From: a virus
Reading direction: 5' to 3' (one strand)
DNA length: 51,178 nucleotides
Virus record (IMG/VR): IMGVR_UViG_3300035698_019976
Coordinates: 1 to 51,178 of that record
A program made the translations under genes and the position numbers. This document shows, piece by piece, positions 1 through 51,178 of the stretch (its first letter is position 1; each line of letters begins with the position of its first letter). The notes beneath the pieces are model-generated. The model worked only from the letters and a program-made list of their open reading frames with translations. It did not search any database and was not told the origin of the DNA.

Positions 1-475
1 CCTCCACAGCCGCCAGCTCGCGGCGTTCCGCGGCGGAAGAAGGGCGGCACACTAACGGGAGGCGCATCGTAACGGGAGCACTGGCCCCGATCTGCCCCAC
101 ACCATTTGCCGACACCGACACCAGTGCCGTATCTACGGCAGGGCACACGGGACGGGCCACGGGAATAATCAAGCGCACATTGGAAAACGTATCGTCATGA
201 TACGTGGTGTAGCCCAGCTCATTCTTCAGTACCGCGCGCACGCGCACCGTTGCCGGGCAGGTGCCGCGAAGGCACTTGGCGCGCCACCGCGTAACCAAGC
301 CCACGGAATCCCGATTGGGCAGGGAAAGGGAAGAGATGGAGGTGACGGGAGGCAGAAAGGCCTGCTGCGGGGCGACGTTTTCCGACAGGGTGCTGACGCC
401 ATACACCCCACCGCCAATAAGGGCGGCGAGGGTGACGGCGGTGCCCGCGATGAGGGTTTGTTTGCGGGGAGCCAC
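1..475 (-). CDS. Membrane-anchored protein, N-terminal part (cut by window edge)
   Basis: N-terminal part of a gene that leaves the window at the left edge; function not recognised. I start it at the GTG at 475, six bases after the TAA of the coiled-coil gene, because no ATG lies nearby. The protein opens with a short basic tip (APRKQ) and a hydrophobic run (LIAGTAVTLAALIGGGV), a signal anchor. It then becomes polar and beta-rich with cysteines (KCLRGTC, VC). The first 7 bases of the window repeat its last 7; merging them continues this frame into the ORF at 50987-51178 and gives a protein of about 219 residues. It lies just upstream of the sigma factor and could be a virion or envelope protein. 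A role as anti-sigma factor is only a guess from position. Confidence 0.7.
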   Translation of the reverse strand, partial: MAPRKQTLIAGTAVTLAALIGGGVYGVSTLSENVAPQQAFLPPVTSISSLSLPNRDSVGLVTRWRAKCLRGTCPATVRVRAVLKNELGYTTYHDDTFSNVRLIIPVARPVCPAVDTALVSVSANGVGQIGASAPVTMRLPLVCRPSSAAERRELAAVE

Positions 476-481
476 GGCAGA

Positions 482-895
482 TTACTCCGGAGGCAGCGTG
501 TCTTCCGGCAGCGGAACATCCGGGGAAACGGGCGGTGCGACATTCGGCACCTGCGTGCTGTCGATGTCGGCTGTCAGGGCTGCCGTGGCCGTCAGGGCCG
601 CTTCCAGCTGCTCCGCCACGGCAGTCAACCGTTCCGTGTCCGCGCCATTCTCTACCATATCCTGCAACTCCGCAAACGCTGCCGCAAGCGCTTCCTGCTT
701 CGCGTCCGTTGCTGCTTGGGCCGAGGCAAGGGCCGTCGTCAGATCGGTAACTTTCTGCTCAACCTCATTAATCGTCGGTGACATCGTGTGTACCTGTAGC
801 TGGAGGGCATTGAGGGCGTGCCAGAGATTTGTGTCCGCAGCACCGGACGATACATCAGGATGGAGGTGGACATGGATTTGCACAGAGCCGCTCAT
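482..895 (-). CDS. Coiled-coil protein, unknown function
   Basis: A 138-residue protein that I do not recognise by family. The start is the ATG at 895, which overlaps the stop of the DUF1353 gene as ATGA; an upstream extension of the frame looks non-coding. Residues 1-35 contain a His-rich stretch (IHVHLH). Residues about 40-110 are Ala/Glu/Gln/Leu-rich with heptad character, so probably a coiled coil. The C-terminal 25 residues are Pro/Glu/Asp-rich (SPDVPLPEDTLPPE) and likely disordered. It sits between DUF1353 and a membrane-anchored protein, close to the spanin-like gene, so a structural or lysis accessory role is possible but unproven. Confidence 0.75.
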   Translation of the reverse strand: MSGSVQIHVHLHPDVSSGAADTNLWHALNALQLQVHTMSPTINEVEQKVTDLTTALASAQAATDAKQEALAAAFAELQDMVENGADTERLTAVAEQLEAALTATAALTADIDSTQVPNVAPPVSPDVPLPEDTLPPE

Positions 896-1278
896 GATCG
901 AGTAACTCGCTTTTGGATAGTGGACCATGTTGGAATCGCAATGGCTACCGCAATATACTTGCTCAGGGCGCGCGCGGATGCAACACCCTCCATACGCATC
1001 GCACGGTAAAATATCCGATGGACGGCTTGGGCCGAGAGCCCGTGGGCCTGCGGGTTCCGGCACATCCAATCGTGCAACAGGGCCGCTCGCAAGGAAGAGG
1101 GGCTGTAAGGATGACCGACCAGTGCCCATGCCCACGGCGGGACGCTGCTCCCATCGCTGAAGAATCCACCGGGGATCGTGTAGCGGATGCCGTCCACCGT
1201 AACCCAGAGCGGCGTATGGAGCATAAAGCGGCCACGCGGAGCCCGACAAAAGAGGGGCTCATTATGAAAATCAATCAC
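892..1278 (-). CDS. DUF1353 family protein
   Basis: A 129-residue protein of the DUF1353 family, common in tailed phages and of unknown biochemical function. The family signature is visible: GGFFSDGSSVPPWAWALVGH followed by RAALLHDWMC, with the conserved His-Asp. The start is the GTG at 1278, which overlaps the TGA of the spanin-like gene by 8 bases; the longer open frame upstream overlaps that gene and looks spurious. The C terminus has a mildly hydrophobic helix (KYIAVAIAIPTW). DUF1353 genes often lie near tail-fibre and lysis genes, as here between the spanin-like protein and a coiled-coil protein. Confidence 0.85.
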   Translation of the reverse strand: MIDFHNEPLFCRAPRGRFMLHTPLWVTVDGIRYTIPGGFFSDGSSVPPWAWALVGHPYSPSSLRAALLHDWMCRNPQAHGLSAQAVHRIFYRAMRMEGVASARALSKYIAVAIAIPTWSTIQKRVTRS

Positions 1279-1801
1279 GCGTGTGTGCGCCGATAAAGTA
1301 GCCCAAGGCCCCTGCGGCAATCCCGCTGAGGGCCAGCTGCTTGCGAGTAGGACGGCGCGCGAGCGTGCGCACGCTATCGCGAAGGCCAACCTGAAGGCGA
1401 CGATGATAGATGGCGACGCTATCCTGTGCCGCGCGCTCCATGACGAGTAGCGCGCGCACTGCGCCGCATGAAGCGGAAAGGGCCGCGCACTCGCTTAATG
1501 TGGTACGGACGATGGGCGGGAGCGTAATGAGGACGGTGTCGGGGATCTGCTGAAGTAACGTATCCACGCGCACGCGCCGTTCGGTAATGCGTTGGATGAG
1601 GGTGTCGGTATAAATGCGTTGAACTTGGGCCTGTGCCGTCGCCTGATCAATCGTGCTGCGCGCTTCTGCGAGCACCGCCGCGCGCCCTCGATCATAGGCC
1701 TGATCTATCTGATAGCGATAGAGGAGCGTGCCGCCGATGAGGAGGGCACTGCCCAATGCCATCCCCCAGATAATACGCGACTGAAGGAGCGCTCCCCACA
1801 T
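1271..1801 (-). CDS. Spanin-like membrane protein
   Basis: A 176-residue protein with a TM helix near the N terminus (about residues 10-27, WGMALGSALLIGGTLLY). A long charged, Gln/Arg-rich, probably coiled-coil middle follows (about 28-150). A second hydrophobic stretch lies at the C terminus (ALSGIAAGALGYFIGA). The anchor plus long periplasmic coil matches an Rz-like i-spanin, which links inner and outer membranes to finish lysis of a Gram-negative host. No separate Rz1-type lipoprotein with a lipobox was seen. The second hydrophobic end is unusual for Rz; unimolecular spanins have an N-terminal lipobox and a C-terminal TM, and no lipobox is evident here. It could instead be a virion membrane-channel protein. 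Confidence 0.55.
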   Translation of the reverse strand: MWGALLQSRIIWGMALGSALLIGGTLLYRYQIDQAYDRGRAAVLAEARSTIDQATAQAQVQRIYTDTLIQRITERRVRVDTLLQQIPDTVLITLPPIVRTTLSECAALSASCGAVRALLVMERAAQDSVAIYHRRLQVGLRDSVRTLARRPTRKQLALSGIAAGALGYFIGAHTRD

Positions 1802-1807
1802 CAGCGA

Positions 1808-3316
1808 TTAGTCATAGAAGGAAAACTTATCCTCACTGACAGAGTAGGCGTAGACCTTCTGTGTGCCGGTCAGTTCGGTGCCGTCCCATGTGTTGGCGGT
1901 AACTGTGAACACGCCTCCGTCTTGCGTCCCTGAGATGAGGGATGGGTAGTTGCCCGCGTAGAATGTTGGGGCGGCATTAAGACACGGTTCATCAATGTAG
2001 AGATTGGCCCCGTAGGCCCACAAGTTAGAGTCGTTAAAATAGGCGGCTGTGAGGATGACCTGCTTGGGCGTTCCATCACACAGATCTGATGCGGGGCCTA
2101 CATTGATTGCGTCCCCCATACAGTGGAGCCATATTCTTCCGCCCCGCAGCTGGACTTCTATGATCGTGCTGAGGATAGCGTTGAAGCGAAAGAGCACCAA
2201 CCCCGTTCCACTGGCAGCATCCGCGAGCGCTGGGTCAATGGACGTGACCATGAGCGCTGCCGCGCCCCAGTTGATAAGGTTTGCGGTAATGAAGCGGAGG
2301 TTACGGGCGCTGCCCGTCTTGTTGTGGTAGAGGGCAAGATGCGGCCCCCCGCCATCCGTCAAGAACTCCGCAAAGTTAGCATCCTCCGTCGCAGGAGGGC
2401 CGAAGGTGGTAATCAATCCTCCCATCGGCAGATCCGTCACCAGCGCGGCATAATCGGCATAGTCGATGAAGGAGCGCCCAAGGTTGGCTGTCCCAAAGAG
2501 CCCACAGCCTCCCGACGGTTCATCAATCGGAATACACACCCCCTCGCTGGACTTCACGAAGAACCACGCGTACAGATTCCCAATGGTGGCGGTGCCGTCT
2601 CCCTGCACACAAACATTGACCAGAACGTTCCCCGCATATGCTGGATCAATATTGGTAAACAGTCCCACGAGTGTCCCCGTTGCGCCCAACGGTAACTGTG
2701 GCCCCGTGCCCGCAGGGGATAAGGGGAGCCACGTGGTCCCGTCATCTACCGACGCACACAAGACGAGTGTCAGCGCAGCGTTGGCCGCACTCACGTGCGC
2801 GTGGAGACGAACAGCGCAAATATCCCTCACATCCAGTCGCGTGCGCATTCTGCTCGCCACCTCTACATACGTGGCACCGGTGCCGGTGACGGTGGCGCTG
2901 GTTGCCGCGTCGGCATGAAACGCGACCGACATCGGCACCGTATCGGCGAACGGTTCCGGCCCCTGATCCAAGTCCGGCAGCTCGCGTTCCGGATAGTCCG
3001 GGCTGGTAGGACTAGGCGGCGTGCCACCGGGCGTGTACGGCGGCGCAATATCGCCCACCGGAATAACGGGGGCTGTTGAAGAAAAGGTCTGGCAATCATC
3101 GTTAAAAAACCACCCCACTTGCGGGGGCGTCCCATAGCGCGACAGATCGACATAGTAGATGGTCGCGGTAGAGGAGGGCACTAGTCCAAAGGTAATGACG
3201 GTGATGATCCCTTCCACAACCGTTGCCACCATCACCGCATCTCCCAAATCCAACGGAGCTGATGCGGTGATGGGGATGGCGCGCGCGCGCAACCGAAGCG
3301 AAAGGGTTGTGGCCAT
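1808..3316 (-). CDS. Tail appendage / candidate receptor-binding protein
   Basis: About 502 residues. The start is the ATG at 3316, whose A is shared with the TAA of the upstream gene (TAATG), giving a protein that begins MATTLSLRLRARAIPITA. Residues 1-80 form a small beta-rich phage domain. A Pro-rich linker follows (about 95-130, PPYTPGGTPPSPTSPDYPE). The remainder is beta-rich. The C-terminal half (ALYHNKTGSARNLRF, then IIEVQLRGGRIWLHC and LYIDEP) has the look of a laminin-G/concanavalin-like lectin fold. Its place at the distal end of the tail operon and this build suggest adsorption to the cell surface. The lectin fold is inferred by eye, not by search. Confidence 0.6.
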   Translation of the reverse strand: MATTLSLRLRARAIPITASAPLDLGDAVMVATVVEGIITVITFGLVPSSTATIYYVDLSRYGTPPQVGWFFNDDCQTFSSTAPVIPVGDIAPPYTPGGTPPSPTSPDYPERELPDLDQGPEPFADTVPMSVAFHADAATSATVTGTGATYVEVASRMRTRLDVRDICAVRLHAHVSAANAALTLVLCASVDDGTTWLPLSPAGTGPQLPLGATGTLVGLFTNIDPAYAGNVLVNVCVQGDGTATIGNLYAWFFVKSSEGVCIPIDEPSGGCGLFGTANLGRSFIDYADYAALVTDLPMGGLITTFGPPATEDANFAEFLTDGGGPHLALYHNKTGSARNLRFITANLINWGAAALMVTSIDPALADAASGTGLVLFRFNAILSTIIEVQLRGGRIWLHCMGDAINVGPASDLCDGTPKQVILTAAYFNDSNLWAYGANLYIDEPCLNAAPTFYAGNYPSLISGTQDGGVFTVTANTWDGTELTGTQKVYAYSVSEDKFSFYD

Positions 3317-3741
3317 TAGGTGCCGACTTGAAACAATCCGTCCGTCTGATCCGCATCCAAGTTCAAGGAATCGCCATCGGCCAGCGTGACATTGGACCCG
3401 CGATCCCAATAGCCAATCAGGTTATCTGATGCGGCGGTATCATTATACAACACCACGTAGCGAAACGGCCCAATGCTGCCGCCGGATGCCGTGAGCGTCT
3501 TGTCATCGGTGATAAGCGTCGCCACCCCACTCACCTGCTCAAACGTGACGCCGGTCAGAGGAATCCCGCCCGCAACATACCCATTGCCGGCGCTGATGTC
3601 CGTAGTGTCCGCCAGCACCGCATCTGTTGCCGCGTCAGGCGCGACGTTGGTGAGAAGATACTTCAGGCTATCTGACCCAAGGTCATGAACGCCTTTGCCC
3701 AGATCTTCAACAAACTGATTGTAGCGAGTAAAAGTAGACAT
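3316..3741 (-). CDS. Small conserved phage tail/virion protein
   Basis: A 141-residue protein of a family widely found among phage tail genes. The N terminus FTRYNQFVEDLGKGVHDLGS and the motif TASGGSIGPFRYVVLYNDTA followed by LIGYWDRG are its signature. The C terminus (TLADGDSLNLDADQTDGLFQ) matches the same beta-rich family. It probably forms part of the tail tip or a fibre attachment; the exact role is unknown. It lies between a minor tail protein and the candidate receptor-binding protein, and translation of the latter starts on its stop codon. Confidence 0.75.
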   Translation of the reverse strand: MSTFTRYNQFVEDLGKGVHDLGSDSLKYLLTNVAPDAATDAVLADTTDISAGNGYVAGGIPLTGVTFEQVSGVATLITDDKTLTASGGSIGPFRYVVLYNDTAASDNLIGYWDRGSNVTLADGDSLNLDADQTDGLFQVGT

Positions 3742-3756
3742 GATGATTGGTATAGG

Positions 3757-4629
3757 TTAGAGGACTTCATCCACAACAACCGGCACGGCGCTATACCCTG
3801 CCGCTGCATACTGCACGGAACTAAGCTGACGCAAGGCCCCGAGAAATGAACGGCGCTGGAGGGATGTGGTGTCGGTGGCTTGCGTCACCAGATACAAATG
3901 ACCAGCGACCCCTAGCTGCTCCATCATGTCGCGGAATACCGTATATGCTTCACGATCCGGAAGATTGATAAAGCTCATCGACAAGCTCCGCCCCTTCGGC
4001 TTCACGTTGTAGAAGAGTGCGCCGGAATCCGATTTGTTACTGGTCGTGTTATCGACAAATCCAAACTCCGCTCCAACGGAAAAGTTGTATGATGGGACAA
4101 AGCGGGGCGCCATGATAAGGCGTCCCACCTCAAGGTAGTCATCGACATTCCCCTCATCATCCATTTCAATCCGCCAGTAGCGGCAGGCTACCTCCGTGGG
4201 CAAGAGATAAATCGCATCACGCTTCGGATCCAGTGCATTAATCTGCCCATCCGTCAACCGTCGCGTTGTCGCGTTCGGGTGACCGGCAGGGAGCACATTC
4301 ACCTCCCACTGTTCCGGCCATACCGACACCCATCCGGAATCCACGACGCTTGTCGCAAATGTTACATCGGCCCCGCCCCGCACGCGCCAGAGCGCGTTGC
4401 TGCGAAGATTGTGGCGGGAAAGCGCCACCACACTAAGGGCTGTGTCAGCGGCATAGGCTACATTGATGAGCGTGCTACTCCGCGCGGCATCCGTTGATCG
4501 AGCGACGCGGCCAACGCGCACCGTTTGAACATTGGTGAGCGGGAGTAAGGATTCCCATGCCCCGCCACTCAGGGTTGCCGCGTCACTCATAATCGGCCAC
4601 CCAAATAAAACTTTATCCCGCAAGGTCAT
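3757..4629 (-). CDS. Minor tail protein
   Basis: A 290-residue protein starting at the ATG at 4629, ten bases after the stop of the gene upstream. It resembles minor tail proteins found downstream of tape measure genes in siphoviruses. It opens with a short segment (LFGWPIMSDAATLSGGAW) and a region typical of carbohydrate-binding or galactose-binding-like folds (TALSVVALSRHNLRSNALWR and CRYWRIEMDD). A C-terminal domain contains FINLPDREAYTVFRDMMEQL. It probably helps build the tail tip between tape measure and fibres. The assignment rests on gene order and general resemblance. Confidence 0.6.
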   Translation of the reverse strand: MTLRDKVLFGWPIMSDAATLSGGAWESLLPLTNVQTVRVGRVARSTDAARSSTLINVAYAADTALSVVALSRHNLRSNALWRVRGGADVTFATSVVDSGWVSVWPEQWEVNVLPAGHPNATTRRLTDGQINALDPKRDAIYLLPTEVACRYWRIEMDDEGNVDDYLEVGRLIMAPRFVPSYNFSVGAEFGFVDNTTSNKSDSGALFYNVKPKGRSLSMSFINLPDREAYTVFRDMMEQLGVAGHLYLVTQATDTTSLQRRSFLGALRQLSSVQYAAAGYSAVPVVVDEVL

Positions 4630-4638
4630 AATGCTCCA

Positions 4639-6174
4639 CTATCCCCAGATGGTAAGGGTGGCCGTGCTTTCGACCGGATCCAACTGATAGCCCAGCACAC
4701 GAAACATACGCCCCTCCTCAAGCCCGTAGCGAGGATGCGTTAGCTGGATCACGATGCCTAAATCAATAACGGTCAGATCCTGCGGCGTGACATGGATGGT
4801 GAGTTCAAAGCGATCCCGCTTCACGCCATAGATTGCCTGAAGGCGCACGGCTTCCTGTTCGCCTGTCCCCCGGCAGGCAAAGAGTGTATTGACGACGCGT
4901 TCTTGTGAGAGCCGGTGGCGCGCGCGCACGGCAGCGTCCGTGACAGTGGCATCTTGATAGGCGCTGGACAACCGCGCGCGACGCGCTGGGCCAACCCGCT
5001 CGACAAGTCCTGTGGTTTGCACCGTCCAGTTTGGCACACACCGCACCGTCGTCTGATACGCCGGCAAGCTATTCCCATTGAGTGGAATCTTGCGCAGCGT
5101 TCCCTCCTGTACATCCTCTGTCTGTAAGAAGAGCACGGGCACGCCGGTGGGTAACTCTAGGCGTTGAAGGCGAAAGGTGCCCGTGCTATCGGTCGCCCAC
5201 CATGCGCCAACCGTTTCCGCGATCTGATCGAGCGCATCGGCCACCGAGAGCACTTGATTGGCATAGAACCCAATCACCCCATCCTGCACCGCGTCGATGG
5301 CCAAAATATCCGTCGCACTAATCTGTGCCGTCAGCAGTCCTGCCCGTTCCGTCAAGAGCCGTACAAAGATCTGTCCTGCCGTTCGGTCCACCGGCCACTG
5401 TCCCTCCACCCCATCAAACGTCACCTGTCCAAAGGCCGTACTCCCCAACCGAAACATGCCCCCGGCCTTCCAAACGCGAAACGTTCCGGGCGCTGGGATA
5501 AGGGAAAACATATCTGCGGAACTCGCATAATCATCCCCATGCGAGAGGAGGGCCCCTGAATCGTACACTGCCGTTACATCCCGCACCGCCCCATCATTGG
5601 CTTGATAGATGTTGCGGGACGTATTGACAAATGCAGGCTCTGCATTAAACACGCGCCCGTAGAGGATAGGCTTGGGCTTGTTTTTAAGATCCGACGCAAT
5701 GCCGTCCGTTCCGTTCGGGAGCGCATTGGTGCCGCCATACAGGTCATCCTGCAAGCTGCGCGTGGCAATGACCTGCCGATCCCGAAGGCGAATGATCAGG
5801 GTGCTGCTCGTACACTCTGGCTGCTCCATCGTAATCCGCAACAGCTCGCGATAGTCCGCCGGGAAGGCCGCACCCTCTTCCTCCGTCGCATAGATCACAA
5901 GATCCCGACCATCCACCGCCACCTCGCTCAGCCAATCGAGTGCCCCATCATCATTGCGCAACGACAGATCCCCAAACCCAACGCGCGATGAACCGCCCGT
6001 CGTGCCGACATCGAAAATATCACGGCGCACGAGGGCCGGATTGATAATGCGATCCTCCATCACCCTATGGGCCGGAGTGTCCGTGGGACGCGTCGTGAAG
6101 GGACGCGTCGTGAAATAAATCACCTCCTCATCCGGCCCTGCTCCCATGTAGCTGATCGCGGCAATGTAGCGCAT
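4639..6174 (-). CDS. Tail tip / hub-like minor tail protein
   Basis: A 511-residue protein encoded directly after the tape measure: its ATG at 6174 abuts the tape measure stop codon. It is beta-rich and lacks recognisable enzymatic motifs. Features include RRDIFDVGTTGGSSRVGFGD near residue 52, a central region with KPILYGRVFNAEPAF, and a helical segment VLSVADALDQIAETVGAWWA around residue 310. The last two resemble hub or baseplate proteins of siphoviruses. Position and size suggest a tail-tip structural protein that closes the tail tube. No lysozyme or peptidase motif is visible. Confidence 0.6.
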   Translation of the reverse strand: MRYIAAISYMGAGPDEEVIYFTTRPFTTRPTDTPAHRVMEDRIINPALVRRDIFDVGTTGGSSRVGFGDLSLRNDDGALDWLSEVAVDGRDLVIYATEEEGAAFPADYRELLRITMEQPECTSSTLIIRLRDRQVIATRSLQDDLYGGTNALPNGTDGIASDLKNKPKPILYGRVFNAEPAFVNTSRNIYQANDGAVRDVTAVYDSGALLSHGDDYASSADMFSLIPAPGTFRVWKAGGMFRLGSTAFGQVTFDGVEGQWPVDRTAGQIFVRLLTERAGLLTAQISATDILAIDAVQDGVIGFYANQVLSVADALDQIAETVGAWWATDSTGTFRLQRLELPTGVPVLFLQTEDVQEGTLRKIPLNGNSLPAYQTTVRCVPNWTVQTTGLVERVGPARRARLSSAYQDATVTDAAVRARHRLSQERVVNTLFACRGTGEQEAVRLQAIYGVKRDRFELTIHVTPQDLTVIDLGIVIQLTHPRYGLEEGRMFRVLGYQLDPVESTATLTIWG

Positions 6175-9100
6175 CTATCGCCCCGCAATCCCAACCGGGG
6201 GCCGTCGCACGGCGCTCTGCTGAGCAGCGCTCCGGACCTCTGCCGCGACGGAGCGCGTGGCCTCCGTGCCACGCGTAATGGCGCTGACTTCCCGCTCGCT
6301 TGTCCCCACGGCGACATCGATCAGCCGCTCAATCTGACTCTCCATTATGGCGAGTCGTACCGTGAGCTGACGGTTCACTTCCTTCAGCTCTGCCACCGTC
6401 GTCTCGAGTGCCACCTGAACGGGACTTGGGCCGGTAGGATTCCCTGCCGACGTACCGGTGCTGCTGATGCCGTCCGTCGCCCCACCCGTGAGCGGATCCT
6501 CTAGCTTGCGCTGGGCCAAGGCAAAATACGTCGTGGACTGATCGGCGTAGGATTTGAACAGGTCATAGAACTCATTTTCCCGCAGGCGCGTTTGCAGCTT
6601 TGCGTTCTCATCCGCAATCAGTTGCTCAATCTGGCGCTGGGCCGTCTCAAGGATGACCTGCTTGGTCTCTTCCAACTTCGCAATCGTTGCCTCTGCCTCC
6701 TCGCTCACCTTATCCCGCTGACGCTCTAGGGCATCGATGAGGGCCTTGGTCGCTTCGGCATCTTGGGCCTTTAGCTCTTCCAACTTTGCAATCTGGAGCG
6801 CGCTCTGCTCCGCCACGGCCTCCTTCTGCCGCTGAAGGGATTCAATCGTGCGCTCCGTTTTTTCGAGTTGTTCGCGTGCGGTGGCGAGTTGTTCCTGATC
6901 AATGGGCAACGTCGCGCCAAACTGCGTCGTGATGGCGCTGATGACTTGATTGACGCGATTAAAGTCTGCCGCAAAATCTGTATTGCTCGCATTAAAGGCG
7001 CGTGACGCTTGGAGGAGGGCATTGGCAGCGGCAGGAAGTTCCGTGGCTGCTCCCGCGTCGCCCCCGGAGGCGCTACTTGCGAGGGTTTCAAACTGACGCC
7101 GTGCTTCGGCCAACTTCTCTTCCGGCGAGAGCGTGGACAAGTCCCCTAGCTGAAGGGAGTCGGTAAACTTGGTCAGGGCCTCTACCACTTGGACGCTAGT
7201 TTGGACTTGTTTTTCGAGCGCCGTCAGCTGGGCCTTCTGGATGTCAAGGCCGCTCCGTGCGGCCGCAATCTGTGCGTCAATGGCATCGGTGCGCGCCTTG
7301 GACTCCTCGCGCGCGGCAGCGATCTGATTATCAAAGCCCTTCTGCGACACGGCCCCTGCCGCGCGCACTTCCTCAATCTGTCCGTTGATGAGGGCGATCT
7401 GTTGCTTGGCAGCGGAGCGTGTGACTTCAATCAACACATCCAGATCAGCCATCTGGGCCGCTGCCGCATCATTGATGGCCTTTGTCCCATCCTCAATCGC
7501 GCGACGCGTTAGCACGGCCTCTCGCTCGCTAAACTGCACGAACTGGAGCAGGGCAAGATTGGTAGGCGAGAAGCCACTTTTGATCGCATCGGCCAGCTCT
7601 TGGCGCTGTCCGGCATTCTGGCTCGCATCCTCCGCCGCGCGCGTGTTTCCGCTGGCCGTAAGGCCGCGAACGGTTAACCCTTCGGTGGTGCGCCGATCCT
7701 CTTCTACGCGTGCTGCAGCGCGTGCTGCAAGCACCGCCGCGTTGTAGAGCGAGAGGGCTGCTAGCTCCGCAACCGTTGCCCCAGCCGCAATCGCATCAAA
7801 GATCCGGTTATTGGCGTCCTCAATATCACGCGCTGCCGAGGCACCGCGCGGATCTGAAAAGTTTTGCGTCTCATTTGCCAGATCAAACAGCGCCCTCCGC
7901 TGTCCCTCTATCTTGGCCGTGGCGAGGGCTGCCGCGTCTGCCGCAAAGCGCTGCGATTCTGCCAGCTGCGTTTGTGCGAGGGCCGCGAGCGTCGCCGTGT
8001 CGGCCCCGTTCTTTTGCGCTTCCGCAAGCTCGCGCACTTGCGCGTCGGCAAACGCTACCGCCGTCGCCTCCGCATCAAGCCCCTTTGCCCGTAGCTCGCG
8101 CACCTTTAGGTCCAGTTGAGAACGGCGCTGGCTTTCCGTAAACTCTTCCCGCAACTGCTTAATGCGAAGCGCTTCCAGCCGGTTAATCTCTGCCAAGGCC
8201 GTGGCGCGCCCTGCCTCTGCTTTCTTCCCGCTGAACTCGGAAATGGCCGACTCACGGAGCTGTTGAAACTCAGTGGCTGTTTTTTTAATCGCCGCATCAA
8301 GGCCCGATCCCTGCTCAATGCTTATCCGCATCGCATCGAGCGTGATGTTAAAGCGCTTCTGTGACGCGGCTGCCGCTTCAGCAGATTTTTTTGCCGCATT
8401 GGCAGAGCCCAGTAATCCTGCCAAGCCGCCGACGATGCCGCCCACGACCGCTCCCACCACATTCCCTACCCCCGGCACCACCGTCCCAAAGGCCGCTCCC
8501 GTGGCGGCACCTGCCGCAAAGCCCAGCCCACGGTTTGTCGTCCGCGATCCTACGCCAAACCCAATCGCTGCCGCTCCCACGCCCAGCCCTGCTGCGCCGG
8601 CAAGCGTCGTGGCACCGGGACTGCCAAAGTTTGCATTCGCCACATTCCGTGGGTCAAACTGCGCGCCCGGAATAAGGGCGCCAAGCGACGTAGTGAGTCG
8701 CTTAAAAACATTGGCCGCGAGCAGATCGGCAAACATTTTGATGAATAAATCTTTGATCGAGTTGGTAAAGCTGTTAAAGGATTGGAAGCCGTTCTTGAGC
8801 ACGCCCTCAAAGCCGCTCGACACGGTTTGGAGGAACTGTAGCTCAAAGTTTTTAGCTTGCTGCGTCTGATCCTCCAAAATCTTTTTCGCTCGCGTGTTGA
8901 TCTCCTCTTGCCGTTCCTTTCGCTTCGCAAGGGCATCGTTAACGGCGATGGTCTCCATCTTCAACTGTGCTTCAAGATTGATCGCTTTGATGCGTTCCGA
9001 CAGCTCACGATCGCGCAGCGTAAGGCGTGCCTCCGCAATGTCCAGTCCTGCCTCCAGATCCACCCGTGCCTCAGCCAGCGCGCGTCCCTCTAGGGTGGCC

Positions 9101-10920
9101 AGCACCAGTGCATCGGCGGCTGTCGTAACGCGCGCCCGGTTCATCTGTTGGAGTTCCTTGGTGCGCTTCGCCTCAAGGATCGACAGGTCAGCTTGTTTTT
9201 TCTTTTCAATGCTCAGCTTTACTTCATCAATCAGCGCCTCATTCGTCAAATCGCGCGTCTCCGTCACAAACGCATTGCGCGCTTCATTGAGGATCAACTG
9301 CCGCTCATACTCCACCCCAATCTTGCCTTCTAGGGCGAGCGCTTGCGCGGTGAGCCGGTTCCGATCCTCATTCGCACGGCGAATATCGACTGCCTGTTGC
9401 ACCTGTTCAGGCGTCGGACCCGCAATCACGCTCGCCGTGCTGCCGGGAGCCGTCGCCCCCTCAATCACGCCCTGTTGGGCCGCCATGGCTGCCGTCGTGC
9501 GTTCTAACTCTGCGGTAAACTTGGCCTGATCGGCGGCAATGCTCTTGCTCACCTTCTGAAACGCGAGATACCCCACGGCCATGGCGGCAATGGCGGCCAC
9601 CGCTCCTGCCGCTCCTTTCCCGACAATCGACAACAGTGCCATCGCGCCGGCAGCGGAACGGATACCAATGGCGAGCCGTGCGAAGGCCGCAATGGCTTGA
9701 CCGGACGTTAGCACGGCAGTTTGAATGGCGGCAGCGCGACTGGCCACCGCATACGTCCCCCATGCGGCGGCTGATGCGGCGACGGCGGCAGCAATCCCCG
9801 GCAAGTTGCCCGATACCACGCTCAGGGCCCTGATCAAGAGTGCCATGGCGCTATTGACCGTAGGCAGGGCCTTGGTCCCTAGCTCGATCAGGGTGGCCGT
9901 GAGGCGATTTTTTAAGATCTGAAACAACGCGGCAGAAGTTGACGTTGCCTTCTCAAACGCCTCCCCCGTAGATCCGGCACTCCCTTGGATCTGGGTCAAG
10001 ATATCAGCCACCCCTTCTCCGCCATCCTTCAGCAGGGCCAGCACGGCAGTCTTACCGCTGATCTCCGTGAAGAGGGCATTGAGGGCTTCCTTGCTGCCGC
10101 CTGATGCGACGCTAAACTCACGCAAGAAGCCGACAAGGCCTGCCGTTTCGAGCTTGGTGCTGTTGAACTCCTTGGCCAGCTCAGGAAACTGCCGTTTGAA
10201 ATCTTCGGTAGGCTTGAGGATATTGACAAAGGCCCCGCGCAGGCCGGTGATAGATTCTGCGGTGTTAATGCCGCCCAAGGTCAGTGCGGCGGTAGCCGCG
10301 AGCACATCCGACAACTCCACGCCGTAGGCTGCCGCAAGAGGCGTCACTTTGCCGATAGATCCGGCCAGCTCCGCGAATGTCGTCTTACCAAGTTGGATCG
10401 CTTTGAAGAACTGATCACTGGCAACTTGGGCTTGGAGGCCTGTGGTCGCATAAGAGTTGACCACGGACGTAAGCCCATCGACCGCAATTGCCGTAGAGGT
10501 GACGCCAGCCGTTGCCGCGCGCGCCGAGATGTCCAAAAACTCAATGGCCTTGCCTGCCGGAATGCCAGCGGACAAAATATCATACAGGCCCTTCGTCATC
10601 TCGTCAAGCGTCCCCACCGGCAAGTTCCTAAACAGCGTCAAGACTTGCTGCGAAAATACTGTGATGCTCGCCACGGAGGTATCCGTAACGGTGGCCACGA
10701 GGGCCATTTGCTTTTCAAAGGCCTGTGCACTCGTCACCGCTTGGCGCATCGTTGCTGCCGCTGCGGTGAGGGTGAGGAGCTTTGCGACCATCCCGCCCAG
10801 CTTACTTTCCGTGCGTTCCGAACGCTCCCCCAGCCGGTTCAACGAGTTGCCCAGCTGCTCCGTCGCAACAACCGCCCCTGACGCATCTACCCGGAGCCCA
10901 AGAACTGCAATGTCAGCCAT
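6175..10920 (-). CDS. Tail tape measure protein
   Basis: A 1582-residue protein starting at the ATG at 10920 (MADIAVLGLRVDASGAVV), chosen because the upstream extension overlaps the chaperone frame and reads as non-coding. The N-terminal 400 residues match the TP901-type tape measure core (QAFEKQMALVATVTD; DEMTKGLYDILSAGIPAG; GGINTAESITGLRGAFVNIL). Hydrophobic, Ala/Gly-rich membrane-like segments lie around residues 390-490 and 880-940. The rest is long charged coiled coil. It sets tail length during assembly and is ejected with DNA. At the usual ~0.15 nm per residue the tail would be roughly 235 nm (inference). It overlaps the upstream chaperone frame by 8 bases. Confidence 0.95.
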   Translation of the reverse strand: MADIAVLGLRVDASGAVVATEQLGNSLNRLGERSERTESKLGGMVAKLLTLTAAAATMRQAVTSAQAFEKQMALVATVTDTSVASITVFSQQVLTLFRNLPVGTLDEMTKGLYDILSAGIPAGKAIEFLDISARAATAGVTSTAIAVDGLTSVVNSYATTGLQAQVASDQFFKAIQLGKTTFAELAGSIGKVTPLAAAYGVELSDVLAATAALTLGGINTAESITGLRGAFVNILKPTEDFKRQFPELAKEFNSTKLETAGLVGFLREFSVASGGSKEALNALFTEISGKTAVLALLKDGGEGVADILTQIQGSAGSTGEAFEKATSTSAALFQILKNRLTATLIELGTKALPTVNSAMALLIRALSVVSGNLPGIAAAVAASAAAWGTYAVASRAAAIQTAVLTSGQAIAAFARLAIGIRSAAGAMALLSIVGKGAAGAVAAIAAMAVGYLAFQKVSKSIAADQAKFTAELERTTAAMAAQQGVIEGATAPGSTASVIAGPTPEQVQQAVDIRRANEDRNRLTAQALALEGKIGVEYERQLILNEARNAFVTETRDLTNEALIDEVKLSIEKKKQADLSILEAKRTKELQQMNRARVTTAADALVLATLEGRALAEARVDLEAGLDIAEARLTLRDRELSERIKAINLEAQLKMETIAVNDALAKRKERQEEINTRAKKILEDQTQQAKNFELQFLQTVSSGFEGVLKNGFQSFNSFTNSIKDLFIKMFADLLAANVFKRLTTSLGALIPGAQFDPRNVANANFGSPGATTLAGAAGLGVGAAAIGFGVGSRTTNRGLGFAAGAATGAAFGTVVPGVGNVVGAVVGGIVGGLAGLLGSANAAKKSAEAAAASQKRFNITLDAMRISIEQGSGLDAAIKKTATEFQQLRESAISEFSGKKAEAGRATALAEINRLEALRIKQLREEFTESQRRSQLDLKVRELRAKGLDAEATAVAFADAQVRELAEAQKNGADTATLAALAQTQLAESQRFAADAAALATAKIEGQRRALFDLANETQNFSDPRGASAARDIEDANNRIFDAIAAGATVAELAALSLYNAAVLAARAAARVEEDRRTTEGLTVRGLTASGNTRAAEDASQNAGQRQELADAIKSGFSPTNLALLQFVQFSEREAVLTRRAIEDGTKAINDAAAAQMADLDVLIEVTRSAAKQQIALINGQIEEVRAAGAVSQKGFDNQIAAAREESKARTDAIDAQIAAARSGLDIQKAQLTALEKQVQTSVQVVEALTKFTDSLQLGDLSTLSPEEKLAEARRQFETLASSASGGDAGAATELPAAANALLQASRAFNASNTDFAADFNRVNQVISAITTQFGATLPIDQEQLATAREQLEKTERTIESLQRQKEAVAEQSALQIAKLEELKAQDAEATKALIDALERQRDKVSEEAEATIAKLEETKQVILETAQRQIEQLIADENAKLQTRLRENEFYDLFKSYADQSTTYFALAQRKLEDPLTGGATDGISSTGTSAGNPTGPSPVQVALETTVAELKEVNRQLTVRLAIMESQIERLIDVAVGTSEREVSAITRGTEATRSVAAEVRSAAQQSAVRRPPVGIAGR

Positions 10921-11311
10921 CGTGTTTACTCTCTGGAGGGGGATTGCGTTTTGTAGCATCAAGCAGCAGCAGCGCCAATAGCTCGGCGTGCGTCGGATCA
11001 CGCTGTGTCATGCGTGCCCAACTATCCAAACACGACCATGACAGGGGGGCGAGTCCATCCATGGTCGTGCCGGAGCGCCCATACACCTCTTCCAACCATT
11101 CGAGCAAATACTGTAATGCGGGAGGGCTGCGCGGCCCTGCTAGCTCCTCCTCTATTTCATCGGCCTTCGCCTGTAGTGCCGCGTCGTGCTTCCCCTGCTC
11201 GCGGTAGCGTCTGGCTAACCCAACAAGGTGCATCCGTCCCGTCGTTTTGCCATCCTTGCCTGCGACATCGAGTCGTGCGTGATAGGCGAGCGTGGACACC
11301 AACTGGTACAA
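10913..11311 (-). CDS. Tail assembly chaperone, downstream (T-like) frame
   Basis: An open frame of about 132 residues between the upstream chaperone gene and the tape measure, in the position of lambda gpT. It has no ATG; the first available starts are a TTG at 11311 and a GTG at 11299. The frame stays open upstream across the stop of the previous gene, so it is probably reached by a +1 ribosomal frameshift. The sequence is helical and charged (EIEEELAGPRSPPALQYLLE, then WARMTQRDPTHAELLALLLL), as expected for a chaperone that binds the tape measure protein. It ends 8 bases inside the tape measure gene. Confidence 0.7.
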   Translation of the reverse strand: MYQLVSTLAYHARLDVAGKDGKTTGRMHLVGLARRYREQGKHDAALQAKADEIEEELAGPRSPPALQYLLEWLEEVYGRSGTTMDGLAPLSWSCLDSWARMTQRDPTHAELLALLLLDATKRNPPPESKHDG

Positions 11312-11315
11312 CTGT

Positions 11316-11331
11316 TCATGCCAAAAATCGT
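11316..11331 (-). other. Putative +1 ribosomal frameshift site
   Basis: Read on the minus strand the gene ends CGA-TTT-TTG-GCA-TGA. Phe-tRNA on TTT can move one base forward onto an identical TTT, after which the frame reads TGG-CAT-GAA-CAG-TTG-TAC and enters the downstream chaperone frame. The downstream frame lacks an ATG. A -1 slip would enter the wrong frame. Many phages make the two chaperone forms by frameshifting, usually -1; +1 and -2 cases are known. Confidence 0.55.
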
Positions 11332-11768
11332 GATGGGTCGCTCATCGTTGACTCAATATCACGCCGGATCCATGGAGCGGCATTGAGCACCATCACCACA
11401 TTATGCACATCCGACGTAATCTCACGCGCCCCATCCCGCAAGTTCCAATCCTTGACACAGGCGGCAATCTTCCGCAACTCATTCTGTTCAAGCAGATCCG
11501 ACGTCAAATCCATCGTCCGCTTGCGCAACATCGCGTCCGCCACATCCTTGTCGGCCTTGCGATAGGTGTTGCTAAACTTTCCCAGCACGACGGCATAAGC
11601 TTCTACCATCGCGCCCTCTTTGTCCGTCGTCATGAGGGGTTCCCCAGTTTCGGTCTTGAGGAAAACTTTTACCCCTTTCTCTTCACGCGTCGCGACCTCG
11701 CGAGCCCCGCTGAGCGAGAAAACATTTGCGACGGGAGGCGTTGTTGAATCGTTTGAATCGGCAGACAT
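11316..11768 (-). CDS. Tail assembly chaperone, upstream (G-like) protein
   Basis: A 150-residue protein between the tail tube and tape measure genes, the usual place of the lambda gpG-type chaperone. It has a Ser/Thr-rich start, then a mixed beta/helical middle (EKGVKVFLKTETGEPLMTTD) and a helical C-terminal half (DVADAMLRKRTMDLTSDLLE, then VVMVLNAAPWIRRDIE). The gene ends with codons CGA TTT TTG GCA TGA, a run of five T that suits a +1 slip into the next frame. The free protein and a frameshifted longer form would cooperate in folding the tape measure. Confidence 0.75.
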   Translation of the reverse strand: MSADSNDSTTPPVANVFSLSGAREVATREEKGVKVFLKTETGEPLMTTDKEGAMVEAYAVVLGKFSNTYRKADKDVADAMLRKRTMDLTSDLLEQNELRKIAACVKDWNLRDGAREITSDVHNVVMVLNAAPWIRRDIESTMSDPSRFLA

Positions 11769-11806
11769 AAGTTAGTGACCGTGCTCTGAAGAAAAGAAAG
11801 TGATGC

Positions 11807-11869
11807 CCCCTAGTCTTCAAGGCACGTCCACCGTAACAGAAGTGTTACGAGTGGCTTGTCAACTAGGGG
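11807..11869 (-). promoter_or_regulatory. Nested dyad in the tail tube / chaperone gap, with a TTGACA box
   Basis: The 162-base gap 11769-11930 holds two nested inverted repeats. The outer arms are CCCCTAGT (11807-11814) and ACTAGGGG (11862-11869). The inner stem is CCACCGTAAC (11828-11837) with GTTACG-A-GTGG (11844-11854) around the loop AGAAGT. On the minus strand a perfect TTGACA lies at 11862-11857, but no convincing -10 follows at 17 bases. This may limit read-through from the abundant tail tube gene, act as an operator, or start a new transcript. Confidence 0.45.
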
Positions 11870-11930
11870 AACATCGACCGAACGGCGAACACACTCCACC
11901 CACACACACGTGCGATGTGCGACCTCTGGG

Positions 11931-13148
11931 TTATGCGATGGCGGCAGCGCTGGTGGTCAGCGTCAACATCGTCGCATCTTGAAAGGCAGTGGCGGTAGAA
12001 GCGCCCGTTTGGAACGGGAGATTTTCAATCATCGCCCCGTCTCCACCCAGCGGCGCATCGGCAGCCGTAAACTTGCAGCGGGGAACGTAGAAAGCGATGT
12101 AATCTTTGGGCTCTGCCTCTGGCTCCGTCAGGAGGATGTGCAGGGCAAACTCCGTCTCCGCCCGGAAGGCGGCAACGTTGTTGAAATCCTTTCGGATCAT
12201 CGAGAAGGTGCCCGTTTGCACGACATCATTATCAAACACATCCGGCGATGTCTTACTGCCGACAACCGGCTGCGTCGCAGCGTTGATGGCATAGTTCAAC
12301 TCAAAGGCCGTCGCCACGGCAATATCGTCCCCGAAGACATTAATCTTGGCATCGGAAAATACCAATGGAACGGCATTGTGTACCGTGGGGTTGGTGAAGT
12401 AGGGGGAATCAGCCCCCGTCAGCACCTCCATAGAGGCCCCAAGTGCGGTGAACTCAATCGTTGCCATACCATCCGGCGATCCCGTCACCTTCATCCCCGT
12501 CCAGCGCACGCCGCTAAACCGCTGCGACCCATCGATGTCCACATTGCGCTGTTCGACAGTGAAGCTACGCTTGATGGGGGTGGGGCCATTGGAAAGCTTT
12601 TTGCCACGCGTAATCGTGAAGGCCGTATCAGCGGCTGCCTCCACGGCCAACGTTTCAAACAACTCGATCCGCAACGCCGTCAAGTTACGAATGCGCAAGT
12701 TGCGTCCGTTGTTCCCCATCGCCGAGTGGCCCGTGAGACGGATCACATCCCCGATCCGCAACCCCGCATCCGCCCAGCTGCCCGTATTGCCAACGATCGC
12801 ATTGAGTTCCGTCGTGATACTGGCGGCTTGGCTAGAAGCTTCCGTCACCACCAAGGCCTCCACCCAATCTGAACGCATAATCGCCTCATACAGGACGTCA
12901 TGCGACCGGAGGGACAGTTCCCCTCCATAGGTTCCATTGACTTGTTCCGATCCATTGCGGCCCATCGTTTGAAGCGCGTCCGCGCGCTGCTCATTGGAGC
13001 GGATGGTGGCAGAGGTCAGCGTCAAGCCTGCCGAAGGAGTAAAGCGCAAGAACTCCGCCGCAGGCGTCGGACTTGCGCCGGGGGGAATGTTGTAGAGTGC
13101 TTCTTTAGCAAACGACACCGTAACATTTTTGGCAGATTGAAGCGACAT
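11931..13148 (-). CDS. Major tail tube protein
   Basis: A 405-residue protein matching the phage tail tube family (Phage_tube_2 type) in length, position and sequence character. It contains an early RSNEQRADALQTMGRNGSEQ segment and a motif typical of these tube proteins (YGGELSLRSHDVLYEAIMRS). A middle Ig-like insertion around GLRIGDVIRLTGHSA follows, then a C-terminal beta region (VTGSPDGMATIEFTALGASM; FALHILLTEPEAEPKDYIAF). It would polymerise around the tape measure to form the non-contractile tail tube. No sheath gene is present, which supports a siphovirus. It is followed by a structured gap and then the chaperone genes. Confidence 0.85.
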   Translation of the reverse strand: MSLQSAKNVTVSFAKEALYNIPPGASPTPAAEFLRFTPSAGLTLTSATIRSNEQRADALQTMGRNGSEQVNGTYGGELSLRSHDVLYEAIMRSDWVEALVVTEASSQAASITTELNAIVGNTGSWADAGLRIGDVIRLTGHSAMGNNGRNLRIRNLTALRIELFETLAVEAAADTAFTITRGKKLSNGPTPIKRSFTVEQRNVDIDGSQRFSGVRWTGMKVTGSPDGMATIEFTALGASMEVLTGADSPYFTNPTVHNAVPLVFSDAKINVFGDDIAVATAFELNYAINAATQPVVGSKTSPDVFDNDVVQTGTFSMIRKDFNNVAAFRAETEFALHILLTEPEAEPKDYIAFYVPRCKFTAADAPLGGDGAMIENLPFQTGASTATAFQDATMLTLTTSAAAIA

Positions 13149-13172
13149 AATCAGAAGAGCAAGAGGGTGTGT

Positions 13173-13823
13173 TCAGGCAAGAGTGATGTTGCGGCGATAC
13201 ACCTGCCACGGAATGGTCAGCGTTGAGAGTGCGTGTCCACTCGCGCGCTGGGTAATGCGACTTGCGTTTGGTGCGCTATCGGCACGCACCCTTACCACTT
13301 CATCTTCCGACGGTACCGCCAAGGTTGTATGCGGCGTGAAGCGCGCCTTCAACGCATCCATCGAACGCGATAATCCTAGCGTGCCGGTGTCGGCAATCCC
13401 GTACCACCGCACCACATAGAGTCCCCGATCTTCACGCCATCCGCCCTCCTTGTGACCGCTGATAAAGCTGCCGGGTTGTGTCAAAAAATCTGCCTCAATG
13501 TAGGGCACCAACGGATCTGGCGTGCCGGTCTGATTGTCCCAAATCCGAAGCGCTGGCAGCCCCACCGTCAACTGCCGATTAGCGGCGACGGATCGTGCGA
13601 TGCGCCGGGGATAAATAATCAGACTGAGGGGCGTGACGCCGATGATCGTGCCGGGAGTGTTTTCCGGGAACCCTCCCGACACGACTTCCATCCCGACCAC
13701 AAACCCCTCCGTCTCAAAGTTCCCCGTGAGGCGGACATATCCCCCCACCGTCGATGCGAGAGAGGTGAGGCCGGTCGTGGCCACCACCAGCGCTTCGCAC
13801 CGCGCGCGAAATGCCAAGTTCAC
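13173..13823 (-). CDS. Tail terminator-like protein
   Basis: About 216 residues. I place the start at the GTG at 13823, seven bases after the TGA of the preceding gene; the longer open frame depends on a TTG inside that gene. The order connector, gp10-like, this gene, tail tube is the usual place for the tail terminator (DUF4128-like), which caps the tail tube and joins head and tail. The C-terminal part (TPHTTLAVPSEDEVVRVRAD, then LTIPWQVYRRN) fits such proteins. An N-terminal insertion (GYVRLTGNFETEGFVVGMEV) makes it longer than usual. Assignment rests mainly on synteny. Confidence 0.6.
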   Translation of the reverse strand: MNLAFRARCEALVVATTGLTSLASTVGGYVRLTGNFETEGFVVGMEVVSGGFPENTPGTIIGVTPLSLIIYPRRIARSVAANRQLTVGLPALRIWDNQTGTPDPLVPYIEADFLTQPGSFISGHKEGGWREDRGLYVVRWYGIADTGTLGLSRSMDALKARFTPHTTLAVPSEDEVVRVRADSAPNASRITQRASGHALSTLTIPWQVYRRNITLA

Positions 13824-13830
13824 ATCCGTA

Positions 13831-14214
13831 TCAGCCAAGGCGTGCCCCAGCGCGAAGCGCGGCAAACTCTACAATGCGATCCCAATTGGAACGGGTCAGC
13901 TTGACGGAGTGAAATCCACCCACCTCCGATTGCAGGGTAAATGGGCCCAGATCATTCCCGCCATCCTCGATATACACCGCATACTCGACATTGGTACTGA
14001 GCATCCATGACGTAGAGCTGTCAAACTCCCCGATCCATGAGCCGCGCAAGATGCCCTCATCCACCGGCTGTCCCGGAGCCCCCGTCACTTCACTGCCCAA
14101 CACGACGGAGCGCTGCACCTCTAGGGTGCTGAAGAGAAACGCTTTGTGCACGTTTCTGGCAGATTTAATGCCCCAACGATACAGCTGTTGGCGAAACTGT
14201 GCGCCCGTACTCAT
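13831..14214 (-). CDS. HK97 gp10-like neck protein
   Basis: A 127-residue protein starting at the ATG at 14214, overlapping the stop of the preceding gene as ATGA. The pattern RQQLYRWGIKSARNVHKAFL, then a tripeptide-rich middle ending WMLSTNVEYAVYIEDGG, and a final helix SNWDRIVEFAALRAGARL is characteristic of gp10-like head-tail connector proteins. These sit between the portal complex and the tail terminator. Size and synteny agree with the family. Confidence 0.75.
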   Translation of the reverse strand: MSTGAQFRQQLYRWGIKSARNVHKAFLFSTLEVQRSVVLGSEVTGAPGQPVDEGILRGSWIGEFDSSTSWMLSTNVEYAVYIEDGGNDLGPFTLQSEVGGFHSVKLTRSNWDRIVEFAALRAGARLG

Positions 14215-14579
14215 CGCGACAAAATCACATAAGAAAAGATTGCCGTGCCATCCGGACGATACGGCTTCACGCTCTGCACATTGTACACCTTCCCCATGCC
14301 AAAGCGTGCCTTGCTATTGAGCGGGGGAATAGCGCCGTATTGCTCACACACCACAAACAACCGTGGCGATTCAGAAGGCGTGAGTCCAAGCCGCTCATAC
14401 TCCTCCGCATCCCCACCATCCTCCGTACAGACTGCCGGAGTCCGCACCACCACCGGGCCCTCCTCAAACCGGCCCTCCTCATCCTGCGCGCCGAACGTCG
14501 TCTGCTCAAAGACAATCGCCGTTCCGGCCTCCCGCACATCGGCCAGTGCACCGGCATGATCGGTGGCATATTTCGTCAT
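14211..14579 (-). CDS. Head closure / head-tail joining protein
   Basis: A 122-residue protein read from the ATG at 14579, which overlaps the previous stop as ATGA; the longer open frame overlaps the connector gene and is unlikely. It contains AIVFEQTTFGAQDEEGRFEE and a beta-rich end (FGMGKVYNVQSVKPYRPDGT), a pattern seen in small head-tail joining proteins that plug the portal after DNA packaging. It lies between the DnaT-like connector and the gp10-like protein. Function is inferred from order and size. Confidence 0.65.
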   Translation of the reverse strand: MTKYATDHAGALADVREAGTAIVFEQTTFGAQDEEGRFEEGPVVVRTPAVCTEDGGDAEEYERLGLTPSESPRLFVVCEQYGAIPPLNSKARFGMGKVYNVQSVKPYRPDGTAIFSYVILSR

Positions 14580-15094
14580 ACCCGCACCAGCCGGATACCA
14601 CCCGTGCTCGGAAGCAGCAACGGGGCCAACAGGTGCTGGATGCGCGGGAAACGCGCCATGCCCAGTGCACGCGTCTGGCTGCTTTCCCATCGCGTGGTCA
14701 GGGGGCCCACCGTTTTTTCAATCACCCCACGGTTCCCATCTGCCAACGCAAGATCCGTTTCCCCGGCCTTGAGATACTGAAGGGCCAGCTCGGCGGTGGC
14801 ATCCTTGACGCGTTGCGGGATGAGGGTGGGCAGGAAGTCACTCCCCCCATCCGGATTCACAGCACCATTGCGCGGCCATGCGAGCGCCTGAAGGTCAGAA
14901 ACGCGCGTGCCCCGAAACTTCAACACGGTAATGTCGCGCGTCGCTTCCACCAGCGCACTCGTCAGCTCCTCATCCTCCTCATTCCAGAAGGCTGTTGCCC
15001 CGATGCGCCCATCGCAATATTGCGTCATTTCTTCGGACGTAATAAAGCTATTGGCCGTTTCCCCGCCAATCGTCGCCACAATCTCAACCGCCAT
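14576..15094 (-). CDS. Head-tail connector (DnaT-like phage family)
   Basis: A 172-residue protein matching the phage family often labelled putative DnaT-like ssDNA-binding protein, which in head cassettes serves as the first head-tail connector (gp6/gp15-like). Visible features are ITSEEMTQYCDGRIGATAFW and ALVEATRDITVLKFRGTRVS at the N terminus, then LAWPRNG, PQRVKDATAELALQYLKAGE, and a C terminus ending with the family-like PLLLPSTGGIRLVRV. It lies directly after the glycosyltransferase-like gene, overlapping it by 11 bases, and is coupled by ATGA to the next connector gene. Confidence 0.75.
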   Translation of the reverse strand: MAVEIVATIGGETANSFITSEEMTQYCDGRIGATAFWNEEDEELTSALVEATRDITVLKFRGTRVSDLQALAWPRNGAVNPDGGSDFLPTLIPQRVKDATAELALQYLKAGETDLALADGNRGVIEKTVGPLTTRWESSQTRALGMARFPRIQHLLAPLLLPSTGGIRLVRV

Positions 15095-16016
15095 GCGACA
15101 TCACCTCCCGACTTAAGCGACGATTCAGCGCCTTCCCCTTCAAGGCAGGCGGCTGCTCGGGCTCAATCAGTTCCGGCGCCGGCAGGGCATAGCCCAATAA
15201 CGCCCCCTCCATCATCGTCCCCTCCGCAATCTGAGCGAGGGTCCATTGTGTTGCGCCGCAGCGCATGAGGAACGTTCGGCGCTGGGCATCGGTAATGGGC
15301 TGCACGGGACGCCCAAAAACTTCGCTATACGCTGCGTACGGGACTTTTTCAGCAGGGGCTGTGTAGAGGACAGGAACCCCTGCGTCAATCGCTTCTACGC
15401 CTGCCGTGGAGTTGTAGGTGACGAGGGCCATCGTTGCCTGCAGTACGTCGCGGAGGGGAATGGTAGAGGGAGAGAGATGATCTGCGCCAAACCAATCCCG
15501 TGGCACGGGACGCGTGTCGAGTGGATGGGCCCGATAGACCACCTCTGCCTCATAGGCGATCCGCCCCATCTGAATCGCATCCCGTGCCCACGCATCCTGT
15601 TGTGCGAGCGTGAGCCGGTGTGCCATGTCCGCTGGCTTCTGTCCACACACCAGCAAATACGTCGGCGCGCGATTGAGGAGGCGGCCTTGAACGGTGACCC
15701 GATTGCCGACACGGAACGGAAGATCTGCGAGCGAGTTGCGAAAGATCCCCACGGCCCCCTCTGCCCCATAGCGCAAGCGCGGCAGATCGACAAGAAACAC
15801 CGGAACGCCCACGGCACGATAGGCGTCAAAAAACTTCACCAACGGCCCCCTTAAGCCATCCATGAAGACGGCCTGCGCATTCGGCAGCGGCAGGGCAACT
15901 CCCGCCTCCAAGTGTGGACGCTGAAGCGTGGGGCGAATTCCGATAACGGCAGCTCCTTGAACAAGTGCTGCCGTTATCGGCTTCTCCCCTCTTCCGAAGA
16001 TCACAACATGAGTCAT
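15084..16016 (-). CDS. GT-B / capsule-synthesis-like glycosyltransferase in the head cassette
   Basis: About 310 residues, from the ATG at 16016 (MTHVVIFGRGEKPITAAL); a TTG 15 bases upstream is the alternative. The N-terminal half looks like a Rossmann-type GT-B domain (FFDAYRAVGVPVFLVDLPRL). The second half carries a motif seen in capsular polysaccharide (KpsC/LpsZ-like) and CDP-glycerol transferase-like proteins: VVYRAHPLDTRP followed by MALVTYNSTAGVEAIDAGVP and VLYTAP. Such enzymes transfer sugars from nucleotide donors. It sits between major capsid and connector, so it may decorate capsid proteins or have become a virion component. Substrate unknown. It overlaps the connector gene by 11 bases. 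Confidence 0.65.
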   Translation of the reverse strand: MTHVVIFGRGEKPITAALVQGAAVIGIRPTLQRPHLEAGVALPLPNAQAVFMDGLRGPLVKFFDAYRAVGVPVFLVDLPRLRYGAEGAVGIFRNSLADLPFRVGNRVTVQGRLLNRAPTYLLVCGQKPADMAHRLTLAQQDAWARDAIQMGRIAYEAEVVYRAHPLDTRPVPRDWFGADHLSPSTIPLRDVLQATMALVTYNSTAGVEAIDAGVPVLYTAPAEKVPYAAYSEVFGRPVQPITDAQRRTFLMRCGATQWTLAQIAEGTMMEGALLGYALPAPELIEPEQPPALKGKALNRRLSREVMSHGG

Positions 16017-16048
16017 GGGCGCGTGAACCAAAAGGGGGCGCGCGATGC

Positions 16049-17191
16049 TTACTGGACGACCAACCGAACGCCAGCCGTGTTCTTTTCATCCGTGACCACG
16101 GTATCCCAATTGGTCGTGGTGCCGAGAGCGGCATTGGTAGGGTTAATGCCGCCATTGGCAATGTCCCACTTCTTGCCCTTGATGGTGATGTTGTAGGCAT
16201 ATTCAGACTGCCACGTGCGCACGAGATTTTCCAATCCGCCGACCTGCTCCGTGAAGAAGCGATCTGGCTCGCTCTCTTCAATCAACAACGCGTCCCGCAC
16301 CAAGCCCAGAATGTTGAACGTATCCGCCAACGAACCATTGCCGTCCGTGAGGGCAGGCGAGTCCGTGATCACGCCCGGACGGCCCAACAGCGCGGGAATG
16401 GCGCCCTGAATGGTGACGATGTCGGCAAGGCCTGTGACCTTATCCGTCAACAGCTGACCCAGTACGTCGTAATGGGGCTTGCTGTGCATGACCCAGCAGA
16501 CGATCTTCTGGCCGTTATCGCCCATGCGAGCAATGGCGGACTGCATGGTTTGCGTGGTGGTCGTTTTTACCGTTTCTGCCGTAATGTCCAAGTTCATCGA
16601 TGGGACGGACTGGATGGCCGCTTCCAAGGCAATGAGGCCCGTATTCAGCATGTCGCGCATCTTGTGCTCTCCGGCCAACTTGCCGAAGGCGCGTGACGCT
16701 TCCTCTTCCGTCATGCCCACCTTCATAATCGCATCGAGCGTCTGCGATACGGGGCCGACCTTGCGGTTGATCTTCACGCCAATCACTTCATCCTGCGTCA
16801 TGGCGAGCGGCGTCACCGAACTCACCGACGTAATGTCACGACGGGTGACGAGGCCGGCAATATCCTTGAAAAAGGCATACTTGTTGTAGTGGCCCCTGAG
16901 GGCATTCGGCACAAGACGGATCGAGCCACGGCTGGCCTCATTAAACGCATTGAGGAACTGCGTGAGGGACTCGATGAGGCCGGTTTGAAACTCGGCGTGA
17001 TAGATGACCATGTCGTTGACCGTACCAATGGCGCCAATAAATAGCAAGCCTGTGGTAATGTCCAACGTCGTGGGGCTGAACGTCAATACGTCCGCAGGGA
17101 CGCCAAAAATCGTCAGCAGGAATACGGGCAGGAGGGTCAGCAGCCCCCATACGGTGGCCGTCTTGAAAGTGCGCATGGATTGAGAAAGCAT
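16049..17191 (-). CDS. Major capsid protein
   Basis: About 380 residues of an HK97-fold-type coat protein family found in siphoviruses. Diagnostic stretches are QFLNAFNEASRGSIRLVPNA, FFKDIAGLVTRRDITSVSSV, DEVIGVKINRKVGPVSQTLD and, near the end, VRTWQSEYAYNITIKGKKWD, then GGINPTNAALGTTTNWDTVV. I prefer the ATG at 17191; in-frame ATGs at 17290, 17314 and 17320 would add up to 43 residues rich in Pro and Arg that look non-coding. The N terminus from 17191 is hydrophobic (VWGLLTLLPVFLLTIFGV). It follows the scaffold gene after a 228-base gap holding a strong hairpin. Confidence 0.88.
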   Translation of the reverse strand: MLSQSMRTFKTATVWGLLTLLPVFLLTIFGVPADVLTFSPTTLDITTGLLFIGAIGTVNDMVIYHAEFQTGLIESLTQFLNAFNEASRGSIRLVPNALRGHYNKYAFFKDIAGLVTRRDITSVSSVTPLAMTQDEVIGVKINRKVGPVSQTLDAIMKVGMTEEEASRAFGKLAGEHKMRDMLNTGLIALEAAIQSVPSMNLDITAETVKTTTTQTMQSAIARMGDNGQKIVCWVMHSKPHYDVLGQLLTDKVTGLADIVTIQGAIPALLGRPGVITDSPALTDGNGSLADTFNILGLVRDALLIEESEPDRFFTEQVGGLENLVRTWQSEYAYNITIKGKKWDIANGGINPTNAALGTTTNWDTVVTDEKNTAGVRLVVQ

Positions 17192-17245
17192 AAGGGAGAG
17201 ATTGGAGCCCACAGGTCTGTGGAGCAGCCGTGGCGGATTGCGGGG

Positions 17246-17327
17246 CATCGCGCCACTCGCCAATCTCGCATCCTTATCACTCAGCAGCATCGCGCCACCG
17301 GCCAGCCCCGTCATAGACATCGCGCCA
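17246..17327 (-). repeat. Three TGGCGCGATG repeats upstream of the capsid gene
   Basis: On the minus strand the 10-mer TGGCGCGATG occurs at 17327-17318, 17297-17288 and 17255-17246, spaced 30 and 42 bases apart, so all three ATGs are in the capsid frame. They lie between the hairpin and my preferred start at 17191. They could be alternative starts, an operator, or an RNA-binding site. No function is known. Confidence 0.5.
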
Positions 17328-17340
17328 TATGCGTGCTGCG

Positions 17341-17382
17341 ATCTGCCCCGCAGTCGAGCGTAGTAACGACTGCGGAGCAGAT
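17341..17382 (-). promoter_or_regulatory. Long hairpin between scaffold and capsid genes
   Basis: The arms ATCTGCCCCGCAGTCG (17341-17356) and CGACTGCGGAGCAGAT (17367-17382) pair over 16 positions with one mismatch around a 10-base loop. No T-run follows on the minus strand, so it is not a classical rho-independent terminator. Placed just after the scaffold stop, it may be an RNA processing or stability element that sets capsid over scaffold expression, or an attenuator. Confidence 0.7.
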
Positions 17383-17418
17383 TAACGGGTTGACGGCATT
17401 TCGGGTAGGGGCGGGAAC

Positions 17419-18213
17419 TTATTTGGCGGGGCTGTTGGTATTGGTCGCCAGCGACTCATTGAGCAGCTTGGTATAGGCGGCAGGCCCGTTTTGTTCAATG
17501 AACTCGCGCCGTTCATCCGTCGTCATCGCAGTAGGATTTTTCGGGCTGCCATCCTTTCGGAAGGCACTCCCGTTGGCCCCGCCACCGCCCGTTCCGCCGC
17601 CACCGTCGCCCTTCGTCCCGTCATACCACTCGGGGAGTTCCTTCTTCATGTCGGTCGTGAAGAACTCCTTGGCGGAAATGGTGAGGACGGTACCGCTACT
17701 ATCCTTTTTGACGGCCTTCCCATCCACCAACGTCCAGCCGTCAAGCTTCGCCTGCGCAATGGCGCGCTTTGCGCGATCGTCCCGGCCCCCGGACTCCTTG
17801 AAGGCGGCCACCAGCACATCGTCCAGATCATACTTGGTCACGCGCTCTGAGAGGAGGCCAATCTCACGATCCTTTTTCTCAACCGCCGTCGCGACGGCGG
17901 CAGCCGTGTCGGCTTCCCATTTTTTGAGCATATCGGCAATCTTGACATCCGTCTGCTGCCCGCTGGCCTCCTTGGCCTCTAGCAAGCGCTTTGCCTCAGC
18001 GGCGGTGCTGCCGTTAATGGCGGCCAGCGCGACGGCGTCATCTTTCTCGCGCCGGATATTTTTCACCGTTTGTTCAAGCGTGGCCACGGACGCTTGGAGC
18101 AGGGTCAGATCTGCGGGCGCTTCCGCGATAACCCACGTGCCATCCTTGAGCTCAAGGGCATCCTTCTGGGCGTCTTTGGGGATCTGATCAAATGCGGTAA
18201 ACTTTTTGAACAT
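17419..18213 (-). CDS. Capsid scaffolding protein
   Basis: A 264-residue protein typical of phage scaffolds, lying directly upstream of the capsid gene. Residues 40-130 are a long charged, Ala-rich coiled coil (ATLEQTVKNIRREKDDAVAL; LLEAKEASGQQTDVKIADML). The centre has LLSERVTKYDLDDVLVAAFK and an AIAQAKLDGWTLVDGK segment seen in related scaffolds. A Gly-rich linker (DGGGGTGGGG) then leads to a short C-terminal tail (TTDERREFIEQNGPAAYTKL), probably the capsid-binding part. It would guide procapsid assembly and leave before maturation. No protease gene is evident nearby. Confidence 0.8.
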   Translation of the reverse strand: MFKKFTAFDQIPKDAQKDALELKDGTWVIAEAPADLTLLQASVATLEQTVKNIRREKDDAVALAAINGSTAAEAKRLLEAKEASGQQTDVKIADMLKKWEADTAAAVATAVEKKDREIGLLSERVTKYDLDDVLVAAFKESGGRDDRAKRAIAQAKLDGWTLVDGKAVKKDSSGTVLTISAKEFFTTDMKKELPEWYDGTKGDGGGGTGGGGANGSAFRKDGSPKNPTAMTTDERREFIEQNGPAAYTKLLNESLATNTNSPAK

Positions 18214-18250
18214 AAAATGTCCTGATGGAGGGTGACGTGCCCAGCTTCCA

Positions 18251-18475
18251 CTACGGGTTGGGAAGAGGTTTGTTCAGGGTTGCCGTGGCGCAAATCTTTT
18301 TACTACACGCGGAACACTGAATCCCGCGAAACTCAAACCGTCCCGACTCTACATCGACGGTGAGATGCGTCGCCATGGCCGTGCTGAGTCTAGTTAAAGT
18401 ACCGTGATGGACTTGACAGAACGGACACGCAAAATCAAAGTGCGCCGTGGACGGAATATCACTCAACGTCGTCAT
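18251..18475 (-). CDS. Small zinc-ribbon protein in head cassette
   Basis: A 74-residue protein with two CxxC pairs, CPFC at about residue 17 and CSAC at about 54, typical of a zinc ribbon. The ATG at 18475 overlaps the stop of the MuF-like gene as ATGA. A His-rich patch (QVHHG) follows the first pair. Small zinc-binding proteins occur in many phage head operons, but no function is assigned. It lies between the MuF-like and scaffold genes. Confidence 0.7.
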   Translation of the reverse strand: MTTLSDIPSTAHFDFACPFCQVHHGTLTRLSTAMATHLTVDVESGRFEFRGIQCSACSKKICATATLNKPLPNP

Positions 18476-19500
18476 ACAGGGGCTAAGCTCCCTCGCTCGC
18501 GCATAATCGCCACTGCTTGCTCGCGTGTTCGGCTACCAGCAGGACGGATATCATAGGTGACCAGACAGCGGCAGTTCCATTCATTCGGCACCATGAGGCC
18601 GTTGCTAAAGGGTTGTGTATAGGGCACCCGTTCTCCATTCATGCCCACATGTTCTGGACGCACGCGACTATCCCCCACCGTGGTCCAAATCTTTTGCGTT
18701 TCCGAAGGCGTGATGTAGCCCCGCTCCATCGCACTCTCCATCGCACTCGCCTGACCGGTGCGAAACGCATCAAGCGTCGCCGTCCGGGCTACCGTCTCGG
18801 CGTGCCACGCGATGTACTTGCGGGTATAGTGCTGGACTTGTTTCGTGATATACTCCGGAGTGAGCGGGATGCCGTCGCGTGCCGCGCGACGCACCTTCGC
18901 ATCCGTGCGCTTGTCGCGCAAGACGTTTTCTAACGCACTCGGGCTGCGCGCCCCGCCAAGCTTTCGCTGCCCCACCTTCGCTAACTTCCGGCGATAGTTT
19001 CGGATGTGTTCTTCATGGGACGGTGCCAGTCCGACCACCTCCCGCATCGTGCGCGCAATGGCGCGAGAGCCTTTGCCTTCGGTGATCCCGGCTTCAACAA
19101 ACTGCCGGAGCGTTTCCCGCACTTCGGCCTTCGCCCCACTCAGGATCCGTGCGTCAAGCGTCCGGATCCCCTCCAACACACGCGGCGAGAGGGTGTTGAA
19201 GCTAATCCCCAAATCCAGCCCCCGTGTCGGGAGCTGGCGCGCGCCGATCTGAACGCCCGCACGTTGGGCCTCCCGCAGTTGCGCTTGAACGGGAGCAAAG
19301 GCACGATCCAAGATGGATTGCGGGATGAGATCGGTCAGCGGCATGCCGGCATCTAATCGCGCCACCATCACCTCCGTCGTCATCTGTTCCGTGAGCCAGT
19401 GCCATGCGCGCGCATAGGCACGACGCATCGACGGTTCCATGCGCTGTAGCTCGGCGCGATACGCGAGAATGAGGCGACGCTGGGCAGGCGTTTGCGTCAT
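18472..19500 (-). CDS. MuF-like minor head (head morphogenesis) protein
   Basis: A 342-residue protein read from the ATG at 19500, which overlaps the portal stop as ATGA; the N-terminal Gly-rich extension of the open frame is antisense to the end of the portal gene and spurious. The C-terminal domain shows the Phage Mu F pattern: VARTATLDAFRTGQASAMES, KIWTTVGDSRVRPEHVGMNG and the Cys-containing VPNEWNCRCLVTYD. It is a minor head protein thought to act in portal-proximal head assembly or to be packaged. The order portal, MuF, scaffold, capsid is standard. Confidence 0.88.
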   Translation of the reverse strand: MTQTPAQRRLILAYRAELQRMEPSMRRAYARAWHWLTEQMTTEVMVARLDAGMPLTDLIPQSILDRAFAPVQAQLREAQRAGVQIGARQLPTRGLDLGISFNTLSPRVLEGIRTLDARILSGAKAEVRETLRQFVEAGITEGKGSRAIARTMREVVGLAPSHEEHIRNYRRKLAKVGQRKLGGARSPSALENVLRDKRTDAKVRRAARDGIPLTPEYITKQVQHYTRKYIAWHAETVARTATLDAFRTGQASAMESAMERGYITPSETQKIWTTVGDSRVRPEHVGMNGERVPYTQPFSNGLMVPNEWNCRCLVTYDIRPAGSRTREQAVAIMRERGSLAPV

Positions 19501-21047
19501 AGCGTCACCTCCTCCTCCTCCGGCGCGCGCATCGCTTCCGCTGCGGCCACCATCACCTCCCGCTCCGCTGCCAGATCCCCTTCCCAATCCAAGAGCAATG
19601 TATCCAAATCCGCATCCTCCGCAATCCATCCGCCATCCTTCAGTGCCGTGAGCACGAGCATCTTGGGGAAGCCAGCCTTAACCAACGTCACATACGCATT
19701 GACCGAATCAGCCCCCAACTTCCCATCGACAAAGTTGGTATTGATCGTCATCACCGGGCAATCGGCCTTCTCCACCCCGTAGTACCACCCTGTATGCTCC
19801 CATGCCAGATTCACCGCGTCCGCAATCGCGATCCCTGCCGTGCTCAGGGTCGAGAGCTGCGCATAGCTGTTGATGGCCTTCTCGGTGGCCGTTTGCTGCA
19901 CGGTATTCTGTTGGACCAAGAACCCTAGCCCCATCTGATCCATCTGCTCCAACTTCTCCCGCTGGCCCTGCTCCAGCTGGGCGAGACCAGACCCACTCGG
20001 CCCACTCCATACGACGGAGCCGCCCTGCATGAGATGGATCACCACCAAGGGGCCAAACTTGACCGTGGGCACCGCATCATCCGGCTGCGTCGGATCGCGC
20101 TGCAGTTCGCCACTGATGATCATCTGCTCAAACCCTGCCACGCGCCGATTGAACTTGAGATCGGTCGCATACTCCCAGTGCCCGATATTGGCATGCGCCG
20201 TCCCTTCCAACGGTACATCGCACGTAAATGCGCCCACCTTCCGCCCCGCATAGGCAACGGAGATTGGGAGGAAGCTTGCCGGGAGCCCTTGTTGGTTCCG
20301 GAAGATGCCGCTGCTCACCTTCTCATAACTGATCACGCCATCTGAGGACTCCCGTTCCCGCAGCAGGGTCCATGTCGCCGTCAAGACCCCCTCAATCGGC
20401 TGGAGCCGGAGGACGCGGAACAGCTGCACCGACGCCACGCCATACTCGCCCTCTTGCTCGGTGAGGGATTCTGCGAGCGTGATCATGGTCAACGTCTTCA
20501 CGTTATTGATCACCGTTTCCGACCAGTTTAACACATCCAGCCGTGAGTACATCTTCCACAAAGGCCGGAGGTTGTACCGGGCCTCATTGGCACTGGTGAT
20601 AACGATGGGCCTCCCTGACGGATCCTTGGGGGAGGCCGTATGATCGACCAAGAGCAGGGCCAGCCCGTGCCGCAGGACAAGTTCCGTGTACTGCTTGGCA
20701 AAGACGGACAGTTTGGTGCCCTCCGCGTCGATGTTATCCGCGAGGGGCTTGGTGAGGGACGCTGAGGCATTCCAAATCGTGAGCGGTTCCTTCCCCCACA
20801 GCATCCCGACGCCTGCGGTAATGGTGCGATTTAAGCCCATAAAAATAGGCTCACAGGTCCGTCGTATGCGGTACACCTCTGGATCTTCATCGGGCCACTT
20901 GCGAATGTATTCCGTCGCGTGGCTCCACATGGTATTGGGCCCGGCACAAAGCCGATCCATCATCTGGAGCGTGCCCAGCATCGCGCGCAGTTCTTCGCGC
21001 ATGTAGCGGGGCTTGGCTGCATCACGGGCCATCTCATCTAGGTTCAT
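19497..21047 (-). CDS. Portal protein (DUF4055-like)
   Basis: A 516-residue portal protein. The start is the ATG at 21047, one base after the terminase TAA; the upstream extension is antisense noise. The sequence fits the DUF4055-type portal family: YMREELRAMLGTLQMMDRLC at the N terminus, EVYRIRRTCEPIFMGLNRTI, then ALLLVDHTASPKDPSGRPIV, LPISVAYAGRKVGAF, and a C-terminal helical part ending in Glu-rich residues (EAMRAPEEEEVTL). It forms the dodecameric ring at one capsid vertex through which DNA is packaged and ejected. It is coupled by ATGA to the MuF-like gene. Confidence 0.88.
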   Translation of the reverse strand: MNLDEMARDAAKPRYMREELRAMLGTLQMMDRLCAGPNTMWSHATEYIRKWPDEDPEVYRIRRTCEPIFMGLNRTITAGVGMLWGKEPLTIWNASASLTKPLADNIDAEGTKLSVFAKQYTELVLRHGLALLLVDHTASPKDPSGRPIVITSANEARYNLRPLWKMYSRLDVLNWSETVINNVKTLTMITLAESLTEQEGEYGVASVQLFRVLRLQPIEGVLTATWTLLRERESSDGVISYEKVSSGIFRNQQGLPASFLPISVAYAGRKVGAFTCDVPLEGTAHANIGHWEYATDLKFNRRVAGFEQMIISGELQRDPTQPDDAVPTVKFGPLVVIHLMQGGSVVWSGPSGSGLAQLEQGQREKLEQMDQMGLGFLVQQNTVQQTATEKAINSYAQLSTLSTAGIAIADAVNLAWEHTGWYYGVEKADCPVMTINTNFVDGKLGADSVNAYVTLVKAGFPKMLVLTALKDGGWIAEDADLDTLLLDWEGDLAAEREVMVAAAEAMRAPEEEEVTL

Positions 21048-21048
21048 C

Positions 21049-22509
21049 TTATGCTCGCAGCGTAGTGGAGAAGGAAACGCCCGTGTTGCCAATCGGGAAG
21101 CGAAACACCACATAATAGCCCAAGGCGTCAGAGATATGCGTCAAGACTTTATTTTTCTTTTTATCAATCTCCCCTGACCCTCCCTCAACCACCTGTACCC
21201 CGTCCAGATCCTTCGCCACGTGAGGCGCGGCAGACGGATCGACCAAGAGCCGCATCGTCCCATCATGGGTCCGACAGCGCGTGTTCATCGCATTGACCCG
21301 GTTGCGTTCCGTTGGGTTCGCATTGGGGACATAGAACGCCACGCGATTGGCGCCAAATCCCCGGCGCAAATCGCGCCTGACGATGTCCCAATCGCTCCCG
21401 GTAATCCCGGACGTTTTCCGCGCACCGCCCGTCGCATCCCCATAGACCTCGATTGTCCCCTGATGGCGCGTGGCCCAATCCTTAACCAAGCGCGCACAGA
21501 CGAGTTCCGTGTTGCTGGCATCCGGGATCCACACCTCCCCAATCACGCACGTTGCCACGACATTCCCCAGCGTCGCCAGGCGTATCTCTTGGGCCACGAC
21601 CGCCACACCGGGCGCAACGTTAAAGTCAAACATGATCAGGAGCGGGGCCCGTGGGTTATAAAGCTGCGCCACGGGAAGCTTATTGGCTTCCCCAAAGTTG
21701 TAATACGCACGGCCTTGGAAGTTGATGAAGCTGGCCCCATACTCCTGATCAAACACCAGCTCATCGAGATCCGCCTTGGCCGCGGCAATCTCTTCCGGTG
21801 GCAGCACCTGCGCGCTGTGCCACGTGTAGGCCCCCCACTCGCTCTTCCGCCCATCCTTCAGCATGCGGGCGCGTGCCGCTTCATACAGCTCATAGTAGTG
21901 ATTGCGGCCTTCCGGGACGCCAATCAAATCGCACCAGCCCTGACGATCCGACAACGCGGGACGGATATTCTTGGTCCATGCGTCGGCCTTGACGTCGGCA
22001 ATCTCATCCACCACCCCGCCATCCCACGGCGTGCCCTCGATGCGCTGTGGTTTATCGAGTCCAATGATGGCGATCATGGATTGATTCTGCAGAAAGATCA
22101 TCAACTCGCCCGACAGGGGCGGCTTGGCCCAGTAGGGTTTGCTCAGCGCACACAAATCGTCCCACCAGATGCGCTTCGCCTGATCGCGCGTCGGTGCGGC
22201 GGCAAAGAAACGCGCCGCATGCGGGTGCTTGAGCAGAGAGGTATCCAGTGCCCGATAAACCAGCTTCCGCTTCGCACGCTCCGTCTTACCGGAACGTCGG
22301 CCTGCCGGGACGACATTGAACCGATGGGGCGAGCGAATGTATTCCATTTGCGATGCGATGGGCCGGAGCGCATACCAACGCTTGCTCAGCATCCCGGCAT
22401 CCCGGCCCCGGAGCAGCCCACGGCGCATGCCGTCTCGCGATCCGCAATCGGGAGGCTGGTCAAGAGGAACGGGCCATGGGCGCAGGCATCCCGGACAGTC
22501 GCGCAACAT
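21049..22509 (-). CDS. Terminase large subunit
   Basis: A protein of up to 486 residues, the ATPase and nuclease motor of DNA packaging. The Walker A-like motif is VPAGRRSGKTERAK (about 67-80 from the ATG at 22509). A Walker B-like GGVVDEIADV lies near 166. The C-terminal RNase H-like nuclease has acidic positions in IMFDFNVAPGVAVVAQE and EVYGDATGGARKTSG. The start is uncertain: ATG 22509 adds a Cys-containing N terminus (CPGC, then DCG) and lies 27 bases after the small subunit stop. ATG 22392 (MLSKRWYALRP) would give a more usual N terminus but leaves a 145-base gap. Confidence 0.9.
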   Translation of the reverse strand: MLRDCPGCLRPWPVPLDQPPDCGSRDGMRRGLLRGRDAGMLSKRWYALRPIASQMEYIRSPHRFNVVPAGRRSGKTERAKRKLVYRALDTSLLKHPHAARFFAAAPTRDQAKRIWWDDLCALSKPYWAKPPLSGELMIFLQNQSMIAIIGLDKPQRIEGTPWDGGVVDEIADVKADAWTKNIRPALSDRQGWCDLIGVPEGRNHYYELYEAARARMLKDGRKSEWGAYTWHSAQVLPPEEIAAAKADLDELVFDQEYGASFINFQGRAYYNFGEANKLPVAQLYNPRAPLLIMFDFNVAPGVAVVAQEIRLATLGNVVATCVIGEVWIPDASNTELVCARLVKDWATRHQGTIEVYGDATGGARKTSGITGSDWDIVRRDLRRGFGANRVAFYVPNANPTERNRVNAMNTRCRTHDGTMRLLVDPSAAPHVAKDLDGVQVVEGGSGEIDKKKNKVLTHISDALGYYVVFRFPIGNTGVSFSTTLRA

Positions 22510-22536
22510 GCGCGCAATCCATTGGGCATCCGAACA

Positions 22537-23055
22537 CTAGCGTGCGTCATCCGTCAGCCCTTCCAGTGCGCGGATCGTCTTCACCGCATCACGGATCTGT
22601 CGCCCTGCGTCATCCGGATCAATCGGCGCGAGTGCCGGAAGGGCCACCATGTCGTACCAGTGTTTGCGCGCGCGATTCTTCAACCAGAAGATTTGCGCCG
22701 TCGTATTGGGCGCGACATACTTGCGTCGGACGATGGTGGTCGTTGTGGCACCGGCAGTACGCGTTTCGGATTCTTCCACCCAGAAGCCCAGCGCATTTTT
22801 GAGCAGCTGTTTCGCCACGCGCGTGCTGGTACGCGCACGCCCTTTTTCGATCCAGTCACGAAACGCGGGGTAGCGCACCTTCCATTTCTTGTACTGCGCA
22901 TAGCCGATCCCCAGTGCCTTCGCAATCTCTTCCTCCGCATACCCCAACAGGGCAAAGCGAAAGGCGTGCTTATTGAGCCGCACATGGTACTCATCCCCTC
23001 CATCACCGGAACCTTTGGGGCGTCCAATAGGGCGTTTCTTAACAGGCTGGTCCAT
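22537..23055 (-). CDS. Terminase small subunit
   Basis: A 172-residue protein that recognises phage DNA for packaging. I start it at the ATG at 23055 (MDQPVKKRPIGRPKGSGDGG), a basic linker leading into a helix-turn-helix (FALLGYAEEEIAKALGIGYA followed by KKWKVRYPAFRDWIE). Helical stretches with the Arg-rich GRARTSTRVAKQLLK follow. A longer frame reaching 23286 would run through the repeat array, whose three frames all give repetitive, non-protein-like sequence. An in-frame ATG at 23073 is a close alternative. It is the first gene of the leftward late arm. Confidence 0.85.
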   Translation of the reverse strand: MDQPVKKRPIGRPKGSGDGGDEYHVRLNKHAFRFALLGYAEEEIAKALGIGYAQYKKWKVRYPAFRDWIEKGRARTSTRVAKQLLKNALGFWVEESETRTAGATTTTIVRRKYVAPNTTAQIFWLKNRARKHWYDMVALPALAPIDPDDAGRQIRDAVKTIRALEGLTDDAR

Positions 23056-23649
23056 GAGCCAAGCTACCCGCATGAGGGCGTCAACGGGAGAGTCCCCGAA
23101 GATTCCCCAAATATAGGGCCCAACGCGGCGGAGACAGGAAGGCCGAATATACGCCGAAGATTCCCTTGGCCGAAGATACGCCGAAGTATACATGGCCCGA
23201 AGGAGGGCCGAAGCTCCCGAAGATACCCCAAAGATTTTGTTCGGGTTCCATACGGAGAATGCCCGAACAAACTGCGTATACCCCAATACTTCGTGCCCTA
23301 TTACTAGGGGGATCTAAAATGAAATTCATTCTGAAAATCCATTTTAAGTGCTCGCGCGAATTGATAAGTTACTAGTACTAGCCGTATCCAGTAGAATATC
23401 GCATAACCTAATAGGGCCGCCGTTTCCCCTCTGAGAGCAGGGTGAAATCTTGGTTTATCTAATAGGGATCGCCTATGCATCTATGTCGTTGTAGCGTCTG
23501 GGGTTATCTAAAAGCTAGTTTACTTCTCCGGTGAATCGCACTTTGAGAACACAGTGTGTGTGTGCATCGCGCCTTACGCGTAGTAGCCAATAGCCCCGCC
23601 CCCTTCCCCTGTGGATTACTCTAGGGGTAACACCTCGCCCTGACCTCGG
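23056..23649. promoter_or_regulatory. Divergent control region, candidate replication origin and promoters
   Basis: This 594-base gap separates the leftward late genes from the rightward early genes. It holds an iteron-like array (23096-23229), then a strikingly AT-rich stretch (about 23311-23420). TAATAGGG occurs at about 23406 and 23460 on the plus strand and at about 23297-23304 on the minus strand. Palindromes include CTAGTACTAG (23372-23381) and AATGAAATTCATT near 23320. A plausible plus-strand promoter is TTACTA (23369-23374), 17 bases, TAGAAT (23392-23397). A second TTTACT box lies at 23519-23524 with a weak -10. No convincing ORF is present. Iterons beside an AT-rich tract suggest a replication origin (inference). 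Confidence 0.6.
23096..23229 (+). repeat. Iteron-like array, consensus CCGAAGATACSCC
   Basis: About eight imperfect direct copies start at 23096, 23143, 23154, 23170, 23181, 23197, 23208 and 23217. The best copies are CCGAAGATTCCCC, CCGAAGATACGCC and CCGAAGATACCCC; CCGAAGTATACAT and CCGAAGGAGGG are degenerate. Spacing is 9-16 bases except for one larger gap after the first. A partial copy (CCAAAGATTTT) follows near 23228. Such arrays are typical binding sites for replication initiators or for a multi-site transcription regulator. Confidence 0.75.
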
Positions 23650-25266
23650 ATGCCTATGACCTCCTTCCCCTACAAAACCCAGCCCCTCTATCCCGCGCAG
23701 CGCGCCATCCTTCAGGCCAGCTGTCGCGCCAGGGGCCATTATCTCGCCATGGAGCAGGGCACCGGGAAGAGCTGGGTCACGCTCAATACCGCCGCGTATC
23801 TCGCGCTTAACGGGGCGATTGACGGGATGATCGTGTGTGCGCCGAACGGCGTGCACGTCCAGTGGGCCCTGGACCAGATTCCGGCCCACATGCCCGACAT
23901 TATCCGGGCGACCTCCTACGTGTGGCGGAGCGGGGCCGAACGCACCGCGAAGGGCAAGCGTACCCGTGAGGCGTTAAAACACGGCAAATCGCGTGCTAGG
24001 GTGCTTAGTGAGCCCTTTACGGCGTTTGTGCGCGGGAGTGCCTTCCCGATCTTCTGCGTGAACACGGAAGCCGTGGGCAAGGTGCCGGCCTTGGAGAAGG
24101 CGTTTCAGCTGATGCTCGCGACGCGGCGGTGCCTCCTGGTCTTGGATGAGGCGTCGGACTTTAGCAGCCCCAGTGCCGTGCGCACGCGCACGATCCTTCG
24201 CTATGCGCGGTTGGCGCCGTTTCGGCGGTGCTTGGATGGGACGCCGACGAATGGCCTCCCATGGGACATGTGGGCGGCGTATCGGTTTCTGGATCCGGGG
24301 ATCTTGGGCTATGCGCCGACGTATGGGGCGATGAAGGGGGCGCATGGCGAGTGGCGGGCATGGGAACGGGTGACGGGGGCGCGTCCGGTGAAGTTGTTGC
24401 GGAAGGCGCGCGACGGGACCCCGATGCTGAAGGCGCTGGACCGATTCCGGGAGGCCGTCGCCCCGTACACCTCCCGCGTCACCAAGGCCGACGTCCTGCC
24501 CCACCTCCCGCCGAAGCGCTTCTCGGCGCACTATTTCGAGCTGACCCCCGGTCAGACGCGCCTCATGCGCACGCTCCGGGCCACGCTCCGGGCCACGCTC
24601 GACAGCGGCGGGACGGTGACGGCGGAGCACGTGTTAACGCTCGCCCTCCGCCTCCAACAGATTGCGAATGGCTTCGTGCCGCTCGATGTCGCGTGGTCCG
24701 GGGCGGTGACGCAGCCCACGGAGTGGCTCATGACGCCGGAAGAGAACCCGCGCGTGAACGCCCTCGCGGCGGTGCTGCGCGCGCGGCCTCCGGCGCACTA
24801 TCCGACGATCATCTGGACCCGGTATCAGGCCGACCTCGATCTGTTGCGCGACGTACTGACGGGCCCCGCGTGGGGCCTGCGGGTGGGGGTGTACGATGGG
24901 CGCGTGTCGGCAGAGGACCGCCTGCGCGTGAAGGGGGCCTTTATGGACGGCACCCTGGACATCTTCCTCAGCAATCCGGCTGCGGGCGCCAAGGGCCTCA
25001 ATCTGTATCGGGCCACGAGTGTTATTTATTATGCGAACTATTTTGGCTTGCGCCGTCGTCTTCAATCCGAAGATCGCGCCCACCGCATTGGCACGATCGC
25101 CCCCGTGACGTACACGGACCTGATTGGGCTGAGTGGGGATCTGGACCCGCTCAGTGCGCGCGCGCAACGCGAGTCGATTGACTGGACGATACGACGGGCC
25201 CTGCGCGCCAACAAAAGCGTTGCCGACCTCCTCACGGGTGACGCGTCTCTTTCGGACTGGATCTAG
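23650..25266 (+). CDS. SNF2/DEXH-family helicase
   Basis: A 538-residue SF2 helicase-like ATPase of the SNF2 type, frequent in phage replication cassettes. It shows LYPAQRAILQASCRARGHYL (Q-like start), Walker A MEQGTGKSW at about 35-43, Walker B LVLDEASDF at about 165, and DGTPTNGLPWDMWAAY (motif III region). In the C-terminal half come TIIWTRYQADLDLL, FLSNPAAGAKGLNLYRATSV and motif VI LQSEDRAHRIGT. It probably remodels DNA or forks during replication or recombination. It starts at ATG 23650 with a second ATG at 23656; no Shine-Dalgarno, but a TGACCTC leader. First gene of the early arm. Confidence 0.9.
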   Translation: MPMTSFPYKTQPLYPAQRAILQASCRARGHYLAMEQGTGKSWVTLNTAAYLALNGAIDGMIVCAPNGVHVQWALDQIPAHMPDIIRATSYVWRSGAERTAKGKRTREALKHGKSRARVLSEPFTAFVRGSAFPIFCVNTEAVGKVPALEKAFQLMLATRRCLLVLDEASDFSSPSAVRTRTILRYARLAPFRRCLDGTPTNGLPWDMWAAYRFLDPGILGYAPTYGAMKGAHGEWRAWERVTGARPVKLLRKARDGTPMLKALDRFREAVAPYTSRVTKADVLPHLPPKRFSAHYFELTPGQTRLMRTLRATLRATLDSGGTVTAEHVLTLALRLQQIANGFVPLDVAWSGAVTQPTEWLMTPEENPRVNALAAVLRARPPAHYPTIIWTRYQADLDLLRDVLTGPAWGLRVGVYDGRVSAEDRLRVKGAFMDGTLDIFLSNPAAGAKGLNLYRATSVIYYANYFGLRRRLQSEDRAHRIGTIAPVTYTDLIGLSGDLDPLSARAQRESIDWTIRRALRANKSVADLLTGDASLSDWI

Positions 25267-25271
25267 ACACT

Positions 25272-25631
25272 ATGAGTCGTGTGTATGTGGTACAAGAGCC
25301 CTTGAAGATGAGCCCGACGGGCGTGGCGGTGCCGCGCATTAACTATGCGACGTTGACCCCGTTCGGGGAGGTGCGCTTTTGCTTCACGTGGGGCGAGATA
25401 ACGGATCGCACGCTGCTGGACGATACGGCGAGCTATCTGGAGCGCGCGCGCCTGGCACTGGCGACGTTCGGGGACGGCGATTATTTGGTGCCGTTGGGCC
25501 ATCCGGGCCTCATTGCCCTGTGTACGCTCGCGGCAGCGGAGGCGAATGAGGGACGCATCGCGCTGCTCGATTGGTCGCGCGTGAATCGGGCGTATCGTGT
25601 GGTACAGATTGATCTGGACGCGAGTGCCTAG
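25272..25631 (+). CDS. Hypothetical protein, early arm
   Basis: A 119-residue protein that I do not recognise. It starts five bases after the helicase stop. The fold looks alpha/beta (FGEVRFCFTWGEITDR; LERARLALATFGDGDYLVPL), with a helix LIALCTLAAAEANEGRIALL and a beta-rich end (RAYRVVQIDLDAS). There are no catalytic motifs, TM segments or cysteine pairs. Given its place between the SNF2 helicase and the candidate ssDNA-binding protein, it is probably part of early DNA metabolism. Confidence 0.75.
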   Translation: MSRVYVVQEPLKMSPTGVAVPRINYATLTPFGEVRFCFTWGEITDRTLLDDTASYLERARLALATFGDGDYLVPLGHPGLIALCTLAAAEANEGRIALLDWSRVNRAYRVVQIDLDASA

Positions 25632-25696
25632 CGCGTGTGCGCCACGACAAGTAAACTCCGAGTCCGTTCCTGACCTCTCCCTAGACTTCCGAACCA

Positions 25697-26056
25697 ATGA
25701 CCAGCTCCCTCTGTCTGCCCATTAAGCACATGATTCTCGCCGCCGTCGCCCATGCGGGGGCCCTGAAGCGACGCGGAGAGCTGCTGGCGCGCAGCGAGGA
25801 CGTAGAGGTGACCGAGGCATTGTGTGAGCTTAGCTACACCTCCCTCATGAAGGCCACCTATGCGTTCGTCGGCGTGATGGGGCGGACAAGCAATCCCGCT
25901 CCCGAGCAGGCGGTGGAGTTGTTGGTGAGCGCGGACAATCTCCTTGCGGCCGAAACGCTGAGCGTGTTGTATGAGCGGATGAAGGTGGAGACGGTAGACG
26001 AGGCCCTGTATTGGGCCGCGATTGTCGGCAACCGCAGCCGTAGTTCCTCCCTTTAA
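25697..26056 (+). CDS. Hypothetical helical protein
   Basis: A 119-residue, mostly helical protein of unknown function (KHMILAAVAHAGALKRRGEL; AVELLVSADNLLAAETLSVL). No metal, TM or enzyme motif is visible. The ATG at 25697 follows a leader with TGACCTCT (25671-25678) and CTAGAC (25681-25686), the same kind of leader seen before several other early genes, and lacks a Shine-Dalgarno. Codon use matches its neighbours, which supports a real gene. Confidence 0.7.
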   Translation: MTSSLCLPIKHMILAAVAHAGALKRRGELLARSEDVEVTEALCELSYTSLMKATYAFVGVMGRTSNPAPEQAVELLVSADNLLAAETLSVLYERMKVETVDEALYWAAIVGNRSRSSSL

Positions 26057-26074
26057 CTTGTCACCCGACCTCTT

Positions 26075-26581
26075 ATGTCGCTGAAGGAAATCAGTGCCCT
26101 GATGCTCGCCGTTATGGACGACATTGCGGCCACGGAAACGGCCCTCCTCGCCGCCGAAGAAACGGTGAAGGATCTGAAGGCGCGCCATGCCTATCTGACG
26201 CAACACGCCATGGTGGACCTCATTACGCATGACCACCTGAATGACGGCGCACGCCTGCCCGACGGCAGCGTGATTACGTTTGAGCGCGACATTCGGGCCA
26301 GCGTGCGTTCGGATCAGAAGCCGATTGCGTATGCGTATCTGCACGCGTGCGGGCGGAGCGATTTATTGAAGACCACCCTCCGCATCGACTTCCCCCGCGC
26401 GCAGGGCCCCCTCGCGGACGCGCTCGCACGCGTCGCGTCGGACTTGCCCGGCGTCACCGTCGAGCAAACGGAAACGCTCGCTGGGCCGACGATGTTGAAG
26501 TGGGTGCGCGAGCGTCTCGCTGCCGGCGAGGCCATTCCGCCAGCCTTTGGCTTCTTCTCGCCGGTGCGCGTGGTGCGGTAG
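26075..26581 (+). CDS. Conserved hypothetical phage protein
   Basis: A 168-residue protein. Residues 1-45 form a helical, coiled-coil-like segment (TETALLAAEETVKDLKARHA). A beta-rich middle (GARLPDGSVITFERDIRASV) follows, then a C-terminal helix pair with MLKWVRERLAAGEAIPPAFG. This N-coil plus rules-like C-terminal WVRERLAAGE pattern recurs in proteins encoded next to phage ssDNA-binding or annealing proteins, and the next gene may be one, so the two may act together. The leader GACCTCTT precedes the ATG directly, without a Shine-Dalgarno. Confidence 0.7.
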   Translation: MSLKEISALMLAVMDDIAATETALLAAEETVKDLKARHAYLTQHAMVDLITHDHLNDGARLPDGSVITFERDIRASVRSDQKPIAYAYLHACGRSDLLKTTLRIDFPRAQGPLADALARVASDLPGVTVEQTETLAGPTMLKWVRERLAAGEAIPPAFGFFSPVRVVR

Positions 26582-26663
26582 GCAGGGGCGTCTTGAGGAT
26601 GGCGGACGCATAAATAAACCAGCCATCCACCATTGTACGATCACACACGAGAGGATACCCTGT

Positions 26664-27548
26664 ATGGCGAAGAAAGCAACCCCCGAGACGACGGCCCCGG
26701 CCCCGGATGAGGCCGTGGCGTCGCGGTTCGAGCTAGTGACGACGGAGGCCACGCCGGTCAGCGTGAGCGCGTATGAGGAGGAAGATTTTGAGGCAGGATT
26801 TGAAGACTTTACGGCGGATGATGTGTCGGTGCCGTTTCTGGCCATCTTCCAGAAAGGATCGCCCCAAGTGGAGGAGGACAATCCGAAGTACGTCAAGGGC
26901 GCCAAGGCCGGCATGCTCTTCAACACGGCCAGTGGCGCGATGTACGAGGGAAAGGAAACGGGCGTGTGCGTGATCCCGGTCCATCGCACGCGCCAGTACA
27001 TTGAATGGATTCCGAAGGATGATGGGGGCGGATTGGTGGCGGTGTATGAGCCGGATGCGCCGGAAGTCACTGCCGTGTTGGGGCGCGAGCGGCAGTATGG
27101 GAAGGTGGCCATCCATGAGGGCAATGAGTTGGTGGAGACGTTTAGTGTGTTTGCCCTGTGTGTGGCCGCCGATGGGACGTTTGAACGGGTGATTATTAGC
27201 TTCGCCAGTTCCCAGATCGCGACCTACAAGCGCTGGATGACGAAGGCGCAGAATGTCACGGTGCTGACGCCGGATGGGCGTCGCCGGATCCCGCCGATGT
27301 TTGCGCACCGATACCGCTTGGGCACGGTGTTTCATCAGAAGAAAGAAAACACATGGTTCAAGTTTACCATCGAGTTTGACCACGGCGATGCACGCGGATC
27401 GCGCCTGAGTCCGAACAGCGAGCTGTATCACGCGGCCAAGGCCTTCCGGAGCCTTGTCACGGCAGGCCGCATCACTGCCGCGTATGAGCAGAGCGGGGCC
27501 GATCACGATACGGCAGACGTCACGATGGAATCGGACATGGAGATGTAG
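26664..27548 (+). CDS. Putative ssDNA-binding-like replication protein
   Basis: A 294-residue protein starting at the ATG at 26664, preceded by a fair Shine-Dalgarno (AGAGGA). An acidic N-terminal segment (YEEEDFEAGFEDFTADD) precedes a core with VSVPFLAIFQKGSPQVEEDN, TGVCVIPVHRTRQYIEWIPK and FASSQIATYKRWMTKAQN. The tail is acidic (TADVTMESDMEM), like those of SSB proteins that recruit partners. Related proteins occur in replication modules of many phages, often labelled hypothetical or ssDNA-binding. The gene ends in a very strong terminator, as expected for an abundant early product. The binding function is inference. Confidence 0.55.
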   Translation: MAKKATPETTAPAPDEAVASRFELVTTEATPVSVSAYEEEDFEAGFEDFTADDVSVPFLAIFQKGSPQVEEDNPKYVKGAKAGMLFNTASGAMYEGKETGVCVIPVHRTRQYIEWIPKDDGGGLVAVYEPDAPEVTAVLGRERQYGKVAIHEGNELVETFSVFALCVAADGTFERVIISFASSQIATYKRWMTKAQNVTVLTPDGRRRIPPMFAHRYRLGTVFHQKKENTWFKFTIEFDHGDARGSRLSPNSELYHAAKAFRSLVTAGRITAAYEQSGADHDTADVTMESDMEM

Positions 27549-27554
27549 TGTCGC

Positions 27555-27607
27555 GGTGCCGTGCGGGCCCCCGCAGAATCGCGGGGGCCCGCACGGCACC
27601 CTTTTTT
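27555..27607 (+). terminator. Strong rho-independent terminator
   Basis: A perfect 20-bp stem, GGTGCCGTGCGGGCCCCCGC (27555-27574) pairing with 27581-27600, with the loop AGAATC and a tail CTTTTTTC. It directly follows the putative ssDNA-binding gene and would separate it from the primase gene at 27630. It is the strongest terminator in the window. Confidence 0.93.
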
Positions 27608-27629
27608 CTTCTCGCCCCTACTAACGCCC

Positions 27630-29222
27630 ATGACGGAATCGGTACGCGCATTGGCCGCGCGTTTTTTTACCCGCTTTACCGGACTCTCGCGCGCCCATGG
27701 TCACTTCCGCCCCGAAGGCCCAGAGCGGGAACGGGACGGGAAGCAAAAGGGATTCACGGAAACCATTCACGCCCCCGCGACGGAGGCCCTGATGGAGGGG
27801 CACGTGAGTGGGGTGTATGGCATCGGCATCGTGCCGATTACCGACAACGGCACCGTGCGATGGGGGGCGATTGATGTGGACTTGGACAAGGCCCCCAGCC
27901 TGAACGCGATTGCGCGCGACGTACTGCGGCTGGAGTTGCCGTTGATTCCGTGCCGGAGCAAGAGTGGCGGCGTACACCTGTATTGCTTTACCAGTGAGGA
28001 GGTAACGGCGCTGGCGTTACGGACGAAGTTGATGGAGTGGAGCGTGGCGTTGGGCTTTGCGGGCGTGGAAGTCTTCCCCAAGCAAGTCCGCTTGGCAGGG
28101 CCGCGCGACTTCGGCAACTGGATCAACTTGCCCTATTTTAATGCCGGGCTGAAGAGCTTCGGCGCGCGCTATGCGGTGCGGAGCGACGGCACAAAGCTCA
28201 CGCTGAGTGAGTTTCTGACGCTCGCGGACACGTTAGCCCTGACGGCGAGCGAGTTAGACAACATTGCGTTAGCCATGGATTTAAGTTTTGGCGATTTGTT
28301 GGCCGATGGGCCGCCGTGCTTACAGTGTATCGCCGGTCAGGGCGGCGCAGGCGACGGGCAGAGTAACAAGATGCTCTTCAACTTGGGCGTGTATTGTCGG
28401 AAGCGGTACGGCGATACATGGGAGCTGCATTATGACGCGTACAACAATGAGCCGTTTATCAATAATCCGCGCGGCCATAAGGAGATGGCCCAGCTCACCC
28501 GCTCCATCAATCGCAAGGCCTATGAGTACACGTGCCACGAGAGCCCGATTGCGCAGGCGTGTAATCGGCAAATCTGTCTCACGCGCAAGTTCGGCATTGG
28601 CGGCGGGGACGATGATCCGGGGGTGGTGTTTGGGAGTTTGGTAAAGCTCGACACCACGCCGCCGACATGGATTTGGGATGTGGATGGGTCGCGCATTGAA
28701 CTCGCCACCGACCAGCTCAAGGATCAAGCATGCTTCCATAGCGCCTGTATTGAGACCCTCAACAAGTGGCCGCGCGCGATGAAGGCCACCACATGGGGCG
28801 CGCTCATTCGGCAGAAGCTCGACAGCGTGGAAGTGATTCCCGCTCCGCCCGATGCGTCGCCGGAGGGGACGATGTGGACCCACCTGCAGACCTATACCAC
28901 GGGACGCGCACGGGCGAAGTCTCGCGATGAGCTGCTCAATGATAAGCCGTGGATCCCAGCCCCTGCCGACGCGACGCGCTACGGCGAGCAGGTGGCCGTG
29001 GGGCGCGTGTACTTTCGCGCGGCCCACTTTAAGGCCTTCTGCGAACAGCAACGCATGACGGGCATTACGGAGCGCAAGATCTGGACATGGTTGCGGGAGC
29101 GTGGCGCGACCCATCATGAGTTTAACATCGGCGGACGGATGTGTAACTGTTGGAGCGTGGCGGCGTTCCCCGAGCAATCCGCCGATATATCTATTCACCG
29201 CCTTAGCAGCGAAGATATGTAG
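27630..29222 (+). CDS. AEP (PrimPol/TOTE-like) primase
   Basis: A 530-residue archaeo-eukaryotic primase-type protein. The ATG at 27630 follows the terminator; the open frame upstream runs through the terminator stem and is not used. The AEP catalytic pattern is visible: acidic WGAIDVDLD at about residue 77-85, SKSGGVHLYCF at about 111 (sxH motif) and EVFPKQ at about 148, followed by GPRDFGNWINLPYFN as in TOTE-type primases. Conserved Cys residues (CLQCIAGQ; CNRQICLTRKFG) may form a zinc site. The C-terminal part (ITERKIWTWLRERGATHHEF) looks like a winged helix. It probably makes primers for the phage polymerase. Confidence 0.85.
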   Translation: MTESVRALAARFFTRFTGLSRAHGHFRPEGPERERDGKQKGFTETIHAPATEALMEGHVSGVYGIGIVPITDNGTVRWGAIDVDLDKAPSLNAIARDVLRLELPLIPCRSKSGGVHLYCFTSEEVTALALRTKLMEWSVALGFAGVEVFPKQVRLAGPRDFGNWINLPYFNAGLKSFGARYAVRSDGTKLTLSEFLTLADTLALTASELDNIALAMDLSFGDLLADGPPCLQCIAGQGGAGDGQSNKMLFNLGVYCRKRYGDTWELHYDAYNNEPFINNPRGHKEMAQLTRSINRKAYEYTCHESPIAQACNRQICLTRKFGIGGGDDDPGVVFGSLVKLDTTPPTWIWDVDGSRIELATDQLKDQACFHSACIETLNKWPRAMKATTWGALIRQKLDSVEVIPAPPDASPEGTMWTHLQTYTTGRARAKSRDELLNDKPWIPAPADATRYGEQVAVGRVYFRAAHFKAFCEQQRMTGITERKIWTWLRERGATHHEFNIGGRMCNCWSVAAFPEQSADISIHRLSSEDM

Positions 29223-29264
29223 CGCGCTTCGCCCCCCCCTTTCCTTCCCTAGACCTCTCGCGTG

Positions 29265-29660
29265 ATGACGCCAATCCCGATGGACCCCGATGTTGCGCGC
29301 TATGCGCGGCAGTATGATTATGCGCCGAAGGCTGACTATGACTCGCTGGCCAGCCTTCGCACCGCCCTGTACAAGGGCCCTAGCATCGTGTACGCGGTGC
29401 TAGAGCCGGGCGACGCAACCCGGTACATGCTTCGGCTGAGGACGGATGTCCGGGACGCCGAGTGGGTGGCCGTCGAACGCATCGCTGGCGGATGGCACCG
29501 GGCAGCCGATCCCATCGGCACGATTGTGCTCGCGTTCCATGGCGATCCGATTCAGCGTGCACAGGTGTGGCCCTTATGTAACGACAATGTACACACGGCC
29601 TATATCCTCACGGCCTTCCTCCACATCCTCCTGAAGACGGACGAAGTATGGACGCGTTAA
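29265..29660 (+). CDS. Hypothetical protein
   Basis: About 131 residues, not recognised. Starts are GTG 29262 and ATG 29265; I take the ATG. The leader contains CTAGACCTCT (29249-29258). The protein is alpha/beta with an N-terminal DPDVARYARQYDYAPKADYD and the central VAVERIAGGWHRA. It ends in a hydrophobic helix (HTAYILTAFLHILLKTD). It overlaps the following helicase gene by 13 bases, which suggests translational coupling. Confidence 0.7.
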   Translation: MTPIPMDPDVARYARQYDYAPKADYDSLASLRTALYKGPSIVYAVLEPGDATRYMLRLRTDVRDAEWVAVERIAGGWHRAADPIGTIVLAFHGDPIQRAQVWPLCNDNVHTAYILTAFLHILLKTDEVWTR

Positions 29661-30871
29661 TCTGGACCCCGCAGCAAGCTGCCGCCCTCGACAGCGTAGG
29701 GCGCTGGCTCCGAGATCCCCACTCGCCGCAGGTGTATCGCTTGTTCGGCTTTGCCGGCACCGGCAAGACCACCTTGGCCAAGTATTTAGCCGAACAGGAA
29801 ACGGGCACCGTGCGCTTTGCGGCCTTTACCGGCAAAGCGGCCAGCGTGCTGCGGGAGCGGGGCTGCGACAACGCGACCACCCTCCATGCCCTGCTCTATC
29901 ATCCCGGCGCGCGCGATCCGGTGGCCGTCCAACGCGCCAAGGAACTACTGGAGCACACCCCCGCCCATCACACGGACTATGCCGAACGCATGGCCGACTT
30001 TGTGGCCGCGCGCGCGGCCTACCAGCGCCCCCGTTTTACGCACAATCCGGATAGCGTCCTCAAGCAGGCACGGCTGTTGGTCTTGGATGAGGTGTCGATG
30101 GTAGGGAAGGCGCTCGCCAACGATGTGTTGGCGGTGACGCGGAAGGTGCTGGTGTTGGGGGATCCGGGCCAGCTGCCGCCGATTGAGGGCACGGGATATT
30201 TCACGGAGGGGAAGCCCGACAGCATGCTGACCGACATCACCCGTCAAGCCGCCGATTCCCCGATCATTCGTTGGGCGACGATGGTGCGGGAAGGGCGCTC
30301 GATTCCTGCGGGCGCGTTGGACGGGACGGCACGGAAGATGAGCAAGAAGATGGTGGACGATCAATGGCTCACCACCCACGCCGGTCAGCTTGTGTGTGGG
30401 CGGAATGATTCCCGCGCCAAGCTGAACCGTCGCATCCGTCACCACTTGGGCTATGGGGATCGCTTGCCCCAGCAGGGCGATGTGCTCGTGTGCCTTCGGA
30501 ATAACCATCAGCTGGGACTGCTGAATGGCGTTCTGTGTACGGCCCATCGCGACGCGGTGCCGATGGATGAGGAGGCGCTCAGCCTCACCATTCGCTATGA
30601 GGGCGAGCTGAGGCATGATCTGTTGGTGGACAGCGCGCCGTTTACTTCCGCAAGGAAAGATCCGCTGGCCTTTGCGCCAGCGAGCGTGCCGCTGTGCCAG
30701 TTTGATTATGGCTATGCGATTACCGTCCACAAGGCCCAAGGTTCGCAATGGAGCGGGGTAACGATTTGGGATGATGGGTTTGGCAAGTGGGAACCAAAGC
30801 TCCGCCAACAGTGGCTCTATACCGGCATCACGCGCGCGTCGCAACGTCTTACCATTCTTGCGGGGGCTTAG
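29648..30871 (+). CDS. SF1B helicase (RecD/Dda-like)
   Basis: A 407-residue superfamily 1B helicase, similar in build to RecD2 and T4 Dda, which translocate 5'-3' on ssDNA. Motifs in order: LFGFAGTGKTTLAKYL (Walker A, about 32-47), FAAFTGKAASVL (Ia), LLVLDEVSMVG (Walker B, about 141), LVLGDPGQLPPI (III, about 170), AITVHKAQGSQWSGV (V, about 356) and YTGITRASQRLTI (VI) near the C terminus. With no DnaB-type helicase in the genome, it is a candidate for fork unwinding or for loading proteins at forks. Confidence 0.9.
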   Translation: MDALIWTPQQAAALDSVGRWLRDPHSPQVYRLFGFAGTGKTTLAKYLAEQETGTVRFAAFTGKAASVLRERGCDNATTLHALLYHPGARDPVAVQRAKELLEHTPAHHTDYAERMADFVAARAAYQRPRFTHNPDSVLKQARLLVLDEVSMVGKALANDVLAVTRKVLVLGDPGQLPPIEGTGYFTEGKPDSMLTDITRQAADSPIIRWATMVREGRSIPAGALDGTARKMSKKMVDDQWLTTHAGQLVCGRNDSRAKLNRRIRHHLGYGDRLPQQGDVLVCLRNNHQLGLLNGVLCTAHRDAVPMDEEALSLTIRYEGELRHDLLVDSAPFTSARKDPLAFAPASVPLCQFDYGYAITVHKAQGSQWSGVTIWDDGFGKWEPKLRQQWLYTGITRASQRLTILAGA

Positions 30872-30876
30872 CTCTT

Positions 30877-31215
30877 ATGTCACATAGTGTCTTCTCCATG
30901 CCGTCAACGTGTCAGTGGTTTTTTACGGGTGCCATTATTGACCGACGCTCGCCCCTCTCCCAACTCCGTTACTACAGCATCGGCTGTCAGGGGCCGATTC
31001 AACTGCACTGGAAAGAATCCACGTGGCAATATTGTCCGCTGTGCGCGCGTCCGATTGAAGCGGTAGAGGATCTGAATTATGGTAATGATCCGTACCTTGA
31101 TACCTGCGGGTGTCCGAAGTTCGTCACCGGCATGGCGACGGAGGGTGGGCCCGTCTATCAGACGGCCCATATTCTCGGCATCTGTCGCGGCAAGAAACAC
31201 ACGGATATCACGTGA
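30877..31215 (+). CDS. Small Cys-rich (zinc-binding) hypothetical protein
   Basis: A 112-residue protein starting at ATG 30877, just after the helicase stop. It has a CPLCARPIE pair near residue 53 and further cysteines in DTCGCPKF and ICRGKK, suggesting a zinc site. Aromatic residues are common (QWFFTGAIIDR; LRYYSIGC). The function is unknown. Its stop overlaps the GTG start of the next helicase (GTGA), so both are probably translated together. Confidence 0.7.
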   Translation: MSHSVFSMPSTCQWFFTGAIIDRRSPLSQLRYYSIGCQGPIQLHWKESTWQYCPLCARPIEAVEDLNYGNDPYLDTCGCPKFVTGMATEGGPVYQTAHILGICRGKKHTDIT

Positions 31216-32711
31216 AAAATCTACACCTCATTCTGGGAGGGCCGGGCACCGGCAAGACCACCCGGTTGCTGCAGATTATGGAGCAGGCACTGGGGGCCGG
31301 GATTCCGTCGCGCGCGATTGCCTTTGTGACGTTTACCAAGGTCGCCGCACAGGAAGCGAAGCACCGGGCAGCGGTGCAGTTTGGACTCGATCCGGAGCAC
31401 GATCTGCCATGGTTCCGGACGATCCATAGCCTTGCCTATGCGCAGATGGGGGTAGAGAAGGATGAGGTCATGGATGAGACGGATTGGCTCGCCTTTAGCG
31501 CGCTGGTGGGGGAGACGATTACCGGCAGCGCGCTGACGATGGAGGGGGATGAGGTGGGGCAGTACCGGGAACGCGCGATGGGGGATGTGATGCGACGGGT
31601 TGTCGATTTTGCCGCCACGACGCGGCGCAGCGTGGAAGAGGCGCGCGCGGTGTTGAATGAGGAGGTGGGGGAACAGCGATTGTGGCGCTTTGCGGAGACG
31701 CTGCGCCGGTACAAGGAGGATGTAGACAAGATGGATTTTAATGACATGGTGGTGCGCTATGCCGAACAGGGAACGCCGGTCAATGTTGAGATCGCGATCA
31801 TCGATGAGGCGCAGGATCTGACGGCGGCGCAATGGGCCGCTGTCGAGCGTGCGTTCAGCGGATGCGCGAGCGTGTATGTGGGCGGAGACGACGATCAGGC
31901 CATCTATCATTGGGCTGGAGCGGATGTCGCACGATTCCTCGCCCTCTCTACCACGCCGGAAGTCTTACCGCAATCGCATCGGTTGCCGCGACGCGTCCAC
32001 GCGTTTGCCAATACCATCGCCCATCAAATCACCCATCGCTATGCCAAGCCCTTTACCCCAAGCGCGCGGGAAGGCAGCGTCACCTTCCATCATCATCCGG
32101 AGGACGCCGACCTCAGCGACGGCACATGGTTCCTCTTGGCACGGAATGGCTACCTGTTGACCCAGCTAGAGGCCATGGTGCGGGAGCAGGGCTACAACTA
32201 CGCCAAGCGTTCCGGCCTTGCCGTCCAGCCGGAGCATGTCGCCTCTATGCAGCTATGGGAGCGCCTGCGCACCGGCAAGCTGCCCGACTGCTCGGCGCGC
32301 GAAGCACGCGCCCTCCTCAAGCTGCTGGATCTTCCGGTGCCCCAGCTGCGCGAGCTGCAGCGCTACTCGCTCGCGCAGCTGCGCATATCGGACGGCTTGG
32401 CGGCCTTGCCGTGGTATGAGGCGCTGCAGGGGCTATCGCGATATGCGCGAGATTTTTACCACGCCTGTCTCCGTCGTGGCGAGCGCTTAACCCAGCCCCC
32501 GCGCATTCACATCGAGACGATCCATGGGGTCAAGGGTGCACAAGCCGATCACGTGCTCATGCTGACGGACTTTAGCGCACGCACCGCCCTCAGCTATCGC
32601 CAGAGGCCGGACACGGAACACCGCGTGTTTTATGTCGGGGCGACGCGCTGCCGCGAGGGGCTCCATGTGGTCCTGCCGCGCTCGCGTACCGGGTATGAGG
32701 TGATGCGGTAA
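31212..32711 (+). CDS. UvrD/Rep-like SF1A helicase
   Basis: A 499-residue SF1A helicase. I choose the GTG at 31212 because it overlaps the previous stop as GTGA and directly precedes the Walker A region ILGGPGTGKTTRLL (about 7-20). Other motifs: AFVTFTKVAAQEA (Ia), AIIDEAQDLTAAQWAA (II, about 195), VGGDDDQAIYHWAGAD (III, about 221), LPQSHRLPRRV (IV), IETIHGVKGAQADHVLML (V, about 434) and VFYVGATRCREGLHVV (VI). It is shorter than UvrD (about 720) because the 1B and 2B insertions are reduced. It probably acts in fork repair or recombination. A repeat module follows its stop codon. Confidence 0.9.
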   Translation: MKNLHLILGGPGTGKTTRLLQIMEQALGAGIPSRAIAFVTFTKVAAQEAKHRAAVQFGLDPEHDLPWFRTIHSLAYAQMGVEKDEVMDETDWLAFSALVGETITGSALTMEGDEVGQYRERAMGDVMRRVVDFAATTRRSVEEARAVLNEEVGEQRLWRFAETLRRYKEDVDKMDFNDMVVRYAEQGTPVNVEIAIIDEAQDLTAAQWAAVERAFSGCASVYVGGDDDQAIYHWAGADVARFLALSTTPEVLPQSHRLPRRVHAFANTIAHQITHRYAKPFTPSAREGSVTFHHHPEDADLSDGTWFLLARNGYLLTQLEAMVREQGYNYAKRSGLAVQPEHVASMQLWERLRTGKLPDCSAREARALLKLLDLPVPQLRELQRYSLAQLRISDGLAALPWYEALQGLSRYARDFYHACLRRGERLTQPPRIHIETIHGVKGAQADHVLMLTDFSARTALSYRQRPDTEHRVFYVGATRCREGLHVVLPRSRTGYEVMR

Positions 32712-32826
32712 AAAAGATTTTCACCCAAGGCCCTTTACTTTTCAAGACCACTGGCCGATATTCCTAAGTGTGCGGGACGCGACCAGCGGCCCACCCCTAG
32801 ACCTCTGACGGAGATTCCGACCATGA
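32710..32826 (+). repeat. Promoter module copy 1 of 3
   Basis: This non-coding module of about 115 bases is found again at 41135 and 42242 with near 90% identity by eye. It opens with an A-rich/T-rich dyad (AAAAAGATTTTCACCCA) and carries a promoter-like core. It continues with TAAGTGTG, GCGACCAGCGG and CTAGACCTCT, and closes with the ribosome site GACGGAGATTCCGACC and the ATG of the next gene. The copies differ mainly in the spacer after TAAGTGTG. Confidence 0.9.
32734..32762 (+). promoter_or_regulatory. Predicted promoter P1 (TTTACT-17-GATATT)
   Basis: A -35-like TTTACT (32734-32739), a 17-base spacer and a -10-like GATATT (32757-32762) lie in the first repeat module, upstream of the 66-residue gene at 32823. 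Both boxes and the spacing are identical in all three modules. It could be read by the host housekeeping RNA polymerase or by the phage ECF sigma factor. Confidence 0.65.
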
Positions 32827-33023
32827 CCACCCAGCGCCTGTTCAATGAAAAGATGCCGAACACCTACGCCACCGTCGCCAACGCCGAGAAGGCCGTAGCG
32901 AAGAAAGGGTTGTCGGATCGCCGTCACGTGATCGCCGTCGATGCCACGGGGCGCTACTTCGCCGTTTTCATCGGGGAAGGATCCCTCCACGTTATCCACA
33001 TGGGTTTCGCCGTCGCGGCCTAA
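32823..33023 (+). CDS. Small conserved phage protein
   Basis: A 66-residue protein directly downstream of promoter module 1, with a good ribosome site (GGAG). The sequence FNEKMPNTYATVANAEKAVA followed by VIAVDATGRYFAVFIGEG resembles small proteins seen in several phages and is predicted alpha/beta. Function unknown. The dedicated promoter suggests high or timed expression. Confidence 0.75.
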   Translation: MTTQRLFNEKMPNTYATVANAEKAVAKKGLSDRRHVIAVDATGRYFAVFIGEGSLHVIHMGFAVAA

Positions 33024-33056
33024 CTCGCCTCCTCCTCCTCCTCAGAGACCTCTCTT

Positions 33057-33254
33057 ATGATCTGCAGAACCTGCGTCCGTCCCGTCTCCAGCCCCTTCCG
33101 TCTCTATGATGAGCGGGGGCGCGTGTTGTCCGGCTGCGTCGCCGTGGATCATGACGGCCACCTGCTCTCCGGCAGCGACAGTGCGCGGTGGCACGCGCGT
33201 CCCGTCGCACGGAAGCTTCGTGCGGCCTCCACCCCTCTTTCTCCGGAGAACTGA
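33057..33254 (+). CDS. Small CxxC protein, possible zinc finger
   Basis: A 65-residue protein starting at ATG 33057, four bases after a GACCTCT leader. It begins MICRTCVRPVSSPFRLYD (CxxC) and continues with GCVAVDHDGHLLSG and a basic end WHARPVARKLRAA. One CxxC plus a later Cys/His set could bind zinc. Function unknown; it is followed three bases later by the next gene. Confidence 0.65.
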   Translation: MICRTCVRPVSSPFRLYDERGRVLSGCVAVDHDGHLLSGSDSARWHARPVARKLRAASTPLSPEN

Positions 33255-33257
33255 CCC

Positions 33258-33872
33258 ATGTCCAAAGTATCCCATTATGCCGTGCTCCCCAATGGGGGTG
33301 TGTATCGGTGCGCGAAGGCGAGCGATGCCGCCGCTATCCTCACGGCCTTCCCGGCCACGGATCGCGATTTGTCCCAGATCCCGCTCCCGGTACTGGTGAA
33401 GCTCTTCAATAGCGTCCAGCCCGACCGTCCCATCAAGCGCTTCGCAGATCGCGCCACGGCGGAGCGACGCCTAGAAGGTGTGTTGGAGGTGTTGGCCCGT
33501 GCCCCCATGGCCACGCCTCCTGTGGAAGCGCCCCCGGCCACGCCTCCCGTGCCGAAGCACCCTCCGCAGGCAAATACCCCTTCCGCCCCTAAAACACCGG
33601 GAGACGCGAAGCGGGGCGCCAAGATCAAAGCAATCCCGCAGGCCGTCGTGGATCTGGTCACGCGGATGCGCGCCAACGGCGACTCATGGGCCGTGATTGT
33701 AGAGGCGCTGGAGGAGCGTCCCAACTTTCAGCTGCGCATGCGCGCCCTCCTCAAGCAGCACGATCCGTCGTTGGTCCGGGACTTGGGGCCCGGATCGAGT
33801 AACTACGGGAAACGGGCGAAACGGAAGGGCCGCGTGCCGCGCGATCGTGGCGTGCCAATGGAGGCATTTTGA
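33258..33872 (+). CDS. Two-domain protein with Pro-rich linker, possible DNA binding
   Basis: A 204-residue protein with a good GGAG site before ATG 33258. Residues 1-75 form a small conserved-looking domain (LPVLVKLFNSVQPDRPIKRF followed by ADRATAERRL), resembling a domain seen in various phage and plasmid proteins. Residues about 80-115 are a Pro/Ala linker (PPVEAPPATPPVPKHPPQ). Residues 115-170 are helical (IPQAVVDLVTRMRANGDSWA, then VIVEALEE), with helix-turn-helix character, followed by a basic tail (GKRAKRKGRVPRDRG). DNA binding is inferred from these features. Confidence 0.7.
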   Translation: MSKVSHYAVLPNGGVYRCAKASDAAAILTAFPATDRDLSQIPLPVLVKLFNSVQPDRPIKRFADRATAERRLEGVLEVLARAPMATPPVEAPPATPPVPKHPPQANTPSAPKTPGDAKRGAKIKAIPQAVVDLVTRMRANGDSWAVIVEALEERPNFQLRMRALLKQHDPSLVRDLGPGSSNYGKRAKRKGRVPRDRGVPMEAF

Positions 33873-34819
33873 CCACCCCCATTAACATCGTGGGGGCCGG
33901 GATGGCCGGGTTGCTCGCTGCGGAGATATTCCGTGGCGAGTCCGTCACCGTTACCGACGCCCAAGCGTCGCTCCCGGATAATCACGGGGCCCTGTTGCGG
34001 TTCCGTTCGGATGCCGTCGCCCGAGAAACCAAGCAAGACTTCCAGCGTGTCGTTGTGACGAAAGGCGTCAAGGTCCGTCGCGAGGTGCGGAATGTCGCGA
34101 CCATTACCGACATCAACCAGTATGCCCATAAAGTCTCCGGGACGATTGCGGAACGGAGCATTATGAACCTTGACCCGGTGGCGCGATACATCGCGCCGGA
34201 TGACTTTTTGGCACGGCTGGCAGGAAACAAAAAGATTTATTTCAACGAACCATGGACTGCCAATGACTTTAAGTCATTGAGCCGCGCGTCGCCTCCCGTG
34301 ATTAGTACGGTACCGATGCCGATGATGATGAAGCTGGTGGGATGGGATGTGCCGGAGGACGCGTTCCAATGGCGCGCGATCTACTCCGTGACCGGAACGC
34401 TGACGCGCATCCCGGTCAACGTCTTCCAAACGATCTATTACCCGGATCCCGCGTTGCCCTTTTACCGCGCGTCCATTACCGGCAATCGCCTCATCATCGA
34501 ATACCTGACCGACTTCCCCCCGGACTTAGGATGGGTGGGGAAGGTGTTGGAAGATTTTGGGATTCCCCTCGCTGCGCGCGGCGTGGATAATCTTGGGTAC
34601 AAGCGACAGTCGTATGGGAAGTTGGTACGGGCGGATGAGGCGATGCGGCGCGAGTTTATTCTGGCCATGACCGATCAGTACAACTTGTACAGTGTGGGAC
34701 GGTTTGCCACGTGGCGGCAGATCTTGCTCGATGACGTTGTGCAGGACATCCACCTTGTGCGGCGTATGATTATGGAGCGCTCGCATTACACCCGCCACTT
34801 GAGGGCATTTTCCAAATGA
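33869..34819 (+). CDS. FAD/NAD(P)-binding oxidoreductase-like protein
   Basis: A 316-residue protein with an N-terminal Rossmann dinucleotide-binding motif INIVGAGMAGLLAAEIF (about 5-21), as in flavin-dependent oxidoreductases. The start is a TTG at 33869 that overlaps the previous stop as TTGA. The middle and end are not diagnostic (ISTVPMPMMMKLVGWDV; DQYNLYSVGRFATWRQILL), though the latter resembles the FAD-closing motif of amine oxidase or UDP-galactopyranose mutase-like enzymes. Its stop overlaps the ThyX start (ATGA). A role together with ThyX, for example in flavin or modified nucleotide chemistry, is possible. Substrate unknown. Confidence 0.7.
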   Translation: MTTPINIVGAGMAGLLAAEIFRGESVTVTDAQASLPDNHGALLRFRSDAVARETKQDFQRVVVTKGVKVRREVRNVATITDINQYAHKVSGTIAERSIMNLDPVARYIAPDDFLARLAGNKKIYFNEPWTANDFKSLSRASPPVISTVPMPMMMKLVGWDVPEDAFQWRAIYSVTGTLTRIPVNVFQTIYYPDPALPFYRASITGNRLIIEYLTDFPPDLGWVGKVLEDFGIPLAARGVDNLGYKRQSYGKLVRADEAMRREFILAMTDQYNLYSVGRFATWRQILLDDVVQDIHLVRRMIMERSHYTRHLRAFSK

Positions 34820-35697
34820 CGGTCACCCTACTGAGCAGCACCCCGAACGCGTTAGAGGTGCTGCTGTATACCAAAAACACGCGCCTCCAAATGACGGGCC
34901 ATGGCCTCACCGATATCATGGCATGGCCGGAGGAAAAGAAAGCAGAGCAGTTGCGGTATATGCGCAACACCATTCAATCGTCGTGGGAGTTTGTCGATTA
35001 CACGTTCGCCATTGAAGGGGTGACGCGCGCGTTTACCCATCAGCTAGTCCGTCATCGCGTCGGGACTAGCTTTGCCCAACAGACCCAGCGCGGGTTGCAG
35101 ATGGAGGAGGGGTTTGCGTATCTGGCGACGGGCGATATGTCGCGCTCCGGTACGCCGGAGACGAAGCGCAGCGTGCGCACGACGTATGTCCCGGATATTG
35201 ATATCCATCACGGGACCATGGATGACGTATATGCCCAGACGATGGATGCGATTGACGTCTCCTATGACCACCTGCTCCGCCACGGCGCCAATGCGCAGGA
35301 CGCGCGCGGAATCCTCCCAACCAATATCCTGACCAATATTGTCTTCAAGGCGAACCTGCGCACCCTGCACGACATGGCCCTGAAGCGACTCTGCGTCAAG
35401 GCCCAAGGCGAGTTTCAGGATGTCTTCCGCGCGCTGGTCGATGCGGTGGTGGCGATCCATCCGTGGGCGATAGATTTTCTCCGTGTCCAGTGCGCGTGGA
35501 ACGGCACCTGTCTGTTCCCGACGCTCCCGGTAGAAGAATGCCCCGTGAAGCGGCATGTTTATGACCCGCAGGCGTGCGAGAGTTACGGGAGTGCCGCCAA
35601 TCTGCCGGGCAACAATACGCTCCTCCCCCCGGATCAGATCTATCAGATCCACCGGGCCACCCACGCCTCCGTTCAGCCAAAGGTGATTGCGGTATGA
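34816..35697 (+). CDS. thyX: Flavin-dependent thymidylate synthase
   Basis: A 293-residue ThyX-type enzyme, which makes dTMP from dUMP using methylene-tetrahydrofolate and FAD. The signature region reads FTHQLVRHRVGTSFAQQTQR (about residues 73-92). The canonical motif is RHR-x7-S; here the segment has one extra residue and Thr in place of Ser, so it is a divergent ThyX. The C-terminal half has LPTNILTNIVFKANLRTLHD, the usual substrate-binding helix. It is longer than the typical 210-250 residues, with a Cys-containing C-terminal extension. It is coupled by ATGA to both neighbours, the oxidoreductase and the methyltransferase. Confidence 0.88.
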   Translation: MTVTLLSSTPNALEVLLYTKNTRLQMTGHGLTDIMAWPEEKKAEQLRYMRNTIQSSWEFVDYTFAIEGVTRAFTHQLVRHRVGTSFAQQTQRGLQMEEGFAYLATGDMSRSGTPETKRSVRTTYVPDIDIHHGTMDDVYAQTMDAIDVSYDHLLRHGANAQDARGILPTNILTNIVFKANLRTLHDMALKRLCVKAQGEFQDVFRALVDAVVAIHPWAIDFLRVQCAWNGTCLFPTLPVEECPVKRHVYDPQACESYGSAANLPGNNTLLPPDQIYQIHRATHASVQPKVIAV

Positions 35698-36185
35698 CCT
35701 TTCATGATTTTTTCCAGCTGGGCATGAAGCGGACCATCCCCCCATTACGCCCGATGCCGACGGAGGGCATTGTGCTGAACCTTGGGGCAGGGTTCAGTCC
35801 AATCCCTTGTACGCTCGCGCTCGACTATCCGGAATGGAATGCGGAGCGTCAGCCGATTCCGTATGCGGATGGGGAGGTGAGTGGGATTCATGCGTATCAT
35901 TTTCTGGAACACTTTGCGGATCCGAAACTGATCCTGCGCGAAATGCAGCGCGTGCTGAAGCCCGGAGGCATTGCCCAGATCGTGGTGCCGCATTACCGGA
36001 GCGCTATGGCTTCGCATGACTTGGATCATAAGAGCTGGTTCACGGAGGATACATGGCGCCAGACCTTCCACAATCCCTACTATGCGAAGGGGCACGCAGG
36101 ATGGCAGTTTGAGATTGGGTTTAACGTCGTGGCCGGGATTGTGGAACGGAATCTCTGTCTCATGACTCAGCTGATTCGCTTATGA
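35694..36185 (+). CDS. SAM-dependent methyltransferase (class I, type 11)
   Basis: A 163-residue small methyltransferase starting at ATG 35694, overlapping the thyX stop. SAM motif I is IVLNLGAGFSPIP (about 25-37). Then come an acidic LDYPEW, GIHAYHFLEHFADPKLILRE (post-I region) and VLKPGGIAQIVVPHY (motif II/III), as in Methyltransf_11 proteins. The target is unknown. There is no DNA methylase catalytic motif (DPPY/NPPY or PC), so a small molecule, nucleotide or lipid substrate is more likely than DNA. It belongs to the coupled gene run from 33258 to 37520. Confidence 0.8.
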   Translation: MTFHDFFQLGMKRTIPPLRPMPTEGIVLNLGAGFSPIPCTLALDYPEWNAERQPIPYADGEVSGIHAYHFLEHFADPKLILREMQRVLKPGGIAQIVVPHYRSAMASHDLDHKSWFTEDTWRQTFHNPYYAKGHAGWQFEIGFNVVAGIVERNLCLMTQLIRL

Positions 36186-36676
36186 GCACGCGTCAATGGG
36201 CTATGATTGATCTTGATGGAACGCTGAGCGATTGCACCCATCGCGCTGCCTATGCGGCGGTTGCCCGGAGGCCGGGACTGACGCGCGCCCATCGGAATGC
36301 GGCGTGGAAGGCCTTCCATGCGCGCTGTGTCGATGATCCGCCGCATGAGGCGGAATGCGAGCTGGTGCGCGTGTGGGTGGCCGCCGGACATGGGGTGGTG
36401 TATGTGACGGGACGCACCAATGACTTCCGGGCAGAAACGGAGGCATGGCTGCACCGGTGGGAGGTGCCGGCAGGCGATCACTTGATGATGCGGCCCCCGG
36501 ATTCTACCGCCCTGAATACGGACTACAAACGCTTGGTCTATGAACACATCTGGTCCAGCGCCATTATTCCCTTCGGCCAGCGCGTGGACTTCGTGATGGA
36601 GGATGATGACCGGCTTGTCGAGATGTGGCGTGCCATGGGCCTGACCTGCCTGCAGCCGCGACGGAGTAGCCACTAA
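36182..36676 (+). CDS. HAD-type phosphatase (PNKP 3'-phosphatase-like)
   Basis: A 164-residue HAD-superfamily phosphatase. Motif I is MIDLDGTLSDCTHR (about 8-21), with the DxDGT nucleophile. Motif II is VVYVTGRTNDFRAETEAWL. The lysine motif is in NTDYKRLVYEHIW and the acidic motif in FVMEDDDRLVEMWRAMGLTC. The last two closely resemble the 3'-phosphatase domain of T4 polynucleotide kinase (PseT), but no kinase domain is attached. It may clean 3' ends of nicked DNA or RNA, or dephosphorylate nucleotides. Confidence 0.8.
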   Translation: MSTRQWAMIDLDGTLSDCTHRAAYAAVARRPGLTRAHRNAAWKAFHARCVDDPPHEAECELVRVWVAAGHGVVYVTGRTNDFRAETEAWLHRWEVPAGDHLMMRPPDSTALNTDYKRLVYEHIWSSAIIPFGQRVDFVMEDDDRLVEMWRAMGLTCLQPRRSSH

Positions 36677-36987
36677 TGCCGAAGGTCCACCTATCGGTTC
36701 CGGAGCTGCTAGAGAAGGCGTCTGACACCTTTACGGAGCGTGGCGACACGTATGGCGATAGCGTCCATCGCTTCGGGGCGACGATGGCGGCGTTGTTCCC
36801 GGACGGCATCACGCTCCACGGCGCACAGGACTGGGATCGGATGGGCTTGCTGGTCCAGATCGTGTCCAAGCTCACGCGCTATGTCAATGATTTTCAAACG
36901 CCCCATCTCGACTCCATCCATGACATGGGCGTCTATGCGTTCATGCTTGAGGCGGAAGATACCAAACTCCCTGACCCCTTCTCATGA
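36676..36987 (+). CDS. DUF6378/MazG-like nucleotide pyrophosphohydrolase-related protein
   Basis: A 103-residue all-helical protein. The pattern FTERGDTYGDSVHRFGATMA, then VQIVSKLTRYVNDFQTPHLD and SIHDMGVYAFML matches the small DUF6378 phage family, related to MazG-like NTP pyrophosphohydrolases (E/D helices that bind Mg). Members are thought to adjust nucleotide pools. The ATG shares an A with the previous TAA (TAATG), and the stop overlaps the DnaQ start (ATGA). Confidence 0.75.
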   Translation: MPKVHLSVPELLEKASDTFTERGDTYGDSVHRFGATMAALFPDGITLHGAQDWDRMGLLVQIVSKLTRYVNDFQTPHLDSIHDMGVYAFMLEAEDTKLPDPFS

Positions 36988-37520
36988 TTGTCTTTGACAC
37001 GGAAACCACAGGCCTGATCGGCAATCCGGCGATGCCGCTCGCGGATCAGCCCTACATCATCGAGCTGGCCGCCATTAAGCTCGATGATGAAACGTTGGAG
37101 GAAGTAGAACGGCTTCACCTCCTCGTGAAGCCGCCGATGGCGCTGCCGCAAAAGATCATCGACATCACCCGTATCACGGACGATATGTTGACGGACGCTC
37201 CTCCCTTTACCAAGGTGATCCTTCAGCTGGCAAACTTTTTCGTTGGCGAGCGGAAATGCGTTGCGCACAATTGTAGCTTTGACATCGGGATGCTCAAGCT
37301 TGAACTCCGCCGTCAGGACTGGGTCACGAGATTCCCGTGGCCCTTTTGGCATCTGTGTACCGTGGAGCTCAATATGGACATCAAAGGCCGTCGCATGAAG
37401 TTGGGCGATCTGTACACGCACGTAACGGGCAAGACGATTGCGGGCGCGCATCGGGCGATGACCGATGTAGAGGCCTTGGTGGAGGTGGTGCGATGGATGC
37501 GCACGGAACACAAACTCTAA
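36984..37520 (+). CDS. DnaQ-like DEDDh 3'-5' exonuclease
   Basis: A 178-residue exonuclease of the Pol III epsilon type. Motif I is IVFDTETTG (about 2-10), motif II CVAHNCSFDIGML (about 91-103) and motif III GAHRAMTDVEALVEV (about 153-167), giving the DEDDh catalytic set. It is short, with no clamp-binding or alpha-binding tail evident. Encoded two small genes before the family C polymerase, it very likely serves as its proofreading subunit. Its end overlaps the start of a small membrane protein gene. Confidence 0.9.
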   Translation: MIVFDTETTGLIGNPAMPLADQPYIIELAAIKLDDETLEEVERLHLLVKPPMALPQKIIDITRITDDMLTDAPPFTKVILQLANFFVGERKCVAHNCSFDIGMLKLELRRQDWVTRFPWPFWHLCTVELNMDIKGRRMKLGDLYTHVTGKTIAGAHRAMTDVEALVEVVRWMRTEHKL

Positions 37521-37660
37521 CGCAAAATCCGTTTCAGGATCCGCCAGCCTTCCCTGCGGTGCGCGCGGAAGGGGCTGGCACGGGAGGATGGTGGGGCGTG
37601 TTCTGGTTTGGACTACTGGTGCTCTTGGTAATGATGCTTCCTCCACGGAATACAAAATGA
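37493..37660 (+). CDS. Small single-TM protein
   Basis: A 55-residue protein starting at ATG 37493 inside the end of the exonuclease gene. A polar Gln/Pro/Gly N-terminal half (TQNPFQDPPAFPAV) is followed by one hydrophobic helix (WWGVFWFGLLVLLVMMLPP) and a short basic end. Its stop overlaps the next start as ATGA. Function unknown; it may be an early membrane protein that affects the host envelope. Confidence 0.65.
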   Translation: MDAHGTQTLTQNPFQDPPAFPAVRAEGAGTGGWWGVFWFGLLVLLVMMLPPRNTK

Positions 37661-37854
37661 CGATACCGATGAAAGTAGTGATCATGCTCTGGCTCCTTCA
37701 CTGGATTGGCCAAGGCATCTTGCGACCGCTCGAAATGCACCCGCAACCATCGCACCAACTCCAGCGTCAACGGGACGGCGTGCGAAGCGTCCTGCATGGG
37801 CTTCGGATTGTGATTGTGATACTGGCCCTGCTCGTGCTCATACCCCTCCGCTGA
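37657..37854 (+). CDS. Small two-TM protein
   Basis: A 65-residue protein with two hydrophobic helices (VVIMLWLLHWIGQGIL near the start and IVIVILALLVLIPL at the end), linked by a polar, His/Gln/Arg-rich loop. The start ATG 37657 overlaps the previous stop. Its stop overlaps the polymerase ATG (TGATG), so polymerase translation may depend on it. Function unknown. Confidence 0.65.
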   Translation: MTIPMKVVIMLWLLHWIGQGILRPLEMHPQPSHQLQRQRDGVRSVLHGLRIVIVILALLVLIPLR

Positions 37855-40718
37855 TGCTGCCGGTATTGCGCCTCCGTACTGAGTTTAGCTTTCGGCGTGC
37901 TTATGGCCCGATTCACATGGTGGTCGATCACCTGAAGCAGCATCACGTCACGACGGCGGCCATCACGGACTTAAATGGAACGTGGGGCCACGTCGCATGG
38001 AGTAAGGCGTGCGCGAAGGCTGGCATCCGTCCTATCTTTGGCGTGGAGCTATCGGTGGTGCCGAACGCCACTGTGCGGGAAAAGCAACAGACGGCACAAG
38101 TGGTCCTGCTCGCGCGCAATGCCGAAGGGCTGCGCGAGTTGTACGGACTAACGACACGGGCCAATAGCACGGCCCAGTTTTATTACTTCCCTCGCCTTGA
38201 TTATCAAGACCTCCTACTGACCTCAGATGATCTGATTGTGGCATGGGGTCCGGGCACCCTTATGGATCGCGTGGTAGCGCGTCCGTCCCATGTGCTGTTG
38301 TTGACGCCGAGCAATGCCAGTTGGAACCGTCGTGCGATGCGCGAGGGCGAGTGGATGAAGATTGTGGCGAGCGAGAATCACTATCTGGTGCCGGAGGATA
38401 AGGCAGCCTATGAGATTCTTGCTGCCCGAGAGGTGGTGTCCCGGCCAACGCCGATGCACTGGCTTGATGAGGCGGCATTAGAACTCTCGGTGCCCGAAGC
38501 GACGGAGGCCGTCTATCGTGACACGGCCTCCGTCGCGGCCATGTGTACGGCGACGCTCGCCCCTGCCCGCAATATCGAGATTACGGTGCCCGATACGTTG
38601 TATGAGCAATGCCTCGCAGGCGCGACGGCGCGCGGCCTGCCGGTAACGGGGGAGGCGTTTATTGATCCGGTGTATCGCGCACGCCTTGCGCGCGAGTTAG
38701 ACCTGATTGAGCAGAAGGGGTTCACGGATTATTTCAACCTTGTCGGCGATATGGTGCGATGGGCAAAGCAGCACATGCTCGTGGGCCCGGCGCGCGGATC
38801 GAGTGCGGGAAGCTTAGTGTGCTACTTGCTGGCCATTACTGACGTAGATCCGATTGTGCATGACTTAATGTTTGAGCGCTTTATTGATGTCACGCGCCAC
38901 GACATCCCGGATATTGATATTGACTTTCAAGATGACCGGCGCGAAATGGTATTTGAGTATTTGCGGACCACCTACGGGGCCGCGCGCGTGGGACGGATTG
39001 GAACGGTGGCCCGTCTCAAGGCCAAGTCGAGTTTAGGAGATGTCGCCAAGGCGCTCCATATCCCCATCTGGGAGATCCGCAACCTGCAGGATGCCGTGAT
39101 TGAGCGGAGTACCGGCGACGCACGCGCGCAGTTTGCGGTACTGGATGCACTGGAGACACTCGATGTAGGCCGGAAGCTGATTGCGAAGTATCCCGGCATG
39201 CGTCTTGCCGCGAAGCTTGAATCACACGCCCAGCATACGGGGAAGCACGCGGCAGGCATTATCGTCTCCCAAGATCCCATTCAATACTTCTGCTCTATCG
39301 ACAACGCCGGACAGGCACAGATTGATAAGAAAGATGCCGAAGTATTGAACATGCTAAAGATTGATGCGCTAGGACTCCGGACGTTGAGCATTATTCAGGA
39401 CACGCTCGATCAGATCGGTCAAACGCGCGAGTGGCTGGTGACGCACTCGTTGCAGGATCCTGAAGCCTTTGATGTCCTGAACCAAGAGCGATGGAGCGGC
39501 ATTTTCCAATATGAGGGATATGCGCTGCAGTCGCTGTGCCGACAGATGAAGGTGCAGAGCTTTGATGATCTGCAGGTGATTGGGGCGCTTGCCCGTCCCG
39601 GCCCCTTGCACTGCGGGGCTGCGAATGATTTTATTGAGCGACGTACCGGGAAGCTGTCGGTGACCTTTCTTCACCCCTTAGCAGAACCCTCTACCCGGTC
39701 CACGTATGGGATTGTTATTTACCAAGAGCAAGTCATGGCCCTCTGCCGCGATGTGGGGCAGCTCTCGTGGGAGGATGTGTCAACGCTCCGGCGTGCGATG
39801 AGTAAGAGTTTGGGGGATGAGTTCTTTAACAACTACTGGGAGCGCTTCGCAAAAGGGGCCGCAGACCATGGCATTGCCGGAGTAGAAGCGCGCCGGATTT
39901 GGGATAAGATTTGCACCTTTGGCTCATGGGCGTTTAACAAATCCCATTCCGTCAGCTATGGCCTGATCAGCTACTGGTGCTGTCTGCTCAAGGCGCATTA
40001 TCCGTTAGCCTTTGCGGCCGCATCGCTGCGGAATGAAAAGAGTAATGAGCAGGGGGTAAACATTTTGCGCGATCTGTCGCGGGAAGGGTTTGCCTATGTG
40101 CCGGTTGATCCGGCCCACTCTGAACTCCACTGGAGTGTACACGACGGCAAGTTGTTGGGCGGCTTGACGAACATCAAGGGCGTTGGCGAGAGTAAGGCGC
40201 GTGACATTCTGCTCCGGCGCAAAGAGGGCCGCGCGTTGCTCCCCGGTCAGCGAAAGCTACTCAGCGATCCGCGCACGCCGTATGATGACATATTCCCGGC
40301 CCAACGTCGCTTTGGCGCGATTTATGAAAATCCACGGGCCCATCGCGTCACCTCAGGGCCTGTCACGGAGATCCGCCATATTGGCGATCCGGGCGAGTAT
40401 GTGTTCATTGGGCAGCTGAAGGAAAAAAATCTGCGCGATATGAATGAATATCACAGCGTCGTGAAGCGGGGAGGCCGGATGATTAAAGTGGATCCGTTAT
40501 TCCTGAACATGGTGTTGGAGGATGATACCGGGAGCATCATCGCTCGCATTGCCCGCAAGGACTACAAGCGGTGGGGGTTCCCATTAATCGAGCAAGCAAA
40601 GATTGATGATTGGTTTTTGTGGCGCGGCACGCTGAAGGATGATGGGTGGCGCGTGGTCAATATCCAACGCTGGCGTTGCCTTGAAGATCCGCCCCACCCT
40701 TTAGCCCCCGTGATATGA
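37854..40718 (+). CDS. dnaE: Family C DNA polymerase (DnaE-like alpha subunit)
   Basis: A 954-residue bacterial-type replicative polymerase, shorter than E. coli DnaE (1160). The N-terminal PHP domain (about 1-200) begins RLRTEFSFRRAYGPIHMVVD, with TDLNGTWGH where active PHP domains have TDHG, so its metal site looks lost. The palm shows VGPARGSSAGSLVCYL (about 310-325), IPDIDIDFQDDRRE with two catalytic Asp (about 350), GKHAAGIIVS and LKIDALGLRTL with the third Asp (about 502). The C terminus has a GVGESKARDILLRR helix-hairpin-helix and an OB-like end. No clamp or clamp loader is encoded. Confidence 0.93.
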   Translation: MLPVLRLRTEFSFRRAYGPIHMVVDHLKQHHVTTAAITDLNGTWGHVAWSKACAKAGIRPIFGVELSVVPNATVREKQQTAQVVLLARNAEGLRELYGLTTRANSTAQFYYFPRLDYQDLLLTSDDLIVAWGPGTLMDRVVARPSHVLLLTPSNASWNRRAMREGEWMKIVASENHYLVPEDKAAYEILAAREVVSRPTPMHWLDEAALELSVPEATEAVYRDTASVAAMCTATLAPARNIEITVPDTLYEQCLAGATARGLPVTGEAFIDPVYRARLARELDLIEQKGFTDYFNLVGDMVRWAKQHMLVGPARGSSAGSLVCYLLAITDVDPIVHDLMFERFIDVTRHDIPDIDIDFQDDRREMVFEYLRTTYGAARVGRIGTVARLKAKSSLGDVAKALHIPIWEIRNLQDAVIERSTGDARAQFAVLDALETLDVGRKLIAKYPGMRLAAKLESHAQHTGKHAAGIIVSQDPIQYFCSIDNAGQAQIDKKDAEVLNMLKIDALGLRTLSIIQDTLDQIGQTREWLVTHSLQDPEAFDVLNQERWSGIFQYEGYALQSLCRQMKVQSFDDLQVIGALARPGPLHCGAANDFIERRTGKLSVTFLHPLAEPSTRSTYGIVIYQEQVMALCRDVGQLSWEDVSTLRRAMSKSLGDEFFNNYWERFAKGAADHGIAGVEARRIWDKICTFGSWAFNKSHSVSYGLISYWCCLLKAHYPLAFAAASLRNEKSNEQGVNILRDLSREGFAYVPVDPAHSELHWSVHDGKLLGGLTNIKGVGESKARDILLRRKEGRALLPGQRKLLSDPRTPYDDIFPAQRRFGAIYENPRAHRVTSGPVTEIRHIGDPGEYVFIGQLKEKNLRDMNEYHSVVKRGGRMIKVDPLFLNMVLEDDTGSIIARIARKDYKRWGFPLIEQAKIDDWFLWRGTLKDDGWRVVNIQRWRCLEDPPHPLAPVI

Positions 40719-41134
40719 GCGAGCGCGCCATGTCGCACCGATTGATGAAGGCCTTAAAGTCCGTTGGCCACGCAAGCCGGATTGAGAACTTGGTGGCGAG
40801 CGGGATGCCCGACGTCAGCTATTGCGTCGCGGGGCGAGAGGGGTTCATTGAGAACAAATGGGTAGGACGGTGGCCCCTCCATCCGTCCACGATCGTGCGC
40901 CTTCCCCACTACACCGCCCATCAACGTCTCTGGCATCGGGAACGGGCGCGCGCCGGAGGAACGGTTTGGGTATTGGTGGGGGTGGGGAATCCGATGCGCG
41001 ACTATCTGTTGCTGGAGGGGTGGATGGCGGCAGACTATCTCGGCCTCACGACCAAAGCGGCCCTGCTGGAGAGGGCGGCGTGGGCCTCTTTCGGGAAGGG
41101 ATTCCCGTGGGATCTGCTCCGGGAGAGCCTCTGA
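40715..41134 (+). CDS. VRR-NUC-like PD-(D/E)xK nuclease
   Basis: A 139-residue protein matching small phage nucleases of the VRR-NUC/PD-(D/E)xK type. Key positions are RIENLVASGMPDVSYCVAGR (catalytic Asp in GxPD) and GFIENKWV (ExK), followed by LPHYTAHQRLWHRERARAGG and the beta strand TVWVLVGVGN. Such nucleases often cut flaps or branched DNA. It follows the polymerase with an ATGA overlap. The end of the gene runs into promoter module 2. Confidence 0.82.
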   Translation: MSERAMSHRLMKALKSVGHASRIENLVASGMPDVSYCVAGREGFIENKWVGRWPLHPSTIVRLPHYTAHQRLWHRERARAGGTVWVLVGVGNPMRDYLLLEGWMAADYLGLTTKAALLERAAWASFGKGFPWDLLRESL

Positions 41135-41252
41135 GGAAAAAGATTTTCACCCAGCGGCCTTTACTTTTCAAGATCACTGGACGATATTCTTAAGTGTGAG
41201 GGGCGCAACCAGCGGCCCCGCCCTAGACCTCTGACGGAGATTCCGACCATGA
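41135..41252 (+). repeat. Promoter module copy 2 of 3
   Basis: The second copy of the module begins one base after the nuclease gene and ends in the ATG of the gene at 41249. It shares the GGAAAAAGATTTTCACCCA start, the promoter core, TTAAGTGTG, CAACCAGCGG, CTAGACCTCT and the exact GACGGAGATTCCGACCATG end with the other copies. It differs by scattered substitutions and small length changes. Confidence 0.9.
41160..41188 (+). promoter_or_regulatory. Predicted promoter P2 (TTTACT-17-GATATT)
   Basis: TTTACT (41160-41165), 17 bases, GATATT (41183-41188). It belongs to module 2 and drives the 115-residue gene at 41249 and probably the two genes after it. Boxes and spacing match P1 and P3. Confidence 0.65.
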
Positions 41253-41596
41253 CTATTTATTCCGATATGTTCGCTACGCAAACTGACTTTTTGGCCGACA
41301 TGCTGGCCCAGCCGACCTACCTTGGCGTGCTGGCCCGGAGCCTGAACGGAACGCCAATGCCGAGAGAGCTGTGTCTGGATCGTGCGTCGCATACGGAGAT
41401 TGCGTTTCAGGTGCTGATGGTAATCCGGAGCGCCGATTGGGTAGGGATGACGTTTGGCGAGTTGAAGGATGTATGGGGCATGACGTATGGCTCCGGCGCG
41501 CTGCTGTCGTATCTGATCGTGCTGGCGACGATGGGCGCGCTGGAACACGACGGGACCACGACGGACTTTGCTGATGATACGTTCTGGGTGGCCTGA
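41249..41596 (+). CDS. Hypothetical protein, possible winged helix
   Basis: A 115-residue protein behind promoter module 2, with a GGAG ribosome site. The second half (EIAFQVLMVIRSADWVGMTF, then VWGMTYGSGALLSYLIVLAT and MGALEHDGTTTDF) reads like a winged-helix domain: two helices, a recognition-like helix and a beta hairpin. The N-terminal part is helical. It could be a small DNA-binding regulator; no direct family match is recognised. Confidence 0.65.
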   Translation: MTIYSDMFATQTDFLADMLAQPTYLGVLARSLNGTPMPRELCLDRASHTEIAFQVLMVIRSADWVGMTFGELKDVWGMTYGSGALLSYLIVLATMGALEHDGTTTDFADDTFWVA

Positions 41597-41599
41597 GCC

Positions 41600-41881
41600 A
41601 TGTTTCAAATCCTCTGGAATCATCGCACCTGTGGCCGCTGCGGCGGCACCGGCACGTATCGTGTCGCCATTATGACCGAAGCCACCGGCGGTAGCAGTGG
41701 GCGCGTGTGCTACGGCTGCCAGGGAGCAGGCATCATTATCTCTGAGGTCACGCGGCGCAATCGGGCAGCCTTTCAGGCGTGGGCCGCGAAGGAACGGGCC
41801 ACCGTCGCCCAAGAGCTGGCCGCCCTCCGGGCAGGAACGTTTGGCCGTGCCTTTAAGCTCATCTTCCCAACGGAGTCCTAG
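41600..41881 (+). CDS. DnaJ-type zinc finger protein
   Basis: A 93-residue protein with two CxxCxGxG-like motifs: CGRCGGTGTYRV (about 11-22) and CYGCQGAGIIIS (about 37-48). This is the cysteine-rich zinc-binding repeat of DnaJ-type proteins. A helical charged C terminus (AWAAKERATVAQELAALRAG) follows. Phages often encode such single-repeat proteins of unknown role, possibly in DNA or protein binding. It is followed three bases later by an HNH nuclease gene. Confidence 0.75.
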   Translation: MFQILWNHRTCGRCGGTGTYRVAIMTEATGGSSGRVCYGCQGAGIIISEVTRRNRAAFQAWAAKERATVAQELAALRAGTFGRAFKLIFPTES

Positions 41882-41884
41882 ACC

Positions 41885-42244
41885 ATGCCGAAGAACGGAC
41901 GCGGCGGGAACCTCCACGGCATGAACTGGATCCGGGGAGCCAAGCGGCTGGCCATCTACTTGCGGGATGGCTTTCTGTGCGGCTACTGCGGCTGCGATCT
42001 TCACCGGGCCAAAGAGGGCCAGTGCTCGCTCGATCACCTGACGCCCCGCTCCGCAGGCGGATCGAATGATGCGAGCAACCTTATCACGGCCTGCCTCTCG
42101 TGTAACGTCGCCCGCAGTACCACCCCATGGCATCGCTACGCCACCGGTGGCGCACGGGATCGGATCCGCCGTCAGCGCCGGTTAAAGATTGACCTTGCGT
42201 CGGCAAAATCTATCATGGCGTCGCGAGGGATCTTCCAGCGCTGA
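41885..42244 (+). CDS. HNH endonuclease
   Basis: A 119-residue HNH nuclease. The zinc-binding CGYCGCDL is at about 32-39, the catalytic SLDHLTPRSAGGSNDASNL at about 48-66 and the second CLSCN at about 71. It begins with a basic segment typical of phage HNH proteins (NWIRGAKRLAIYLRDG). In head operons such enzymes assist packaging; here in the early arm it may act on host or replicating DNA, or be a homing-type nuclease. Its TGA stop is part of the dyad that opens promoter module 3. Confidence 0.88.
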   Translation: MPKNGRGGNLHGMNWIRGAKRLAIYLRDGFLCGYCGCDLHRAKEGQCSLDHLTPRSAGGSNDASNLITACLSCNVARSTTPWHRYATGGARDRIRRQRRLKIDLASAKSIMASRGIFQR

Positions 42245-42357
42245 AAAAGATTTTCACCCAGTGCCCTTTACTTTTCAGGACTACTGGACGATATTCTTAA
42301 GTGTGCGGGGCGCGACCGGCGAACCCACTAGACCTCTGACGGAGATTCCGACCATGA
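42242..42357 (+). repeat. Promoter module copy 3 of 3
   Basis: The third copy of the module starts inside the stop of the HNH gene. Its opening TGAAAAAGATTTTCA (42242-42256) is a perfect dyad (TGAAAA-AGA-TTTTCA), conserved in part in the other two copies. It ends at the ATG at 42354. Copies 2 and 3 lie only 1.1 kb apart and flank the 115-residue, DnaJ-type and HNH genes. Confidence 0.9.
42267..42295 (+). promoter_or_regulatory. Predicted promoter P3 (TTTACT-17-GATATT)
   Basis: TTTACT (42267-42272), 17 bases, GATATT (42290-42295), inside module 3. It would drive the genes from 42354, ending at the hairpin at 44283 after the DUF932 gene. Confidence 0.65.
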
Positions 42358-42971
42358 CCAACCACTACGCCTCCCCCGTTGCCTCCTCGCTCTTCCGTGG
42401 CCAAGCGGTGCAGATTTTTTCCTCCAACTTCCCCATCGGCGCACGCGGCACCCTGAAGAAGCTCCGGAAGGCGAACGGAACTGTGGAGGGCCATCTGGCA
42501 GAGGTGCTGATGGAGAATGACGAGCTGCACACCTTTCACGCGAAGCAGGTGATGGCGGAAGAGTCGGTGACGGAGGTAATCCTTGCCCATGCGGCAGGCC
42601 TGCAGGAAGCCAAGGCGCGCTTGGTGGAAGAGTCGATGCTGCGCGTTGCGGCGCTGAAGCGGGAGAGCTACTTGGAGACGAAGGCCGAAGCGCAGCAGAT
42701 GGTGATGGTGCGCGAAGATCACTCAGACCGCTACCGGATGGAGCGCCAGACGGAGCTGGTCTGGGGCGTGCGCTCCCCCGCTGGCCACGTGAGCAGCCGC
42801 GTGAGCGTGAGCGCGCGGGAACGGTATGACCTGCCGGATGTCACGGTGAACTGGAGCGCGCTGGGCATGGTAACGCCGGAGGAGGCGATGAAGTTTGCGG
42901 TGGCCCTGATGGAAGCTGCGTCGGAAGCCCTGACCCTGCGTACCGCGATGGAGCGCGACCTCAATGTCTGA
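42354..42971 (+). CDS. Hypothetical charged helical protein
   Basis: A 205-residue protein behind promoter module 3, with a GGAG site before ATG 42354. Residues 10-60 form a beta-rich SH3/KOW-like segment (LFRGQAVQIFSSNFPIGARG; VLMENDELHTFHAKQVM). Residues 70-130 are a charged helix (KARLVEESMLRVAALKRESY). The C-terminal third (VTVNWSALGMVTPEEAMKFA) is mixed. The last part of the name-like ATG run leads into the next small gene by 8-base overlap. No function is recognised; its context is the DUF932 operon. Confidence 0.7.
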   Translation: MTNHYASPVASSLFRGQAVQIFSSNFPIGARGTLKKLRKANGTVEGHLAEVLMENDELHTFHAKQVMAEESVTEVILAHAAGLQEAKARLVEESMLRVAALKRESYLETKAEAQQMVMVREDHSDRYRMERQTELVWGVRSPAGHVSSRVSVSARERYDLPDVTVNWSALGMVTPEEAMKFAVALMEAASEALTLRTAMERDLNV

Positions 42972-43206
42972 GACGCTGTATAGCCAGCGGTTGGAGCGTC
43001 TCAAGACGCTCACCGCGATGCTCCGCCTGACGGATGCGTTAGTGGAGGCCTTTGAGTCGGTGGGGGAACGGAAGGCCGCAGGAGCGGTGCGTTGGGGGGT
43101 GATGTTGGAACGGCAGGAAGCGCGTATGCTCGCGCTGCAGTTAGGAACGCTGAAGGGGGCCACGCTGGCCCAAATCACTGCCTTGGGAGGACGGAACCAT
43201 GCGTAA
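42964..43206 (+). CDS. Small helical hypothetical protein
   Basis: An 80-residue, almost fully helical and basic protein (LERLKTLTAMLRLTDALVEA; AVRWGVMLERQEARMLALQL). It overlaps both neighbours by 8 bases, so it is translated as part of the operon with the DUF932 gene. It may be a small DNA-binding or adaptor protein; nothing more can be said. Confidence 0.65.
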   Translation: MSETLYSQRLERLKTLTAMLRLTDALVEAFESVGERKAAGAVRWGVMLERQEARMLALQLGTLKGATLAQITALGGRNHA

Positions 43207-44275
43207 CGTACACACCGCCGGAAACGATCAGTGGATCAAGCGCCCTGCTGATGAACGCTTTAACTCATTGGAGGCGCTTCATGCCGCCACGACCCACCAT
43301 AAGGCCGTCGCCGTAGAAGCGGTAAACGTGGACCTGTCGCGTCTCCGGGTTGAGCTGCGGGGGACGGATCCCGTGCTGATCGGGGAGAGTGGGAAGGAAG
43401 CCCGATTCACCCATCACGGCTTCAAGCAACTCGCAGCGCGCGTCGGCGCACCGGCAGCGTATCTGCGCACGCTACCGGGAGAGCTGATGGTGGCCAATAT
43501 GAACTCCGGCCTATCGCGTGCGAGTGCGCCGGATGATGCGCTGCTGTTTGCGAAGAATGGCGAGCTGCGTCTGCGGGCAGCCTTCTCCTCTTCCTATCGT
43601 CGGATCTGGAATGCCGATATCACGAGTCGCCTCTTGGCGATGACGGCGATGGCCCCCGAGTGGCAACCGGCCCCTCCGGCGTTTGATGGCTCGCGGGGGC
43701 TGTATGCGAGCGATGAGGACATGTTTGCGTTCCTTGTCGATAATGACCGGCGCATATTTGAGTCCGGGCCCGAAGGGGGCCTGTCGCGCGGCTTCATGAT
43801 CAGTAACTCGGAAGTGGGCACGGGGGCCTTTACCATTACCACGTTCTTCTATGAGTTTGTGTGCGGCAACCATCGCGTCTGGGGCGCTTCGGGCCAGAAG
43901 GAGTTACGCGTGCGCCATGTGGGGGCTGCCGATGAACGGGCCTTTGATGAGCTGTCGGTAGAACTCCTTCAGTATGCGGAGGGAAGCGCAAAGGAGGATG
44001 AGGCGCGCATCGAGCGTGCTCACCTGAAGGTGTTGGGCGGAACAAAGGATGAAGTGCTGGACATGATCTTCGGCCTTCGCATCAACGGCCTCCCCCGCAA
44101 GACGATTGAGGCGTCTTATGCGCTGGCAGAATCGCATGAGTCGTGGTACGGGAACCCGCGCAGCGTGTGGGGGTTGACGGGAGGGATGACCCAGTTGGCG
44201 CGCGATCTTCCCAATGCGAGTGATCGGTGGGCATTGGAGCGCGCGTCGAGTAAGGTGCTCGCGCTCGCTGTATAA
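43199..44275 (+). CDS. DUF932 (phage/plasmid-like) protein
   Basis: A 358-residue protein of the DUF932 family (phage/plasmid-like protein, TIGR03299 type). Visible features are LIGESGKEARFTHHGFKQLA near residue 60, LRAAFSSSYRRIWNADITSR near 125, SRGFMISNSEVGTGAFTITT near 200 followed by FFYEFVCGNHRVWG, and a helical C terminus (DRWALERASSKVLALAV). The family is widespread on phages and plasmids; its role is not established, and ssDNA or replication related functions have been suggested. The gene is followed by a hairpin. Confidence 0.85.
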   Translation: MRNVHTAGNDQWIKRPADERFNSLEALHAATTHHKAVAVEAVNVDLSRLRVELRGTDPVLIGESGKEARFTHHGFKQLAARVGAPAAYLRTLPGELMVANMNSGLSRASAPDDALLFAKNGELRLRAAFSSSYRRIWNADITSRLLAMTAMAPEWQPAPPAFDGSRGLYASDEDMFAFLVDNDRRIFESGPEGGLSRGFMISNSEVGTGAFTITTFFYEFVCGNHRVWGASGQKELRVRHVGAADERAFDELSVELLQYAEGSAKEDEARIERAHLKVLGGTKDEVLDMIFGLRINGLPRKTIEASYALAESHESWYGNPRSVWGLTGGMTQLARDLPNASDRWALERASSKVLALAV

Positions 44276-44282
44276 ATAAATC

Positions 44283-44318
44283 GGGGCCGCACGCGCGGTG
44301 CGGCCCCTCCCCTTCTCA
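44283..44318 (+). terminator. GC-rich hairpin, probable terminator
   Basis: GGGGCCGCAC (44283-44292), loop GCGCG, GTGCGGCCCC (44298-44307): a perfect 10-bp stem directly after the DUF932 stop. The following TCCCCTTCTC is pyrimidine-rich but lacks a real T-run, so termination may be partial. Confidence 0.65.
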
Positions 44319-44337
44319 CGCTGACCGGAGCCCCCTC

Positions 44338-44538
44338 ATGAGCATCAAGACCGAAGATCCCCTTGCCTATCACCGGCGCAAGGCGCGCCAGTCGGATCAC
44401 TTGGCGATGTGTGCGCGGAGTGACAACGATATGTCGGACTATCAGCGCCATGACGAAGCGTCCAAGTCCCACCGTCAGTATATCGACTGGATTATGATTG
44501 ATGGCCGCTGCCCGTGTCCGGCCCATACGCGTGCATAA
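44338..44538 (+). CDS. Small His/Asp-rich hypothetical protein
   Basis: A 66-residue, strongly polar protein (PLAYHRRKARQSDHLAMCAR; SDYQRHDEASKSHRQYID), probably helical, with a Cys pair at the end (RCPCPAH). Function unknown. A GGAG precedes the ATG at 44338 (ACCGGAGCCCCCTC). It is the first gene after the DUF932 hairpin, and its stop overlaps the likely GTG start of the next gene. Confidence 0.6.
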   Translation: MSIKTEDPLAYHRRKARQSDHLAMCARSDNDMSDYQRHDEASKSHRQYIDWIMIDGRCPCPAHTRA

Positions 44539-44698
44539 ATACCTCACGGGGGACCAAGTGCGCGAGGAATACACGCGCTGTGGCGGACGGTCTGTAGCCA
44601 TTCAATCGAACCGCGATGTGTGGGAGGGGGTTGTTGCCCACTCCCACCGCGTGCGTCTCGTCAAGGATAGTCACGATAGTACGGGAATCCGTTCATGA
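44531..44698 (+). CDS. Small hypothetical protein
   Basis: About 55 residues, from the GTG at 44531, which overlaps the previous stop by 8 bases; an ATG at 44501 in the same frame is the alternative. It reads HKYLTGDQVREEYTRCGGRS, then VWEGVVAHSHRVRLVKDSHD. The first part may be a short helix-turn-helix; no family is recognised. Its stop overlaps the next start as ATGA, which supports a translated gene. Confidence 0.5.
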   Translation: MHKYLTGDQVREEYTRCGGRSVAIQSNRDVWEGVVAHSHRVRLVKDSHDSTGIRS

Positions 44699-45093
44699 TC
44701 CGTCCCCTCCCCATTACCCACGGCGAAGTATGCTGGCTGGAGCGTCGCCGTGCCGGACAGACGGCAGAATGGTGGGCGATGAAGCACGGCCTGAGCATTG
44801 ATGAGGTCCGATTGCGCGAGCAGGATGAGCGCGACCTCCAGCTCAGTCCCGCCCAGCTGGTCCTGACGGAGCATATGGTGCTCCGTCCCGGAGAGTTTGC
44901 CGCGCTCGCGCGTCGCCGTCACGGAGCGACGATGAGCGTGTTGGGCCGTCAGTATGGCGTCAGTCGGATGACGGTATGGAAAATGGAACACGACATTACC
45001 TCCACCGCCCACCAGCTCGCTCATTGGTGGGCGCGACGCCTGCCCATGACCAAGGAAGGGGCGCGCGTCGTGACGGTGGGCTTGATCCTATGA
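44695..45093 (+). CDS. Tandem helix-turn-helix regulator-like protein
   Basis: A 132-residue basic protein with two similar HTH-like halves. The first contains WLERRRAGQTAEWWAMKHGL followed by SIDEVRLREQDER. The second contains ALARRRHGATMSVLGRQYGV followed by SRMTVWKMEHD. Each half begins with GE and an Arg-rich helix, so the gene may have arisen by internal duplication. Two HTH units in one chain suggest binding to a dyad operator, and it is the best candidate regulator in the early arm. It is coupled by ATGA to its neighbour upstream. Confidence 0.65.
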   Translation: MIRPLPITHGEVCWLERRRAGQTAEWWAMKHGLSIDEVRLREQDERDLQLSPAQLVLTEHMVLRPGEFAALARRRHGATMSVLGRQYGVSRMTVWKMEHDITSTAHQLAHWWARRLPMTKEGARVVTVGLIL

Positions 45094-45263
45094 CGGGGGA
45101 TCTGGCCTATTGTCGATTTAAGATTGGCGGCACGGGCATTTGTAAAGCGCGCTTGTGTATGGAGACGGATGGGGCAGGACGCGTTCGGTTGTGGTGTCCG
45201 GCCTGCGCGCGCCGTCGCGCCGGATATTGCGTGCGCTGCCCGATGCCGCTCCCCAATCCGTAG
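45090..45263 (+). CDS. Cys-rich zinc-ribbon protein, N-terminal half before in-frame TAG
   Basis: A 57-residue frame with many cysteines: YCRFKIGGTGICKARLC, then WCPACARRR and YCVRCPMPLPNP. It ends with an amber codon at 45261-45263. The same frame continues without another stop to 45479 and begins ARYCRTCSAS, whose CxxC would complete a ribbon with CVRC. So the two halves look like one protein of about 129 residues interrupted by TAG. Either the short form is functional, or the codon is read through or suppressed, or the gene is broken. Confidence 0.65.
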   Translation: MTGDLAYCRFKIGGTGICKARLCMETDGAGRVRLWCPACARRRAGYCVRCPMPLPNP

Positions 45264-45479
45264 GCACGCTATTGTCGCACGTGTTCGGCTTCCGTGCGTG
45301 AGGCGAAGGCTGCGGCACGCGCGCCGGATTACTTCCGCGAGCGGAGCGCCAACGCCTACGTCCACCAACGCAAAGATCCCGTATGGGTCGCCCGTCAGCG
45401 TGCCTACAATCGCGCCTACTACATGCGCAAGAAGGTGCGCGACATTCTTGCAACACGCATTCCCCCTTCACCGGAGTAG
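45264..45479 (+). pseudogene. C-terminal half of the zinc-ribbon protein, after in-frame TAG
   Basis: This frame follows the amber codon at 45261-45263. It opens with a CRTC pair and continues as a basic, Tyr/Arg-rich helical segment (APDYFRERSANAYVHQRKDP; RAYNRAYYMRKKVRDILATR), a build common in small phage zinc-ribbon proteins. A GTG at 45294 could start it independently as a 61-residue protein, but this would leave the CxxC pair outside. I label it pseudogene for lack of a clear start; suppression of the amber codon is the alternative. Confidence 0.5.
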
Positions 45480-45532
45480 GACGGAGGAGTGAATCAAGGA
45501 AGGTGCCCATCTTCTTCTCACGGAGACACCCA

Positions 45533-45829
45533 ATGACTGAAGGTACAAAAGCGCCCATGACATGGTGGCGGATCGACAAGCACACCCTCACGATCACGCC
45601 GGTATCGGTCGGGAAAGAAACGGAGCACAGCGACCGCAGGAATCATCGCTGTTCAAAGTTGACGACTTATGAGGCCTACTACCGCACCTACACCGAAGCG
45701 CGCACGACGCTGATTGAACGCGAGTCGGACAAGGTAGATAGACTTTCACAACAGCTGGCGAATGCACGCACTAGTTATGCCGCCGTGTTATGCCTTGATG
45801 AATCTCCACCGGAGACGCCCGATGTATAG
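45533..45829 (+). CDS. Hypothetical protein with coiled-coil end
   Basis: A 98-residue protein with a clear GGAG ribosome site before ATG 45533; the open frame upstream is antisense-like and not used. The N-terminal half is beta-rich (WWRIDKHTLTITPVSVGKET). The C-terminal half is a coiled coil (ARTTLIERESDKVDRLSQQL) with an acidic tip. It resembles small host-takeover proteins in shape only. Its stop overlaps the next start by 8 bases. Confidence 0.65.
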   Translation: MTEGTKAPMTWWRIDKHTLTITPVSVGKETEHSDRRNHRCSKLTTYEAYYRTYTEARTTLIERESDKVDRLSQQLANARTSYAAVLCLDESPPETPDV

Positions 45830-46364
45830 TGACCGACTCGATGCCCATATCACCCCCGATCAAGAAGCCATCGTGCTCCTCGCCCACGCCCTCTGCCTCA
45901 GCGAGCGGAAGCGGAGCGTGTGGCAGAAAACGGCAGAGATGGAAGGCGAGCGCGCGGATCACAACACGCGCAAGTTCAGCGAGACGGGAACCCCCCTAGA
46001 GGGCGAGGAGGCATGGAAGGCCCGTATCCTAGAGTTGGAGGCACAGCTTAACGCGCGACCAGCCCTGACGCGGGAGCCGGAGAGCGAGCCATTGCAGAAT
46101 ATGCGCCAGTGGGCACGGGACACCAATGCGACGCGTGCCTATGTCGGCACCAAGACGCTTCGCGAGATGTTCGCCCTGATTGATGCGCCCCTCACGCTAC
46201 GCGAACATGTAGAGGCGCTGGTGGGGATGGGCGCAGTGGAGCAGACATGGCATGGGGTGAAAGCATTCCTGACCGACACCGGTGTGTCGATAACGGAGGA
46301 GGAGGAACGGCAAACGGTTCACCAAACGCTCCTCCTCATCCTCCCTGCCCCCTCACTCCCCTAG
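45822..46364 (+). CDS. Hypothetical protein, last gene of the early arm
   Basis: A 180-residue protein from ATG 45822, preceded by GGAGA. The first 100 residues are charged and helical, with coiled-coil character (EEAWKARILELEAQLNARPA). The second part (TKTLREMFALIDAPLTLREH) looks like a small helical domain, and the end is hydrophobic (TVHQTLLLILPAPSLP). Function unknown. Its 3' end overlaps the 3' end of the convergent endolysin gene by 12 bases, so the two arms meet here with no spacer and no visible terminator. Confidence 0.65.
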   Translation: MYSDRLDAHITPDQEAIVLLAHALCLSERKRSVWQKTAEMEGERADHNTRKFSETGTPLEGEEAWKARILELEAQLNARPALTREPESEPLQNMRQWARDTNATRAYVGTKTLREMFALIDAPLTLREHVEALVGMGAVEQTWHGVKAFLTDTGVSITEEEERQTVHQTLLLILPAPSLP

Positions 46365-46856
46365 CCACCAATACGCATAGACGTAGGCAGCGCCCCGCTT
46401 CCGGGCACGACTAGAGGTGACGAGACGCTCAAACACCCCCCATCCTTCCCGCGTTGGGGGGTGAGAGGGATCGGACGCATTGCCCTCAATCGTCCCAAAG
46501 GTCAGCGGCGTGATGCCTTCCGTGACAAAGCCCACATGGATCGCATCATGCTTCGCCCGCAAGAGGAAGAACAGCGCGCCGGGAGCCGGATCGTCTCGCA
46601 GCATGCCTTTCGCGCGCGCCTCTTCCAACATCAGATCACAGCTGGCCGTGTACTTGAGGGGCGGCTTATTGTCGTGCCACAGGCCAAGAATGAACCCCGT
46701 AAAGCACGCACACCACGGCTGGCCCGGCACGGTGCCCCCGATGCGTTGGATGCCCTCTACCCAACGGCCAAGATTTTTATTGCCCGGTGCTTCTCGCACG
46801 AACAGAAACTGACGCGCGCGTGCCAAGACCATCGCTGCTGCTCTATTCTCCGTCAT
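46353..46856 (-). CDS. Endolysin, CHAP cysteine peptidase/amidase
   Basis: A 167-residue CHAP-domain enzyme that cuts peptidoglycan at lysis. The catalytic Cys lies in PGQPWCACFTGFILGLW (Cys49 or Cys51), the His in AKHDAIHVGFVTEGI and the Asn/Glu in FGTIEGNAS. The start ATG 46856 overlaps the holin-like gene by 14 bases; the longer frame to 46895 lacks support. There is no signal peptide, so it needs a holin. There is no separate wall-binding domain. It is the last gene of the late arm. Confidence 0.85.
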   Translation of the reverse strand: MTENRAAAMVLARARQFLFVREAPGNKNLGRWVEGIQRIGGTVPGQPWCACFTGFILGLWHDNKPPLKYTASCDLMLEEARAKGMLRDDPAPGALFFLLRAKHDAIHVGFVTEGITPLTFGTIEGNASDPSHPPTREGWGVFERLVTSSRARKRGAAYVYAYWWLGE

Positions 46857-47250
46857 TATACGGAGCCGGAACGTGTCCAGAGGGCTGTATCCCAAGGTCC
46901 ACCTCTCGTGCGGGAGCGGGACGCTTGATGGCGTCGATGATGCTTTCGATTGATCCGCTGACGTTGAGGCTATCGGCCTGATTGCTTATGTCTTGGCGCG
47001 ATCCGGCAGCCCCAAGATACCCCTTCAGCCCAAAGCCTGCCCCCAGCACCCCAAACCCAAACGCCCAGACAGAGGCCGGGGGAATCATTTGCAAATAAAA
47101 GAGACTCCCCGCCACCGTCCCCACAAATACCCAAAGGGCCGTGAAGGTGACCATCTTGTTAAAGCTGAGTTCCCCGGTTCCGTTGCCAAAGCCCGTGTAC
47201 TCAATCCACGCCTTAGGCAGACTCTCTATCTGGATAGGACTCGATGTCAT
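46843..47250 (-). CDS. Holin-like membrane protein
   Basis: A 135-residue membrane protein next to the endolysin. Two TM helices are visible, MVTFTALWVFVGTVAGSLFY (about 33-52) and SVWAFGFGVLGAGFGLKGYL (about 60-79), followed by a polar C-terminal tail (GSIESIIDAIKRPAPAREVD). Size, topology and place beside the endolysin fit a class II-like holin. It overlaps the PAS-domain gene upstream by 38 bases and the endolysin gene downstream. An alternative is a non-holin membrane anchor protein. Confidence 0.65.
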   Translation of the reverse strand: MTSSPIQIESLPKAWIEYTGFGNGTGELSFNKMVTFTALWVFVGTVAGSLFYLQMIPPASVWAFGFGVLGAGFGLKGYLGAAGSRQDISNQADSLNVSGSIESIIDAIKRPAPAREVDLGIQPSGHVPAPYNDGE

Positions 47251-47926
47251 AATGATGGCCGGTGGTAAGAAGGGAAAGGGCCTTGGACATGGGCGTTACG
47301 CGCGGATGGATAATGGCGACCCATCCCACCACCGCCCCAAGGTAGTTCATGACTGGCGTACTCAGGTGCTCCACAAACGCCCGATCCCCCGTGAGGACGT
47401 TTTGTGCAATGTACGTCGTGCTGAGCACCGTCTTGCTCGCACGCGCAGCGGACGACAACTGGGCCACCCGGTCCCGATCCTCCGGTGCCACTGCCCGTAT
47501 CCATCCCCCATCCATCGTCTCTTCTCGCGTCAGCCCCGTCAGCCGCACATAGGCCGGAGAGGCAAAGCTTACCTCTATCTCGCGTCCATTGCGCAGGATC
47601 ACCTCATAGCTCGCCACATTATGGACAAGGCGACGCGCGGTGCGCTCGATGGCGTGCTCATTGCGAATCTCCATCACCACGTCCCGTAGCGATCCGCCCC
47701 CATTGGCTTTTAGCTCATGCTGAATATCGGCCAGCAATGGGCCCATTGAGGTAACGGTTGTCGCGAGATGATCAAGCTTATCCGTCTTGCTGTCCTCATT
47801 TTCCCGATACTCCGCAATCCGACTTCGGTTGTACTGGTAATACTTCCACACCCCTGCGACAAACGCGACAAGCGCTGCCGTAACAGCGGTGATGATCTTG
47901 GCAGTGCCGTCCAGATCAAACAACAC
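47213..47926 (-). CDS. Membrane-anchored PAS-domain protein in the lysis block
   Basis: A 237-residue protein starting with GTG 47926. Residues about 10-28 form a TM helix (IITAVTAALVAFVAGVWKYY). A coiled linker follows (RSRIAEYRENEDSKTDKLDH). Residues about 100-205 look like a PAS sensor domain: SFASPAYVRLTGLTREETMD, then WIRAVAPEDRDRVAQL and YLGAVVGWVAIIHP. No kinase, cyclase or HTH output follows. PAS domains sense small ligands, redox state or oxygen, or mediate dimerisation. The gene lies directly before the holin-like gene and overlaps it by 38 bases, so it may tune lysis; this is inference. Confidence 0.75.
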   Translation of the reverse strand: MLFDLDGTAKIITAVTAALVAFVAGVWKYYQYNRSRIAEYRENEDSKTDKLDHLATTVTSMGPLLADIQHELKANGGGSLRDVVMEIRNEHAIERTARRLVHNVASYEVILRNGREIEVSFASPAYVRLTGLTREETMDGGWIRAVAPEDRDRVAQLSSAARASKTVLSTTYIAQNVLTGDRAFVEHLSTPVMNYLGAVVGWVAIIHPRVTPMSKALSLLTTGHHYDIESYPDRESA

Positions 47927-48269
47927 CTACCGCCACCACCAACGCATCTTCATACATCAACTCAACGGCGACACGAATATCTCCCGGAAACGTCACAATA
48001 CACCATGGCGTTTCCATCGCAAAGAGCGTCGCCAGTAGCGTGGACGTGAGCAGCGTCGCATCAAACCGCACCAAGAACCTTCCCGGCTTCCCGGTATACA
48101 GCGGCGCCACCACCAGCGTCGCATCCGCTGCCGTGGCCGTGCTGGCATTACTTGTCGCGAGGAAGGCCGTGCCCGTCGCATTTGCGGCGAGTGGTGTCGA
48201 GCTGCCACCGTCGTCCGTGACTTTAATTGTCACCAAGAAGGCCAGATCATTCAAAGGATTCAGCTTCAT
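47916..48269 (-). CDS. Putative virion structural protein
   Basis: A 117-residue beta-rich protein (DLAFLVTIKVTDDGGSSTPL, then AFLATSNASTATAADATLVV and GKPGRFLVRFDATLLT). The Ala/Thr/Ser-rich composition and Ig-like strand pattern suggest a small virion decoration or fibre-associated protein. It overlaps the gene upstream as ATGA and the PAS-domain gene downstream. No family is recognised. Confidence 0.6.
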   Translation of the reverse strand: MKLNPLNDLAFLVTIKVTDDGGSSTPLAANATGTAFLATSNASTATAADATLVVAPLYTGKPGRFLVRFDATLLTSTLLATLFAMETPWCIVTFPGDIRVAVELMYEDALVVAVGVV

Positions 48270-49195
48270 GGAAGCACCTGTTGGAGACGTACCACCGCTG
48301 CCCCGTCACGCAGCCTGACTGTCGGACCCACTCCGCGCACCGTTACCACGGACCCTCTCGCGACCAGCGTCACGCGCGCCCCTCGATCAATAATCCCCGT
48401 CACCGCCGCATATCGGGGTGCGCCGAGAAAGAGCAGCGCACCGGGGACCATCGACACTCCTACCCCATCGAGCGTTATTTGCCGAACTAGCGCAACGTGA
48501 AGCGATCGCGTGGGTGAGGTAATATCGGTTGACGTTCGGGCAAACGCGACGGTTCGCTGAAGCCCAATCCTGAGATCCGTCCCCGTGCCGAAGGAAAGGG
48601 GCGCTGTCGCGAGTCCGAACGGCACCTGTCGCGTTGCGCGAAGGGGGCCGGAGACGATAGAAACTGCGGCCCCGAGTCCTAGGGTGGTCTGACGCGTTAT
48701 GCGGCCTTCTAGGGGCTGCGACGCACCGAGAGCGACGGTGGCACCGGTGAGGCGAAAGGTCGCGACCGGCTGCAGCCCCAAGCTCCCGCCCGTTATTTCA
48801 ATAGGCTCGGAGGTCAGGCGAAGCGCTAGGATCGTTTTTAAGCTGAGATCGGCCGCAGAGGCAAGTCCTAGTATGCCCCGGCCCAAGATCGCGCGACGCT
48901 GGGCCGGTAGCGCGAGCGGAGCAGGGCTGCTAACGGGGAGCGTCCCCGCGTCTAGCGTTCCGGCCAGATTTAGGGCCAGCGAGAGCCCGGAAGGGCTAGA
49001 GAGGGGAAGGGCGAGCGGAACTAGCCCCCCTGCCCGACTCAGGGCCAGCGAGAGCCCGGAAGGGCTAGAGAGGGGAAGGGGGCCGGAGGTAAACGCAATA
49101 TTGTAAACTTCCGGCGATGGGGTAGGGCCCCCGGCCCCGATGCCCAGCAGAGGAAGCTGAGCATTGTAGGCGGCAAATACTCCCGGCTGCGGCAT
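48266..49195 (-). CDS. Repeat-containing Leu/Ala/Gly-rich virion-type protein
   Basis: A 309-residue protein, low in charge and rich in Leu, Ala, Gly, Ser and Pro. It carries repeats of about 23 residues near its N terminus: PLPLSSPSGLSLALSRAGGL, then ALPLSSPSGLSLALNLAGTL, then a weaker LPVSSPAPLALPAQRRAI. Further beta-strand-like repeats follow (SLGLQPVATFRLTGATVALG; TDLRIGLQRTVAFARTST), and the C terminus is basic. It may be a beta-helical or fibrous virion component; it shares stop/start overlap with the small gene downstream. No enzymatic motif is seen. Confidence 0.6.
   Translation of the reverse strand: MPQPGVFAAYNAQLPLLGIGAGGPTPSPEVYNIAFTSGPLPLSSPSGLSLALSRAGGLVPLALPLSSPSGLSLALNLAGTLDAGTLPVSSPAPLALPAQRRAILGRGILGLASAADLSLKTILALRLTSEPIEITGGSLGLQPVATFRLTGATVALGASQPLEGRITRQTTLGLGAAVSIVSGPLRATRQVPFGLATAPLSFGTGTDLRIGLQRTVAFARTSTDITSPTRSLHVALVRQITLDGVGVSMVPGALLFLGAPRYAAVTGIIDRGARVTLVARGSVVTVRGVGPTVRLRDGAAVVRLQQVLP
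48972..49080. repeat. 40-bp perfect direct repeat, 69-bp period
   Basis: Two identical 40-base copies (48972-49011 and 49041-49080) lie 69 bases apart inside the repeat-containing virion gene. The period is a multiple of three and encodes the 23-residue repeat with PLSSPSGLSLAL. Identity at the DNA level indicates recent duplication or gene conversion. Confidence 0.92.
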
Positions 49196-49201
49196 GAGGG
49201 G

Positions 49202-49495
49202 TTAGCCGTCCACGCGCTCAATCGACCACGGCACTGCCCGTCCCGTTCCCCCTTCCTGACGGATGCCGAAGGTGCCGTCAATCCCCTCCGGCAACCGCAG
49301 CAGAAGCGATTCACTGATGGCCCATGAGGTGGCCCCCATGGCGACGATCCCGCGCCATAGGATCCGCTGCGTGCCCCCGGCCACAATCTCGCGCTGGACG
49401 TAGGCGCTTAACCGCTCCGTGCCGACCAGGGCCGAGGTGTCGAGCACCAATGCGTAAACGGCCCCACCCGCAGGGCCGGTCAGGGCCGCCCCCAA
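49202..49495 (-). CDS. Small virion-type protein, start unclear, upstream in-frame TGA
   Basis: About 97 residues, read from a TTG at 49495 (LGAALTGPAGGAVYALVLDT). It looks beta-rich and tail-like (LLLRLPEGIDGTFGIRQEGG) and no family is recognised. No ATG or GTG lies in this frame after the previous stop. An ATG at 49555 opens the frame properly (MPTTITEA), but a TGA at 49531-49529 interrupts it; the codons between this TGA and 49495 (TQTCVLATDHN) look coding. So either a TTG start is used or the gene carries a nonsense change. Confidence 0.5.
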   Translation of the reverse strand: MGAALTGPAGGAVYALVLDTSALVGTERLSAYVQREIVAGGTQRILWRGIVAMGATSWAISESLLLRLPEGIDGTFGIRQEGGTGRAVPWSIERVDG

Positions 49496-49562
49496 GTTAT
49501 GGTCCGTGGCGAGGACGCACGTTTGCGTTCAGGCTTCCGTGATAGTCGTTGGCATTGGGGCG

Positions 49563-50429
49563 TTAGCTCCACCCGTACAGGACGGGCCAAATGTTGGAGC
49601 CGCTAGAGGTGTTGATACCGTTGTACAGCTCCAGCAACACGCGCGTCGCGGCAGGAAGGTCGCAGGGATACGGACCAAACATCTTGACGTGCAGGGGGGC
49701 CGTTAGACCGGAGAATGACCCGAGGGGCCCGAACACCGATACGCCGTCTCCCGCTCCGCTGCGCAACCGCCACAGAAACATTCGCTGGTCACCGGAGGCG
49801 GATCCACTGTTGCCAAACGCTAGGGAGAACGCGCGCCAGTGACTGGCGATGGCGGCACTGAACTGAAATATATTGCCTCCGTCATTCGGTGCGGCGCTGA
49901 AGGGGCTGCTCGTGCTGACGCCCGCCGCGTACGCCGTGTTGACGTTCGGCACGGTGCCGGAAAGGTTCAGAATCTCAACGCCACTAAATCCCGGTGCCGT
50001 GTAGGGCGTGACGGGAATCGGAATCATATGGACGTTGGTCCAATCCTCCTGTTCACGCCATGAGCATCTGGTGCGGATGCTGATGCGCGTTCCCTTGGGG
50101 ATAAACAGGGGGATCGTGTACGGTTCGTACATCACGTTGTTCAGGTTCGTAAAGCTCAGCAGGGGGATCCGGATAAACTCGACTTCAGACCCTGCTGCGC
50201 CAAGCGCGAGAGAGGCGTGTCCGGTAACGTTCATCCCCACCCGTTCCCGGAACTGGATAAGGAGGGCGCTCGCGTCCCACTCCGTCTCGGCAATAACCTC
50301 AACGTACGCACTGTAGACGTTGTTCGTCGTGTGGGGCAGGAGCGTGATTTGCCCATAGGAGTCAGCGGCGTGCTTGGTGCCGTAATAAGTGCCAAGGTTA
50401 ATGCCTTGTGCGAGGGGCCACGTACTCAT
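49563..50429 (-). CDS. Putative tail appendage / virion structural protein
   Basis: A 288-residue protein from ATG 50429 (MSTWPLAQGINLGTYYGTKH), 10 bases after the sigma factor stop. It is beta-rich and rich in Ser/Gly/Asn/Tyr, in two similar halves (RIPLLSFTNLNNVMYEPYTI; VKMFGPYPCDLPAATRVLLE). This symmetry suggests a jelly-roll or galactose-binding-like fold. With its neighbours it probably belongs to the virion surface. No catalytic residues are evident. Confidence 0.6.
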   Translation of the reverse strand: MSTWPLAQGINLGTYYGTKHAADSYGQITLLPHTTNNVYSAYVEVIAETEWDASALLIQFRERVGMNVTGHASLALGAAGSEVEFIRIPLLSFTNLNNVMYEPYTIPLFIPKGTRISIRTRCSWREQEDWTNVHMIPIPVTPYTAPGFSGVEILNLSGTVPNVNTAYAAGVSTSSPFSAAPNDGGNIFQFSAAIASHWRAFSLAFGNSGSASGDQRMFLWRLRSGAGDGVSVFGPLGSFSGLTAPLHVKMFGPYPCDLPAATRVLLELYNGINTSSGSNIWPVLYGWS

Positions 50430-50439
50430 AGCACTGTGC

Positions 50440-51003
50440 TCATCGTTGGAGGAGGGACGCGATATCAAACCGCACATCATTCTGAAGGATTACCGCCAGC
50501 GCACGCCGTCCCCGCATGGCGCGCATCTTAACGCTAGCAGGATGGATAGAGAGGTTTCGCCCGCACGTCACGCTATCGAGTCCAACATAGTGATACAGCC
50601 ACACCGCGCGCCGTTCCTTCTCGCTGAGCTTCCTCAGCGCCTCCCGCAACGCGATGCGCGAGGAGTCGGCCATGATCGTCGTTACCGCGTCCGGGACCGC
50701 ATCCGCGTGGGCAGTGCGCACCGTCTCCCCCGCATCAAAGACGCGCATCCGCGTGGTGCACTTGCGCGTCAGACTAATCATTTGATTTATGGCCACACGG
50801 TACAGCCAAGCATCGAGATTGTTGAGGGAGGGATTGCCCTGCTGCGCCTTGAGGATCGCATCCCCCACCGCATCCTCACAGCATCCCTCCGTCACGCCTT
50901 TTGACCCATAGAAACGGCGCCAGAGCAGGCGCACAAGCACGCGCCGACGTTCCCTTGTGAACGCCAGCAAGAGCACGCGCGCATCTTCAGCTACTGCGTT
51001 CAC
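50440..51003 (-). CDS. ECF-type RNA polymerase sigma factor
   Basis: About 187 residues with both sigma-70 core regions. Region 2: CCEDAVGDAILKAQQG, then NLDAWLYRVAINQMISLTRK, equivalent to the conserved AWLxxIAxNxxxDxxR helix. Region 4: LREALRKLSEKERRAVWLYH, then LDSVTCGRNLSIHPASVKMR and AMRGRRALAV, a HTH that would bind the -35 element. There is no region 3, as in ECF factors. I choose the GTG at 51003, which has GGGGAG about 9 bases upstream and overlaps the previous stop by 17 bases; a GTG at 51042 would add 13 residues. It may redirect host RNA polymerase to phage promoters. Confidence 0.8.
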   Translation of the reverse strand: MNAVAEDARVLLLAFTRERRRVLVRLLWRRFYGSKGVTEGCCEDAVGDAILKAQQGNPSLNNLDAWLYRVAINQMISLTRKCTTRMRVFDAGETVRTAHADAVPDAVTTIMADSSRIALREALRKLSEKERRAVWLYHYVGLDSVTCGRNLSIHPASVKMRAMRGRRALAVILQNDVRFDIASLLQR

Positions 51004-51178
51004 TCGCGTATGCTCCCCGCACGCCCTCACACAGCGTATCACTTCCGCCCAGTATCACCACCCTGTTCGTGTAGCGATTCCGTGCCACAAGACACAGCTG
51101 TGCCACGGCACCAACCGCCATCGGAACGGGAGGCGCGAGGGTGAGGCGACGATCCCCCACAGGGAAGGAATCCTCCAC
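50987..51178 (-). CDS. Membrane-anchored protein, C-terminal part (cut by window edge)
   Basis: C-terminal 61-63 residues of a gene that enters from the right edge, probably the continuation of the gene at 1-475. It reads EDSFPVGDRRLTLAPPVPMA, then VAQLCLVARNRYTNRVVILG and ends ASERSS. The 7-base identity between the two window ends keeps the frame when they are overlapped; simple end-to-end joining would break it. It overlaps the start of the sigma factor gene. Confidence 0.65.
   Translation of the reverse strand: MEDSFPVGDRRLTLAPPVPMAVGAVAQLCLVARNRYTNRVVILGGSDTLCEGVRGAYASERSS

Follow-up and report, generated by a model that had tools for sequence, protein, structure and literature searches.

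A PAS domain on a predicted N-out/C-in membrane protein of a phage lysis cassette: a candidate holin-class member of a widespread phage family

Introduction

PAS domains serve widely as sensing modules in bacteria; what is the function of one in the lysis cassette of a phage? The time of lysis is thought to be set mainly by the sequence and amount of the holin, and few signal inputs to it are known, namely lysis inhibition in T4 and collapse of the proton motive force. The question is raised by a virus record from IMG/VR (51,178 bases, analyzed over its whole length and referred to here as the window), in which genes for terminase, portal, major head and tape-measure proteins are located on the minus strand. 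In a preliminary description of this DNA, a protein composed of a transmembrane (TM) segment, a coiled coil and a PAS domain was presented as a sensor encoded immediately before, and overlapping, a holin-like gene that is followed by a CHAP endolysin gene.

Results

Organization of the lysis cassette

The three ORFs specifying the PAS protein, the 2-TM protein and the CHAP endolysin were confirmed on the minus strand at the positions previously assigned to them, the PAS gene (47213-47926) being directly followed by the 2-TM gene and then by the endolysin gene (Table 1). When first starts are assumed, the PAS and 2-TM genes overlap by 38 nt (47213-47250), while the 2-TM gene and the CHAP ORF overlap by 53 nt, or by 11 nt if the endolysin starts at the ATG at 46853. 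In two related contigs, L003 and L004, the PAS gene also immediately precedes the 2-TM gene, but the genes do not overlap there and are separated by approximately 15 nt; the adjacency noted in the preliminary description is thus retained, whereas the overlap is a property of the window and not a conserved feature.

Promoter and terminator signals in the conserved block to which the cassette belongs did not exceed the level expected from shuffled sequence. The fiber-lysis block of the window is headed by a gene for a sigma-70-like protein (50440-51042, minus strand; Sigma70_r4_2, 1.4e-8), which may be a phage-encoded sigma factor directing late or lysis gene transcription; a homolog precedes the block in L004 (about 2164-2811), and another sigma-like gene (L002:4929-5594) is located directly ahead of the TM-coil gene of a third contig, L002. 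No family match was obtained for the repeat-rich protein of the window (48266-49195, minus strand) or for that of L004 (4040-4936), the repeat units of the latter being near-identical (e.g., ALALQGEALNFGRVAALALDSGTLAVAGEALNVAASRTLTLDSGT). On the opposite strand, the window encodes a DUF932-like protein (43199-44275, plus strand) which matches phrog_1362 (1.9e-27), a family of unknown function.

Table 1. Features of the lysis cassette and the adjoining conserved block of the window
Feature	Position	Strand	Basis
PAS-bearing 1-TM membrane protein, 237 aa, GTG start, in-frame TTG next	47213..47926	-	ORF, PF08447, AlphaFold2 model, 24-row family alignment
Transmembrane segment, residues 8-26, predicted N-out/C-in	47849..47905	-	Hydropathy, positive-inside rule
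NGGGSLRD hinge, residues 75-82, family signature	47681..47704	-	Invariant residues in 24 members; helix break in model
PAS domain, residues 105-208, predicted cytoplasmic, no cysteine	47303..47614	-	Pfam, AlphaFold2 model, structure comparison
2-TM holin-like protein, 135 aa	46843..47250	-	Hydropathy; homologs in L002, L003, L004
CHAP-like endolysin from internal ATG; longest ORF reaches 46895	46353..46853	-	phrog_9589, tblastn, invariant C/H/N
117-aa protein directly upstream, 11-nt overlap with PAS gene	47916..48269	-	46-47% identity in L003/L004, same place
Repeat-rich 309-aa protein of conserved block	48266..49195	-	ORF, block comparison
97-aa protein of conserved block	49202..49495	-	56-78% identical in L003 and L004
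305-aa protein, tail-fiber-like (weak), phrog_13229 E 0.07	49563..50480	-	First gene of block common to L003/L004

Domain architecture and topology of the PAS protein

The PAS fold anticipated for the 237-residue protein was recovered by domain search and structure prediction alike. Pfam PAS_3 (PF08447) matched residues 121 to 203 above its cut-off (2.2e-6; 28.3 bits against 25.6), and TIGR00229 (sensory_box) gave a match slightly below cut-off (1e-4). The AlphaFold2 model, which was built from a 24-row alignment (mean pLDDT 83.7, pTM 0.55), consists of a helix spanning residues 5 to 74, an NGG break, a second helix at residues 78 to 104 and a PAS fold at approximately residues 105 to 208, with block pLDDT values of 89 to 96 across residues 121 to 210. 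Structure comparison by VIA-align returned Z scores of 14.4 to 15.3 to solved LOV, EAG-channel and bacterial PAS domains, and Foldseek returned PAS matches in the 1e-6 range; the likeness to LOV and EAG/hERG domains is one of fold, and homology is not claimed. The TM segment, long helix and PAS domain of the preliminary description are accordingly all present.

As had also been described, no second, output domain was found in the PAS protein, by which a classical two-component or cyclase sensor is ruled out. Cysteine is absent from the whole protein, and the PAS domain therefore has no photoactive Cys, which excludes LOV-type photochemistry and, with it, a LOV photosensor. No ligand-binding signature was identified in the PAS domain; not all PAS domains carry a ligand or cofactor.

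The single TM segment (residues about 8 to 26, hydropathy 1.94) lies inside the continuous helix at residues 5 to 74 and is flanked by an acidic N side (net -2) and a basic C side (net +3), an arrangement that, under the positive-inside rule, predicts an external N-terminus with the remainder inside. The same N-out/C-in topology was predicted by this rule for all four PAS proteins tested (those of the window, L003, L004 and L007). The two helices are separated by the sequence NGGGSLRD, whose S-x-x-D pattern, coming after the helix break, resembles a helix N-capping box and suggests a fixed hinge.

The 2-TM protein and the endolysin

The 135-aa protein encoded by the second gene contains two TM segments by hydropathy and has homologs in L002 (54% identity), L003 (38%) and L004 (37%), while Pfam, phrog and further profile searches returned no family match; it is termed holin-like on the grounds of its hydropathy and position. 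The description of the third gene as a CHAP endolysin gene was upheld by a match of its product to phrog_9589 “endolysin” (5.6e-9), by resemblance to annotated Streptomyces phage endolysins (tblastn) and by the invariance of Cys48, His106 and Asn125 in the endolysin alignment, the Pfam CHAP match being weak (16.3 bits, below cut-off). No N-terminal TM, SAR or signal segment was seen by hydropathy in this endolysin.

Conservation of the cassette among distant relatives

When the PAS protein of the window was used as a query in protein searches, no relatives were retrieved from viral contigs or from 50,697 phage records, and the PAS proteins of L003 and L004 likewise retrieved none from the phage records; relatives were instead reached via the 2-TM protein, which brought in the three contigs L002, L003 and L004, and via the hinge motif. 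The three-gene order proved to be conserved, as PAS, 2-TM and CHAP proteins are encoded in identical order in L003 and L004, where they form part of a longer shared block encoding, in order, the fiber-like, 97-aa, repeat, 117-aa, PAS, 2-TM and CHAP proteins (similarity to the repeat protein was found in L004 only). The head proteins of this group are 56 to 60% identical and the portal proteins 47 to 51% identical to those of the window, and the three are therefore considered distant members of one phage group.

In comparisons of the window with L003 and L004, the best-conserved parts of the cassette are the hinge (53 to 68% identity across the three pairs) and the PAS domain (45 to 57%), the TM segment (15 to 34%), coil (25 to 31%), 2-TM protein (36%) and endolysin (27 to 29% identity to that of the window) being less conserved. 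It is therefore apparent that the PAS domain is under selection and is not a passenger. L002, which is linked to the window by its portal (43%) and 2-TM protein (54%), encodes a TM-coil protein without a PAS domain in the slot of the PAS protein, and no PAS-family match was found in this record, which is a fragment. An additional 148-aa protein is encoded in L002 between the 2-TM gene and the endolysin gene (6330-6776, plus strand; phrog_1128, 8e-14), which by eye resembles a papain-like (NlpC/P60-type) hydrolase.

These data bear on the proposition that the PAS domain senses nothing and is a structural or dimerization module which sets the oligomer size or the pairing of a holin-class protein. 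In its favor, members lacking PAS are numerous and are encoded at the same place in the cassette, L002 included, so that the core function does not require sensing; furthermore, the PAS domains of EAG-type potassium channels (EAG/hERG), which were recovered in the structure comparison, modulate gating of a membrane pore in cis, no ligand being known for them. A mere spacer would nevertheless not need the degree of conservation seen in the PAS domain (45 to 57%, against 27 to 29% for the endolysin), and we regard this explanation as rather doubtful.

A widespread family defined by the NGGxSxxD hinge

The motif NGGxSxxD is common to the PAS-bearing relatives. A scan of viral contigs for its GC-rich coding yielded at least 120 loci, at each of which the motif is in frame within an ORF, almost all with a predicted TM segment upstream. 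The majority of these loci encode proteins of 60 to 120 aa without a PAS domain. Among 63 sampled members, 60 matched phrog_9869, a family of unknown function, at an E value of 0.01 or better, and 18 matched phrog_15431, which is annotated as holin. The window protein has the TM segment followed by the hinge, as in the family, and matches phrog_9869 weakly (E 0.03, residues 67 to 90 only), whereas the PAS-bearing member of the contig L085 matches it at 7e-6; the putative membership of the window protein in this family is based on the hinge motif and on intermediate sequences.

After a further pattern directed at the PAS-bearing type had been added, at least about 25 such proteins, including those of the window and L238, were identified in all among the matches listed, near-identical sequences being counted once. 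Only N75, G76, G77, S79, D82 and the GW of the PAS domain (positions 141 and 142) are invariant in the 24-row alignment. When the DNA pattern was applied to bacterial genomes, one true member was obtained (L238, in an Acidobacteria MAG), and three other matches were dismissed as chance. The better reading of the window protein is, in our opinion, that it belongs to a widespread phage family of 1-TM, predicted N-out/C-in proteins about which little has been described (phrog_9869, overlapping phrog_15431), and represents the form of this family that carries PAS; no literature naming either phrog was found in open full text.

Genomic neighborhood of PAS-less and PAS-bearing members

PAS-less members adjoin lysis genes in three named phages, namely Streptomyces phage mu1/6 (in the order endolysin-holin-gp52), Arthrobacter phage Sonali (gp22-endolysin-holin) and Thermobifida phage P1312 (gp40-amidase), and gp52, gp22 and gp40 each match phrog_9869 as well as the holin phrog_15431. 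The phrog_9869 protein of P1312 (L132, KT021004.1 25530-25973) is annotated as “sensory protein kinase CreC,” which appears to be a misannotation, as the protein has 147 aa and no kinase was seen.

An endolysin gene was located at most two genes away in 16 of 46 dereplicated PAS-less loci, which are not fully independent of one another, against none of 178 distant genes, taken at a separation of at least five genes (Fisher p 2e-5). A small protein with at least two TM segments was encoded within the same distance in 10 of the 46 loci, against none among the distant genes. Because gene calling was crude and the search for endolysins relied on only 11 seeds plus motifs, these enrichment counts represent lower bounds. 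The exact order of 1-TM protein, 2-TM protein and endolysin, without PAS, was present in at least five loci (L062, L146, L117, L140 and L073, the endolysin of the last being recognized by an M15-like motif only). Because PAS-less members fill the same slot in these five loci, the PAS protein itself has the appearance of a holin-class protein, and the notion of a stand-alone sensor ahead of the holin is abandoned here.

Regarding the PAS-bearing loci, in many of which the flanks are incomplete, an endolysin or spanin gene was located at most three genes away in 10 of approximately 25 among the matches listed. These are the window, L003, L004, L057 (CHAP), L087 (M15 endolysin and holin), L201 and L223 (lysozyme), L238 (amidase), and L069 and L180 (spanins); by portal search, L007, L057, L180 and L223 are unrelated to the window phage. 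For about half of the PAS-bearing genes among the matches listed, no lysis gene was in view. PAS-bearing members are encoded between terminase and portal in L149 and L165, where no lysis gene was seen; in L085 (3445-4011, minus strand) the PAS gene is flanked by a tail gene on one side and the gene for the terminase small subunit on the other, the slot occupied by the holin gene in T7 and T7-like phages.

The members that lie away from lysis genes, for example between terminase and portal, would suit a host-takeover or signaling protein which titrates, for instance, a host histidine kinase or sigma regulator and resides in late operons by chance, and PAS domains do often mediate kinase contacts. 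Such a role is, however, considered unlikely given that the whole family, PAS-less members included, is enriched beside endolysins and 2-TM proteins, and that the order is kept in unrelated phages.

Discussion

Comparison with described lysis proteins

Membrane proteins with one TM segment and N-out/C-in topology are already known from lysis cassettes. LysF1b of the mycobacteriophages Girr and NormanBulbieJr is a 1-TM holin-like protein of this topology which pairs with the 2-TM protein LysF1a; its deletion impairs lysis or changes its timing, and in phages with LysF1b alone early triggering by cyanide is possible (PMC13056207). The window protein resembles LysF1b in its single TM segment, predicted topology, basic residues after the TM segment and helical cytoplasmic part, and a 2-TM partner gene is present in the cassettes of the window, L003 and L004, as it is for LysF1b. 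In contrast, LysF1b lacks a PAS domain, and in its cassette the 2-TM gene precedes the 1-TM gene, whereas the 1-TM gene comes first in the window. LysF1b, whose host is a mycolic-acid bacterium, belongs to DUF2746 (PF10874), and this profile had no match in 20 records, the window included, at an E value of 10; membership of DUF2746 is accordingly rejected, and the likeness is one of topology and position only. 1-TM N-out/C-in cassette proteins of 79 to 145 aa have likewise been reported from Gordonia phages (PMC9671378). The small phrog_9869/phrog_15431 proteins (60 to 150 aa) are further counterparts, such as mu1/6 gp52 and Sonali gp22, which have the TM segment, NGGxSxxD hinge, helix and lysis-cassette position of the window protein and differ from it in having no PAS domain.

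Releasin gp25 of phage Mu (DUF2730), a 1-TM N-out/C-in protein with a cytoplasmic tail which acts on a SAR endolysin (PMC9239132), is comparable to the window protein in size class and predicted topology and has no PAS domain. This comparison, together with the lysozymes neighboring the PAS-bearing genes of L201 and L223, which have a hydrophobic N-terminal segment as in SAR endolysins, would be in keeping with a releasin- or spanin-like accessory that aids the endolysin and is not a holin. The window endolysin is, however, cytoplasmic and lacks an N-terminal TM or SAR segment, which leaves a releasin without a target; spanins (Rz) have N-in/C-out topology with a periplasmic coil, the opposite of that predicted here, and a spanin is therefore rejected; and the Rz-like matches obtained were weak (E 0.05 to 0.19) and confined to the TM segment and coil. 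An accessory of this kind is thus quite improbable. The analogy with LysF1b and the Gordonia proteins, coupled with an endolysin that is not of the SAR type, favors taking the window protein as a putative holin-class component.

What would be new here is the PAS domain on such a lysis protein. The sensor-holin-endolysin arrangement had been put forward as undescribed, and no paper reporting a PAS domain in a lysis cassette was found in open full text, subscription papers and preprints lying outside that search. Signals that bear on lysis by other routes have been described. In T4, a signal alters the timing of holin T through protein contact with the antiholins RI and RIII (PMC11413866, PMC8385771); there the sensing step is periplasmic and falls to these separate antiholins, no PAS domain is known to take part, and the holin has the opposite topology. 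Vibriophage VP882 encodes a PAS sensor, VqmA, which bears on the lysis decision (PMC8284805), but VqmA is a cytoplasmic transcription factor of a temperate phage and not a membrane protein of the lysis cassette.

Proposed role of the PAS protein

We propose, with a probability of roughly one-half, that the window protein belongs to the holin class of lysis proteins and that triggering is modulated by its PAS domain in the cytoplasm; its holin-class function, its pairing with the 2-TM protein and its regulation by the PAS domain are what we infer from the evidence above. According to this model, the protein would be anchored by its one TM segment with the N-terminus outside and all else in the cytoplasm, the PAS domain replacing the short coil which PAS-less members have after the NGGxSxxD hinge. 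It would probably act with the 2-TM protein to trigger the membrane step, as LysF1b does with LysF1a, and this step would allow the cytoplasmic CHAP endolysin to reach the wall. The PAS domain probably acts in cis, via the hinge and coil, on the assembly of the TM segments, such that triggering would depend on the state of the PAS domain, be it a ligand, a cofactor, dimerization or a host partner. The more specific version of this model is a signal-gated holin, present in many unrelated phages, in which a built-in PAS sensor on the cytoplasmic side would monitor host metabolism or redox state and the lysis time would be set directly at the membrane; it is put forward tentatively and is considered less likely than not.

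A phage protein family that is very common but has no name is hereby given a likely role, and its PAS-bearing and PAS-less members offer a natural comparison for gating. If the PAS domain does gate lysis, the state of the host would be a direct input to lysis time, and by placing a PAS domain on the inner side of a protein of the lysis-cassette type a phage may tune the time at which its host bursts.
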